Shown here: positions 1-64,000 of the stretch, piece by piece
Layout of the letters: the number at the start of each line of letters is the position of its first letter
Numbering within the stretch: position 1 is the first letter of the stretch
Assembly: GCA_950295325.1 (NCBI GenBank)
Contig: OX485806.1
Location: 29,512,001-29,576,000 of the forward strand
Reading direction: 5' to 3'
Length of the DNA stretch: 64,000 nucleotides
Source of the DNA: Polytrichum commune
Lineage: Eukaryota > Streptophyta > Polytrichopsida > Polytrichales > Polytrichaceae
Position numbers and translations under genes: made by a program
Notes under the pieces: generated by a model
The model's input: the letters and a program-made list of their open reading frames with translations, nothing else
Databases searched by the model: none
What the model was told of the DNA's origin: nothing

Positions 1-1240
1 GTCTTGTGAGTGAGTCATGTCAATGAAGCAAAGGCTGATTGCCGAGAAAGAAAGGCAATAGCCTAGTGGAAGAAGGAAGAGTCGGAGTCTGAATATGGCC
101 ATAGACAAGAGAGAGACTTCTCTCAGCCTGGTGCACAGGTTAAAGACTATTTGCCTGAGAGAAGGACAAAGAAGCGTTGGCAATTAGGCAGTGAGTGGTA
201 GAGTCTTGGAAGTCTGTAACTTCCGTGAGACTAGGCCTGGGCGATAGGCTATGTTAAGGGAAGTCATGAGAGAAGTCCGTGAGGGTAAATAGTCGAGGTT
301 AAGGCCATTGCCTGCTCGGACAGAGAGCCGAAGCATCGAGGAAGAGCTATCGCCTGAGTCCCTTGGCTATCGCCCGTTTGTTACAGAGAGACTATGAGTG
401 AGAGTTGAGAGAGGAATGTCCTGTAGGGCCATAGGTTTAGCAGGTGTCGTCCCTGAGAGAGAAGAAAGAAAGAGAACAGAGAGGCCGCTCGTGGGAGCAT
501 AGCCAAAGGCCTACTCTAAGACATTACCTGGCGTGTAGCCGTTGCAGTGACTGCAGAGACGAGACGAGTTATTCGCAAGCGTGAGCTGCAAAAGATATTA
601 CCATCTCATGAAAAAGAGATTGACTACTTAGTGTAAGACATTACCAAAGGCTAATACTTTCAAGCTTAAAATGTAATTAGGCCTTAATTAAGGAATATCG
701 CCTACATTGTTGATGCATTGATCATATATAATGCTGTGGGGATTTGTGTGGACAAGTTGCCAAATCAGTTGAAGATGAAGATGATGATTACAGTCTTGTG
801 AAGATTGCCTGGATGACTGTAAGTCAAATTAAGATGAATTAATTTGAAATTATTGCAAAGCTCAATTCTTGTTATGCAAAGACGATGTGGTTACAAAAAG
901 ACATTACCCCGGACTTCGGTCCTGACGAATTGCCAAGGACTACTTGCCAAGCTTTTGAGCTTCACGACTGAAATAGGTCAAAGAAATAGAGTGATAGAAA
1001 CTTTCCCTAAAGATAGGACAGAATAACTTTTGACGGAGGAAGCACAAGGAACCATAAGAGTGGGGAATAAGTGGAATTAAGAAGGAATGAAGGAAGAAAG
1101 ATCCTATGTTGTTATTATAGTCCTTAAATCCAATGTGACATTAACCCTTATAGACACTATCTCAGTCTTCCTGGAGACTTTGTTCCCTGGGTTTTGTTGT
1201 TTTGAGCCATAGCAAAAACTTACTACATAAATTTTTCTAG
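1..1240. other. Non-coding purine-rich segment, LTR-like
   Basis: No protein-like reading frame was recognised. The plus strand is strongly purine-rich and repeats short partly palindromic words of the type GGC(A/G)ATAGCC (around 52, 240, 304, 349 and 364) and 'agacattacc' (around 520, 636 and 900). The right part (about 1130-1240) resembles the end of an LTR: a T-rich run and a CCTGGGTTTTG box. It abuts the point where the LINE coding sequence to the right stops, so it may belong to another element inserted there and extending beyond the left edge. That origin is inference; no second LTR or TSD is visible. Confidence 0.3.
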
Positions 1241-3156
1241 GTTTTCAAGTGGTATCGGGTTCAGTATTCTAGTTGGTGAGGTGTTTATAGGGGATGGGGG
1301 TCTGGCTATAAGTGTGTTGTGTGGGATGTGTAATGTGACTGGATATTGATCTGAATTTAGATTTATGTTTGTATTTGTAGTGGAGGTAAATTTGATATTG
1401 TCTGGGGAGTGAATGTAGAAACCATCTATTAGGCTTGTTGATGTGTAGTTGTAGCCACCTTGTCTGGAGATACTAGTGTTGGTTTGAATATATTCTAAGT
1501 TGAGAGATGTGGTGAAGTTTTTCCATTGGAAGTCTTCTTCTTGTGGGGGGGTGTTAGTGTTGTTATTTTGTCTGCCCTGAGTGCAATATCTCTGTTAAAG
1601 TCACCACATAGTGTGTATATGTGATTGGGGTGTATAGTGATTTCGTTAGTGATTTCGTTTTTAAGGTTTGGGATAAGACATGTGTCTTCTAAGTGCGTGG
1701 GCATATACATGTGTATGATTAGCCAAGGTATTAGTGGGTGGTTATTTATTTTTATTATTTATAAATATGGGGAGATGTTTGCTGGTGTGGGAATTTTGGT
1801 GACATTCCCCAAGAATGCATATTTATGATGGATAAGTGTGAGTAGGCCATCTCTTCCAGGAGTGTAAAGCATTATTTTTTGTATGCACGTTGTGAGTGCT
1901 TGTGTGTTGTTAAAAATGAGTTTGAATTCCGGAAATATATTTTGTATATATTTTGTAGATTTGTTTGCAGTTAGTTTGGTTTCTTGGATATGTATGATTG
2001 TTGTGTTGTTTAGGGAATTGTTTATTAGGCTTTGTAAGTTTGGTAATGAGGTATTGAGCGATGATGCGTTCCATGTTATTATGTTTGTTTCATGTTCGGT
2101 GTTGGTGTTGATTCTTGTGGTTGGTGGGGGAATAGCTAGGAGTGGGGGTGGGTGTGAGTATTCGTTAATGTTTTCTAAGCATCTAAGTGCTTCAATTATC
2201 AATTGGTTCGGAAGGAAGGGAAATTCTTTTTGGAGGGTGATTGATGTGGGTGTAGTCTCTTGGTTGTGGATAAATTCAGATATTTTCGTATGTATTGAGT
2301 TTTTAGGGAGTATTATATCTTGATTGTTTTCTATAAATATTGTGTAGGGGTGTGGTGTCAGTATGTGCCGCTCGGGGGGGTTGGTAAGGTTAGCTAGTCG
2401 AATGATTAATGTGTTGGTCCATATGTTATTAAAGTGGTAATTTTGGGGTTGGGCTAGTATGTTATTGCATGTGTTTATTGAGGGGTGAATGGTAATGATA
2501 AGAGCGTATAGCATATGGGTTGGTGGTGATTGGCTTTGAATTTGGATATATTGGTGTAGATGTAGGTATGTCGTGGTTGCCTGGGGGTGTAGTGGGTGTG
2601 TGTGTTTTAGTATGGGGGCGAATGTATTTGCTATGTGTTGGTACTTAGGTTGTAGTTTTATAGTGTTTGGAATAAAGTATAAGTTGGCTTTTTTTTTTTG
2701 TGTAGCAGGATGTGTATGTAAGATATTAGGCATTGGTCCGGGATTGAGTTCAATGTCCCTGCATTTTAGTAGATCTAATTTGTTAATGAAGTAGTATCCC
2801 TGGAGGTGAAGTGTTTTTGGTCTTTTCCTATTTATTTTTTGATATTTTATGATTGTGAATTTGGCTATAGTAAAGAGATTGGGTATAGCGGGTATGATGT
2901 TTTCTACTTGTTTGGGTGAGAAGTGTGACTTTGCATTATTTGTAGGTATTTGGTTTGTTACTGAGTTAGGTTTCCACTTGTTTATGAGGTGATATGAGTT
3001 ATTATTTGTGTGGCGAGGCCGGTAGGCTGAGGCTGTATTGTTTTTTGGGTAAGGTTTGTATCTTGAGTGAGGGTTGAATTTTAACTGGAAGTTAAGTTTG
3101 AGATGAGGTTTGAGGTTAGGGTGGGGTTTGTGTTTAGGGCGTTTGTTTTTTATGTG
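1220..3156 (-). pseudogene. LINE ORF2 fragment: 2A-like motif followed by EEP (APE-type) endonuclease, no RT
   Basis: The frame is open from 3156 to 1762. It contains the 2A-like motif, about 215 residues of unrecognised sequence, then the EEP domain. Endonuclease motifs in order are I-T-W-N-A (Asn at about 2070-2068), I-Q-E-T-K-L (catalytic Glu), GRDGLLTL, then after a TAA at 1759-1761 in the same frame LCGDFNRDIAL (Asp/Asn pair), and finally IDGFYIHS and NSDQYPVTL. A TAG lies at 1495-1497, and a frame change occurs near a seven-G run at about 1542-1548. The terminal motif is normally S-D-H-x-P; here the His is Gln (codon at 1346-1348), so cleavage activity would be lost. Downstream of ILNPIPLENLEKF coding stops and no reverse transcriptase follows. 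An upstream TGA at 3157-3159 separates this from more frame-compatible A/C-rich sequence. Confidence 0.75.
2734..2757 (-). other. 2A-like ribosome-skipping motif D-I-E-L-N-P-G-P
   Basis: Translated on the minus strand in the same frame as the EEP domain, the sequence reads Leu-Leu-Lys-Cys-Arg then D-I-E-L-N-P-G-P and Met-Pro-Asn. All invariant positions of the 2A consensus D-(V/I)-E-x-N-P-G-P are present, preceded by the Leu-Leu often seen upstream; the Gly that often precedes Asp is Arg here. 2A peptides make the ribosome skip the Gly-Pro bond and release two proteins from one frame. They are known in some animal and trypanosome non-LTR retrotransposons at the N-terminus of the endonuclease-RT ORF, which is the position seen here. 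Function in this copy is inferred, not shown. Confidence 0.75.
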
Positions 3157-4760
3157 TCATTTGTTGTTTGTTGGGTGGTGAGGCCGGTGGACTGAGGCCA
3201 TTTTGTTTTTTGGGTAAAGTTTGTGTTTGGTGTGGGGGTTTAATTTTGAGTGGAGGTGGGTTTTGGGGTGGGATTTGTGGTTTTGGTGGGTGTTATGTTT
3301 AGTTAATAAGTGTGTGTGTGTGTGGCCTTTAGGTATATGGTTTGTGGTTATGTGAGGCTTCCACTTGTTTGTGATGTGGTGTATGAAGTTTGTTTTGTGG
3401 CGAGGCTGGTAGGCCGAGGTCGTTTTGTTCTTTTGGTAGGGTTTGTGTTTTGAGTGGAGGTTAGGTTTTGATTGGGGGTAAAGTGTGGGGTTTGGATGCA
3501 AGTTGTGATTAGGATGAAGTTTATGCAGTGGATGAGATTTTAATTTAGGTTGGGTTTCTTGTTTTGAGTGAGGATTATACTTTGGATGGTATTTGTGTCT
3601 TGGATGCACTTTGTTTTTCGGATGAAGTCTCTGTTTTGGGTGTACTCTATATTTCGGATAACGCTTTTCCTTTGGATGAAGATTGTGTCTTGGGTGAGGG
3701 TTATGTCTTGGATGAGTTTTGTATTGTGGGTGGGGTTGGAGTATTTTGTGATCACATTGTAGGGCGGGTGTAATGTTTCCTAGTTGTTTGGGAAAAAGGT
3801 GGGTATGTGTGTTGTCTTTAGTTGTGTGGTTTGTTATTGCATTAGGTTCCCCTTTGTTTGTGAAGTGGTATTTGTTATTATTTTTATGGCGAGGCCGGTA
3901 GGCCGAGGCCGTTTTGTGTTTGGGTGAGATTTTGTATTTTTTGTGGGGGTGAGGTTGTGCTTTGGGACAAAGTCTTGGGTGGGGTTTGAGGTTTTGATAT
4001 GGGTATGGGTTGATTGTTTGTGATTTATTTTTATTTATTTTTTGGTGTTTTATGGGTACGGGTGTGGGTAGTTTTATGTTTCCTAAATGTATGGGTGAAG
4101 AGTGTGTGTATGTGTATTCTTTGTGTGTGTGGTTTGTTATTTTGTTAGGTTTCCATTTGTTTGTGGGTTGGTATTTAGTATTAGTTTTGTTGATTTTGGC
4201 TTTATTTTGTGTGTTATTAGATTTTTTATGCGTTCGGTTTTAGTTGTTATACTATGGTTGGGTAGGGTGTGTGTTATGTTTCTTGATTGTCTAGATGTGA
4301 GGGGGGGATATGTATTGTCTTTAGGGATGTACGTTGTTATTGTGCGAGGTTTTTGATGCGTACTTGATATACTTGATATACTTGATGTAATGAGGTAGTA
4401 TTTATATAAGTTGAGTATCTTTGGTTTTTTCTTATTTGGTTTTTGATATTTGGTGAGTGTAAGTTTTGTTATGGGAGGGATGTTGGGTAGGGTGGGTATA
4501 ATGTTTTTTGGTTGTTTGGGTACGGAGTGTAATTTTGCATGGTTTGTTGGTATTTGAATTGTTATTGAGTTAGGTTTCCAATTATTTATGAAGTGGTGTT
4601 TGCAATTAGGTTTGTGGTAAGGCCGGTAGGCCGATGCCATTTTGCTTTTTGGGTATCTTTTGTGGTTTGAATAGGAGTTAGGTTTTGAGCGGGGACAAAG
4701 TTTGGGGTTTGGATGTGGGTTGTGTTTAGGATGAAGTTTATTTTGTAGGAGTGTTTTTAA
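2880..4760 (-). repeat. Degenerate internal repeat array upstream of the 2A motif
   Basis: At least five copies of a module recur at variable spacing. One marker is the plus-strand string GAGGCCGGTAGGCCGAGGCC and variants near 3014, 3180, 3400, 3890 and 4620; on the minus strand it encodes K-(M/T)-A-S-(A/V)-Y-R-P. A second marker encodes N-(K/N)-W-K-P-N-S, and a third encodes the stretch just upstream of the 2A motif. The best pair (about 3340-3660 and 4560-4880) is about 1.2 kb apart. The copies lie in different frames (the one at 4620 is out of phase with 3890), so the array as it stands is not one open protein. The coding strand is A/C-rich and His/Lys/Pro-rich; such composition gives long open frames by chance, so coding status is uncertain. 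Confidence 0.6.
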
Positions 4761-5230
4761 GTTGGGATGTGTTGCTTGTTTTGGGTGTGAACTATGTTTT
4801 GGATGAAATATGCGTTTTGGATGACATTCGTTCGTTGGATGGAGTATGTGTTTTGGGCACCTACCGTATTTCGTATGGAGATTGTTTTTTGAATGAGGTG
4901 GGAGGTATTTTGAGTTGAGGGTATGCTTTGTGTGACCATTGTACGTTGAACGGTAGTACTTTCTATGTTTGTTGTTTTGTATGTGGGGATTGTATTTTGG
5001 TTTGAGTATTGGGTATGTAGTTTTTTGTTGTATATTGTATTTATTCGGGTATAGGAGGCGTATTTTGTATTTGTATACCATATGGTTTTTTGGGTGTTGT
5101 GGAATACCTTCTTTGTTGTTATGGTATTTTGTATTTATTCTAGTATATGTTTCTTGTATATGTCTATATATGTATATATGTATATGGTAGCATTGCGATA
5201 AATGCTTTTTTATTTCTTGGCGGTTTGTGG

Positions 5231-7276
5231 TCAATCCACATTTGGTTGGTCTTTTAGCATAAGGTTTGGTTTAACCACACCCGTAATTTGTTGCATTCCC
5301 GTAAGTGCCAAAGTCAAGGTGCTTTGGATGTCCATCATCTGTTTTTTGAGTTTTTCGTTTATTTCATCCCCATAGATGTGTGCTTCTTTTACTATGTCAT
5401 CTTTTAACTCCTTCATATCCTTGTGGAGTTCAAGTTTGAGTTTTTTGTTACCTTCCTCAATGGCCTCTTTCATGACGGTAAGAACGTCCCCCTTTGTTGC
5501 ACTTGCTTCTCCTTGTGTTTGGTTTTGGATGGCTTCAATTGTGTTTACCAAACACGTATTAGTATCTTCAAAACCAAATTTGATTAGTAACTCTTTGGGG
5601 GATTTGTCATTTCCATCAAGGCTCCGGCGGTGTGGGGTAATTTCCACATGGTAGGCCCCAATTTTTGCTTCTTTACCCACAAACTTCCTATACACAAAGG
5701 GGTTGAGGCATTCCACATTGGCACTCCCATTGTGTCTCAAGCCATCTTGCTTGTGGAACCAAATAGATACCACATTTTTGGTTCCTAGTACCTTGCAAAT
5801 TTCAAGAGAGGTGTCTTCAATATTCATCAAAATGGGGAGGTTGTAGAAGGTTAGGGTAAGAGCCTCTTTCCTTGCCTTTTGCTCCATAGTAAGAGAGGGG
5901 CCCTTTGTCACTTGCCCATCAAGGATTTGGTGGTGTGTAGATACTTGGAGAGTTTGTATTTTCTTAGCTTGAAGGGGGGTAGGAGCAACAATGTAGGCAT
6001 AGTTGTTAGCGGTGGTCTTTTGTACTTCTACAATTTCAAAGTTATGACCTCTTCTAAAGCTATTTTCAATGATATCAAGAAAGAGAGCATGAGATGTCAA
6101 TCCTACTAGAGTGTCATTTGAAATTTTGATGGAGAGGTTGTTATTCCTAGCAATGGAGTGATATGATTTACGTATCTTGCCTAGGCTTCCAACATTTGAG
6201 TGGGGCTCAAGGTGGAGAATGAAGGGTCTAAGACCCGTGAGTAAGGCTACTCCATCGGTTTGGGGGTGAAGGAGGTGGAGTTTGACTATCCCAACCCAAA
6301 CTCCCTTAACCCCTCCTCTCTTGATACTCATCCATAGGACCGAGATAGGTTCAATGAGGTTAGTTCCTAATGGAATGTGAATGTCATTTAGCCTCTCTTT
6401 AACAAGCTCTTTGACATGGTTATGAAATAGGGGGTTGTTGGGGAGTTGAAAATGAATGGCAATTTGAAAGTCTAAGGACATGCAAGAGATGGGGTCAATT
6501 TCTATCTCTGATGGGAGTTGAGTGAGGTTAAGATGTTAACCCGGTAATCCATCACTTCTCTCACTTGGGTACAAAGTTTGTGGCACTCTTGGGTATGAAA
6601 TGCTTACACTCTCTAATTCCTCGGCTTCCTTACGGGGGATGCCTCTTGTGGTTCTATCAGCAATGGTTTCATCATTGAACAATTCATCAATTCCTTGCTC
6701 AATTGCAAGTTTTTCCATAACTTCAAATCCTAACCATAATTTGAGTTTTGGGTCTGATGTGGGCTCTGTGACATGAACCACATTACGGGGAGAAATCACC
6801 TTGTGGGAATTCGAGGGTGGGGATGTCCCGGCCCGATCTCTAGCTCTCTTCCCATTGGCTGCAGCTCGGGCATTTGTTTTGGCCTTCTCTGCAAGGAGTT
6901 TATTTAGGCTTTGAGTGGGCGAGTCAATCTCCATTATGTCTTCCTCGTCACCAAAAACCTTTGCTAGGGTTTCTGGAATCAGGTCCCTTCCCTCCGTGTT
7001 GCTGTTGTCTCGGAGAGGGGCTCTTGATGCGGCCATCTCCGTTAAGTTTGGGCTTCGGGGTCTGTTTCCGCTTGTGGGATCTGCAATGTCGGGGCTGTGA
7101 TTGCTCTGGCGCCGCTCTCCTTGCTCTGGTTCGGTGCACTCACATGTGATTCGGTGCTGCTCACCTTCCCGAATACAATGTGTTTGAGATCTGCCTATTT
7201 TGCTAGGGATTACTCCGCCTCTTCTCCAGCTCCATTCGTTGTCTCGGTGTAGAAGGTAGGGATTACTATAGATCAC
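5231..7276 (-). pseudogene. LINE ORF1 protein, RRM-like with C-terminal coiled coil, broken by one stop codon
   Basis: Two open stretches (7276-6539 and 6535-5234) lie in the same reading frame, separated only by one TAA at 6536-6538, so they form one ORF of 682 codons counting that stop. In the second part, numbered from the ATG at 6481, residues about 205-295 look like an RNA recognition motif: a beta strand LTFYNLP (RNP2-like), a helix, then HNGSANVECLN (RNP1-like) and a closing strand AYHVEITPH. Residues about 330-390 are a Lys/Glu-rich amphipathic coiled coil. RRM plus coiled coil is a known architecture of LINE ORF1 RNA chaperones that coat the transcript. The first half is polar and low in recognisable structure and carries an RKR-type basic stretch. 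The single stop marks a lightly decayed copy. Confidence 0.65.
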
Positions 7277-7560
7277 TGTGAATCTATCTCTTTGTTTGGC
7301 AACTTGTGACTCTCCGTTGTAGTCTCGGATCTCTCCGCAATTTGCACAGGATCTTGCTGGTTTTTGTTTGCTGGAGGTTGCTCCTTTTTCGATCCAACGC
7401 CGCTTGCCTCTGATTCGGTGATGGATTTGTTGTCCAATGAGCTCGGTGTCAGATTCGGTGTAATCGCAGGTTTTTTGATGTTGTTATATTCCCTGATAGT
7501 AGTGTGTACGAGATCTGCCTATTTTGTTGTAGGTTACTCCTCCTCTGCGTACGTCTCGAT
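7150..7560 (-). repeat. Duplicated segment at the LINE 5' end
   Basis: The word GATCTGCCTATTTTG followed by a similar context (xxGxTTACTCCxCCTCT) occurs at about 7189 and again at about 7511. In minus translation both encode a K-I-G-R-S-(Q/R)-T-H string. The second copy lies upstream of the ORF1 start, so it sits in the 5' untranslated region. LINE 5' regions with internal repeats are common and can carry promoter units; here this is inference. Confidence 0.5.
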
Positions 7561-7699
7561 GTGGGGCGTCGTCTTTTTTGCAGTCTCCTTGGATTTCTTC
7601 TACGACACCCTTTCTGCAACCTCCACCGCCTTCTGCTACGACCCCTTCTTGCGCTCCACTGTCTTGGGTCGGTGGTTCTCCCACTAGTGGATCGGGCTT

Positions 7700-8516
7700 G
7701 TAACAAGAGTTTAGTTCTAAATCTAGGGGACATGCATATATGCTATGTTTGAAAAGCAAGATAAATGTATTAATGATATAAATGAAAGAGAAAAGGAGCT
7801 CCTTCTGTGCGACTCTCTGGCTATTGCTGAAAACTGTAATTTTGGTACAATGTGACGATCGGGAGTATCGATGTGCTTGAGTCCTGGGTGTTTGCTACCT
7901 CTCTCGCCGTGTTGCATAAAAAACCTCAGATCTAGATTACTACAAGCAAAAATGAAGTTTTAATCTCAATCACAACCAATCAGAGCCCCGGCTCTTTTAG
8001 AGTACTCTCTCCTTGAGATCTCACTACCATTTACACACGCTTGAGTCTCTAGATTTGGGACTTAAGCATTCACAGGTACCCCTCAACACATCCAATCACC
8101 TCTTCAAGCACCCTGACCATCTGTTGTCTAGTGTATGCGGGGTCACTGCGAGGCCAGCTCCTGGCAGCACATGCACTAGTCTCCAGTGGCTCACTTCACA
8201 GTCTCACACCATACCAGAAAATACGGAGCCCTTAGCAACTCCTCATCTCTCTCTTCTCCTGTATGTGCTGAGCTACAATATTCATAAGTATAGGTAGGTT
8301 GTAGAAGGTCAGCTATAGTAGAAATACATATGACCACACCTTCACCCTCCCTTTACCCCTCCACTACAAGCCAAGGTAGGTCCCAAATCAAGCGATAAGG
8401 GCTTCTCATGAGGTGGCAATGCATATGTGGACAAACACATCAAACAAAGACTCTTGAGTTTGAGAGGTCTTACTTAACTTAACTTGACAAAGAAGATAAG
8501 TTGATGCACTTTGTGT

Positions 8517-8550
<34 letters not shown>

Positions 8551-10370
8551 TGGCACAAATTGAAATTCAATTGCAAAAGAGGAATTGATGCACGTTGTAT
8601 AGGGATATGATTTTTAAATTTTAAATTTTTTATACAATTGAGACGAAGATCAAGTTTCATTGGGGTTGACTTCTTATAACATTCATGGGTAGGCCCTAGT
8701 TAATTACTGGGAGGCCAAAAATGGAGCTCTCAACACATTTTCAAACCCGTGTATTAGTTCTCAATTAGATACTATTAGTGATTCGGTGCTCATTTTTTTA
8801 CCATAATTATGTTATTAAAGTCAAAATTGGGGATGCCCACCTCTTTGAGTTTGGGCCCCTACCACTAGTACCCCAAGGTGAAAATGCAATCCATTATATT
8901 ATAGCATGTAGTTCTTTTTTAAAGAGACAATTTGACTTTATAATTAGCATTAGAGGCCCCAAATCAATCTAGATGGACTCATTTGACATGCATCAACCAC
9001 AAAGCTATGGGGGGCATGTTTTTACTAGACCTTTATTGCGGTAATAACGGTGGGCCCAACTAAAAGAGGTGGATGTCTAGCCCTAGTTGATGAAGTTGGG
9101 GGAATAACATGATGTTGATTTTTATTTATTCAATAAAACCACCTCCAAAAGTGTTGGGGTGTCGCAGTGTGGTCTTAAGATATGTGGGTCTTATGTGGTC
9201 ACTCATCTTGATACAACACCTACATTTGAAATGCATTTGATACACCTTATTTATAGGCAAGAAGAACTACCAAAAAGTCATGTGCTACTCTGATGAGACC
9301 GGACTATGTGCATAAAGTACATGCACCATTCTACATGCAATTCAATGAACACACCTAGGAAGGCAAATATGATCATTCACTATGATTCCTACAACATTTG
9401 CTTGTCAACTAACACCAAGAAACTTGAAATGACAATTTGCATGATTCATAATTGCTAACCATATGAGATTGTTCTTGACTCAATTCAACAATTATGATTG
9501 TATGTGGAGTTGGTTGTGCCCACAATAAAGTAAGCAAACCTTTCACGGTCATTGCCAATCGAACAAGTACATTTGAATGACATGTGGTTAGGTGATTGGA
9601 GTGGATGTAAGATTGGACACCAAAATAATACCCAAAAAAACATGTGTATATGAGAGATTGGATGCATGCTCCAAATATTTGATTTATTCTAGGTTGATAT
9701 TCAATGTACTTGGGTGGGAGGGGGGGGAACCTATATCATCATTTAATGTCATTGAGAAGCTTCAATTTCACAATGAAAAAGATATTCACATGAGCTTCAA
9801 AATATATTGGGGAAAATGGCTATGAACACGATTTGAAAAATGGCCATCATCTCATACTCATTGCATGTGTCACAACCTACAAGAAGTGAGTGCAAACCAT
9901 TTCACACATGCTTACCTTAATGCCACATATTAGAGTTATCCGTAACATCTCTCAAAGAGGGATGACACTATGGGTTTGATCCTTCGAGAGAGAACATTCT
10001 ATTAAGAGCTCGATAGCTCATCGTGTATTGGAGTTTGTTTTGACGTTTGAGATGAAACTGTTGAGACCAACTCCTCCTAAACTTTGAGAGAATCGTAAGA
10101 TCTAAACTAGGGTATGTACATGGGACCCACTGCACTAAATCACGGATGAAGTTGCTATGCAAGGCTAGCTTGGCCCATCCATCCTAGTAGGACAAGCTAG
10201 AAAGTAAGTGTTCAATAACCCGACACCACTCTTCAAGTATGGTAATTCAAGTATTAAGAAAACTTGGTTGACGTTGTATTAATTCTCATAAACTCAAGGT
10301 GTTGGCACCGTGTAAACCCATGGTTTCATCTACATTACTCTACAAGTAACTCTATTGCACAGTAGTACAA
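7700..10370. other. Intergenic, no gene recognised
   Basis: Only short open frames without recognisable domains were seen. The stretch holds a tetranucleotide microsatellite at about 8516-8550, described separately, and otherwise unique-looking AT-rich DNA. Confidence 0.5.
8516..8550. repeat. (ATAG)n microsatellite
   Basis: About eight uninterrupted ATAG units. Confidence 0.95.
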
Positions 10371-10371
10371 T

Positions 10372-11506
10372 AATCTCCCACTTAAGTACACACTTTGAAC
10401 AGAAGCCGTTGGTGCGCACTTAGTTGGTAGGTGCGTACTTTACTCATATTGCTTCCTAGAACCTCTGATTCGATGAATCGCAGTGGGAAACGGATGAAAC
10501 TTGAGGTAACCCGGTTGACCGAAATCCAACCTATCAAGACATTTGTTGAATCTGAAAGTGCCACCAACTTCAAAGGCTCTGAAGCTCTACACAACATTGT
10601 CCTCGACATCGACGACCAATTTCTTTGCTCCAGTGCTCAAATGGAAGCTGGATAGATGTATGATGAATTGCGACGATCGTTTGAGACGTTTCACCAAAAC
10701 GTTAACAAACTGACATTAAGTGTCAAGCGTAAAAAAACTCATGCATTCACAGCAAATGACTTCACATGATATGTTCAAACCAATGCCCGGGAAGTTTTTG
10801 GGCGTAGTCAATCAAGATCCCAGTGATTCTAAATCCAACCGGTTACATGTTGACATCTTCCGGTTTTGCTTTATTCATTTGAGGTATATTCCATAGATTC
10901 CTTTAAAATGTTCGGTAATTCTCCTGAAGTCTCCAACTTCAACCGGTTATTTCTCAAACTCAACCGGTTCATCTGTGACTAAGCTTAACGGCCGGTTCTT
11001 CCTGGACATAGGTTCAAACAACAAGAAAACGGTAGAACCGTGAGGCTCTGTCCTTTATTATGAAAGACTACAATTATAGTTGTCCACTTTGCTCATGCCA
11101 ATTCATGGCTATTCACTATACCAAAGCTTTCTTGGATTTCGTGCACCTTCTTCTCAAATACGGGTCAAGGATTGAAGCTACTCATTTATAACCCGAAATT
11201 TTTTAAATAAATAATCAAGAACTGCCGAAATAACTGTAGTTAACTAGATTTATTTCAATGCATTTTAGAGAGCACTTATATATAAACTATAGATAACATC
11301 CACATTAAATACAGTGGACCAAAAATAACAAGAATAAGTAACGTCCAAGTGTGAACACAAAGTGGTTAGGAAATTTGCTCTTGAAACGAAGAAGTTGATG
11401 CATAGTCTCTGTCCTACAGACAGAGCCAATAAAGTATGAACCTCGATTTATTTCAAAAAAAAAAGCGCACTTAAGTGGGATGCGTACGTAAGCGGGAGAT
11501 TACTGT
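10372..11506. mobile_element. TIR element (family D) carrying a CCGGTT-repeat copy
   Basis: The left end reads TAATCTCCCACTTAAGTACA. The right end, reverse-complemented, reads TAATCTCCCGCTTACGTACG, followed by a second ACTTAAGTGCGC, so the termini are imperfect inverted repeats. Internally there is one CCGGTT-rich copy (about 10836-11000) and a segment (about 11030-11430) that recurs in inverse orientation at about 60840-61120. A 75-codon open frame at 10431 has no recognised domain. The TSD and superfamily were not resolved. Confidence 0.45.
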
Positions 11507-11689
11507 ACCCTTATTGTGTCCCAAGAAGGACAAGTGATGAATTAAGCATGGGCAATGGATTGCCTTCTAACCTAGCTTAGCTCAACCCAGAACACCTGAC
11601 TCCTGAAGGTCCAGAAGACAGACAGACAGCCAGACTGAGAAGCCTCAAAAGGACACTGGAAAGGAGCACTCCAATGAAGGAGCGGAACC

Positions 11690-12560
11690 CACCACTGGTT
11701 ACAGATGAACCAGTTGAGTGTGAGAAATAACTGGTTGAAGTTCATCAAGACTTCAGGAGAATTACCCATCATTTCAGTGGAATCCATGGAATATACCTCA
11801 AATTAATAAAGAAAAATACCAAAGGATCACAACATGTGACCGGTTGAACTTGGGAAACAGTAGGATTTTGACCGATCATGCTGTAAAAAATATCCCCGGA
11901 CACGGGATAACTCATTCCGACTCAATGAATGAGGAGCATTGACCGCTGGTTACAGATGAGCTGGTCGAGTTTGAGAAATAACCGGTCTTGGAAGTTCCAA
12001 GACTTCTTCAGGAGAATTACTGATCCATTGAGAGGAAGTTATGGAATATTCTTAATTTGGTAAAGAACAACCGAAAGATGTCAACGTGTAACCAGTGGTA
12101 TTGGAAGCAGGGCTCGGGAAGCACCGGCGGTTAGTTACAGATGAACCAGTTGAGTTTGAGAAAGAACTGGTTGAAGTTCATCAAGACTTCAGGAGAATTA
12201 CCCATCATTTCAGAGGATTTTATGGAATATACCTCGAATTAATAAAGAAAAAACCAAAGGATCACAACATGTGACCGATTGAACTTGGAAAACAGTAGGA
12301 TTTTGACCAATTATCCTGGAAAAAATATTTCCAGACTCACGATAACTCATTCCGACTCAATGAATGGGGAGCATCGACCGCTGGTTGCAGATGAACCAGT
12401 TGAGTTTGAGAAATAACCGATGCAAGTTCCAAGACTTCTTCGGGAGAAATTACTGATCCATTGAGAGGAATTTGCAGAATATTCTCGATTTGGTGAAGAA
12501 GAACCGAAAGATGTCAACATGTAACCAGTTGACATTGGAAACAATAGGATCTCAACCCGA
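11690..12560 (-). repeat. Tandem dimer array with ACCGGTT-type motifs
   Basis: The marker GGTTACAGATGAACCAGTTG and variants occur at 11697, 11948, 12131 and 12384, with spacings of 251, 183 and 253 bp. First-to-third and second-to-fourth distances are 434 and 436 bp, so the structure is two tandem copies of a two-subunit unit. The same unit occurs singly in plus orientation at about 10836-11000, 27085-27290 and 28514-28690. Confidence 0.75.
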
Positions 12561-12726
12561 TTACACCCAACAGTCTTTCCAGACACAATTTCAACGTCGC
12601 TTATTACATGAGGTGGTAAACTTCATTGCATACTTAGTACTTACTGACTCAATAAAGTGTCCCAACAGTCACGAGCTCGAGGTTTGCGACATTATGCAGA
12701 TTGCCAGAGTAAGAACTCTCATGTAA

Positions 12727-13285
12727 GAACAGAGTTAATTATCTCACGTTACTAGCACTGGCATGATGGGATCATCAACTCTTACAAGATTGATTCCCAC
12801 ACAGCCTATCGATTGCTCCTCGCAGCAGGTGCTAAGGTTTTGACCCTGCCATGGCAATATTGATTTCAAAACCCTAAGTTATTACTGCGGCTGTTGAAGC
12901 GCCTTCGAGTTCTTTAATGATCTATAATGACTAATAACATCCTGAGAAGTAACTGTTGAGTGTGGTTTGAACTTTGAATGGAGGGAGGGAGGGAGGGGGA
13001 GAATGAGAGAGCAAATTATTGTATACGAGCGTGCCTTTCATTGCCATCCAACATATTTTTTGTAAAAAGCCTTTAAGTAGTATGCATCCCGGATGTTACT
13101 AGGTGTCGTGGTTGATTTAACACCGAGTTTTTTGAGGGTTTTCATGTTTGTCGCTGATCCACTAGGTTTTAGATGATAGTGGGTTGGATGCATTTTCATG
13201 AAGATAACAAAAGCAATCAAGCAACCGTATTGTGGTTGTCTTTTAGAGTGTGGAGGGCCAATACTATGGGCCATTAGCGTGAGTT
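12727..13285. other. Intergenic, no gene recognised
   Basis: A GGGA-rich run lies at about 12978-13000. No domain-bearing frame was recognised. Confidence 0.4.
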
Positions 13286-13655
13286 TTCATGTAGGCCGCT
13301 CACCCACGAATTTCTAGTGTGAATAAGGACAAAACCGTCCAAGTGTAGAAGGACTCTGGTGGGGTAGGGTTCATATGTGCCAACTAGCTACTCCCATCTT
13401 CTCAAATCCATGTCCACCTACTAGCCTCCTTCTCCATGTTAAAACCCCCTCCTCCTTCTCAAACCTTTGGTGATTGGCACTTGTGGGTTAAAGATTATTT
13501 AGTGGGCACATGGAAGAAGCCCGTGTCCACCGGCCTCCACATTCTGACAGACCACCAAAATGTGGTTGGATGGCGGCTTGCGCTTAAGTACATGCCAACA
13601 CCTCCGACCCAGTGTATTCTGTAATGTAGTGGACGAGTAGCCTAGATGGGACATG
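13286..13655. mobile_element. Small TIR element, family C
   Basis: The left terminus CATGTAGGCCGCTCACCCAC and the reverse complement of the right terminus (a CTAGGCTACTCGTCCACTAC-type sequence) are imperfect inverted repeats. Internal sequence matches 46645-46735 (inverted) and 47495-47665 (direct), and about 25032-25160 (inverted). No coding capacity is visible. The class was not determined. Confidence 0.5.
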
Positions 13656-13659
13656 CACC

Positions 13660-14395
13660 TGCTAATCATTTTTCAACTTACCACTATTTTGGTTGGTCGG
13701 CACATATAAACTCTACCCCCGCCATATTTCATCTACAGTTGTCCCACCACAATCTCGTGAATGGGCAACATACGCATAGGGTTGGTTCAAATTGGTGACC
13801 AAAGACCATAACCACCATTTTCTAAAATTTTCTTATTGGTTAAGAAACGAGTGGCAGTCCCACTCCATTTTACACAAGGTTGCCTAGAATATAAATGACC
13901 ATGGGTGGGTATATTAGAAAAAAGGCATGAGACAGTGACATGAAAGTGACATGGGATCCTACATGTTCAGAAATGGACAAAGTTTGGTGGTCACATGGAT
14001 TTTTCCGCAAAAGAACCCAAATAGGTTGTCTCGCTGGAAAGTGAGGGTGACCATGTTAGAGAAAAGTTACATTCTTAGTATATAATATTTATAGGCATTT
14101 AATTTTTATGTGCTATTTCCATTCAAAACACTATATCCCAGTCTAAGTCCATTATAAACAATGATGAGTAACCAAGTCTTTAAAAATGTGGTGTGGATTT
14201 CTCTTGATCATGGTCTTCGGACCAGCAACCATGACCATGACCATGACCACGATAAATCATAAATCATTTATTCTCGTGATCATTAGTCACACGTGTAGAA
14301 ATACCCCCACTCGAACTTGAAAGTACAAAGTCTTGAATTTACATATTACAATGACAAACTCCCCCAAGCAACCATCACAAGACAACTAGGAAAAC

Positions 14396-14440
<45 letters not shown>

Positions 14441-17400
14441 CACAAACATCACCAACCCAACCATAACGTTATCCAGCTGACTATGTGCATTGGGTGGGGT
14501 TGTGAATAACCCGGACATTATTTGGAATTAAACTATGTTTATTTTGTTAGCATGGCATTGCACATGCATATTCAAGTTGAATAACTCATGTGAAGCAACA
14601 TACTAATATTATTTAGAATGGAACAACTAATAGCAGTTGAATAATGTTGTGAGAAGGATGGACAGTCTTAACCCCAATACCATTACGGCGAGTAAAAGAG
14701 GCACCATACACAAAGCCACCACCAAAAATGTATTAAACCTAAAAGTCCCTACTAACAAAGTCCACAAATTCATGGACAACTTCTCACAAACCTCCATAAG
14801 ATATTTCACACACATCATCCTTAACATAAGAAAACTTCAAAAGAAACAAGCCCCAATCCCACTTCCATAAACACACACAACATTGACATACACTCAATAT
14901 GATTAATAACACTAGCAAACTTAACATCGGTCCACCTACTATTCGTAGGCATTAAACCACATGTGCCCAAGTGCATATGGAAGGGATAAGAGACGGCGAG
15001 CAAACTTCACATGTTAGTGCATAAATGCATTGCCATTCATTTTTCTTCTTTCCCTTAGCCTTCAAGGCCCCGCATTAAGCTAGTCCAAGCCATTTGAGGT
15101 GAATCAACCACCCAAAATAATAATAATAAAATAATTGGTATTTGTGTGCCAACTCTGTGAATGAGAGTCCATTCACCTTACATTGATCACGGTGTTCCAT
15201 GATGCAATGTAAGGTGCATAACTTTCCTTTTAGAGGGTTGGCTCTATGAGAGGGCATCTAAGGTGGTATGTCGGGTTAAGGTTACGATGTCCAACCACAA
15301 ACCTATAGGAAGTAAAGTTTTTTTAATGTTGGATGGTTGAGATGTGTGTTTGTATGCTGTACATCCCTCTCCCCGGTTTCAATAGAATCAACCATGTTTG
15401 GCTTCAGTTTTGACCAGGTGATGACTTAATTCACGAGACAAGATCAACATTGGAGCATGATGTTAAGATGTTGGACGTTCTCATAATCAAAAGGCGCTTG
15501 TTTGCGCTTAAATTTAGGGTGTTGATTTCAACACCATCTACCTCACCTACATAAACGACTGTAGTGTGGCATTCCAATCAACGTGCCACGTGTTTAGCGT
15601 GCAAAGCACCGAATTAACATTCACATCAACAATCATGTAAAATTGATCATTATCTTGTTACAAATACCTTGAGCTTCTTGTCCTATAGCCACGTGTCACA
15701 TATCATTTGTGCCACTTCCGACATGTTTACTTACCTCGCAAGTTTACCAACCCACATTTATCTTCATGCATGGTAAATCATGTGGCCCACAATAACAAAC
15801 GTTAGTGAGAACAAGTACTATCAACCACACAAAAACACGTGGCCCACATTCAATAACATACAATAGTTTCGGTAGAAGTAGAAGTTGAAATTTGAACTAA
15901 GCAACCTTAAAGCTACTACTATTCCTAACACAATGAAACCTTGTGCATAATCACACTCTTTCGTTGAGTGTGGTCATGGAGACAATGTATCCTTATCACT
16001 AGATTGCCCAAACCCCACCACATGTCAAAGTGCTCAAGAAACTATTCCACCACAATAGGTACACTAGGTATGTTACTTAGTGTCACTAACTATTCGGATT
16101 TACGTAGAGCTAGCTTATTCTTTGTATTAAGGATGCAAGTTTTTACTACATGAAATTGTTTGCAGTCTAGCTACAATGTCCAAACAACATGGTTGACCTT
16201 TGTTGGTAAAGAATGGAGTTTGTAGTTGAATGTTATAGCATTGCGTATTTCTAGACAATGAGTGACACGGGATATCATAAACAATGTACTAGTGTTTCCC
16301 TCGGACTTTTCAAGTCAATCCTCCGAGTGAGTTGGCTAAAATGTGCGTTTGTATGTATAAGTTACCCGAGTTTATTGAGGCTCAACTTAAGATCTTAAAG
16401 GAATGGAGTCATCTTTTAGGAGGTTAGAAGTAACGTTTGTCATACTAGGACCGGTGAGTTAAGCTAGCCTTGCACATGGCATGTCAATGGTTATGTCAAT
16501 GGGTCTCATTTGGAAGATCGTAGAGGTTTCTCAAGTTTTTTGGGGTTCAAAAAAGGTCCGAGGATATTCACCCATGTTTCAAAGTAGGCTCCATCATAAT
16601 AAGCTCCAAATACCTATTAATAGACACTAACCAATTGTTCAATTTATTCTTGAAGAACTTTGTGGATAGATTAAATAGGGAAAACCTTACAATCGATTTG
16701 GTTTCCTGACACCTATCGAGGTGTTGGCAATAAAACATGTACGTATAGATTGGTTGCTTATTTACCTTGAACACTAGCACTTTGCAATAATCTAGTGTCT
16801 TTGACCATGATTCAGGGGTTGAGTCGGCCATTGCCATTGAAACATGGTTTAAGTTGGCTCCAATCAGTGGAACTTGGGGTCTTCAGCTCATGATGGTTTC
16901 TTCCTACTTGCTTAGTAACTATCACTTTCTTTTGTTTGCAATTACAGTTAGTACGTTATTACGCATGTCTTTATCTTGGCTATTTTGTAATACTTGATTT
17001 GGGGTTGCAAGGGAGCTATATGAGGTGTAAGATAGAAGTGCCCAATTTTGCTACTACCCCAAATTTTAACATTTATTTTTGGACCGTTGACAAATGAAAA
17101 CCATTCATGAACCGGTCAACAATCCATATTGGAAAGTGTGATGTGTGAAAATATACCCTATTGATAGGCGCCACATAATCTATACTTTATATATAGACAA
17201 GTTGGTGCGGTGTTCAATCTTTTTCAGAGTGCGCCTCCATATTAAGTGGTCGTAGCCCCAAACTATGGTGGGCTAGAGATCTTTTATGTCTTGTGGGCTA
17301 GTGTGAAATGGTTGTTTGAATCGAATTGAGATTTTTTGCATAAATTCTTATGTTCATAACAACCTGACATGTGCTCACTCATACATATAAACTGCATAAT

Positions 17401-17740
17401 CAATATATTAGCAATATATATCAAATCCCATAGTTGAACATCAAAGATTTTGAACAACCACATGCATATGTGAACTCAAAGACTATTACAATTACATGAT
17501 TAGAAGATTCGAAATGACAACATTAAGTACAAATGAGTGTGATGAAGGGAATCCTTTTCTTCAAAACTTGGGGCTATGTGCAAAACTTTATGAAGGGGAT
17601 ACATGCAACATCACACCTTGTCAACCTATAAAGGGCCAAACGATTTGTATGACTTTGAGTATTTTCTAAATACACCTTATATGCTCCAAATCATATGCTA
17701 TTGATGTTCTTATGCTCGTAACTGAATTGCTAATTCATCT
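13660..17740. other. Intergenic, no gene recognised
   Basis: AT-rich sequence with short open frames lacking recognisable domains. It includes the ATT microsatellite at about 14396-14438. No convincing TIR pair was found. Confidence 0.45.
14396..14438. repeat. (TAA/ATT)n microsatellite
   Basis: About fourteen trinucleotide units that switch from TAA to ATT and can fold on themselves. Confidence 0.9.
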
Positions 17741-17929
17741 TTTGTCATGAAATTTGAAGACTAACAAAAGGGATTGTAATGCTCAAAGTGTCTGCCATAG
17801 GCGTTTCAAAAGCTACAAATTCTCACGTCAAAGGAACAATTTGTTCATTTCTTTCATTTTTAGAACAAAAGTGGAGTTAACGGATTTTGCTCATGTTTAT
17901 GATAAGCATATTATGGAAGCATTAAATGT

Positions 17930-18310
17930 GGAAGTTGTGGCTCAAATTTGTGGAGAGAGGGATTTATGGCATACATCATGCACACCTCTCAACCATCCAA
18001 CATAAAAAGTTGACCCCTGTAAGTTTTACAATCGACTCATCTCAAACAACTTCTACGGTTCTATTTCGGGATCTTTGAGACTAATTTCGGTGCCAAATCA
18101 ACTTTTTAAAAGATCTCTAAAAAAACCTACATACTATTTCATGGCTTTTATGTCTGATGAACGAGAGATACTCTCATATGCGATCGATTCCTCTTGCCAA
18201 ATTTGCATTGCACATCACCCTCTTGTTATTGAAGAGAGGGAATTATGGCATATAAGTGCACCTTTCCACCCATTCAACATAAAAAACTTGGCCCCCTATA
18301 CAGATGTGGT
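17930..18310 (+). repeat. Local diverged duplication, second site at 20500-20660
   Basis: A segment ending GAGAGxGAxTTATGGCAT occurs at about 17955 and about 18232 in similar contexts. The block 18040-18190 (sharing GGTGCCAAATCAACTT and a following CATGGCTT(C/T)TATGT(C/T)) recurs at about 20500-20640. No protein function recognised. Confidence 0.45.
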
Positions 18311-18489
18311 CGAAACATTCATCTCAAATGACTTGGACTACATCATTGATGGTATTTAGTGTCACATGTGTACCAATGTCACTTGCCCTCTTTTGAGACA
18401 TATGCTACACTAAATGATATATTGTGTCACTTACTATTTGTATTTACACATTGTTCTATATTTTTACTATTGATGTAAATTTTTACTAG

Positions 18490-18815
18490 GTAATATCATA
18501 ACCCTCCCTAATATCACTCATGTTGCAACTGAAGTGCACATGATATTAAGGAGGTTTGTAATGTTAACATGGAATCATGGTAACATAGAATTAGTGTAGC
18601 ATGTGACATTATAGGATACCACGAAGTCAACATTACAATAATGACATTGTGTTGTGTGCGAGTGCGTGGTTTGAATTCTTTGATAGATTATTATAATACC
18701 AATATCTATGAAATATAGGAGGGAAACACGAGAATAAGGAGGGAGGCTTAAACCAAAGCACATCCGTTCCCTAGGGTTTTGAAATATAAAAGAGGGAGTG
18801 ACATTATGGAGGTTA
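18490..18815 (-). mobile_element. MITE-like family B, partial copy
   Basis: Shares with the other two family B copies GTGTAGCATGTGACATTAT, GAAGTGCACxTGATATTA and the CCCTAGGG box, in minus orientation. The middle differs from the other copies, so it is truncated or rearranged. Confidence 0.55.
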
Positions 18816-18964
18816 GGGTTTCGGACTACAACATTGGTGTTCCCCATTCGTCGCTCCCGCCTCTCTTATTACTTGAAGTGAGTAAAAATGGTGCCCAAAT
18901 TTGGGCTGAGCTAAGGGCTCACGTGAACCTCGTCGATCCTGTGAATACCACGACAAGTACACCC

Positions 18965-19440
18965 TATACTATGTAATATCAACCTCCATGATGTCACACA
19001 CTCTCTAATATCCTGAAACCCTAGGGAATGGATATGTGTAGTTCAAATCTCACTCCTTATTATCACATTTCTCTCCCTTATATCACAAAATTTGTCATTA
19101 ATGCAAACCGACAAAGAAGTAAACCCACACCCTCACATTGCACCATGTGTCAGCACGTGGAGCGTCTTCTTCTTCTTCTTCTTCTTCTTATGCCACTTAT
19201 TGAATGTTGGTGCATGCGTCAATCACATTGCCTGGGAAGGCCAAGTGGAGTGGACCACACTAACGTAAGCGACAAGAGAACGAATTCAACTTGTCCTCAC
19301 ATCTCCTTTGTGTTATTCCATAGTGTCACATGCTACACTAATTCACTAGTACCACGCATCCATGTTAACACTACAAAACTCCATAATGTCACTTGCACTT
19401 TGGTTGCCACAGATGTGATACTACGGAGTTTAGAGTGTAC
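18965..19440 (+). mobile_element. MITE-like family B, plus-strand copy
   Basis: The left end carries GTAATATCAACCTCCATGAT and the right end, reverse-complemented, carries ACTCCGTAGTATCACATCTG, giving imperfect TIRs of the form CTCCGTARTATCA. It has the same internal order as 27565-28020, including a CTT microsatellite and CTTGTCCTCACATCTCCTTT. Non-coding. Confidence 0.6.
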
Positions 19441-19469
19441 ATTCCGAACACATAATGAGTTAAAATGAA

Positions 19470-20646
19470 GCCCCGAATTTGGTGAGAAGGAAGTGTAATA
19501 AGGGAAGGGTGACATGGGTGCCCCATTTGCGGAGCTTGTCCTTGGGCGCCACCTCAGTTGGATAGATTGGAATCTTGACTTGCATCCCAATTTCGGAAAC
19601 TCCAAAACCCGAGTGGTGGTGGGGGGGGGGGGGTCGTGTGTCTTGCTTTGTGAGCAAGTCCACTAATGAGTCAACCCACAAAATTCAATCCTCCTCACAA
19701 TGGCCGGGGCTAGAGCTCATGCCAAACCACATGGGTCTCCATTTTGTCATGCCATGATGACCCCATCATATTCGAAGTTTCCCGACCCTGACCAAAAACT
19801 GATGCTTGTTAAGTTATGTCCGTCTTCAAAACGAAACAAATTTGCTCCTGCATTTTTGAACACAACATTGCTCAGCAACCAGTTCTTGGTTCATGGGTTC
19901 TCGAAATATAACAATGAGATGCTCGAAAAGTTGCGCCGGGAGGGACTTTGATTGAGACTGAAGTCTCGACGTCTTATTAGTGTTATATTACGAGGGCCCA
20001 CGTCGTTGAGAATTGTTGTGAAGGTTGGTGGTCCACAAAACCCATATTGAGTGCAATTCATCTTCAAGGTCCAATGTACGTATATATGTTCACTTCCTCC
20101 TAGTAAATAAACAATTGACTTGGATTTCGTTCCCAAAGTGAAACCCTCAAATAAGGCATGTAATTAACTTGGAAGTCAAAAATATTACAATATCCTAATT
20201 AGCGTTGAGGACCTTTTAATTTGTGTGATTTACCATTTGAAAGGGTCTTTGTCGTTCTAAACTGAGACTTACATTAGTGTGTTGTTTTTATTTTGTCTGT
20301 TTTATAACAGTTTAATTATTTTTCTACTTACACAAGTATTCATACACATTCTAACTAATTAAGTGTGATTAAATTTAATTAAACATATTAAGCCTCATTG
20401 AACGCAATGTACCTATTTAAGCCTAATTAAATCATAAATTATGCATACCAAAGTAATGAAGCCTAATACAAGTGTATTTGTCATCCTTGTAGGTTTGTTG
20501 CTAGTTCATCTCAATTGATTTCAAATACACTAATTTGGGGTCTATACAACTTCTAGTGCCAAATCAACTAAAGAGAGGTAACCTACATGTTGCATAATAT
20601 TTCAGGGCTTCTATGTTGAATGAATGAGAGGTACACTCGTATATGA
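19470..20646. other. Intergenic, no gene recognised
   Basis: Contains a G homopolymer at about 19620-19632 and short frames without domains. Confidence 0.4.
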
Positions 20647-20680
<34 letters not shown>

Positions 20681-20681
20681 C
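20647..20681. repeat. (CT)n microsatellite
   Basis: About seventeen CT units with one interruption. Confidence 0.9.
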
Positions 20682-21822
20682 TTGTTTGGACCTCACAATA
20701 GTGTTATTTGTAAGATAAACAAAACCAAATCATGGGTTTAGTCCCAAACTTTGAGTTCATAAGAATTAAGAACAAAGTCACCCAAGTTTTGTTGATGCTT
20801 AAATCATTGTACATGAAGAGCGGTGTTGGGTTATTAAAAGTTGGCTTTATGGCTTGACCCACTAGGATGGGTGGGCCACGCTAGATTTGCATGGGCCAAT
20901 CCTAGATTAAAGACAACATGTCCCATGCACATATTTAGGTTCCAAGATTCTCTCAAAGTTTGAGAAATGGAAAGAGGGGTTCCAAGAAACTCCACAAACC
21001 ATTTTAGAAATTGGATTGGAAAGGGAATCAAGTAATTCAAATTTGCAATTGAGAATCGTGGCAATTGTCATTTCAAGTTTCATAATTGGAGTCGAGTTTC
21101 AAGTTCATAAATCAAGTTGAAGGTTCATTTCTTGTTTCAATAATCACAAAGGCCCTTCCGATTGTATTAACTATATAACTTAGCATGGTGCCTTTGTGTA
21201 CATATTGCACTTGCATTGTGACATGGGTCTTCTCGAGCGATGTTTGTTTTTACTACAAGCCATGTCATATATCATCCGATTAATATAAATGTCCAATTAA
21301 GAATAATGACCCACACAAAATCCACACACCTTGATCTTACCTTAGGGCCACTTCACACACACGAGCCAAGAGCCATCACCATAAAATTGTGAGAGCCCAA
21401 AAGAGAGTATCCAAAGGCTGATCAAGACAGCTCCAACATCATGTAGTGTGGTCACGGACCCTCAAGTGTGGTGTGAAGTCATATGTACTTGGGCCCTCAA
21501 CTAATTCTATTTAAATGAATTTCTATTAATGTGGGTCCTCACACATGATAAAATAGAATAAATCAATGGTTGTGAGCGTTTAGAGTGTCACGGTCTCCTG
21601 ATTTTGTGCTAGACCTACCTCCAAGAGGTGGTTTTTGAAAATAATCCAAGTGACCATGAAACATGACCCATATAATGCCATGTAGGAATCCATGTAGACT
21701 TTACATCCATCTTGCATTCGCATACTCCGTTAGTCCCTCAAGCGTAGTGTGAGGCAAACTTGGACCGGTTCCACCTTTGCCATCAATGAGAATGCTTGAC
21801 GTATAATGGTTACGGGCTCTCA

Positions 21823-23061
21823 GGGCCGGTTTACACTACGGTGGAGAAGGCCTCCGGTCGGTCAAGAATGCTTGGCCAAGACATGGTTATATGAGGCAAA
21901 TGGTGGATGTGCCGGAGAAGAATTAAAGGCAATAAAATATTTCTTAAGGAGTCTTGACCGGTTGAAGTCTAAACACCTAGAGGAGAAGTTTAGCGGAGAA
22001 GTCCACCGGAGAAGTCCACCGGTGAAGAGAAATTCACCTAATGGTGAAGATTTTTTGTGATAAAAAAACATAATTCTCTACATTCACATTGTATCAAAAG
22101 ATTTCAACAAAAATTGTGTAATATAATGTTCAATTTTATTCAAAAGATAATGAAAATTGCCAAATTGCCAATTGTCAAGTTTGGCCCATGTAGGAAATAA
22201 ATGTCTCCTTGGGTGTTTAAGAATGAAGAGGGGAAAACCCATACACGTTGGACAAAGCACTACTCTTTGGTATTATTTAAGACATGCTCTCCTCTTAATC
22301 ATCCTCATCAATTTCTCTCTTCTTATCTTTGATCTTCAATCATGGATAATCGAAGAAGAAAGATTTTGTGCTCTCTTATGATCTTTATGGTTTTGAAGTA
22401 TTTTATCGTTTCAACTATGGCGATACAAAAAACCATCATGTATCACCACAATGCTTCAATTATGATGATGGCATATTTTTTGTTTGGGAGCAAGGAGAGG
22501 GTGGTGTGGAAATTTGACCGGCCAAGTGGATATGTGTCACAATTTCTTCTTGGATCATATAATGCAAAAATGTTCAAAGATCGTGTACGGGTGAGTAAGC
22601 CTGTTTTTATTTATTTATGTCATTTGCTTGGACCCATGTCAAACTAAAATTGTGAATAACCAGCCATTGCGAAAAAGAATTGCACAAAAAAAATCGCTAA
22701 GGAGCTACTACAGCAAAGAGAGAGAGAGAGAAGCTTGCCAACACCTTAGGTTTTGAAAAAAACCATATCTGAAATCTACGGTCCAAATCTATTTTTGAAT
22801 TTTTTTTTTATTGAGTTGGGCTTCTCCGGCCTCTTCAGGCCGGACAAGAAACTCCTCCTCCGGAGAAGCCCAACTCCAAAAAGTGCCGCCATGTAGGCGG
22901 CCATGTCATTTTATCATCCATGAGAAAAGTTCACCACCATTGTTTTCTTCACCTAGTGTAAACACCCACCGGTCAAGAGTTGCATTTTCGACCAATCACA
23001 ATTGAGAAACGCCCTTTTTTTCATGACCAATGGACTTCTCCACCGTAGTGTAAACCGGCCC
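21823..23061 (+). mobile_element. PIF/Harbinger-like transposon remnant nested in the Tourist MITE
   Basis: Termini GGGCCGGTTTACACTACGGT and its exact inverse form TIRs of at least 27 bp. TCA flanks both sides (21820-21822 and 23062-23064); a 3-bp T-N-A duplication fits this superfamily. The empty site is visible in copy 3 of the host MITE. At 1239 bp it holds only a fragment of transposase-like sequence, so it is non-autonomous. Confidence 0.8.
22342..22647 (+). pseudogene. Harbinger transposase N-terminal fragment (tentative)
   Basis: A 101-codon frame inside the Harbinger-like element, starting MDNRRRKILCS. Its C-terminal part reads F-K-D-R-V-R-V-S-K-P-V-F-I-Y-L-C-H-L-L, resembling the segment just before the DDE domain in plant HARBI1-like transposases (FxxxFRMSxxTFxxLxxxL). 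No DDE catalytic residues remain, since the frame stops and the element ends about 400 bp later. The match is by motif memory only. Confidence 0.45.
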
Positions 23062-23088
23062 TCAGTCTCGTGTGTGAAGTGGCCCTTA

Positions 23089-24114
23089 GACCAAAAACTT
23101 ATTCAGTCACATTTTTAACATGGAAAGTGGATTTTAAGTCAGAGATTAGAATTAGAGACTCTAATTTAGTTTAGTGGATGGGTAGACCAAGCTAGCAAAT
23201 TCCAATAGCTAGGTTAATGACTGGTCAGAAGTCCCAATGATAGGCTCCTTTCTTACGTGATCTAACTCTCAATCCAAGGCACATAAGACAAGTAAATTTT
23301 GTGGTACCTACTAAAATAGAAAGAAATGAATGTTAACCACATAATCTTTTAAGGCATTGTAACCCTTATATTAAGGTCCAAAACCCCAACTTAGTCTACG
23401 TATTGAGATTGCATTGCGAAAGTTTTACCATATCCCCTCCACCCCTCATCCCTTTCCTTTGGTGGGTGTTGTGATCCAAAATCCACGCGAGACATGGTTT
23501 TCATCCACTAAGGAGGCCACTCCTGGGACACCAAATCACATACCACTCAAATATAGGTGTCTTAACAAGAAAAGTAGTTGAATAAGGAATGTCTATCTTA
23601 AATAACAAAGATCCACATAAAAGTTAAAATTTTGTAAAAAAGGTGAAAATGCCACGCTCTATAACCTAAAAGCGGGTGTTTTTAAATGTTTTAAGTAGAA
23701 TAATAGACCCGTGATTATTTTAGCGGCATCTAGTTGGAATGAATCAACTTTCAACCAAGTGTTGAGGATTTTGTTTCAATGAAATGCCTTCATCCGTGAG
23801 AGTATGAGGTTACATGGATTCCCTAAAGCCCGAACCATATTTTTGTGTGATAAATTGTTTGGGTCCATATAGCATGCAAGGACGTTCATAGCTCATTAAA
23901 TGATCCTTGTATCAATACGGCGGTATGATGGCATTGACCCAAATAATGACTCTGGTGTATGATACGGCGTCATCTAGCTAGTGATGCCCAACAAATATTC
24001 ACATTTGGTTGATGCTAAAAAAATTCTCCCACTGGGTAGGCTCTTTGCTAACATTATTGATACCGTGCATTGAAATTGTACTAGTGCACCTATACACTAG
24101 TACAACATTGTTGT
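23089..24114. other. Intergenic, no gene recognised
   Basis: No domain-bearing frames, TIR pairs or tandem repeats were noticed. Confidence 0.4.
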
Positions 24115-24310
24115 AAGTTCTCCTAGCACTGTCTTTTCTTTTTCCTTTTGTGGGGAACACAAGAGGCGCTTCACCACTTGGTTAGTTTTTCCGTCAAGTA
24201 GAGAGATGATTTCACAGCTAGGAATCGAACCGCCAACCACTCTGTTTAGTTTGGGTACCTCTCCACTATCATCTGGTAGTTTAGGGTCATCTCAAACCAA
24301 TTTTCCTAGC
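24115..24310 (-). mobile_element. SINE-like element, copy 1 (tRNA-derived)
   Basis: On the minus strand it contains TAGTGGAGAGGTACCCAAAC and then GGCGGTTCGATTCC, an excellent RNA polymerase III B box (GGTTCGANTCC). It shares about 150 bp with two copies near 33 kb, starting with GAGATGAxxxTAAACTAC. Its 3' part is truncated relative to those copies. Confidence 0.65.
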
Positions 24311-25031
24311 ATTATCACAACTCTCTAGATGTAGATCTCAACGTTAGACGTACCTTGTTTTGGCTATCGTAGTCCATCAGTTCTTGCTTTGATTTTATAT
24401 GTCTCTAACAAGATGAATGAATAACATATATAAAATTTGGAACTCTCTATCAACTATTGGATTGTTGATTGGTGCTGACTACACTACGCTACATTAGTGT
24501 GACATTCAAATTGATGTGTTAAGTTGATCACAATGGCTTCCATGACTTATCATATGACAACACATTTTCCATGTCGTCTTTTGTAGTTGCCATCCAATGA
24601 TTGTTGGAAGATAATAAACATGATGATATATAGCCCGTCATGTGATTTTTTTAATTTTTTTTCGAGACAAAAGGCTAAAAAGCCAACCCCAAGTGCAATA
24701 AGAACCAAGGAAGACACACCTGCTTTGAGGGGAGGTGGAACCTCTTGGACTCGCCACACCACCACGTAAAAAAATAACAACAAACCAAGAAACAAGGACC
24801 CCACCAAGGACAACCCACCACACCACCAAACGAAGGACCAACCCTGCCCCACCGGCCAAGGACCACACACAAGCCCCCAAGTAACTAACTAAAGGTAACA
24901 AACTACCTACATACATTGACATTTCCAATTCCAAGTGTCGTTGAAGCCTTTAAATTTGCCATGTGACTTTGATCAAGTGTACATATAGTATAACATCATA
25001 TAAAGTGGAACATATGATTACTAAGGATGTG
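24311..25031. other. Intergenic, no gene recognised
   Basis: A C/A-rich stretch at about 24670-24890 gives open frames on the minus strand by composition. No domain was recognised. Confidence 0.4.
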
Positions 25032-25365
25032 TTTCCATGTAGGCCACTCACTCACTAGATTATAGAAAATAGTGGATCGGAGGTGTTCGCATGTAGTTAC
25101 GCACAAACCACCATCCAACCACATTTTGGTGGCCCACTAGAATGTGGACGGCCATGGACGTTTTGGCGTCTCTTGGCATGCCAAAATGAGTTTGTACCCA
25201 ATGAACTAATATGGAAGGTTCTTCGTTCAAACCTCCACATTGACTCCAAGCATGCACCCACAACTTACCGAACATGGAAAGTTATGCATGCGAAACAACC
25301 AACTCCCTACTAAAACTCCGGTTGAGTTAAAAGGATAACTCTAATGACCATGAAATCGCAAGGAC
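25032..25365. mobile_element. Family C element, diverged copy
   Basis: Starts CATGTAGGCCACTCACTCAC, matching the family C terminus. Its first 130 bp match 13540-13650 in inverse orientation. The second half (CTTGGCATGCCAAAA, CAAACCTCC, then AACAACCAACT and ATAACTCTAATG) recurs inside GPAT9 intron 7 at about 52395-52615. Confidence 0.5.
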
Positions 25366-26860
25366 CCTTGAAAGTCATGTGAAAGTTGCACTATAAACAA
25401 TTGATGTTGAAATTTGTGCGGTCACAGGCCTTCAAGCGTAGTCTAAAGACATATGCATCTCCAACCACCCACCACATCTTTTTCCTATTCCCTACTCCAA
25501 AGTAGCGGCAAAGAAGTTTGTGGAGTGTTATATGGAGAGGCTTTAAGACTATAATGACGGATACACCACTGGTACAATAACAATCACTGCTTTATTTTGA
25601 GTCTTATCATCCCAAAGTGTGTAAAACAATAATGGACATGTGTTCATATCAACGAAGTAACCACGTTAATTGTAATATAGAACATGACGTGTTATGATGA
25701 GAGCATTTTCTAGCATTGAAAGAGCTTTGATTGGGGTAAACGAGCCACCGTTACATTATTCAGCCATGTGGGTTGGTTCCATGACTTTGGAATATGTCAA
25801 TTATATTTAGCGCCCCCCCTCCCTCCCATAACAAATTGAGAATATCCATTTACTATACATACATTTAGGTTGAACTTCAAAATGTGGACGAAGTTATACT
25901 CCCGACACTATGCACATGAATCATTGTTCATCCCAATATTATTACCTGAAAATACATATGGGGAGTATTCATAGTAAACACATCGTTCATCCCAATATTA
26001 CTACCTGAAAACACTATTCACAACAACATTGTCATTGAAAATACCGACACCATTCACAATATTCACAGTATTCGCAGCAACGTCGATTTCTTCCTAATTT
26101 CCAAGTTTCTTTCCACAAAGATAAGACAACGGAGGCCCGTGTCACATGCTAAATATAAAACGAACACACAACCACGCAGCTAAACAACTATTATGACTAC
26201 ACGGTGACAACAAACAGAGCCCCCTCCTTGTTCACAGACCTCAACCCCAACAGACCCAAGCGAACTCTCACCCAAATCGCTTGACTAAGCTCACCCCAAC
26301 CCACCATAACATAAAAGAAAGAAGAAAAAAAACCATATACCTCCAACAACTGATCTCACTGTATTGGATTTAAAAATTTGCACAGTGTTGAATATGAGAG
26401 AAAACAATTACTTTGTGTTAGAATAGAGAGCCCTCTACGGTACACCGCTCCAACATTGGCACCCTCATGCCCACATTGGGTCCCCGATCGAACACCAAGG
26501 AACCAAGTGAACCACCATCACCATCGGTCATCATAAGCATGTCAACCACTTAGCTTGGTAAACTGTGTACTTCTACAACAGTTGAGTGTAGGTGCCGCAA
26601 TTAATCAACGGCCGCTTACAATCTCCCCCTCTTCCTCCTCCTCCTCCTCCTCCTTCCTTGCCTAAGTTAATGAATCGGGCGATGCCCATATCTTATTGTA
26701 CCAAATCTATGGCCCATCAATAGAGACACAGATTCGCCTGCAGGTCGTAGTACTCCCGCCCCAGAACCTTATTAATGTCGTGCACTCATGGAGCGCCACG
26801 TGGCAGCAGGGGCCAGCGCCGTCCGTTTTAGGGTACGGGTTTCGAACTTACCGTTGCCAA
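25366..26860. other. Intergenic, no gene recognised
   Basis: Contains a short tandem duplication at about 25925-26020 (TTCATCCCAATATTA twice, 65 bp apart) and a CCT-rich run at about 26630-26655. No gene recognised. Confidence 0.4.
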
Positions 26861-26869
26861 GGACGGCCG

Positions 26870-26930
26870 CTCTCTCTCTCTCTCTCTCTCTCTTTCACTC
26901 TCTTTCTCTTTCTCTTTCTCTTCCTCTCGA
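26870..26930. repeat. CT-rich microsatellite
   Basis: (CT)n followed by (CTTT)n-like units in a locally GC-rich stretch. Confidence 0.85.
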
Positions 26931-26959
26931 GGGTTGCACCGTCCCCTCGACCGTCCCCA

Positions 26960-27500
26960 TGGCGACGGGGCCCCATACACACACACTCCATGCCATTATT
27001 AGGTGGACGGTTGCACCCACTTCGTAAGGTAGATGGGTCCTTATAAGGTAGAAATACCTTAACCCGTGATCGGGAAGATTTTTGGGCATAACCGGTTGAG
27101 ATCCTAGTGTTTGCAAGTCCAACCAGTTACATGATGATGACATCCTCCGGTTTTCCTTTATTAAATTGGGGTATATTCTTCTATAAATTCATCTAAAGCA
27201 ATCGGTAATTTTCCTGCAGTCTTCAGCTTCAACCGGTTATTTCTCAAACTCAACCGGTTCATTTGTAACTAGCTGCCGGTTCTCCCCGATCATTGACCTT
27301 AACCCGTGAAAATGAGGTGATTCGCATTGAAGTTATGGTCTTACAATCATGAGTTAATTTTCCAAGATAGACGAGCAAGATTCATGAAGAATTAATGCAA
27401 GTTGTTTCATATGTTTCTTGCCTTGCCCCACACACATACACTCCGCTCCATTATTAGGTGGATAGTTGCACCCATTTTGTAAGGTAGATGGGTCCTCTAT
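26960..27500 (+). repeat. Direct repeat pair around a CCGGTT unit
   Basis: A block with CCATTATTAGGTGGA and TAAGGTAGATGGGTCC occurs at about 26968-27043 and about 27418-27495, 450 bp apart. One plus-strand copy of the CCGGTT-type repeat (about 27085-27290) lies between. A further diverged CCGGTT copy lies at 28514-28690. Confidence 0.6.
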
Positions 27501-27564
27501 ATGGTTACCTTTTTGGACTAGTTGAGGGAACCAACACTGTCCAGGGAGAGTTTTGGACATATAC

Positions 27565-28020
27565 TCTAACTTTCGTAGTGTCACACCTGTGGCAACCGAA
27601 GTGCACGTGATATTACGGAGTTTCATAGTGTTGACATGGATGCGTGATACTAGAGAATCAGTGTAGCATGTGACATTATGGAATAACACAAAGGAGATGT
27701 GAGGACAATTTGAGTTCGTTCTCCTGTCACCTACGCTAGTGTCGTCCACTCCACTTGGCCTTCATGAGTGATGTGGCAGACACATGCACCAACGTTCAAC
27801 AAGTGGCATAAGAAGAAGAAGAAGACACTCCACATGGTGCAATGCGAGGATGTGGGTTGGCTTCTTGGTGGTTTGCATTAATGACAAATTTAGTGATGTA
27901 AGGGAGAGAAATGTGACAATAAGGAGTGAGATGTGAACTACGAACATCCGTTGCCTAGGGTTTCGGGATATTAGAGAGTGTGTGACATTATGGATGTTGA
28001 TATTACGGAGTTCATGGTGT
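27565..28020 (-). mobile_element. MITE-like family B, minus-strand copy
   Basis: Nearly full-length reverse-oriented counterpart of 18965-19440, with the same order of blocks, AAG/CTT run and CCCTAGGG box. Its end carries GATATTACGGAG, the family TIR. It directly abuts the TAA duplication of the following Tourist copy. Confidence 0.65.
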
Positions 28021-28026
28021 CTCTAA

Positions 28027-28523
28027 GGGTCACTCCACACACGAGCCAAGAGCCGTGACCATGAAATTGCGAGAGCCCCAAAGAAAGTGTTCAAAGGCTA
28101 TCCCAAGACACCTCCAGAATCATGTAGTCTGGTCATGGACCCTCAAGTGTAGTGTGAAGCCATATGTGACTAGGACCTCAACTAGATGCTATTCCAATGA
28201 ATTTCTATTCATGTGGGTCCTCACACATGATAAAATAGGATATCAATGGTTGTGAGCATTCGGAGTGCTATGGTCTCTTGGTTTTGTGTTAGGCCTACCT
28301 CCATGAGGTGGTTTTTGAAAATAGTCCAAGTGACCATGAAACATGATCCATTTAATGCCATGTAGGAATCCATGTGGACTTTACATCCATCATGCATTCA
28401 CATGCTCCGTTGGTCCCTCAAGCGTAGTGTGAAGCAAACTTCGACTAGCTCCGCCTTTTCCACCAATGAGAGTGCTTGAAGTGTAATGGTCATGGACACT
28501 CGGTCTCCTATGTGAAGTGGCCT
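28027..28523. mobile_element. Tourist-like MITE, copy 2
   Basis: Starts GGGTCACTCCACACACGAGC, ends TATGTGAAGTGGCCT, with TAA on both sides (28024-28026 and 28524-28526). It is 497 bp and collinear with copies 1 and 3, including the 'GTGGTCACGGACCCTCAAGT'-type inner block. Non-coding. Confidence 0.85.
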
Positions 28524-28729
28524 TAAGTCTAACCGGTTACATGTTGACATCTTTTCAGTTCTTCTTTATTAAACTGAGGTATATTTTATCAAGTCCTTTA
28601 AAATATTCGGTAAAATTTCTTAAGTCTTGAACTTCTATCGCTAATTTCTCAAACTCAATTGATTCATTTGTAAGTAGCAGCCGTTTCTCCACGTTAATTG
28701 GTAGTCGACCCATTCCCAATCAGTTAAGC

Positions 28730-31700
28730 AATTCAACATACGTGTGGTCTTGGTGTGATCATAGGAACAAGTTCTAATGTGAGAGAAACAGTAATAAGAA
28801 GCAATGCATACTTGTTATTTCACAATCACTATAATATTCTAAATTTTCTAAGTGGATATACTCTTCAACCTATACTCATGATATAGGTTACCTAATTTCC
28901 AATCAGTAATCAATTACAAAACCAAGAACACTTGATTTCTGTAATCAACAATTGTGGCACCTAAATATGCTTGCAATCAAACCTAGTTGTCAACTTAGCC
29001 ACTAACATTTGGATAGGTTGGATTTCAACCATGGCATGTCACCACAAATCATAGATTGATATTGTATTGCATGGAAACATGTTGGCATGCATTTTGATAA
29101 TATGGTGGTGGTCAGGAATGGGTCGACTGCCTTAGTAGCCCACTTCTCCTAAGACACAAGGAGTCAAATTAGTAACACATGAGGGTGTTATTCGGTTCAT
29201 ATTTCATCTTCTCCAACTTCTACATGTTAGATTTATACATCAAAGCTTTTGTTCCATCAACAAATCTATGTTTAAGCATCAACATGTTCTTAATTTAGTT
29301 ATGCCTATTGAAAGTGCATGTTTTTTATTCTTTAACTCAAGTCCCTCCCCATTATGTTCACTATTGAGTGTGGAGTAGTTAATAGATTTTGATGACCTTA
29401 GTCCAACCTCTTTGAAACATGTGGCTTTATGATGTTTCCTCTTTGATCACCTAGTCACCACCAATCAAATATAGGGGTTGAGTTGAGGAAAGTGACACAA
29501 AATGTCCGCATACCTTCATCAATCATAACATATAAACTCATGGATACATTTTGTGGAATATCGATGATATCGTGCCTTAAGGGATGCAAATTTGTGACGA
29601 TATATCATAGCCTTTTATGGTTTTATATAAGCAATCACTGCAAGATGGATAGCAAATCCAAATCGAGGCCAAACCCGCATTTCCTCATAACTTCTAGAGT
29701 TCATACAAATATCTTACTCATTAGCATTGTGAAGATTTATGTGCTCATTAAATGGACTTGTAAGTCCCCCCCCCCCCCTCACCCCCAATTATATTGGCTA
29801 CTAAGCCTAGAGTGATTATCATATTGTAAGCATGCATTCCCATCTCCTGCAAACAATTGTCTTTTGGGTATCCATTCTTGAAGCCACACCAAATTATATA
29901 CCATTCAAATTTAGGTGTATAATTATGATAATTAAGAAATTGAATCATGGATGTCTACCTTAAGTGAGTGACCCATAACTAATTAGGGTGAATTAACATT
30001 GTGGCCCATTTCCAAAGAAACTCCAAAAACAAGTGATCCTATTGGTCGATAGCATAAATTTGGACCCAAAGAGTGTATACCGGGGTTTAGATCCGATGAA
30101 TGGAAGAAGAAAAGAAAAGGAAAAATTAAAATGTTGTGTTAATGTGGCATCACTACCCCAAAAAAATTGAAACCAATCCTCAATCATGGTCTAGTATGGG
30201 GAGTGTTGGACCCTTAACAAAAACTTGTTGTAAGGGTGGGTTTACAATAGGGTCTAAGACCAAATCAAATCCGAAATTAGTTCACTTTCTCAATCTTTGA
30301 TGTAGATTGTATCTCTTGTTGTAGACACATTTTAGTTGCATGTACATTGTGTTATATGTGTAAAATATACATTGAGTGTGTCTATTTGACAATTTATTTT
30401 TTTCTCAAAATAATAATTGGAGTTTCAATGGTGTGTTATATTTCCTTCCCCCAAATAATTTATTTGCAATATGCATAGCTGGAAGGCATTGCAAAACATA
30501 CTCTCAAATGCATTAATAGTTATAAATAAAACTTTTGTCCATATTACTCGATCCCTAAAAGACAAAAAAAACCCAAAGTAGGCTTTGTGATGACTTTGGA
30601 CCCATCTACCAACGGGAAATCTTATCATTTTTTTTGGGGGGGGGGGGTGCTAATGCCTGAAAATTTGCTAAGGGTATTTGCACTTGTGAACTAGCCATAT
30701 CATATACATATGCACACTTTAGCAGGGGCAATGGTTGCAAACATCAACCTTCACACAATTCACCCTGCTGGTTCCTGTATCAGAGGGAGGCCACGTGCCT
30801 AAATTTTCTTAACCCATCGATGCATGGGTATGTTGGGGTCTCATTTGGGCAGTGAGGACAAAAGTGGGCCGAAGTCACAAGTCACCGCATAGTTTGTTCT
30901 ATTTCATTCCAGACACGACAATTTTGAATAATTGGATAATTCATAAGAAAGTTTTGGCCAGAGAGGTATTTCCAAGTCGTGTTCCAAGTACCAAGTAAGT
31001 CACATTCAATTCCAAGTTGGCATTGCAAAGGCATTTACCTCAAATTGAACATGGAGAAAGACATGTACTTCCCTTTTCAACCCACGACACCCCCTTATCC
31101 ATCTACCGATTCGTCAAAAGTTACGGAGGATTTGCATTCAATGTCAAGCGAGATGTTGTGGATGGGCTTGTTTCCAATGTGGCGGGACGTACTTGTGCCA
31201 TCCACATTGTTTGCTAGCAGTGCACGGAGTTTGGCACTAGCATTTTGGTAAGAAACTTCATACTCTTTAGCATTTATTTATTCCTATGATGTTTTGCAAG
31301 GTTTTATATCATTATAACAATAAATAAAATATGATAATTATAGTAACTTACTTCTTGGAATTGCAAAATGCTAATACAATTTTTTGTACATCTCAATTTG
31401 TTGCCAACAAAGGTCAAAATGGTTAAATGAATGTTACATAACATTTACATATCTACTTGGTAAGAATTAAATCAATTAGTAAAAATATATATCATTGCAA
31501 TACCTCCAAGCACTAAATGACACTAAATACACAATAATATTTCGATTGTAAATGGCTAATATGGTTAGTACTTATTATGGTGTGTCGAACACATGGGCTC
31601 ATCTGTTCAATTTCTGTAATAGTGATGGCATGTCGGAGTGGTGGGAGAGCCTGGGTTGGGAGGGGGGCTACCAAAAAGGATGTCGGATGGTAGATGGCTC

Positions 31701-33070
31701 AGTCCTATAGAGGAGTGGACCCAATATTTGGCCCAAGTAGCCCTTTTCACCCATTAGTAGCATGGGTTGTTTGTTTGGAAATTCCATTGGACTTAGATTT
31801 TAGGGAGGGTGATGTGTTTTTTTTGGTTTCGTTTTTGGCGATACGTGCTAGAAAAGCTTATATGAACGTCCACCAATCCAATGTGGTAAGGGTTGGAGCT
31901 CAAAGTAGGTAAGGGACCGAGAATATAACCATGTGTAATGATCTTTTACAGGTATGGGTTGATTGCAAGTCCCACATAAATGATGGAACTAGTTGCATTT
32001 GGGCCTAAATTTGTCGATACTCACTCTGCTAGCATGTAGAAGGTTATGTAAAGAAACAAGGAAGTAAAGTAGAGGATCTAAGTAATTTTGCTATGCTTAT
32101 TGGACATGCTTGTAATAAAGTTTTTTAAACAATGGCTCAATAGTGGTGTGAAATAGCTAATATGATGTCTAAACAAGGTCAAAAGGCCTTGGGTTTCTTG
32201 GTGGAGTTAGACACCATAAATGCACATCATATCCCATCATCCGATTTCAAATTTTTATTATTTCACATGCTTCAAATGATTATGCAATGAAAATGATGTT
32301 ATAACCCTCAAAATCTACTAGTGGACCCTACATCCTTCATGCTTTAACTCTTTGTTTCACCCGAACCCTCCATTTCATTCAAAGTTGAGCGTTAACGTAT
32401 ATTGGTCATTCCAAACCAATGACCTATGTTTACGTTGAATGGCCACTTTGAAAGATGAAAAGAGTTGATGGAACCGGGTCACTCACGGAATTAGGCACTT
32501 CTACCTTACCTTTTTGGGAGTTGTAAATTTTGATCCTACACACATCCAATATTGCAATTCCACATTTTGTTTCAATTTTTTCAAAGCTTGGATGTGTAGG
32601 AATACTTCCGAAACTTGAGGCCATGATATAGAACCATCAAGTTGGTCAAGCTACAAGCTCATTGAAAGTTCAAAGACAATAACCATTTTTTTGTCAAATG
32701 TCTACGTACACAACGGGTCCGTATGGCAACCAATAGTTTTGACTTGGTCAAGCCGAAACTTATTGCCTAGTCCAACTCCCGACTTGAAAGCACAACAACT
32801 TGCAACGAGGCTAACTTACTAGTAGGTGTGTGCCACGTGTCACCCAACACCACAACCGACAAAAAAATTGCGGTTTAGCTTACCGGTTAATTCAATCTCA
32901 TAAATAAAAAGGTTATGGAGACCAAGTGGACCATTTCTTCTTTGCAAGTCGGTCATTTTGACGGTGCGGTGACCGTGCACAAACAATCTCGTTCATTTGC
33001 ACTTTCCGTATCCGATGAAGATGCAACGTCGTTTTCTTAATCCGGTTGGATTAAATTGGACTCCACATGC
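28730..33070. other. Intergenic, no gene recognised
   Basis: Long AT-rich stretch with homopolymer runs (C at about 29767, G at about 30638). A 66-codon frame at 31017-31217 has a protein-like look but no family was recognised. No clear repeats with TIRs were found. Confidence 0.4.
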
Positions 33071-33071
33071 T

Positions 33072-33370
33072 TAATCAATGAATAAATAAACAAATAAATA
33101 ACGTCGGGCAATCCGACGTGAATTTGAGTTCGTTGGTCCTACCCTGTTCAAGAATCCTCTTGGTGCAAGGTGGGGTTTACTGCCTACCTTGCGATGTGTT
33201 GGCTCTTGGCTTTTTACCTATTTAGCGCTTTTTTTTCTTCCTCGTGAAGTAGAGAGAAGATTTCACAGCGGGAATTGAACCGCCAACAACTTCATTTGGA
33301 AATGGGTACCTCTCCACTATCACACGGTAGTTTAGGGTCATCTCGGACCTGGGCTTAATCCGATTGTGTA
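33072..33370 (-). mobile_element. SINE-like element, copy 2
   Basis: On the minus strand it carries TAGTGGAGAGGTACC, then GGCGGTTCAATTCCCGC (B box with one change) and a 3' body ending in a (TTTA)n tail (AATAAATA on the plus strand, 33080-33103). It lies head to head with copy 3. Confidence 0.7.
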
Positions 33371-33489
33371 TCTTTGTTTGACGCCTACTTAGATGTGGTG
33401 TGTGGCAAGACGTGGATTTAAGAATGGCCACCAAAAAGACATGTGTGTCAAAAGAGATGGACTACATGTTTGGATATGTTCATAATCAT

Positions 33490-33780
33490 GAGTTGCATAG
33501 TTGAGGGTCCGAGATGATGTTAAACTACTGGGTGATAGTGGAGAGGTACTCATTTCCGAATGAAGTGGTTGGCGGTTCGATTCCCGCTATGAAATCTTTT
33601 CTCTAAGTTGACAGGAAAAAACAACAACTAGGTAAGCAGGTTGGAAGCCAAAAGCCCACCCATCGCAAAGTAGGCAGTAAATCCCACCCTGCACCAAGAG
33701 GATTCTTGAGCAGGGTTGGGCCAACGGGCTCAAATTCACGTCGGATTGCCCAACGTTGGTTATTTATTTATTTATTTTGC
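33490..33780 (+). mobile_element. SINE-like element, copy 3
   Basis: Carries GATAGTGGAGAGGTACTC, a perfect B box in GGCGGTTCGATTCCCGC, the shared body with CACCAAGAGGATTCTTGAGC, and a (TTTA)n tail at 33758-33778. A pol III box plus a simple 3' tail suggests a LINE-mobilised tRNA-derived SINE. Confidence 0.75.
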
Positions 33781-34570
33781 TACATAGTGAGTATAATTGG
33801 AAGGAAGGGGAGGGGGTTGTATAATCACCAAGGATGAAAAGGAATCCTCAATTTCATAATGACTGAGATATTTATATGCCTTCTAAAATAGCCATGGTGT
33901 TTATTTGGACGTGCGCTTCGTTTTGTGCTAGCAACGTGTCTAGTATACCAGGAGAAATGGGTTGCATGCAAAAAAGATATCATTTACGATTTGTCTTCTA
34001 TATGTGGCCCTATTGTGGGCACTTCCAACCTCCATAGAATTTTGATTGTTTGATCCAACTGGTAATTGTCTCATCCGGCTAACAATTGTGCATCACCGAG
34101 ACTGTCACTTACATGTTATGAAATTAATGTGATCAAGATGCAATTATCTTAAGGGTCATGTTTCATAATATCTTTCTTGTTGAGGAGTCACACATGCCCT
34201 CCCAATTGTGTTAGTTATTTTGAGCACATAACCCTATCTCATTGTGGCAAGCGCCTGTTTGGCAATATGTTCTCAACTACATACTTTACGAGTCATAACA
34301 AGCAACTAAGTTGGCAGGCAACATAATAGATGAGACTCGACTTAATATTGTGTTTAATGAATAACTTAACAAGTACTCTCATTCCCAATTACATTTTTGT
34401 AATGAAATAATTATAAAGTTTGGTATATTCTAATTTTTGTAATGAAGTATTATCATGTATGATTGAAATTCAGATGGAAAAAACACTTAGTAAGTGACAG
34501 TGATTGTATCGTTGTAGAGCCATAATGTCCAAATGTTTTTACTATGAACAACAAATATAGTAAAGTTTAC
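33781..34570. other. Intergenic, no gene recognised
   Basis: Nothing supported beyond short open frames. Confidence 0.4.
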
Positions 34571-34850
34571 ATGTAGTGTTGGTGACACTACACGGGTGGT
34601 TTACAATTAGGGCCATTTTATACTTGGGGCCGGATTGAGGGCTGGCCCGAACTCTCATAATTTGGGCCAATAGGGTCCTAAAATTGGGCCTGGCCGCTTT
34701 ACATATGACAAGGTTGGGCCCGCAGAAGTTGATAAAGTTGAGCTGGATTGTGGGCTTAATTGCACATGAATCGGGCCAACCCAAGCCATGTATAAAGTGG
34801 CCCTAGGTATATGAGCAATACAAATAGAGTTGGTGACACTAAATATTACA
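34571..34850. mobile_element. Small MITE interrupted by a second MITE
   Basis: The outer sequence (GGTGACACTACACGGGTGGT at the left, AATAGAGTTGGTGACACTAA at the right) matches, in inverse orientation, an uninterrupted copy at about 41005-41080. That shows where the inner element entered. Confidence 0.6.
34610..34803. mobile_element. Inner 194-bp MITE with GGGCC termini
   Basis: Termini GGGCCATTTTATACTTGG and CCATGTATAAAGTGGCCC are inverted repeats. Flanks are TTA and CTA, consistent with a 3-bp TTA duplication with one change, or a TA duplication. Related sequence is scattered in 46735-46820 and 47085-47140, with a terminal piece at about 47690-47745. Confidence 0.6.
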
Positions 34851-36472
34851 TTTAGTTTAATGTTGTAGAGTATTGTACGAACTTAGAATGTGAAAATGTA
34901 CTTCCCTGGTGGATTTAGCATGTATCGACTAAAAAGATTACATCAAATGACCAAATAAAAAATAAAAAATGTCATACTAGACAGGCACTTTGTGCTACTG
35001 TTACAATAAACAACATTTCAATGTCAATTTCCAACAAAACATTATTGGCGACCATCGGGGTTTCCATTGGCCAACCCTTATGCATCTAACATGCCCGTAT
35101 CAGGTCTTGCCATGCAACAAACCATGTATTTGAGCTACATTCTTTCATTTTTAGCCAATTATGTAAAACATGAGCATGTCTAGAATAATTTTATTTGTCA
35201 AGCTCGTTGTTTGGATCATTTGAACACCTTGGTGACATTGAAAATTTTAGTTCAAATATGAAGCCTAAATGCCAAACACGGTAACCTAAACCTAACGTGT
35301 CATGACAAATATGTGAGAAATGTTCTCTACTTGGATTATTAGTAGGGCTTTTATGCTCTTAGAGGTGACTTTGTCTTCAAGCTTAGCTTGTGTTGCTCAA
35401 CATTTTAGAATATTAATTTAGGAGACAATACTTATGCTTCTATGTTGTCCATTTGCGGTTCATAGCCAACGAGTGTAAAGGAACGTGGGCAACGGTGGGC
35501 CCTTCGATTGGACAATTTAGGATTTAAAAGGAAAGATTTACAAAATCACTTTAGTTTGTATAATTAGTATTTGATTTTGTGTTCTTCTAGGTGGTCTCTT
35601 GTCCCAAAGCATACAAATTTATTATTAGACAATGTTAGTGCAAGTAGGCAAAGTTGATAATGGAAGAGAGGAAAGGAAGAAGAAAGTAACATCAAAGTTA
35701 CGGATTGGACTCTCTCCAATGTAAATTATATGCGTTTTCCTTTACTTTTGATAATGAGTTTTTGTGATGCAAAGTACACTACTTACCGTAGGTGATAAAC
35801 ATGTTTGATATTTTCATGCCAAAATGTTGAAATTTTGAAGTGATAACTATTTTGTTGCAAGGGTTCCAACTAAGAAAAAAGCGACACGTGCCACTTTGCT
35901 CAAAATTTGAATCCATCTGTGCATAATATTTACAATTCATTACGTTCTTTCGAAAGGTGGGCTCGTGCAAAACAAGGGGGAGGTTATAAGACCGGAGAAA
36001 CTAGAAAACCATGCTCAAGATGGTATATTGAGGGAAGTTCTAGAAGGCTTTGGTTTTGCAACGAGTCATTCCATCGTGAATTGAATTAAAAAAAAAAACT
36101 CAAAACACAATGGAATGGAGCCTTAAGATGATCGATGCATTGTAATTTTGTATCTTTTGTAGAAACAAAAATGACAACCCTCAACTTGTTTATGTGTGTA
36201 TTTAGTCCAAACATATGTATTTTTTGGGAACTAAAATTTACCTATTGAAATTTCAACAAGTTGCTCTTCAAAAATGTGTATGCATGTCACACATACATAT
36301 TTCCATCTCAAAATCCGGCTCAATTGTGGTGAGACACAAGCCTCCCCCCCCCCCTCCAAAGAGCTTTCCCCCTCATGGAGCTCTCTTTTCATCTCATCAA
36401 ATAAAGACCACCTCTAACATGAAGCAACAACACTTGACCCATCAAAGTGTAGCTTGGTTAAACTTGCCATGC
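34851..36472. other. Intergenic, no gene recognised
   Basis: Nothing supported beyond short open frames and a C homopolymer near 36342. Confidence 0.4.
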
Positions 36473-36480
36473 GTTTATAT

Positions 36481-37041
36481 CACGGGTAGGTCACTTAGTG
36501 CATTTTAAAAACGACGTGCGGCATAATATAGAGAGGATTAAAATCATTTGAAATAAAAATTATAAAGGAATTCCAAATAATGAAGGGGCCATTAAATGTA
36601 GACAATCCCATTATAAGTAAGTTAGATGGACATAAAATGTGGGCCATTATTTTTTTGTAAAATTAATATAGGGGCTGAACATAAGGATCCTAGAAGGTAT
36701 GTTTAGTATGTTTGCTATGGTCTCCTATGTGTTTTCTTCATAACTTTGTTTGCAATGATATTATTGTTTGCACCCTTCTTTGTTTCCATGGTTTCCCTTA
36801 ACACTTGTCAATGCGTTAGGAAGTAGATTAGCTTTTATTACTTAAAAGGAATATAGAGTACAAAAAATTGCAGTGACTTGGACAATATAAGTAATGGAAG
36901 GGTGCAAACAAATGGGCCATTTTTGAAATTTAAGTAATTATAGGGAGGCTTTAATTCAACCCTTGAAGGTAAATAGCCCCAAAACCAAAAACCCCCAGCC
37001 GCACGTGGTGCACAAAAATGCCTTAGAGTGACCTACCCGTG
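36481..37041. mobile_element. hAT-like MITE, copy 1
   Basis: Starts CACGGGTAGGTCACTTAGTG and ends with the inverse (AGTGACCTACCCGTG). TIR similarity runs about 50 bp inward to CGTGCGGC. Both sides carry GTTTATAT (36473-36480 and 37042-37049), an exact 8-bp duplication as made by hAT transposases. It is 561 bp with no coding capacity. Confidence 0.8.
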
Positions 37042-37271
37042 GTTTATATATGAACTTGTGTCCATCCAAGACTAAATTATCTCTAGTTCACGCCATTCTA
37101 CAATTGGTGTCACCTTTTATTTTCTTAAACAAATGATGATGGGATAGCCTCGAGAAATTTGGAATTTATTAATCATGTATTTAAATATACATTTGTACAA
37201 TAGTAGGCATCTGGATTGTTCATGGTACTTAGTGTCACACGCACAATAGTGTCCACTTACCCTATTTTGAA

Positions 37272-37679
37272 CACGGGGGGATCACACCCCCTTACATTTC
37301 ATAACCATGTGCGATAAAATTTTGCTACCCTATATTACATGCCATAGAGAATTTTTAAAATTATGATATTTTTTCTACATACACATAACCATTGATAATA
37401 TATTTTGTATATTTTTTTGAAATTTTTAGTCATCTTCATTTTTGTAGTAATTTGTTTAGTTCAATGTTGCGTCATTCTAGTTAGAAACGGTATGTTTTAT
37501 AAAAAAAACAAATCATCAAATTTGGTTACCAATTTTTACTATGTAATAGATACTATGTATATCTACTCATGAAAAAAAATCATAAACTTTTGAACCATTT
37601 TGGTGATGCTTTATGTGAAAAGTAGATTTTGTTTTATCGCACGTGGTGTTCAACTTGACAATGAAGTGCACCCCCCGTG
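37272..37679. mobile_element. hAT-like MITE, copy 2
   Basis: Starts CACGGGGGGATCACAC, ends GTGCACCCCCCGTG, and shares inner terminal GTGCGATAAAA. Exact 8-bp duplication ATTTTGAA (37264-37271 and 37680-37687). 408 bp, non-coding. Same CACGGG terminus as copy 1, 230 bp away. Confidence 0.8.
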
Positions 37680-38357
37680 ATTTTGAAGCATATACCCAGA
37701 GCCAACACTCCCCAAACATTAGAAACTACATGCATCCAAAGATGAGGGCTTCTTTTATTGACGGTATCAGAAAAATCAAAGCGGTTTCAAAATTAAAATA
37801 TGCCCAAATATGTGACTTTGAGTCCAAATAACGTAGGTTCCTATAAATTCCTTGAATGAAGTTTGTATTATTTCTAACATAGCATGGTGTAAATCATACA
37901 TCACCAATCTGTTGTTTCCCAATAAAAGCAATTCAAGTTGTTCTTGAGTACACATCTATTTTGTGTATGTATGTATTGTGTTGTGGGGTTTTGAAATTGC
38001 TTCGAGGATAAACCGCATCGTAACAAATTATTGGCTCTACCTTTTGAGATGGTTTTTGAAACGAGCCAAAGTTTGGCCTCGGTTGGACAACCGACTAGAA
38101 TTGACCAAGTGCGGAGGATCTCATAACATGAATCATAGGGCACAATACTCTTGTGACAAGCCGCTTGTTGACATATCGTACATGAAAAGGACTCCACCCG
38201 GCCATTCAAGGTTATTGAAAGGTACAACCAAATATGCACAATTAGAAAATCACCTAATTGAACGGGTCATTTAATTGCTTGTCTTGCATATATTATCCCC
38301 AAACAATCATACCCTTGCCGCACATGGTTCCCGTAAGTCACACTAAGTGTCAGCCCC

Positions 38358-38576
38358 AAGCAGGACACTGATGTCCCAAAAAAATCGGAGCCTCCTTACT
38401 GATTGGTTTTGTGGTTGTTAGTGATCGAAAATAAAAACCAACTTCAAACATCAGAGCGTGTACAAGACGTCGAGATAAGCTCAACGCCGCTTTGGTCGCC
38501 TTCAACCGACCATTGTTGACGTCGACACGAGCTTTATATGAGAACCGGTACCCTATGGGACACCGGTGTCCCGCCA
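38358..38576. mobile_element. Short element with palindromic termini (tentative)
   Basis: Left GCAGGACACTGATGTCCC and right GGGACACCGGTGTCCCGCC are inverted repeats of each other. The right one contains a perfect 16-bp palindrome. No TSD could be assigned. Confidence 0.4.
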
Positions 38577-38599
38577 TAAGGTTCATAAGCTAGGTTACA

Positions 38600-41000
38600 A
38601 TGATGATCGACAACTTCATTGTTAGTTGTCACTTTGTGACACTTGTTGTTAGTATGCTAAAAATTACCTCCTTCTGCATACTTGAATGTGAACACATGAC
38701 ACTTGGCATTAGTATACTGCTCGATAATGTCTTCCGTTTACATACTACAATGCTAAACCATCATCTTAAGCATCCCGAATGTACTACACTAAATCTCATA
38801 ATGTAAACAAGTATTCACTTTAAAACGCGACTCATGTTGACGAATAACGTCATATTGACAATTAGCAAATGTGACACTTTGAAACTTGTAGGCATCTAGT
38901 TTAGGCCCTTTGCAAATATTGTACGTGGCCCTAAGTACCATGAACAATGTAAAACTTGGTTGTTGATATAGTTCTCACCGTTGAAGTTCAAAAGCCGAAG
39001 CATGATATACTCAAAGACAATGTATATGCTTAATTATAATTATATATATATATGTATGTCCATCTTTAGTTTGTGGTTAGAAGAGTACCCAATGCTAATT
39101 GGGAGTTGGGAACAAAGTGCAAAGGGAGCAAAGATTGTGGGTGGGCCATAGGGTATCTTCCCTCCATGTCCAAGTTTAGCTTCTTTTTGTGGTTGATTGG
39201 AGATGGAGCCAAAACACTCACCAACCTGACAACATTTGTATTCCCTTCTTTGTAGGAAAACCAAGTGAGAATTTCATATACTATTTAATATGCATAAATG
39301 GCATGAAAATAGTACATGGTCTTTAGTTAGGGGCCCACGTACTGCCAGCCCTTCTCAGTTGAAGCATGTTACTTGCACGTGTCGTGCAAAAGCTTGGTTT
39401 CTTATTCGGACCCCTATATTTGATTGGTACGTGGTTTGATGAGGATCAAAGATCAAACATCGTAAAATCATGTGTTGTAAAAGAGATTGGACTCCATCTG
39501 CAAATATTACTAATCACTTTACGTTGAATAGTGAACACAACTGGAAGAACCTATGTATTCAGTTAAGAAGTCAACAAACATACACTTATGAGAAGCATAT
39601 TACTAATTTAAGGGAGATATGGTTTTTGCACACGTTTCATAGAAGATTTGCTAACGCAACACGAGTTTTGTTATGTGAATCTAACTGATAGGAGTTGGAG
39701 AACATAACAAATGGATGAAATGGCCAAAACTTGCTATTGTTTATAAATTTAAGGACGAGGTTCCTATTCTATCTCAACAATTTTGTGGAAAAGAAGTATT
39801 TCTATCATGGTGAGCGTCACTATGGTCCTCACTACAACAAATTAATTCCGTTTACCAATCATTCGACAACGGAATGAACATCAACGACCCTAAAATTAGT
39901 TCGGTGAGAGGGAGACGACTCCAATTGCAGGTCGACATGAACGAGGGACACATCGTTGATCATAGCCGCAAACTCATATGTGAACCCATGACACGTTCAT
40001 TGAACATGGGCTATGAGGCAAGTGTTATTGCATGGTTACTGCCTCGTGTTGGAGATACTCTCTTTTAGTGCATGGTTAAAGAGGCGATCCATGTAATGGA
40101 CTTGAGATGTATGTTAAGTATGTTATGTGTATATGTAGATACCCCGAGCTAGGGTGCTACTATAGTGAAACCCAGTTGAACTAACCATTGTGTGTGTGTG
40201 TGTTTCTACTAGACCCCCTTCACATATGTAAGAAGGGGGGGGGGGGAGCAACTAAACAAAGCAACACAAATCCATTCATGGCTAATGGGGACCACGGGCC
40301 CGTAACTATGACACCAAACCGACATCATTCTAGAAGTGCAATTTACTTCTAGCCCACCAACACTTACCAGTGTGGGCCACCAATGCACGGTTCCTACCAG
40401 CACGGACCACTTTAAAGTTGGTTTAGCCAGTGAGGGGCTAATCACACCGGTTACTTATGGCACTATCCGACGGCATCTCCGGTTGTAATAGTGTGAAAAG
40501 TGGTGGGTCAACACCTAATTTTGAATATAGTCCATAGCAATTTCACGGCTGAATCAGACAGAAAGTTTGGTTTGATCGGAACATGAGAACCACTGGATGT
40601 AACCAATGCTGGCATGAATCGTTCAATGATGGCCTGCATCAGTAAGTGTGGGTGGGCTATTAGAGGAGAGATAAACACAAAAAGGGGCGAAATCCATTGA
40701 ATCGAACGGGAGGAAAACATGGTCTTAGGGGAGCTGGTCTTTAGCGCACGGATGATGTGGAAACTTCAACAAACCACTTGAAGAGCGGCGAGATCAAGAA
40801 TATGCCTTTCCCCAAAATTTCATATGCTTTTTCAATATGCTTTCAGGGGTTTAAGTTAATCCTCAATTTGTGGTTCCGAACCACACGAAACGCAAGGGAA
40901 AGGAGGCGGAGGCGGCCGGTGGGCCCAAGGGTGGGACCCACCCTCTCCTATCTTCCCCCCCAGTTCCTGGGATACCCCCACCCCAAACGCTGTACTGCAC
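38600..41000. other. Intergenic, no gene recognised
   Basis: Contains (TG)n at about 40191-40202 and a G run at about 40236. A CACTACAACAAA string at 39833 resembles a CACTA-type terminus, but no partner end was seen. Confidence 0.4.
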
Positions 41001-41004
41001 TAAA

Positions 41005-41080
41005 CAGTGTATTTAGAGTCACCAATTCTATTTGTGTTGCACAAAGCTAATTGTGAACCGCCCCTGTGTAGTGTCACTAA
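41005..41080. mobile_element. Short MITE, uninterrupted copy
   Basis: Contains GAGTCACCAATTCTATTTGT and CCGCCCCTGTGTAGTGTCAC. It corresponds, inverted, to the outer element at 34571-34850 without the insertion. Confidence 0.5.
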
Positions 41081-41289
41081 GGGCATCTGTAGTGGATCTA
41101 GGTAAAGCTCACTGCAAACCAAAACCTATCTTTTGACTGACCTAAAATTAGAAACTGAAATTACCATCATTAGAAGCACACCTAAATAAACGTGAGATAT
41201 TTCTCAAGAAAAAAGAATTGTAAAAATTTGACGTAGGTGAAATCCCTCATTGAAAACACCACATTTTCAAAATTTAGAGGGAGTGCACC

Positions 41290-41388
41290 AAATCTTGCTT
41301 TAAAATGGAAAGATCCTCCCACACTCCCTCCAAATTTTTGACATTTAGAGGGAGTGTGGGAGGATCTTTCCATTTTTAAGCAAGATTT
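41290..41388. repeat. Near-perfect 41-bp inverted repeat (foldback)
   Basis: Left arm 41290-41330 and right arm 41348-41388 match at 40 of 41 positions around a 17-bp loop. It lies about 250 bp upstream of the putative start of transcription of the next gene. Confidence 0.85.
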
Positions 41389-41608
41389 CAGTAGAATTAC
41401 AGTGTTGCAATTACTGTCACTTACCGAGTGATTTTTCATCCAAATTTCAAGCATCCATGACAATATTTCATCACAAGTTGGTCACAAGAGAAGGTAGATG
41501 GATGAACTCATCCACCATCCATGACAAGTATTTGTTCTCTTATTCATAAGAAGTGTCATCCGAAAAATTACCGTAGTGACATTAAATACCATATGACACT
41601 ACATTTCA

Positions 41609-41614
41609 TATATA
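41609..41614 (+). promoter_or_regulatory. Putative TATA box
   Basis: TATATA within CATATATAG, followed by a CTAG-rich stretch and a CT-rich, GC-richer leader starting at about 41640. The position fits a start of transcription about 30 bp on, with the first coding exon at 42295. Inferred from sequence only. Confidence 0.35.
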
Positions 41615-42294
41615 GTGTAGCTAGCTAGCTACCTACCGGGCTCCCTCCTACCTGGTAGGTCCGTGATTTGCGACCGACCTGACCTCCCTGTCTCTCTGCC
41701 GGTCGCCTGCACCAGGACCAAGGTCCTGCGATCTCGTTCTTAAGAACGCACGCTGTTCGATCTCGGCCTCCCGAATTCCTTCTCACCGGGTTCTCACCGT
41801 TTTATTTCGAGCAAACGCAATTCTTCCTCTTCTTCACATCGAGCCCCTGCATTCGAGGTTTGGTGGAGTATTCAGCTCTATCGAGCTTCGTGTAGAAGCG
41901 GTTCTTAGTTGCTAAGTAGCTGTTGGTAGGAAGAGAGAACGGGGAGAAGGTTAAGTGCGTGTTGGGTGGTGTTGGAGTTGGGTGGTTCGAAGTTTTTGAG
42001 GTTTTTTTTTAAGGTTCTTGAGGTTGTGGGTGGCATAGGCTGAGAGGTCTTTTGGTGCTTCGAGCTATGCTGTTTGGTAAGAGGTTTGGTTGCCGTGGGA
42101 GTTTTTGTTTGGAGAGTAGATTGTTAGAGGTGCAGCTGACGCAGGCAGGGTTTGGAGATTGTTCGGTGTTCGATGCAACGGGGCAAAAGACGTCGTGGAG
42201 TGCAGAGGAGAGTAAGAGGAGGAATGATCAACTCGTTGGCCATGGCCTTCGGTTCTAACAAACAGAAGACAGGACGGTAGCAATAGCAACAGCA

Positions 42295-45019
42295 ATGACA
42301 GAGGCTGCAAATTTTAATGCTTCAATGTCCGAGATTTCGCAAGGAATGGACATTAAGCAGGTTAGCCGGCTTGAAGAAGCTCCGTACTGATGTTTTGTTT
42401 TGTTTTCGTTTTTGCAAAGAACTTAATTAGCACCTATCCATATCCTATCCCTTCTATCTCTGGCATTGGAGTTCTGGTGAAGAACCAATTCTAGTTTCCT
42501 TCTCGAACCCCTCAATCAATAAGCATCATTCTTTACTGATTAGCCTCATGTCGATGCTACTGAGGACTTAGCACAATATTATATATTGAGCTAACTGCAG
42601 TAGCGAGTTTCTCTGTTTTTGGAAGGTCTCACTCATTCTTTAAACATTTGGAGCTTTCTTCGGTTTCCTAAGAGTTCCCAAATACGTCGAGGCTAGTCAA
42701 GTGCATTTAGCTTAAGTGGACTGGAAGGTTGTGTTATGGTACTAAACTCAAATGTACTGGAAGGCTTAAAACGAGTGATTCCCGAATAGCCTCATGTCGA
42801 TGTTATTGAAGACTTAGTGCAGAGAATGTTTTTTGAGCCACTGCAGTAGCGAGTGCTCTGTTCTTGGAAGGGATGAGTGTTTCTCCAGACAATCAGAGCT
42901 TCCTTCAGTTTTTCTTAGAGTAAACAAACGGTTCCAGGCTAGTCAAGTGCATCTAGCTTAAAGCATCCTCTTCTTTCGAGACTCTGTTATGTTATTAAAT
43001 AGTGAGAGTCTTGAAATCTCAATGTACTGGGACCCGAACCTAATAGTTGGATTTTTTTGTTATCTCCCCTGCCTACTCTTTCTCGTTGCACCGTAGTCCT
43101 AGTACGTGTCTACTTTCTTAGGCTCGATTCGTAGGTTGGGAAAGATTGTTTGTTCAATTCTGTGTTTCAAAAACACATGAGAGCCGAAAATGCGGTTATT
43201 GTGGAATCATCCTTCAGGATTGAAAATGTGATTCCGACAGTAAGAGAAGTTGAGCTCTCCTTCGTTGAATTGGAACATGATAGTTACTCTATCATATCTT
43301 GTTCCGGTACTGTTTACCAACTCTCTCTCTCTCTCTCTCTCTTATCTGCGTGACTGGTGTGTCATTCGGATAAGAGTCTTTGAAGATGATTGCGATCGTG
43401 AAATTGGTCTAATATGTGGTTTAGTTTACCTTTGTCCATAATATTGTATTGTTGTGGGAGGTATGATTATAGCGTCTTTGAGTCCAACATTGAAAGTTTT
43501 CTCAAAAGATGGGGATTTCCAGTGACGATACCTTCTTCAAATTAAAGACAGTACAAGGATCTGTAGTGTGAATTCATTTTGATATGTGAACACTGAGGTG
43601 CCGTGATCCTGGTTTCCGTTTGAACGCTTGGAAATCTCATACCCTCCTTCAGGGTCGTCGGTAGTAACAGGAGGCAGTGGATGACACGGTTGCTTGATTT
43701 CAGCTTGTGTGAGTGCTTTTTGTTTCTTGAATCATATGCAAGATGCGTTCTTTGAAGTAAAAGACATAGAAAACCTAAACTGTTGTTTGAAAAGTCTGTA
43801 GTGAAAGAACTCATTTCGAAATGTGAACACCGAAGTACCATCGTCCTGGTTTTCATTTGAATTTCTGGAATCTCCTAACCCTCCTATTGTTCAGGCTCTT
43901 TTGGTAGGAACAGTGGATGGCATCGTTGCTTGAGTCAAGCTTGCATTGATACTTTAAAGACAAAAGCAAAACGCCTTGAAAGTAAAAGGACCTCGCAGTT
44001 TTGTTGAAATTGTTTCTAGTGTAAGAACTCATTACAATCTGTGAACACCAAAGCGCAAAAAGGCTCTCACGTTTTTGTACGAAGGTCTGTAGTGCGAGAA
44101 CTCATTTCGATCTGCAAACATCAAAGTGCCATTCTCCTGGTAGAGTAGAGGAACTCTTACAGTTTTGATCATATAATCTATAGTCTGAGAATACATTTCG
44201 ATCTATAAACACCATAGCTAGAGTTCAGCTTGCATTGATGCTGGTTGAATCATCCAAATGCAGGATCCAACTTTGCACCATGACGAAGTGATGCAACCTG
44301 GGGATGAAACTTGCCATTCCTCTGATATCATCAACATGGAACAGACGAAGACACACATAAGGCGCAGGTCAATGCAACAAAGTGACTCCAGGAAGAATTT
44401 GATTGTTGAAACTCCTGCTATCCACTCATCATCATCATCATCAATGAGCATGCAGCATCATGTGGTGTCATCATCTCCAGAAGGAAATAAGCTTGTTTCC
44501 CGGTCTGCCAAGCCCAGCAGAAGTTTGTACAAATGTAAAGGGGAGACTGTGGAGTCCAACTGCTCATGTCGATCTCGTGACACTAGCCGGTGGCGTCAGC
44601 ATCGTCAACAAGGGCATTGGAGTGGGGAAGAATGGGAGACGGAGAAGACAGAGAAGACGGGTCCAAAAAAGAAGAAAACTGGGGTGTGCAAGTGCTTGGC
44701 TGGTACGTTGGCGGATTGCACCGTTGTGTGTTGTTGCCCTCTCTCTCTCCTCCACTTGCTTGCTCTTGCTTGCATCAAGCTGCCCTCCATCATTGTCATT
44801 CGGACCATCCGGAAGGTGAAGGCTAAGCTAAAGAAGAAACGGCAGCAACAAGAGGTTCGGCAGGATGATAGTGACCGATCCGAAACTCCATTCACTCCTT
44901 CCCTCTCATGTAGAGAGTCATTGGAAGACATTCCTTGGACTTCCACTTCGAGCTTTGCGGACCCTAAGATGTGGCAGGAGTATTTTGGAGTTGACGCCGC
45001 GGGGTTTTCACAGCAGTGA
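42295..45019 (+). CDS. Plant-specific small Cys-rich protein of unknown function, two exons
   Basis: Exons 42295-42360 and 44264-45019 join in phase 0 across a GT-AG intron (AAGCAG/gttagc, aaatgcag/GAT), giving 273 residues. An ATG at 44258 is in frame if the upstream exon is not used. The N-terminal 150 residues are polar and Ser-rich, with a Lys-rich patch. Next come C-K-C-L-A-G-T-L-A-D-C and C-C-C-P at about residues 164-181, a hydrophobic helix (LLHLLALACIKLP), then a strongly basic tail (KVKAKLKKKRQQQ). The protein ends with D-P-K-M-W-Q-E-Y-F-G. A Cys-rich (A)C-CCCP-hydrophobic-basic core and a C-terminal (E/P)xMWxxF motif match a plant family of unknown function, including members mis-annotated as a tRNA methyltransferase subunit. 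The first exon is inferred and needs transcript support. The leader is long and GC-rich. Confidence 0.7.
42530..42965 (+). repeat. Tandem duplication in the intron of the Cys-rich gene
   Basis: TAGCCTCATGTCGATG occurs at about 42541 and 42787, with CTGCAGTAGCGAGT following in both, giving a 240-245 bp period. Confidence 0.75.
43550..44220 (+). repeat. Degenerate repeats in the same intron
   Basis: Five variants of a block with (T/C)TGTAGTG, then AACTCATTTCGA and TGTGAACACC lie near 43558, 43797, 44014, 44090 and 44175. The unit shortens toward the 3' end. Confidence 0.65.
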
Positions 45020-45390
45020 TGCTTGCAATGCCAATGTGCCTTTTGTACAAATAACTCGGATTTGCGGGCTACGAGAAGTGGCAAGCTTAGGTGCACATCA
45101 GATGGAATGGGATGGAATTTCTTGCTTGCCTTCAACACTGATTTCTCTTATAACAACAGTGTGGACCCTAAGATGTGGCAGGAGTATTTTGGAGCTGATT
45201 CTGCAGGGTTTACACAGCAGTGACACTTGCAATGCAAGTGAGCCTTTTGTACCAATAACTTGGGCCTGCGGTCTACAAGATGTGGCAAGGTTAGGTGCTC
45301 ATCAGATGGGATGGTATGGAATGGGATGGAATGGAATGCCTTGCTTGCTGGCATTACTTCCTTGGCTTCAACACTGATTGCTCTCACAGC
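44959..45390 (+). repeat. Tandem duplication of the C-terminal coding end plus 3' flank
   Basis: The segment coding DPKMWQEYFG and the stop codon (first copy at 44959-45019) recurs 204 bp downstream at about 45163-45223, again ending in a stop. The copy still reads DPKMWQEYFGADSAGFTQQ. Flanking sequence such as TTCAACACTGAT is duplicated too. The second copy is preceded by AACAACAG, a usable splice acceptor. Confidence 0.8.
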
Positions 45391-45419
45391 AACTGTTAAT
45401 GTATCATCTCACTTATGAT

Positions 45420-45900
45420 GATTGCAGAGTGTTTTCTTTGATTTGACAAAGAAAATGCATCAAAGTTCCCTTTAGGCAGCTCAAATTGGCATTTCATCTT
45501 CAAAAGGAGGATTATCTGGAGGAATCTGGGCACAGACAGTGTCCAAATGCTGGCAGTGCGCTTTTCTCCGCTCTTGAAGAAAGTTTCTTGACCGTCTTTA
45601 TTGAAGATGGAATAGAATGCCTTGCGTGCATTCATTCCTTGCCTTCAACACCAATTGTGTCATCCCACTTTTGATTGTGGAGTGTTTTCTTCTCTTTGAA
45701 GAAGAGAATACGGCAGGTAGTTAACCTCCAGGCCACTCAATATGGCAATTCTATCCCCAAAGGAAGGTGTCTTGTGCAACATGCACAATGGAGGATTGTT
45801 TCGAGGAATCCAGGCACAGGCGATTGTCCAAACGATGGCAGTGCGCTCCTCTGCACTCTCAAAGCAAGTGCCTTGGTCATCTTAATTTCCAGAAGTTTTC
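45420..45900 (+). repeat. Second tandem duplication downstream of the Cys-rich gene
   Basis: GAGTGTTTTCTTxxxTTTGA, then ATTxxxTxGAGGAATCxxGGC and TGGCAGTGCGCT, occur in two copies about 245 bp apart (about 45425-45600 and 45670-45860). Non-coding. Confidence 0.65.
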
Positions 45901-46640
45901 AAGGCTTTTGTACCCAATTTGTTCCACAAATTTGCCTCTAAGGTGAAGTTGACCATAGATTTCTTCCATGGAGGCAAATTTTGTATGTATATAAAGTGAT
46001 TGCGTTCAGGCATGGTTTACAGTGTCTCCTTTGTTTCCATCTGATTTCTATTGCACTGGATTACAAATCGGATTTTGGTATGCATGTAACCCCTGGTGTG
46101 GGCACTTCCAAGTTCCAACTCCAGATATTTCTGGTTTTTGGATCAGCTCGAGGAATGTCGTCAGAATGTTGTCTTCTAGTAAGCTATTGCGAATCACGAA
46201 GATTGTCATTTTGATGCTCAGGATTGGAGTAGACATGCAAAATATATGAGAGTCCATTTGGCTTTTAAAAATTGATGTGAAAAGCTCACAAGATTTTAAA
46301 GAATGGTGATGCTTTGGTTCAGTTGGAGTTTGTAAATAACCTCAGATTGTTTATTCAATATATCAAGAATCAACAGTTGATCTTTGCAATCCAAGAGTCA
46401 AAATATACCACACTTGCACCTACATAGATGCTCCAATTTGGGCTGCATAGGAACTCAGACCAAGAGGACACAACGCTAATTTGCAGTTGGAGATTAACCA
46501 TTGAACACAATTGAAAGGGTTTACGTAATCACTTAAAGTGTAGAACGTTCAGTTTGATCTCTTATGACATTTGCATCTCAGCTTTGATTTTGAGACTTGA
46601 AAATTGGATTTGAGAAGATGGGAATAGCTAGATGGGCATA
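45900..46640. other. Intergenic, no gene recognised
   Basis: Possible 3' flank of the Cys-rich gene. No domain-bearing frame was recognised. Confidence 0.4.
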
Positions 46641-46644
46641 CGAA

Positions 46645-47745
46645 CCCTACCCTACCAAATTCCCTTTACATTTGGGTGGGTTTGTCCTTACTCACACTAG
46701 AATCTAGTAGGTAAGTGGCTTACCTAATCCCTCAATCCGGCCCAACTTCATCAACTTTTTGCGGGCCCAACCTTATCACATGTAAAGTGATGAGGCCCAA
46801 TTTAGGTCCCGATGTTCTTGAGGGAAAGTGTAGTGAAGAAAATTAACCTTTTATGAACCAACGGTAGAGATGTTCATTATCCAACAAATGAGCCCAATTT
46901 GACCCATGTTGAGAGTTTGAGCCAAGGAAGAGCTCGTCCCAATTTCTTCAAGCCGGTCTGAAGGTTTTGTGCCATAATTGTGCAACCCAGGACACCACAT
47001 GGAATGAGCAAGTGTTCAAGCCCAACCCTAGCATAAATCCCTTGGGCCATATTTGATGAACTTGAGTGATCCTATTGGTCCAAATTTTTAGAGTTTGGAT
47101 TGGCCCTCAATTTGGCCCCAAGTATCAAGTGGGCTTAAAATAGGGTCCTCCATGGCACCGTCCTACATCAGTCTTGCGTCTCTTTCCCAACTTCTCAAGT
47201 CTTGTCTATAAATCTTCATTGAGGCCCAATAGAGTTTGGTCCCTCTTTGATAGATTTGTTCAATAGGAATTTGTAAGATTGTCTTGTGTTGGAGTTAAAT
47301 TTTGAAAGTTGGGCGAAGCTTTTTGGACCTCCTCTTGCAATCCCCAAAATTTTGAAAGATTTGAAGACTTCAAATAGGTCCTCTCATGGGACCCGAGAGC
47401 CTACTAACCTCCTCATGCCCCTTACCAAGAATGGAGTTCTAGACCAACATTGGTTCTCTTGAGTCTTCAACTACTCTTAATCCTTCGATGACCGACACTT
47501 GAAGGTTAAAGATTCCTTAGTGGGTGTATGGAAGTCTAGCTGCCCGTGTCCACAACCCTCCATATTCTAGCGGACCACTAGCATGTGGTTGGATGGTGGC
47601 TTGTGCTTAATTACATGCAAACACCTCTGACCCATTATTTAAAAAAATCTAGTGGGCAAGTGGCCTACATGAAAACTCATTCTTAATTACACATGAATCG
47701 AACCGGTTCTAGGGCTAGCCCCAAGCCGTGTATAAAGTGGGCCGA
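46645..47745. mobile_element. Mosaic of MITE fragments bounded by family C ends
   Basis: The left 90 bp (inverted) and the right 170 bp (direct) match the two halves of the family C element at 13286-13655. Between them lie pieces resembling the 34610-34803 MITE (CGGGCCCAACCTTATCACAT, GGCCCCAAGTATCAAGTGGG), and a terminal piece CCGTGTATAAAGTGGGCC follows at about 47729. It looks like a larger family C relative that took up other elements. Confidence 0.5.
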
Positions 47746-48065
47746 AGATACTAAAATTCTCTCAAAGTTTTGAAGATGTAAACATGGTAAAATAAGTTTC
47801 ACCCAACTTACAAAATTACTCTCCGACACAAGACGATCTTCCAAACTATTAACAAATAAGGCTCTCAAAAGAGGGACCAAACTCTCTTGGACCTCATCTA
47901 ATCTAGGATTTCTAGACAAGAGTTGAGAAGAGGGGAGACGGAGACTCATTCTTGAACGACCGTTGACGACTTCTCGTTGCCGTCCTCGTCGTCGCCGACA
48001 CCGTCGCCGCAGATTCCGATGTATTCATCCGACCGAGCCTCGATGCCGTCGCTCGTCGGACCGAC

Positions 48066-48094
48066 GAGAGAGAGAGAGAGAGAGAGAGAGAAGC
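48066..48094. repeat. (GA)n microsatellite in the GPAT9 upstream region
   Basis: About fourteen GA units, 230 bp before the GPAT9 ATG in a locally GC-rich stretch, possibly within its 5' leader. Confidence 0.9.
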
Positions 48095-48327
48095 AAGAGA
48101 GAGAAGCAAGAGATAGCGGAAGAAAGAAAAGAGAGATTCACTAAAGTCTCGCTTTCTCTCTCGAGTAAGTTAAGACCTTAGTGACTCGAAGCTCAAGCTC
48201 GGTCGAAGGTCAATTGCAGCCATTTTCGGGAAGAGTGCACACTTAGTACAAGGAAGACCTTGCAAAAGAAGCAACACTGAAGCGACAAATTCCATCCCAC
48301 CGAATTTGCGAAGCAGGGGTGGTGGCG

Positions 48328-51300
48328 ATGGAGGAGGCCGACGCCAGACACGAAGAGCAGCGCAAGCAGCAGCATCAGCAAGAGGAGCTTCATGTGGATG
48401 ATTTCTTGACCAGGAGTGCAGAGGAGGAGGAGGAAGATCCCGCCGTCGCCGATTTCGACAATAAAATGCAACTGTGAGCATATATATCCATCCTCCATGT
48501 GGTGATGGGTCCCCTGTTTTTGCAACGAGTGCTTGTGGATGGCATGACTCTTTGGATTTTCGGAGGATTTGCGAATTTAGCCACGTGTTGGTCGTGTGGT
48601 GGTTCGCAGACGTGATTTGCTGGATATCTCTCCGGTGCTGGGAGAAGGCGCGGGCGCCATAATCGATGTAAGTGTGCTGGCGAAACAGCCCTCTCATCAT
48701 TCCATCCTGAAATTCCATTCTCTTACGGGTCGATCTGTACAGTAAGAGTGCTAACTACGTTGTAGAGAAGAAATCCACTTTTTCCCACTTGAATTTGGAT
48801 GTATCGTTAGAATCATCAGGTTAGGTTCAAATCTTCCTCCTCTGTTGTGCAGACCAAGTTCAGAGGTCGTGTCAGTGGATTGCTTGTGAACTTCTTATGC
48901 ATTCCACCAAACTCTCTGCCTTTTCTGAAATCTCTGAAATTCCATCCGTATATTTTCTTTTGAATTCTTTCACAGGTCGATCTGTACAGTAACACTTTTA
49001 ACTATGCTGTAGAGAGATGGAATCCACCTTTTCCCGCTTGAATTTGGATGTTTCGTAAGAACCAGGTTAGGTTTTATTTTCTCCTTCTGAAATTCTTCTG
49101 CACTCACAAGAACCTTCATATAACCAAATTTCTGAGACTCCATCTGAGGCTTCTCTCCTGCATTCTCCAGTTCGATCTGTACAGTAACTCTTAACTACGT
49201 TGTAGAGAGGGAATCCACCTTTGCCCGCTTGAAAGTGTCGTTAGAATCTGGTTAGGTTCAAATTTCCTCCTCCGTTGTGTAGACCAAGTTGAGAGGTCGT
49301 GACAATGGATTGCTTGTGAACTTCTTATGCATTCAGAAGAACCATTCCGCTAACTATCTGCCTAATCTGAATCTCTGAAATTCCATCCGAAGATTTTCTC
49401 CTAAATTCTCCAGGTCGATCTGTACAGTAACTCTTAACTATGTTGTAGAGATGGAGTTCACCTTTTCCCACTTGAATTTGGATATCGTTAGTATCAGGTT
49501 AAGTTCAAATGTTCTCCTCTGTTGTTTAGAACAAATTTGAGAGGTTATGTCAGTGGATTGCTCCTGAAAAATCGTCTGCATTCACAAGAGCCGTCATAAT
49601 AACCAAGCTTTCTGAGGCTCCTTTCCTGCATTCTCCAGGTCGATCTGCACAGTAATGCTCTTGATTATGTCGTAGAGATGGAATTCACCCTTCCCAACTT
49701 GAATTTGGATGTATCGTTAGAATCAGGTCAGGTTCAAATTTCCTCCTCTGTTGTGCAGACCAACGTGTGAGGTTATGCCAACGGTTTGCTTGTAAATGCC
49801 GTTTGCATTCCTAGAACCATCATTTCACCGAATTTGTGAACCCCCATCTGAGCCTTCTCTCCTGCATTCTCCAGGTTGATCTGTACAGTAAAACTATTAA
49901 CTACATTGTAGAGAATGAAAATCCAACTTTCCCACTTGAATTTGTATGTATCGTTAGAATCAGGTTAGGATCAACTGTTGTGCAGACCCAAGGTTGGTCG
50001 TGTCAGTGGATTGCATGTGAATTTCTTATGCATTCACTAGAGTCTCCTGCACCTTGTGCTAAATCTTTGTGGCATACGAGAGGGGTCCTAGTGCTAATGA
50101 ATCAAGTTTTAGGGGAGCCGTACCCGATTGCTAACAGGTCAGCTGGAGCACAAGCATGTCCGATGTTGTCCAATGAATTAGCTCACTAATTTGCACCCAC
50201 AGAGAATAAGCTTCCTGTTATGGGTTGTATCCTGTCAAGCTTGACCTTATGGCATCTGAATTTCTTAATTGTAAAATATTTTATGCAGGATTCCTTCACC
50301 AGGTGTTTCAAGTCAAATGCTCCCGAGCCCTGGAACTGGAATGTATACCTATTTCCGCTCTGGGTTTGCGGTGTGTTTATACGTTATTTTATCCTGTTTC
50401 CGATAAGGTAAGGTCTCCTTCCTGATTTTTGCAACTTTTCCTGTTTTCAGTTTTTGAAAATGATAGATATGCATTTGTCTATGTAGATGCATATAGTTTC
50501 ATTGTAGTTGTCAGGCTAAGCCATTTTGCTGATGTGTATTCCTCATTGAATACGAGGAGGCACATTTATCACCCATAACAGATGACCCTGCCATGGCTCG
50601 ACCACTACGTCCGGTAATGGACGCATTTTCATCCTGGCATTGCCCAGCAGGTTGAGCACCTCCTACATCCTGTGGTAGGGCACGTTGCACCCATTTCATA
50701 ATTAAGTCATTGGGGTTGATAACCTGCTTGTGTTATGTTGGCAGGGTCGTGTTACTTGCTGTGGGATGGATAATATTTTTGGGTCTGTTCTTCCCTGTGC
50801 ATTTTGCTTTGAGAGGCCATGATACACTTCGAGGCCAAATTGAGGTGAGCATGAGGTGACATGTCGATCACGTTTCCTTCGATCTAACTTTCAAGCAAAG
50901 CAATCAAATGTTTTTTCTGAGGGGGTACTTAGCTTGAATTTGATTTAGACTGTGGTGTGCTCTTTCTGCAGAGAGGCCTGGTGGAGTTTATTTGTAGTGT
51001 ATTTGTGGCCTCCTGGACAGGTGTTGTGAGGTATCATGGGCCGCGACCAAGTAGACGTGCCAAGCAGGTTGACCCTTTTCATTGCCTTTCAGTATGGTGT
51101 TTTGAATGTTGTGGTCAGGCCAAGCAAATTTGCTGATGTGTTTCCTCCTCATGAGGAACACATTATCACCCGTAATTGATGACCCTACCATGGCCTAACC
51201 ACTACGTGATGGACATGTGTTGCCCTGCCATGGGCTGTAGTTTGACTGGCTGCCTATTGCAGCAGATGGCAAGGCTCCTTGCATCCATTACCTAGTTCAT

Positions 51301-54300
51301 GACATTCTTCACCAACATGAAGAATGATCCTTTCCTCACTAAGCATGAATGCTGACATCTCCATCTGAACAATGTTATGAAGTGTCATAGTTGAGAAGAC
51401 CAATGGAACAGGAAGAAAATTCTTCAAGTTAACCTGTCTCTTGCATCATCGTTAGTGTATCACCTTGATAACTCCCAAGCAGGAAGTGAGAATGGGTTCT
51501 GCTTCTTTGTGTCAATCGCATAATAGTATTCCCATGTATGGAAAATGATGAAACAGGAGTTTTCTTCCCTTTGACTTACCAGCCAACCCATCCTCAAAGT
51601 CCACTTTTAAATTGTGAATATCCACATGGTGGCTTATGTGGACAGAAGGTGAATCTCATGATGCTTCTGATGAGTCAAATGAAAATGGGCACATTGTATG
51701 TGATACTTCGGATTAGAATTGCTTACAGCGATCGTCATGTAAATTACAGGTTTTTGTAGCAAATCACACCTCCATGATCGATTTCGTCATTCTGGAACAG
51801 ATGACTGCTTTTGCTGTGATTATGCAGAAGCATCCAGGATGGGTTGGTGAGTCAATCTGCTCAATCCCCTTCCGTGCTTGAGGAATTTTATTTATTTTTT
51901 ATTTTATCTTTTTGTCTCTCTCCTTTATTCTTTGCAATGTTGTATCTTCTCTTTGGGAATCAGCTTTACCTTGTCCCTTATTATCCTCCTACAAACTTCG
52001 CAAAGCACCTCACCCTCTATTATGGTCTTTGCATGGCATGAAACTATTCCTATACATGCAGGGTGAGTCTTTCCAGGTTCCTATTTTCAAGGTCTCATGT
52101 AAAACCTTCCTTACTATGGCTGAGAATGGCAGGCTTCTTGCAGACAAACGTGCTTGAAAGTTTGGGTTGTATTTGGTTCAACCGGACAGAGGCTAATGAT
52201 CGGCATGCTGTAGCAAAGAAGTAAGCTCTTCTTATACAACTACAGTAGAGTTATCCTTCAACTCTCGGGCTTTTTAATGATAGTTGGTCCTTTATGATTT
52301 CCCATTGGTTGATTTGCATACAGTGTCTATAATATATATCCACTTGGTGCATGCTTGGAGGTAGTGTTTGAGATTGAATGAAGAGCAACCTTTTGTGGTA
52401 CATTGAGGGCCAAACTCTAGCACTTCTTGGCATGCCAAAATTAGTTTGACCCTCAATGATCCAATATAGAATGCAAACCTCCATACTACCTCCAAGGATG
52501 CACCAAAATCTCACTGTACATGGAAGGTGTTGTACTGATTAAACAACCAACTACTGACCACAGTCCCATTGAGCTGATGAATAACTCTAATGGCCTTCAA
52601 TTTGCAATGGAGTAAGAATCAGGACTGTTTAAGCTTGTAGAGTTGTCATCAAAGGCTTGGTTTTTCTTATATCACAATCTTGCAACTTTATGATTTGGTT
52701 GCAGACTGAGGGTGCACATTGAGAACCCAGATGCAAACCCTCTTTTGATTTTCCCAGAGGGCACATGTGTCAACAATGAGTACACAGTCATGTTCAAAAA
52801 GGTTTGTTTCTACCTGTTCAGATGCATATTCCTCCAGGCTGTAGTGTCCGCATCGGTATTGGTTGGTGTATTATCCATTTTGTCACTTGAGGACGATGTT
52901 TACCTGAGCCTTGATACAGATCAATAAGCATTCACAAGAGTACGCCAATCCTTAAAGATCAGCTAGATGCCCACAAATTGCATCCCTGCATCTAATCTAC
53001 CAATTCCACGAGTCTTCAGAAATTGGTTGGGCAATGAATTTGATGGGCTCTGTTGCATGTGCAGGGCGCCTTCGAGCTGAACTGCACTGTGTGCCCTATT
53101 GCAATAAAATACAACAAGATCTTTGTTGATGCTTTCTGGAACAGCAAAAAGTAAGATTCTGGGATCTTCTTATAACACCCTCGGCTTCCTGAAACAAAGC
53201 AGTTGCTTGCTATACTACACATAAAACCTGGGAGGACACGTTTTGCAAAAACCTATAAATGGGATTGAAAGTTCTATTCAGATAAACAAAGCATTGGATT
53301 AAAACTTTACTCAATATTCATTCAACTTATGCATTATTTGTTGTGTCAAATGCCCTTCTTCACATACATTGTATTGAATTCAAGAAAGAAACCAAGTGTG
53401 TGATACAGCTGTAGCAGATGATGGAGTAGGGAAATCAATTACTTTAGGAACGTACTATCCCAATGTGGAATCTACAAATAAATTTGGTCACTTAGTGGGA
53501 TATTCTGATCTGTTCTGGTGCAGGCAATCATTTACAATGCATTTGGTGCGGTTGATGACATCCTGGGCAGTGGTTTGTGAAGTGTGGTATTTAGAACCCC
53601 AAACGCTGCGCGAAGGTGAAACTCCCATCGAGTTTTCGGAAAGGTGTACATCCCGCTTCCCCACCATTTGCTTGTTTTGCTGCTTACCCTCAACTCCTAA
53701 TTGCATGAACCCTTGATTGTATGTAAAAAGCTCCTAGCTGGATACACGTTGATCAGTAAACAATGTGCCAACTATAGCTTGAAGAAGTACTTATTGAAAT
53801 TGGCATAAGCTATAGCTTGAAGTCGAAGATAGATTAAACTGGCAGTCAAAAGTGTGCAGGTTGAACTAGAACTATGGATTGAAATTGGTCTAAACGAGGG
53901 TGTGGTATTATACGTATATGGGGAGAACACATGGGACAATCATGTTGTGGTATGTTGTTGCGGGTTAAGGAATGTAATTGCATCACTCTGGTGGTTGGCT
54001 CTTGCCCCTTGTGACTTATTAGTCACTCCCTATCTTGAGGGATAGGCTAGTCATTCCCTGGAGCATGTACGACCTTAAGGCTTTCTCTAGCCATTACGCA
54101 CTGCCTCTACTAGGCATTGCAGTTTCTCAAAGCTTTAGGCATAATCTAGGCACTCTAAACAAGGAATAGTGTTTTGTTTGTTAGAGTTTATTTTGACTAA
54201 TTTGGTGGCATGGCCCTTGTGTGCTAACATATTAGCACTCTTTAGTTATTGCATAGCGAACTTAGTAGTTGCTTCTACCTTGAGCAAGACTACTACTAGA

Positions 54301-55163
54301 CTACTACTATTTGAATTTTATTACATAGCCTACTTACAAGTGCCTCCTACCTTGAGGGATAGGCTAGTCATTTCCTTGAGCTTACACAACCTCAAGGTTA
54401 TCTCTAGCCATTACAGAGTGACTCTACTAGGTAGTGCAATTTCTCATAGCTTAAGGCATAATCTAGGCATTCTAATCCAGAAAACATGTTTTGTTTGTTG
54501 GAGTTCATTATGATTGTTTTGGTGCCATGGCCCTTGTGCTCTAACACACCTTGGTTACTGCGCAGTGAACTTACTACTTCCTTGTGATTACTCCTATACA
54601 TAACAAATTGAGTTTCATTACATAATGAACTTACGAGTTGCTCCTACCATTATCTTGAGCCTGTACAAGGCTATCTCTAGCCGTTGTATAGTGACTTTAC
54701 TATTGTAGTTGTTCATAGCTCAAGGCATAATCTAGTACTCTAAACAAGGAAATTGATTCATTTGTTAGGGTCCATTATTACTGATTTTGTGGTATAGCCC
54801 ACGTGTGTTGATGTGCCTTTGTTGTCCTCGATTGTAGGGTGAGAGAAATGATTTGCAAGAGAGCAGGAATTAAGAAGGTTCCGTGGGATGGTTACCTCAA
54901 ATATCATCGTCCAAGCCCAAAGCTCACAGAGAAGAAGTAATTTTCTCTACTCTACTCCCAAACTTTGCAAATCACTCCTTTCTTAAGTTTACTCCCACTA
55001 TAATTGAATCTTTAAAGTCTTATAGATCATTATCTTGTTTTATACAAAAGAGGCATTTTGGGTGATTCTCCTTGATCTGAAATTCTACAATTTTGGTTGA
55101 TGCAGGCAACAGAAATTTGCAGAAGCAGTAATCCGACGGCTGGAGTCAAGAGCATTACCCTGA
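48328..55163 (+). CDS. GPAT9: Glycerol-3-phosphate acyltransferase 9 (ER type), complete, 12 exons
   Basis: Exons: 48328-48473, 48610-48667, 50289-50407, 50745-50844, 50972-51067, 51750-51846, 52133-52220, 52705-52801, 53065-53150, 53524-53643, 54838-54936, 55106-55163. All introns are GT-AG and the phases fit, giving 387 residues (Arabidopsis GPAT9 is about 376). The enzyme transfers an acyl group from acyl-CoA to the sn-1 position of glycerol-3-phosphate at the ER, the first step to phospholipids and triacylglycerol. The acyltransferase blocks are visible: H179-T-S-M-I-D184 (HX4D), GCIWFNR (217-223), FPEGT (251-255) and VCPIAIKY (276-283). Hydrophobic segments at about 87-106 and 109-130 are likely membrane spans. 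The N-terminus is Glu/Gln-rich and divergent; exon 2 encodes the conserved RDLLDISP. The protein ends RRLESRALP, unlike the acidic C-terminus of Arabidopsis. Introns 2 and 10 contain tandem repeats and intron 7 holds a transposon fragment. The reading frame is intact, so the gene is probably functional. Confidence 0.95.
48715..50045 (+). repeat. Six-copy tandem repeat in GPAT9 intron 2
   Basis: The marker CGATCTGTACAGTAA (or one change) lies at 48731, 48978, 49173, 49416, 49641 and 49877, periods 195-247 bp. Units share GTTGTAGAGA, CCCACTTGAATTTGGAT, TCGTTAGAATCAGGTTAGG and GTCAGTGGATTGC. Copies differ by indels, so the array is not recent. Confidence 0.85.
50515..51300 (+). repeat. Diverged repeat pair in GPAT9 introns 3 and 5
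   Basis: Segments with TTTGCTGATGTGT, TTATCACCC, ATGACCCT(G/A)CCATGG and ACCACTACGT occur in intron 3 (about 50510-50700) and intron 5 (about 51110-51300). Exons 4 and 5 lie between and are not duplicated. Confidence 0.65.
52395..52615. mobile_element. MITE-like fragment in GPAT9 intron 7
   Basis: Matches the second half of the family C copy at 25032-25365: CTTGGCATGCCAAAA, CAAACCTCCA, CCAAGxATGCACC, AACAACCAACTxC and ATAACTCTAATG in the same order. Confidence 0.6.
54020..54780 (+). repeat. Three-copy tandem repeat in GPAT9 intron 10
   Basis: CTTGAGGGATAGGCTAGTCATT occurs at about 54032 and 54351. The following blocks (CTCTAGCCATTAC, CTACTAGG, AAGGCATAATCTAGGCA, TTTTGTTTGTT) recur a third time, degenerate, from about 54650. 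Period about 300 bp. Confidence 0.8.
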
Positions 55164-55439
55164 TGAGCTACCAACTTTCCTTGTAAATGCAAATATTTTG
55201 GGCACAGCTTCTCTATCATTTCATCAATTTGTGCAACGAGGAGAATCTTTTATCGGTGGTAATATAGCTAATGTAACACCTGAAATGAGATCAGGTTACT
55301 TGCATCAGAAGCTGCGGAGTTCTTGTTGGTGTACATACAGAAGTTTTGAAGATGTATGTTAAAGTTTTGATTACTGAAAGCTTGATCTTACAAGAAATTC
55401 TGTAAATGGTTTTTTTCTTTTTTTTTCTTCTATTTTTCC

Positions 55440-55768
55440 AAAGGTATTATTTGTAGATACACTACAATACTCTCTACATGAAAATCCAACTGCAATGTTA
55501 TGATATCAATATGGTGATAGATATCATATTTGAATTTATTTGAAATATTCTCGGATTAAAATTCACATAACATTCAATTTTTTTCCATAACAAATGTTTT
55601 TGAGAACTTGTGTCTAACCAGTGGATATATTTCACTAGTTCAATGTATTGACTGCATGATGTTTTGTGTTTCTCTTATGTGGTGACCAAAACTAAATTGA
55701 CACTCCTCACAGAAGAATATAGAAGTTGTAGATCATGTGTATTTGTAGGAAATGCTCACATAAAATAA
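55440..55768. other. 3' flank of GPAT9
   Basis: AT-rich, with T runs at 55411-55437. Probable 3' untranslated and intergenic DNA; no discrete polyadenylation site is asserted. Confidence 0.4.
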
Positions 55769-55770
55769 TA

Positions 55771-56054
55771 CTCCCTCCGTCTCAAAATGATTGTCCGTGT
55801 TTCTAACTTTGGTGGGATTAAGGCCCGTCGACCATTGACCAAGTAGTTGTAAGTATGACTCTTAACATGGAAAAGAGCTACTACTCTGAAACGCCTTGGA
55901 AGTTGCAGTGTCAAAAGACTTCTTGATATAGAAAGTTTGGTGTGAAAATATTTGACTTTTGAGTCTCAACTTTCTAGTCGGGCAGATAAACCGGACAATC
56001 ATTTTGGGACCAAAAAATCCGGAAAGTAGGACAACCATTTTGGGATGGAGGGAG
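55771..56054. mobile_element. Stowaway-type MITE
   Basis: Starts CTCCCTCCGTCTCAAAATGA and ends TTTTGGGATGGAGGGAG, with TA on both sides (55769-55770 and 56055-56056). This is the classic Stowaway (Tc1/mariner-type) terminus with a TA duplication. 284 bp, non-coding. Confidence 0.95.
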
Positions 56055-56056
56055 TA

Positions 56057-57205
56057 TTTTGTTGGAGGTCATCATGTTCTTTAATTCAATCTTTATGCTT
56101 AAATTTCTTTTGATTCATATCATATACATGCCAAATCAAGTTTGTGTTCAACTATGGTAAACATATAATAACCACAATTATGAATACCTTATTAACGTTC
56201 ACCAATAAACTCAACACATTAATGCAACTTTCTACTCAGATACTTACTTAGTATTATCCATAAACACTCAAAGTTGGAATAATCTCTTGAGAATTTAGAT
56301 TAATATGTATGTACAATAAATTAATCCTCTTCTCCATGGCACTTAAATAAAAAAAACGTTCGTAAACTACTCCGGGACATATGGAAACCATACCCCCAAG
56401 ATGAAACTTCAATTTCTATGATGCAACACAAAACCATGTGGATCAATCCCAAAGATATCCATTACATACCTATGATGAGGATTGCATTTTCCAACACCAT
56501 CATGCTTGGTCCACAAATTGACACAATGTTCTCAATGGAACAAGGTATAGTACACTAAATATACCAATTAGTTAGAGTGGTACTAATTCAAGTCACACGC
56601 ACAATCTAGTCAAATCTCAAAGTTACCGAGGGCTAAGGTTGTCATCGAGGAGGAGGCTTATAGGCCTTTCCCGAAATGCCGCCCTCGAAGGCGGCCGCGT
56701 CACTTTGTAGGGTTAGGGTTTGTCTATGTGAAGTTCGAATCCTCGGAAGCCAAGTCGCAAAGAAAACTCTCGGCATTGCTTCTTCATCTCAGTTGCCACA
56801 TTAGCCACTGTATGCTTGACCAATCTACTTGTGACTGCAACCAATTAAATAGATATTGCAATCTTTTCCACGTTGCAACCAATCCCATTTTGGGAGAGTG
56901 GAAATCTGTTGAGTGACACTAAATTCACGACCACATTAAGTTCTATGCTCATTTACCATAGATTTCAAGAAAATGAATCCGTGCTTGTGATTAGTGCACA
57001 ACCATATGCATGTCAATGACTAGTGCCAAGTGTTTGTACATTTAGTGATAAGTGCCAAGTGTTGTTACTTTGCATGCCAAGTGCCGATATTTTAAGTGAA
57101 CAGTGCAAAGTGCCAAGATGAACAATGCTTCCTAATCTTAGATCTAAGATCTTTTGGTTGGCACTAATCCAAAGAATGCACCTTCACCAATTCCCCACAT
57201 TCACT
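56057..57205. other. Intergenic, no gene recognised
   Basis: Short iterations of CAAGTGCCxA(A/G) around 57020-57120 and no recognised gene. Confidence 0.4.
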
Positions 57206-57207
57206 AC

Positions 57208-57504
57208 ACAAAATATGATATTTCGTGTTTGATTACATTGACTGTTGTTACCACCCTACCATGCTCAACACTAATTCCCAATTCTTTGACAATTAGTGTT
57301 AGATATAAATGTGCTGCTACCTTCCCTACTGCCACCTCCCTTATTATATATATTTTTTCATATCCTTATTAACACTAAATTCAAACATGTAACTTCCACA
57401 TAATACCATAGTTGATATTTAGTGTTTGAGTTTACATTTAATGTTACTTACTTTCATAGGGTTATTGACATTTAGTGTATCAAACACTAAATATCATATT
57501 TTGT
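57208..57504. mobile_element. MITE-like element with CACAAAATATGATATTT termini
   Basis: The 28 bp at 57206-57233 and the inverse of 57479-57506 match at all but one position. TA on each side could be a duplication. The left border reads CACTACACAAAA, so a CACTA-type origin is an alternative. An extra 17-bp hairpin arm lies at 57412-57428. Confidence 0.55.
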
Positions 57505-57506
57505 GT

Positions 57507-59576
57507 ACTTGTTATCTTTAGTGTAGTGGTCAACTTGAATGTAGACAATTTGTCAATGAAATTAGTAAAGAATGTTTTGAATATCTTCTAGAATGTGTGA
57601 TGTTCTACAACATATGGACTCTCACAACAACATGCATGTAGAGTCAACTATTTTATAGCTTAAATTGATCTTTTTGGAGACATACACGATCTTACTTTAG
57701 GAGAACCCCATTGGGAACTTTAGGAAGCCTCTAGGAACCTTCAAAATCCCACACAAATGCTCTCATACAACCGGCTGAACAATCAACCCCTTCATCTTAC
57801 AAATCTTGGTTTCTCATCACCTGAAATTTCATCTTAGCTCAAAAATTTTGTTAGATGGGGCGATGTGAATGGATGGCTTGGATGTAGTCAACCCAGGAAA
57901 CCACACCCTCCATTCACACCGCCTCAGTGACATGGGGACCCCACGCAACTCCCTGTCCCATTTCCTCTCCTCTTCCCTACTAGACGTTACGATCACATCA
58001 ACACCAAATTTGTCAAAGCGTATGATGCAAGGCCGTGATCATCACCACGGCACTCGCTACTTAATTTCACCGCTCGCATCTCACACCGCCAGTCGTTCCA
58101 ACCACAGCGACTCACATTCCGCCTCGCTTGCTCAGAATTTAATGTAATGTTTCTCTCCAAACGAAATCACTGATGACTTGTCCGGATCTATGTCGTCGTA
58201 GCATGGTCGGTTGCCTGGCCAAAGGTGTGCACATGCCCCTCACAAGTCAATGCTAGGCTTTCTGATGTAGATTAGTGCACGGTGGCAAGTGAGGTTTGGT
58301 TGAGCAATTTTTTCGGTAGCTCGGGCCGGTGTCTGTGTACCCAGTTTTAGTGCTCCGAACGAAGGTGAATTTTGGTTTTGTGATTTTTGGCCGTGTGGTT
58401 GATGATGCGGGGAACTGTTGTCGTGGACGAGGTTTGAGGAAACATCGGAGAGGTTAATCTTGGACGGGGGAGGGGGGGGAAGGAGCTTATTCCTTGAGAT
58501 AGGATTGAATAGCTTTGCGCAAATGACTGTATGCATGTGAAGTGGACAGTGAAGAGGAGCTTTGTTTCTTCCTTTTTGTCGATTGCTTTGTTGTTAGAAT
58601 GAAATCCATGTTAACTGTGAATGGGATGATGCACAAGTGGCACTCTCTTCAATCTGCGAGAGAGCAGGGGTTAAGCGCATGCATGTTGAGCACACTTTTA
58701 GCGCTGAGCATGGGAACGCTGTGGTTAGATTTAAAAGTTTTAGAAGATTTCTCGTGAACAATTGACATGGGATTTGAACGCACCAAGTAGTACTTGAATT
58801 CCGTATGTAAAAGTTACAAGGGTTCAATGTTTCTATTGGTAGACCAAACCACCAGCACGGGAAGCTGACTGATGTGAAATTGGTGGACGTTTTTAGAATT
58901 AATATGTACCTGTTGTGAAAGATATTTTAGGGTGTTGGTTTCTAGCACCATTTAGGGACATGGCTAGTTGGCCTGTATAAACAATCGACGAGTTTGAGAG
59001 ATTCTTCCGTAGAGAGACGAAGACTTGATGAATAAACTGACTACCTACATTTAGAATGAATCATTAATTATCTTGCTGTGTTGTGCTGATCGCACTGTAG
59101 TAACTTAGTAAGTCGACGGGATTATAATGGGAGTGAGCGAGAAGACCCCGCTGTTGCAGCTATCCGAATGTCCTGAACAGGCAAGTGAACCCCTTGCTGT
59201 CTCCCCGCCAATAGCATTTGACCGTCAATGTCTATGAGACACTCAAAACTTGGCACTTTTAGTTCCCCGGTCCTCTTCGGCCAGCAACTATATATGTAAC
59301 GCAAGAATTTGCAAGTCATCGTAGACATTGTGATTGATTGACTGATCTGGTCGATTTGGATTTGAGTATCTACTGTAACCTCTAATCTTCATACGTACCT
59401 ACCTACACGTTGAGGTTCAACCAGTTCTTAATGAAGACATGTTTTCAATCGTGTCGGGGGTTTCAGCATTTAAGAATCAGCCCCCGACATATGTATGAAC
59501 ACGACTGGAGCTGTCAATCAAAATATGGTGAAGATGGAAAAATCTGCATGTTCTCTAGACGCCTCTGTGGAAGACC
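57507..59576. other. Upstream region of the ABC-transporter-like exons
   Basis: A locally GC-richer stretch (about 57850-58450) could be a promoter or leader for the following exons, but no coding exon with a recognised domain was found. Confidence 0.3.
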
Positions 59577-60470
59577 ATGAATAATGGCGTTTTGCCCATG
59601 GGATACGAGGAAGAGAAGGGAGAAGGAAAACCTGGGAACGCTCCTGTAAGAAATTGCTGTTGTTTCTGTGATGCCTATCCGATCATTATTAACAAGTCGA
59701 TGGTCCTATCAATGTTTACAGAACGGCAAAGATGCACCTCTTGATGTGAATGGAGGTGTGGCAACAGAGCTTGAGCATGGTGATGCCATCAAGGTAACTA
59801 AATCGGTGCTAGTTCCTTGTTTTGCAATTCCTTTGTTGGAGTACTTGTGAGGGTAAATGCAGAATATTTTCCAAAAGTGATTGCTGGTGTTATTGGCACA
59901 CGTGACATTTACTTGATGTCTATTTGCAGTCATAATGTTTCTAATATGGATAATAATACCTCTTAAACCTTGATTGTTGCAGGCAGAAAATGTTGGCTTC
60001 GGCCGGATCATGTGCCTTGTAAGCTCATCACAGGCTTCTCTTGAATTTGCATTGCTTTATCTAGTCACTGCATATGGCTTCGATGCATGCTCATGGCACA
60101 TTAGAGCCACTTTTGTGCCTGAAATGAATTGCACTTTGGACTATACGTCACTTATATTATTTCCGTATTTATGTTTGTAACTGTTGCCTTATTGGTGTCA
60201 TCTTTGTCCAACGTCGTACTCGTACGCGTTTCCTCATTTCACATTGTTTCTGAAGTTAATGTTTGGAGTTGAAGGAGGTTTATGTCCATGTGTCCAGTGT
60301 CTGCAATTCTGATGACACACTACTTTATTGGTGTGATTACAGCGTACATTTGCAGCTAAACTAAATGTCATTGTTACCTTGAAACCTGATACTGAAGAAG
60401 GGCGCCAGGCAGCCTTTAAAAGAGCTGAAAAGATTTTAATACTGCTTATTGTCGTGGAGACTATTGTGGG
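59577..60470 (+). pseudogene. N-terminal exons of an ALS1/TAP2-type (ABCB27) half ABC transporter, partial
   Basis: Exons 59577-59645, 59722-59793, 59983-60018 and 60343-60470 splice in frame with GT-AG borders. The predicted peptide contains T-E-L-E-H-G-D-A-I-K-A-E-N-V-G-F-G-R-I-M, resembling the stretch just before the first membrane span of plant vacuolar TAP-like half transporters (ALS1, aluminium tolerance). Exon 4 continues with A-A-K-L then D-T-E-E-G-R-Q-A-A and K-I-L-I-L-L-I-V-V, similar to the loop and second span. The expected first span between them is missing or reduced. No ATP-binding domain follows before the window ends; repeats and a Ty3-type remnant occupy the next 3.5 kb. 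It is either a truncated copy or the start of a long-intron gene. The ATG is chosen as the first one giving a spliceable frame. Identity is from memory. Confidence 0.45.
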
Positions 60471-60839
60471 GTATGTATCAGTCACAGCCTACTTATGTGT
60501 TCAAGCTCAGACATTCTTTACTACGTATTCAAGTATTGTTCACAAGATCTAGATTCGATCAGAATTGCAAAACAAACTCAGTGAATTGTGCCAATGTAAA
60601 AGTTCATATGTTGCAATTTTTTTGGAAAAGTGAATATGCGGCTTAATCTTTCACATGCATGTTTCTTATGCTGGTGGCACATACCTTTTGAGTGCAGGGT
60701 GACTTTTTCAATGATACGGGCCTACTTTCTTAAGCAGTGATACGGGCCTACCTACCCAAACCCTAAACCAGTGAAGCACATGCAAAGGAGATTCATGCGG
60801 GATTTGAGTCGGATATGGGGATCGATAGCATTTTAATTT

Positions 60840-61120
60840 GTTGCCTCTGTCTGTAGGACAAAGACTATGCATCGACTTCTCTGTTTCACTAGCAAATTTC
60901 TTAACTGCTTTGCGTTCACACTTGAACGTTACTTGTTTCTTGCTATATTTGATCCATTTTATTTATTGTGGATGTTAACTATAGTTATGTACATCTAGTT
61001 AACTTTAGTTGCTTCTTAAAATGTATAGGTATAGTAAATAACCATGAACCGGCATGAGCAAAGTGGACAGCGACAGTTGTAGTCTTTCTTAGTAAAGGAC
61101 AGTTGCTCACGGTTCTATTG
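60840..61120 (-). repeat. Copy of the internal part of the family D element
   Basis: Matches 11030-11430 in inverse orientation: CTCTGTCTGTAGGACA, GACTATGCATC, AAATTTCTTAAC, CACACTTG(A/G)ACGTTACTT, CAAAGTGGACA and TTGTTTTCTTGTT in matching order. No TIRs were found here, so it is a fragment. Confidence 0.65.
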
Positions 61121-61396
61121 TTTTCTTGTTAGTGTTTCCAATAATACTGGTAGGATCATAATTAATCTCGTGGATCAATAAGGCAGTGTTGTTAGGTAAC
61201 GTTAATTGGACCCTAAAGGGTTCTTGCGAAGTTGGATGGAATTTACATTTTTTATTTTATTTTATGATCAATAGGGCACCATAAAACATGATCGCCTTTG
61301 TAAAACGGTTGTAACATGTGCTTTCTCTTGAAAAAAAATTCACCCGTTTTCTTTGGTTTGTTGGAATTGTGTTTTCACCGTCTTCATGTGACTCCT

Positions 61397-61705
61397 CTAA
61401 CTACAGGCAACAATTATGCGATTGTTATCATAATCGCATGGAATGACAGAGTCAAACGTTGGTGCAAAATATTTTGAAGGTAGAAAGGGTTGTGTGCCAT
61501 AGACTAATTCAAATGGTGAATGTCTAGTAGCTACTTTAAGTGTGACCTGATCAGCCCATAGGGCGGCGGGTAAACGTTCGTCCCAATGTGTTTTTTTTTC
61601 AATGATGAATTTTGACAATTTTTTGACAAGAGTTTTATTGGTCGATTCCATTTGCCCATTACCTTGCAAAGTAATAGGTTGTGGATTTACAATGGTTGAT
61701 GACAT
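61397..61705 (-). pseudogene. Ty3-type integrase, C-terminal core fragment
   Basis: Contains G-Q-M-E-S-T-N-K, the region of the third catalytic residue (Glu) of the D-D-E triad, then WDERLPAALWADQVTLKVAT and HSPFELVYGTQPFLP, typical of Ty3 integrases. It ends at a stop and lacks the C-terminal tail. Confidence 0.8.
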
Positions 61706-62105
61706 GGACCAACATTAAGTGCGTGATGATGTTGTTTATGAATAGAGTGCCTTGATCGTAAGAAGAACTCCAACCTCTGTGGAGGGGGGGGGGGGGCGGA
61801 GTGAATAGAGTGTCTGTTCGTAGGACGTCCTCGGCCATGCCCTAATGCCCTGATCAGATATTATTTCAAGTGGATACCCAAATCGTGTGATGACAACGTC
61901 CTAAATAAATGTGACAACAAAATGTTGCGGTGTTAGTATGTAAAGTGCATGCTTCCACCCACTTAGTTACATAATTTGTAAGAACTAGAATGTATTCATT
62001 TTGAATGTAACAAGTAGCGAGTTTCATGGGGCTCATAAATCCATACCCCATCACATGAAGGGGGATTTGCTCAATTCAAAACTTGTATGGACTTGGTAGA
62101 TATAA

Positions 62106-62604
62106 GGGCCACTTCACACATGAGATTGAGAGCCCGTGACCATTACACTTCAAGCACTCTCATTGGTGGAAAAGGCGGAGCTGGTCCAAGTTCGCTTCAC
62201 ACTATGCTTGAGGGACCAACGGAGTTAGTGAATGCAAGGTGGATGTAAAGTCTACATGGATTCTTACATGGCATCAAATGGATCATGTTTCATGGTCACT
62301 TGGACTATTTTCAAAAAACCCCTCATGGAGGTGGGCCTAACACAAAACCGGGAGACCATGGCACTCCGAACGCTCACAACTGTTGATTTATTTTATTTTA
62401 TCATGTGTGAGGATCCGCATGAATAGGAATTCATTGAAATAGCATTTGGTTGAGGGCCCGGTCGCATATGACTTCACACTACACTTGAGGGTCCGTGACC
62501 ACACTACACGATTTTGGAGGTGTGTTGGGACGGCCTTTGGACACTTTCTTTTGGGCTCTCACAATTTCATGGTCATGGCTCTTGGCTTGTATGTGAAGTA
62601 GCCC
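62106..62604. mobile_element. Tourist-like MITE, copy 3, inside the Ty3 integrase
   Basis: Starts GGGCCACTTCACACATGAGA, ends TATGTGAAGTAGCCC, flanked by TAA (62103-62105 and 62605-62607). 499 bp. It splits the integrase zinc finger: Y-A-F-C-x-S-C lies on one side and the continuing domain on the other. It supplies the empty site for the Harbinger insertion in copy 1. Confidence 0.9.
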
Positions 62605-63603
62605 TAACATGATCAGCAAAATGCATACGTGCCACAGTTTAGCATTATCCAAAAGTAACCAACCACGAGAATTTTTCGAATGGTTGGTCTAGTTTTTTGG
62701 GGAAATTTTTGTAACACGTTAGAGAGAGAGAGAGAGAATGGTAGGATGGTATGTTCATAATTAATGCATTCATTTGGATGCTCACATGTTATTTGGAAAT
62801 GGACCCGGTTTCGATATTGTATGATGTCGAGCATCCATTCATCATGCGGATAAATAGTCGAAATATAAACTTTTGGAAAACCGTTCTCCAATGGACGAGG
62901 TGACAAATATCTTGAGATGTGCGAGATAATAAATCTTGCACAAAGTGAGTGTTGCCGGTTTGGTATGTGACATCAAAATCGAGCTCCATGAGTAACATAA
63001 CCTATTGCAAAATACGGCCGGTGATAACGGGTTGATTTAGCAAGTGTGTGAGAGCATGATGGGTTTCAATTTTTTTGCCCAAGAGGTACTAGCGGTATTT
63101 TTTTAATGGCATAAATCATTAATAATGGTTCACGCTCAATAGTAGAGTAATTCTGTTGTGCGTTCGTCAGTAAACGACTTCTTTAAGAAAGGGGTTGGTT
63201 TGCTCGTGTCGTTGAATTTTATGTCAACATTACCCCTACATCAATAACGTAGTTCTCTAGCAGCTTGGGCACCTTTTTGCTTAATAATTAAGTAAAGTAA
63301 GTGCGAAAGTAAGTTAGGCAACCCATAAAATAATATTCTGAAATTGGGTAGATTCAAAAGCAATTTAAAATAAGCTAAACAGTCAATCATGTGTGCTTGT
63401 CTCATTCCCGGTTTTTATAATAATGTGTCAACATGACTTGTGGAGAAGATTCATGCGTGGATTCATGCTTGAATTTTTTTGAAACCATGAGTGAGATTGA
63501 TGCCGCGTGAAGATGATGTTGAAGTATTTTTATGCTACTTTGTTGGATTCCAATGAATGTCATTTGCATTATTATGATTTTAAGCACTCTTTAAATGATT
63601 CTA

Positions 63604-63633
63604 TTTTTAATTTAATTTAATTTAATTTAATTT
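63604..63633. repeat. (TTTAA)n microsatellite
   Basis: About five to six TTTAA units. Confidence 0.9.
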
Positions 63634-64000
63634 TTGACACTCAACGAAATTCATTTCCCATAAACTTAGACACCTTTAAAATTAATTATTTTTTGGGCGC
63701 TAGAGAGCTACGGTATTGGAGGCATTGTTGTGAACGTGAAAAAGGAGTCTCCATGTGGGGGCTAGTAAAATTGGGTAGGCGGCATATGTTATTTTGTTGT
63801 GGCCAATGCATGGTACATTTATAGTAAGGTCTATTTAAATCCAAACTAGGCTTCATTAAAAAGTTAAGACCCTTGATAAATATGTGGTTGAACTGTGCCA
63901 AATTGAGTAAACATTGAACATCTTTTTGGTCTTGTGGTGGTGAGAGGTTCATGATGCCCTTGACTTTGGATTGATCTTGTAATTTGCCTTGTTTACATAC

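Follow-up and report, generated by a model that had tools for sequence, protein, structure and literature searches.

The question raised by this locus is whether a short peptide motif, encoded in a decayed LINE copy of Polytrichum commune, is a genuine ribosome-skipping (2A or StopGo) signal of a plant retrotransposon. 2A peptides in LINEs are known from trypanosomes and animals. Here we report an analysis of the locus, a window of 64,000 nucleotides (contig OX485806.1, positions 29,512,001 to 29,576,000 of the forward strand), and of its relatives in the same genome. The motif is very probably a genuine StopGo/2A peptide of a superfamily of plant non-LTR retrotransposons, which would free the endonuclease-reverse transcriptase (EN-RT) protein from a leader. 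The StopGo motif of RNA viruses (FMDV 2A and 2A-like sequences) is given as (D/G/C/N)(V/I)ExNPGP in PMC12846837, with Gly preferred at position 11 (p11) when p12 is Asp.

The first-pass annotation had reported D-I-E-L-N-P-G-P on the minus strand with Leu-Leu upstream, and the translation of the window confirms the in-frame 2A core: the octapeptide is encoded at 2757-2734 and Leu-Leu at 2772-2767. The core lies within GYYFINKLDLLKCRDIELNPGPMPNIL (minus strand), its local peptide context in the window copy is GYYFINKLDLLKCRDIELNPGP followed by MPNIL, and release is predicted between Gly (2739-2737) and Pro (2736-2734). The 2A peptide as a whole has 23 residues, QGYYFINKLDLLKCRDIELNPGP (2734-2802, minus strand), and a low dN/dS in relatives. 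Its frame had been said to stay open from 3156 to the start of the endonuclease, and indeed 465 open codons run from 3156 to 1762 (stop at 1759-1761), the endonuclease start ITWNASS (2079-2059) included. The placement ascribed to the motif relative to the endonuclease holds for the shared frame and the upstream position but not for close proximity; 218 residues, a conserved ORF2 N-terminal region (2080-2733, minus strand), separate the core from ITWN. Likewise, the Arg that replaces the usual Gly before Asp is real in the window copy but private to it, and is not a feature of the family: the nearest copies, L007 and L008 (97.1% and 96.5% identical to the window copy over about 950 nt), have Gly.

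The host element had been described as decaying, and its layout bears this out. DNA similarity to the relatives L001, L003 and L004 extends over 1228-8248 (minus strand; ends approximate). The ORF1 frame of the same element (5231-7483, minus strand) has a Met at 7036, a single in-frame stop at 6538-6536 and the C-terminus PNVD before its stop codon. The A/C-rich and repeat-rich leader (3157-5250, minus strand) has stops of the 2A frame at 3157-3159 and before 4239, and another frame is open over 5270-4137 (minus strand). Its last part (2803-3156, minus strand) is open in the 2A frame and under weaker protein constraint, with about residues 85-102 partly constrained. The start of an APE-type endonuclease (1228-2079, minus strand) is in frame to 1759, where the 2A frame terminates within the endonuclease; the rest is spread over other frames as far as about 1228, the point of truncation of the element. 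Pfam did not recognise Exo_endo_phos in the window ORF, but did so in the relative L112, and four window ORFs gave a single weak Pfam match (E 0.0049, below its cut-off). The best match of ORF1 to solved structures had an E-value of 0.15, and a fold of the ORF2 N-terminal region predicted from the window copy alone was useless (mean pLDDT 34).

Two further sequence features were seen in the window. A GC-rich element, GGCYTMCCGGCC, has one to three exact occurrences per copy in the A/C-rich leader (window 3157-5250; L001-L004, L107, L108 and L114) and is absent from L111, L112, L119 and L129. Translation across this element gives different peptides in different families (MASAYRPRH, RARPTGLAQ), so its role may lie at the DNA or RNA level. 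At 10788-12570 and 27071-29514, several pieces resemble L112 nt 831-1232 (73-90% identity), which lies upstream of the L112 2A ORF; some of these pieces are serial, about 210-240 bp apart.

Relatives were collected from the 408 Mb genome (chromosome-size contigs C1-C7) with a query of 185 residues around the motif, which yielded 150 scored matches from 852 candidates; the matches are spread over every one of the seven large contigs and a single small one. From the 149 non-window matches, 104 were aligned (hand-picked down the ranking, denser in its upper half, with 45 left out), and the motif region aligns in every one of these chosen homologous copies. The published StopGo core is found in frame, as intact D(I/V)ExNPGP, in 90 of 105 rows (window included), and with the preceding Gly in 87. 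Six of the 15 rows that lack the exact core have Lys at p14, the Glu position, and L094 is frameshifted there; a stop falls within residues 119-142 in three of the 105 rows. The common peptide of the window's family is LLKCGDIExNPGP, with a Leu-rich stretch and Cys-Gly before Asp, and Met directly follows NPGP in 102 of the 105 rows. Several core positions vary synonymously with the residue kept (the first Pro of NPGP is written in four codons), and the codons of the last Gly and Pro are nearly fixed in the 105-row set. The rows with Lys are L064, L101 and one related group (L002, L090, L091 and L093), a subfamily with GGDIKPNPGP and long open frames (2,924 codons in L002, 2,663 in L090, shorter in L091 and L093), in which Lys would be either a tolerated variant or a loss of 2A.

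The check proposed with the first-pass annotation was an alignment of intact relatives. In these the motif is present and in frame with ORF2: in copies with an open frame of 2,625 codons (e.g. L001), LLKCGDIEPNPGP is in frame with the EN-RT ORF, and the relatives with intact frames support the 2A reading of the motif. Because some copies are 100% and 99.9% identical over about 0.9 kb and five open frames of 2,625-2,924 codons occur among the matches, the sequences point to recent activity of the element.

Selection on the encoded peptide was estimated from 15 representatives at least 10% apart (L094 was left out for its frameshift). The dN/dS ratio was 0.64 in leader residues 13-118, 0.14 in the 23 residues of the 2A peptide (119-141), whose upstream context is thus under protein-level selection, and 0.15 in residues 142-330. 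Pairs pooled in three divergence classes gave 0.78-0.85 (residues 12-60), 0.56-0.68 (61-118) and 0.14-0.22 (119-141), the pairs being non-independent and post-insertion decay raising every value. A sharp onset of constraint exactly at the 2A peptide, at which the pooled pairs hinted, was rejected: among the 15 representatives, the least-squares change point of nonsynonymous divergence falls at residue 88 instead of the 2A boundary (119), and there is partial constraint over residues 85-102 as well.

The leader was examined in 18 loci chosen from 27 with longer sequence (L001-L004, L107-L129); the nine omitted include decayed loci with short frames. Leaders of 40-923 codons have no stop in the 2A frame, which follows from how they were delimited, and the other frames have 2-59 stops each. 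The longest (L004) has 923 open codons, with 45 and 57 stops in the other frames; the stretches of L119 and L122 take in ORF1 sequence. With the 2A frame kept open there and the other frames interrupted by stops, translation apparently proceeds through the leader in the 2A frame, though the leader sequence is rather free to change.

Junctions between the two frames were examined in 18 rows, and the end of ORF1 is visible near the second frame in ten of them. Seven rows (L002, L111, L123-L127) have an AUG of the 2A frame that shares nucleotides with the ORF1 stop (AUGNNUAG), an arrangement with the geometry of a putative termination-reinitiation site. In the window-type rows (L001, L003, L004), the start of the second open frame precedes the end of the ORF1 stop by 22-25 nt; at these three junctions no AUG of the 2A frame was found at the ORF1 stop and no standard slippery site was seen by eye. 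The junction of the other eight rows is missing, unclear or decayed, or ORF1 and the 2A ORF form one frame (L119, L122). In L119 and L122, the ORF1 C-terminus, the leader and the 2A units share one open frame, an ORF1-ORF2 fusion that 2A would split.

The window-type junctions without an AUG, together with the Met that so regularly follows NPGP, would fit an alternative in which ORF2p begins by internal initiation at this Met, with an upstream sequence that is never translated and owes its conservation to a constraint on the nucleotides. Over the 23 codons that precede this Met, however, the residues are kept (pN 0.12) while synonymous sites diverge (pS 0.54), and leaders are open for hundreds of codons in the 2A frame only. 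Moreover, families of the L type carry Leu, not Met, after NPGP, and the motif is still kept. With codon-level constraint upstream and Leu in the L-type families, initiation at the Met is unlikely.

In some families the 2A unit occurs in tandem. One ORF contains four NPGP units in L111, three in L118 and two in each of L112 and L119-L126; in L127 a stop interrupts a series of three, the two units of L128 are not in the same frame and L129 has a single unit. Twelve of these loci were picked for clustered or variant motifs, so that the share of arrays does not represent their frequency. In the ORF of L118, an M-type ORF2 N-terminus continues into an L-type unit, as if two families had recombined. 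Among the first 100 of the 143 genomic places with Gln or His at p14, there are 30 same-strand neighbours within 1.2 kb and none on the opposite strand; in this set the spacing is a multiple of three in 24 of 30 neighbouring pairs, and the order along the translation is Gln then His in 24 of 30 pairs. The matches listed include 14 different spacings that keep the frame and 6 that do not, and many arrays are copies of one another (six at spacing 462, four at 396). In several ORFs the upstream units often have Gln at p14 and the last unit His. For the 19 residues before NPGP, dN/dS was 0.26 in upstream units and 0.25 in the last unit, with 0.55 between units and 0.41-0.62 in the leader (17 array pairs of 50-95% identity, paired with NPGP aligned, so that NPGP is excluded); a run without the identity floor and with NPGP included gave 0.23, 0.22 and, between units, 0.54.

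These arrays bear on a second alternative, that a conserved stretch of the ORF2 protein is merely 2A-like and is kept for folding or function without skipping. Conservation alone is not distinctive, since dN/dS after the 2A peptide is as low as within it, and the subfamily with Lys at p14 has spread. Yet constraint is weaker upstream, units recur at the 14 in-frame spacings among the matches listed, the sequence between them evolves at a dN/dS of 0.55 against about 0.25 within units, and every fixed position of the published motif is matched in 90 of 105 rows, all of which makes mere resemblance very unlikely.

Throughout the 408 Mb genome, the DIExNPGP-type DNA pattern GAYATHGARNNNAAYCCNGGNCCN occurs 267 times and the DVE form 5 times, each against 0 for a reversed-pattern control. 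With the same type of control at 0 throughout, GDIxxNPGP cores number 420, GDI cores with Gln or His at p14 143 and those with Lys 17; the five count sets overlap. All 23 loci picked by motif encode the N-terminal/endonuclease region of LINE ORF2, one of them (L112) having supplied one of the two ORF2 queries. At 17 of the 23 the best match starts exactly at the codon after NPG and in frame, the queries having begun at this Pro, so that an earlier start was impossible; it starts at query residue 9 in L123 and further downstream in L109, L113, L115, L116 and L117. In the motif-picked loci, the 2A core thus lies upstream of the endonuclease in the same frame. Despite the decay of the window copy (ORF1 stop, broken endonuclease, truncation), the probability of a chance motif in a decaying repeat, or of animal or viral contamination, is negligible: homologous copies lie on all seven large contigs, the reversed-pattern controls rule out chance (267 vs 0; 420 vs 0), and the genome carries the green-plant genes for light-harvesting proteins (58 matches) and WRKY domains (34 exon matches). 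The WRKY number, well short of that in seed plants, suggests a non-seed plant; YABBY, searched as a seed-plant marker, gave no hit, and neither did any control of that search. Fourteen equal-score Chloroa_b-bind (light-harvesting) matches lie within about 95 kb on contig C5 (1751760-1846160).

The order of features after the 2A core is about 218 conserved residues, the endonuclease, RVT_1, a PCIF1_WW match, RNase H and a C-terminal CCHC with a PD..E..K pattern. RVT_1 (E 1.3e-32) and Exo_endo_phos (E 2.4e-5, barely above its cut-off) were found by Pfam in the same ORF of L112, as in APE-type non-LTR elements; L001 has RVT_1 (E 8e-30), and Exo_endo_phos was not matched there at E 0.1. RNase_H was matched in L132 (E 1.8e-12) and L133 (E 6.8e-15), and the solved structures (PDB) closest to the RT by sequence are led by R2 proteins. 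PCIF1_WW, a cap methyltransferase-related domain, was matched between RT and RNase H in L001 (ORF2p residues 1587-1682; E 2.5e-10), L132 (E 8.1e-11) and L133 (E 2.6e-6, with a score below the curated cut-off); a literature search pairing PCIF1 with non-LTR elements found no paper. In L130, L131 and L133, the C-terminus has a CCHC knuckle and then a conserved PD..IEFTYC..K, like the restriction-like endonuclease part of R2. No Pfam nuclease was found at this C-terminus, and a PDB profile matched an R2-type restriction-like endonuclease at E 1.6 only. The APE domain and the C-terminal PD..E..K pattern together suggest a dual-endonuclease element, and the domain order looks like that of Dualen/RandI LINEs, which have both an APE and a restriction-like endonuclease (PMC3636483, PMC4640811, PMC8226300). 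APE, RT, RNase H and the CCHC with a PD..E..K-like C-terminus are shared with these elements (PMC3636483, PMC4640811, PMC8226300), whereas the PCIF1-like region distinguishes the present ones, in which the restriction-like domain is a candidate recognised by its motif pattern.

Under the StopGo reading, ribosomes would translate ORF1 and move into the second frame where ORF1 ends, using in several families the AUG that overlaps its stop (AUGNNUAG), and would then translate the long low-complexity leader in frame up to the 2A peptide. The leader would be released at NPG and synthesis would resume at the next Pro, giving a product with the ORF2 N-terminal region, APE endonuclease, RT, PCIF1-like region, RNase H and C-terminal CCHC/PD-(D/E)XK-like region. 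2A would uncouple ORF2p from the leader, which could therefore duplicate and diverge at little cost, and duplication of the 2A module in some families would have produced between two and four candidate skipping sites. What we observed directly is the conservation of the motif, its frame, the constraint at codon level, its abundance across the genome, the tandem arrays and the overlap of AUG and stop; from these we infer that skipping occurs and what purpose it has.

Several observations count against the StopGo reading. Lys occupies p14 in a subfamily with long open frames (L002, L090, L091, L093), and the sections of PMC12846837 used here give no activity figure for it. Upstream units often have Gln at p14, and partial activity is reported for E14Q in foreign contexts (56% or 26%; PMC12846837). 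In L112 the open stretch starts 14 codons before the Asp of the first unit, after an in-frame stop 15 codons upstream of it. The window-type junctions that lack an AUG, the change point at residue 88 and the 15 of 105 rows with an inexact core belong on this side as well. On the supporting side, His at p14 is a natural variant with more than 95% activity in reticulocyte lysate (PMC12846837).

The arrays also allow a more tentative proposal, to which we give somewhat less than an even chance, of a natural multi-site StopGo system. LINE polyproteins that carry between two and four 2A units in frame, with Gln at p14 (predicted partial) upstream and His or Glu (efficient) last, would yield graded amounts of leader-containing and free products from one mRNA, and the 2A module would be shuffled between families as a cassette.

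Like the StopGo peptides of viruses, the motif described here has the core octapeptide, Gly at p11, a Leu-rich stretch ending in Cys-Gly, Asp at p12 and a predicted release before the last Pro. The Leu-rich upstream motifs 2 and 6 of viral StopGo end in (A/S/C)G (PMC12846837) and are matched by LLKCGDIExNPGP of the window's family. For full activity, FMDV 2A requires more than 30 native residues (PMC12846837). His at p14 is also shared, as a rare active variant in viruses (PMC12846837); unlike there, the host is a plant retrotransposon, and Gln, His or Lys occupies p14 in whole groups of copies. Several tandem 2A units in one ORF are likewise found in picornaviruses with multiple 2A-NPGP (PMC11512398), there in a virus polyprotein and here in a LINE leader, and shared ancestry is not claimed. 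According to PMC12846837, a survey of nearly 10,000 viral StopGo sequences found nothing to show that plant viruses use StopGo naturally, six hits were judged likely host misassignments, and StopGo functions in plant cells when introduced.

The 2A LINEs of trypanosomes and animals also have an in-frame 2A near the N-terminus of the EN-RT ORF. The present elements differ from them in the plant host, a leader of up to hundreds of residues, tandem arrays, the 218 conserved residues between 2A and endonuclease and a possibly Dualen-like domain order. Among the papers listed in literature searches, none described a 2A in a plant LINE in its title or the beginning of its abstract; Rao 2025, reportedly a survey of eukaryotic sequences by its title, could hold one. 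The plant host, the tandem arrays and the p14 variants look new for a LINE 2A, and the larger finding is a superfamily with tandem, p14-varied candidate 2A units.

If the multi-site system is real, it would be a new way to set the stoichiometry of LINE proteins and the first naturally used StopGo in plants, unless Rao 2025 lists one. A 2A peptide kept across many subfamilies of a plant retrotransposon superfamily would show natural use in a plant lineage and would be a source of native 2A sequences for plant biotechnology, and the residues that occur naturally at p14 (E, Q, H, K) would be material for the sequence rules of skipping. The arrays and the weakly constrained leader suggest the idea that 2A lets a mobile element bear fast-changing sequence before its enzyme unharmed. 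Plant retrotransposons thus seem to employ a trick known mainly from animal viruses, by which their replication enzyme is set free from a long leader protein under little constraint.
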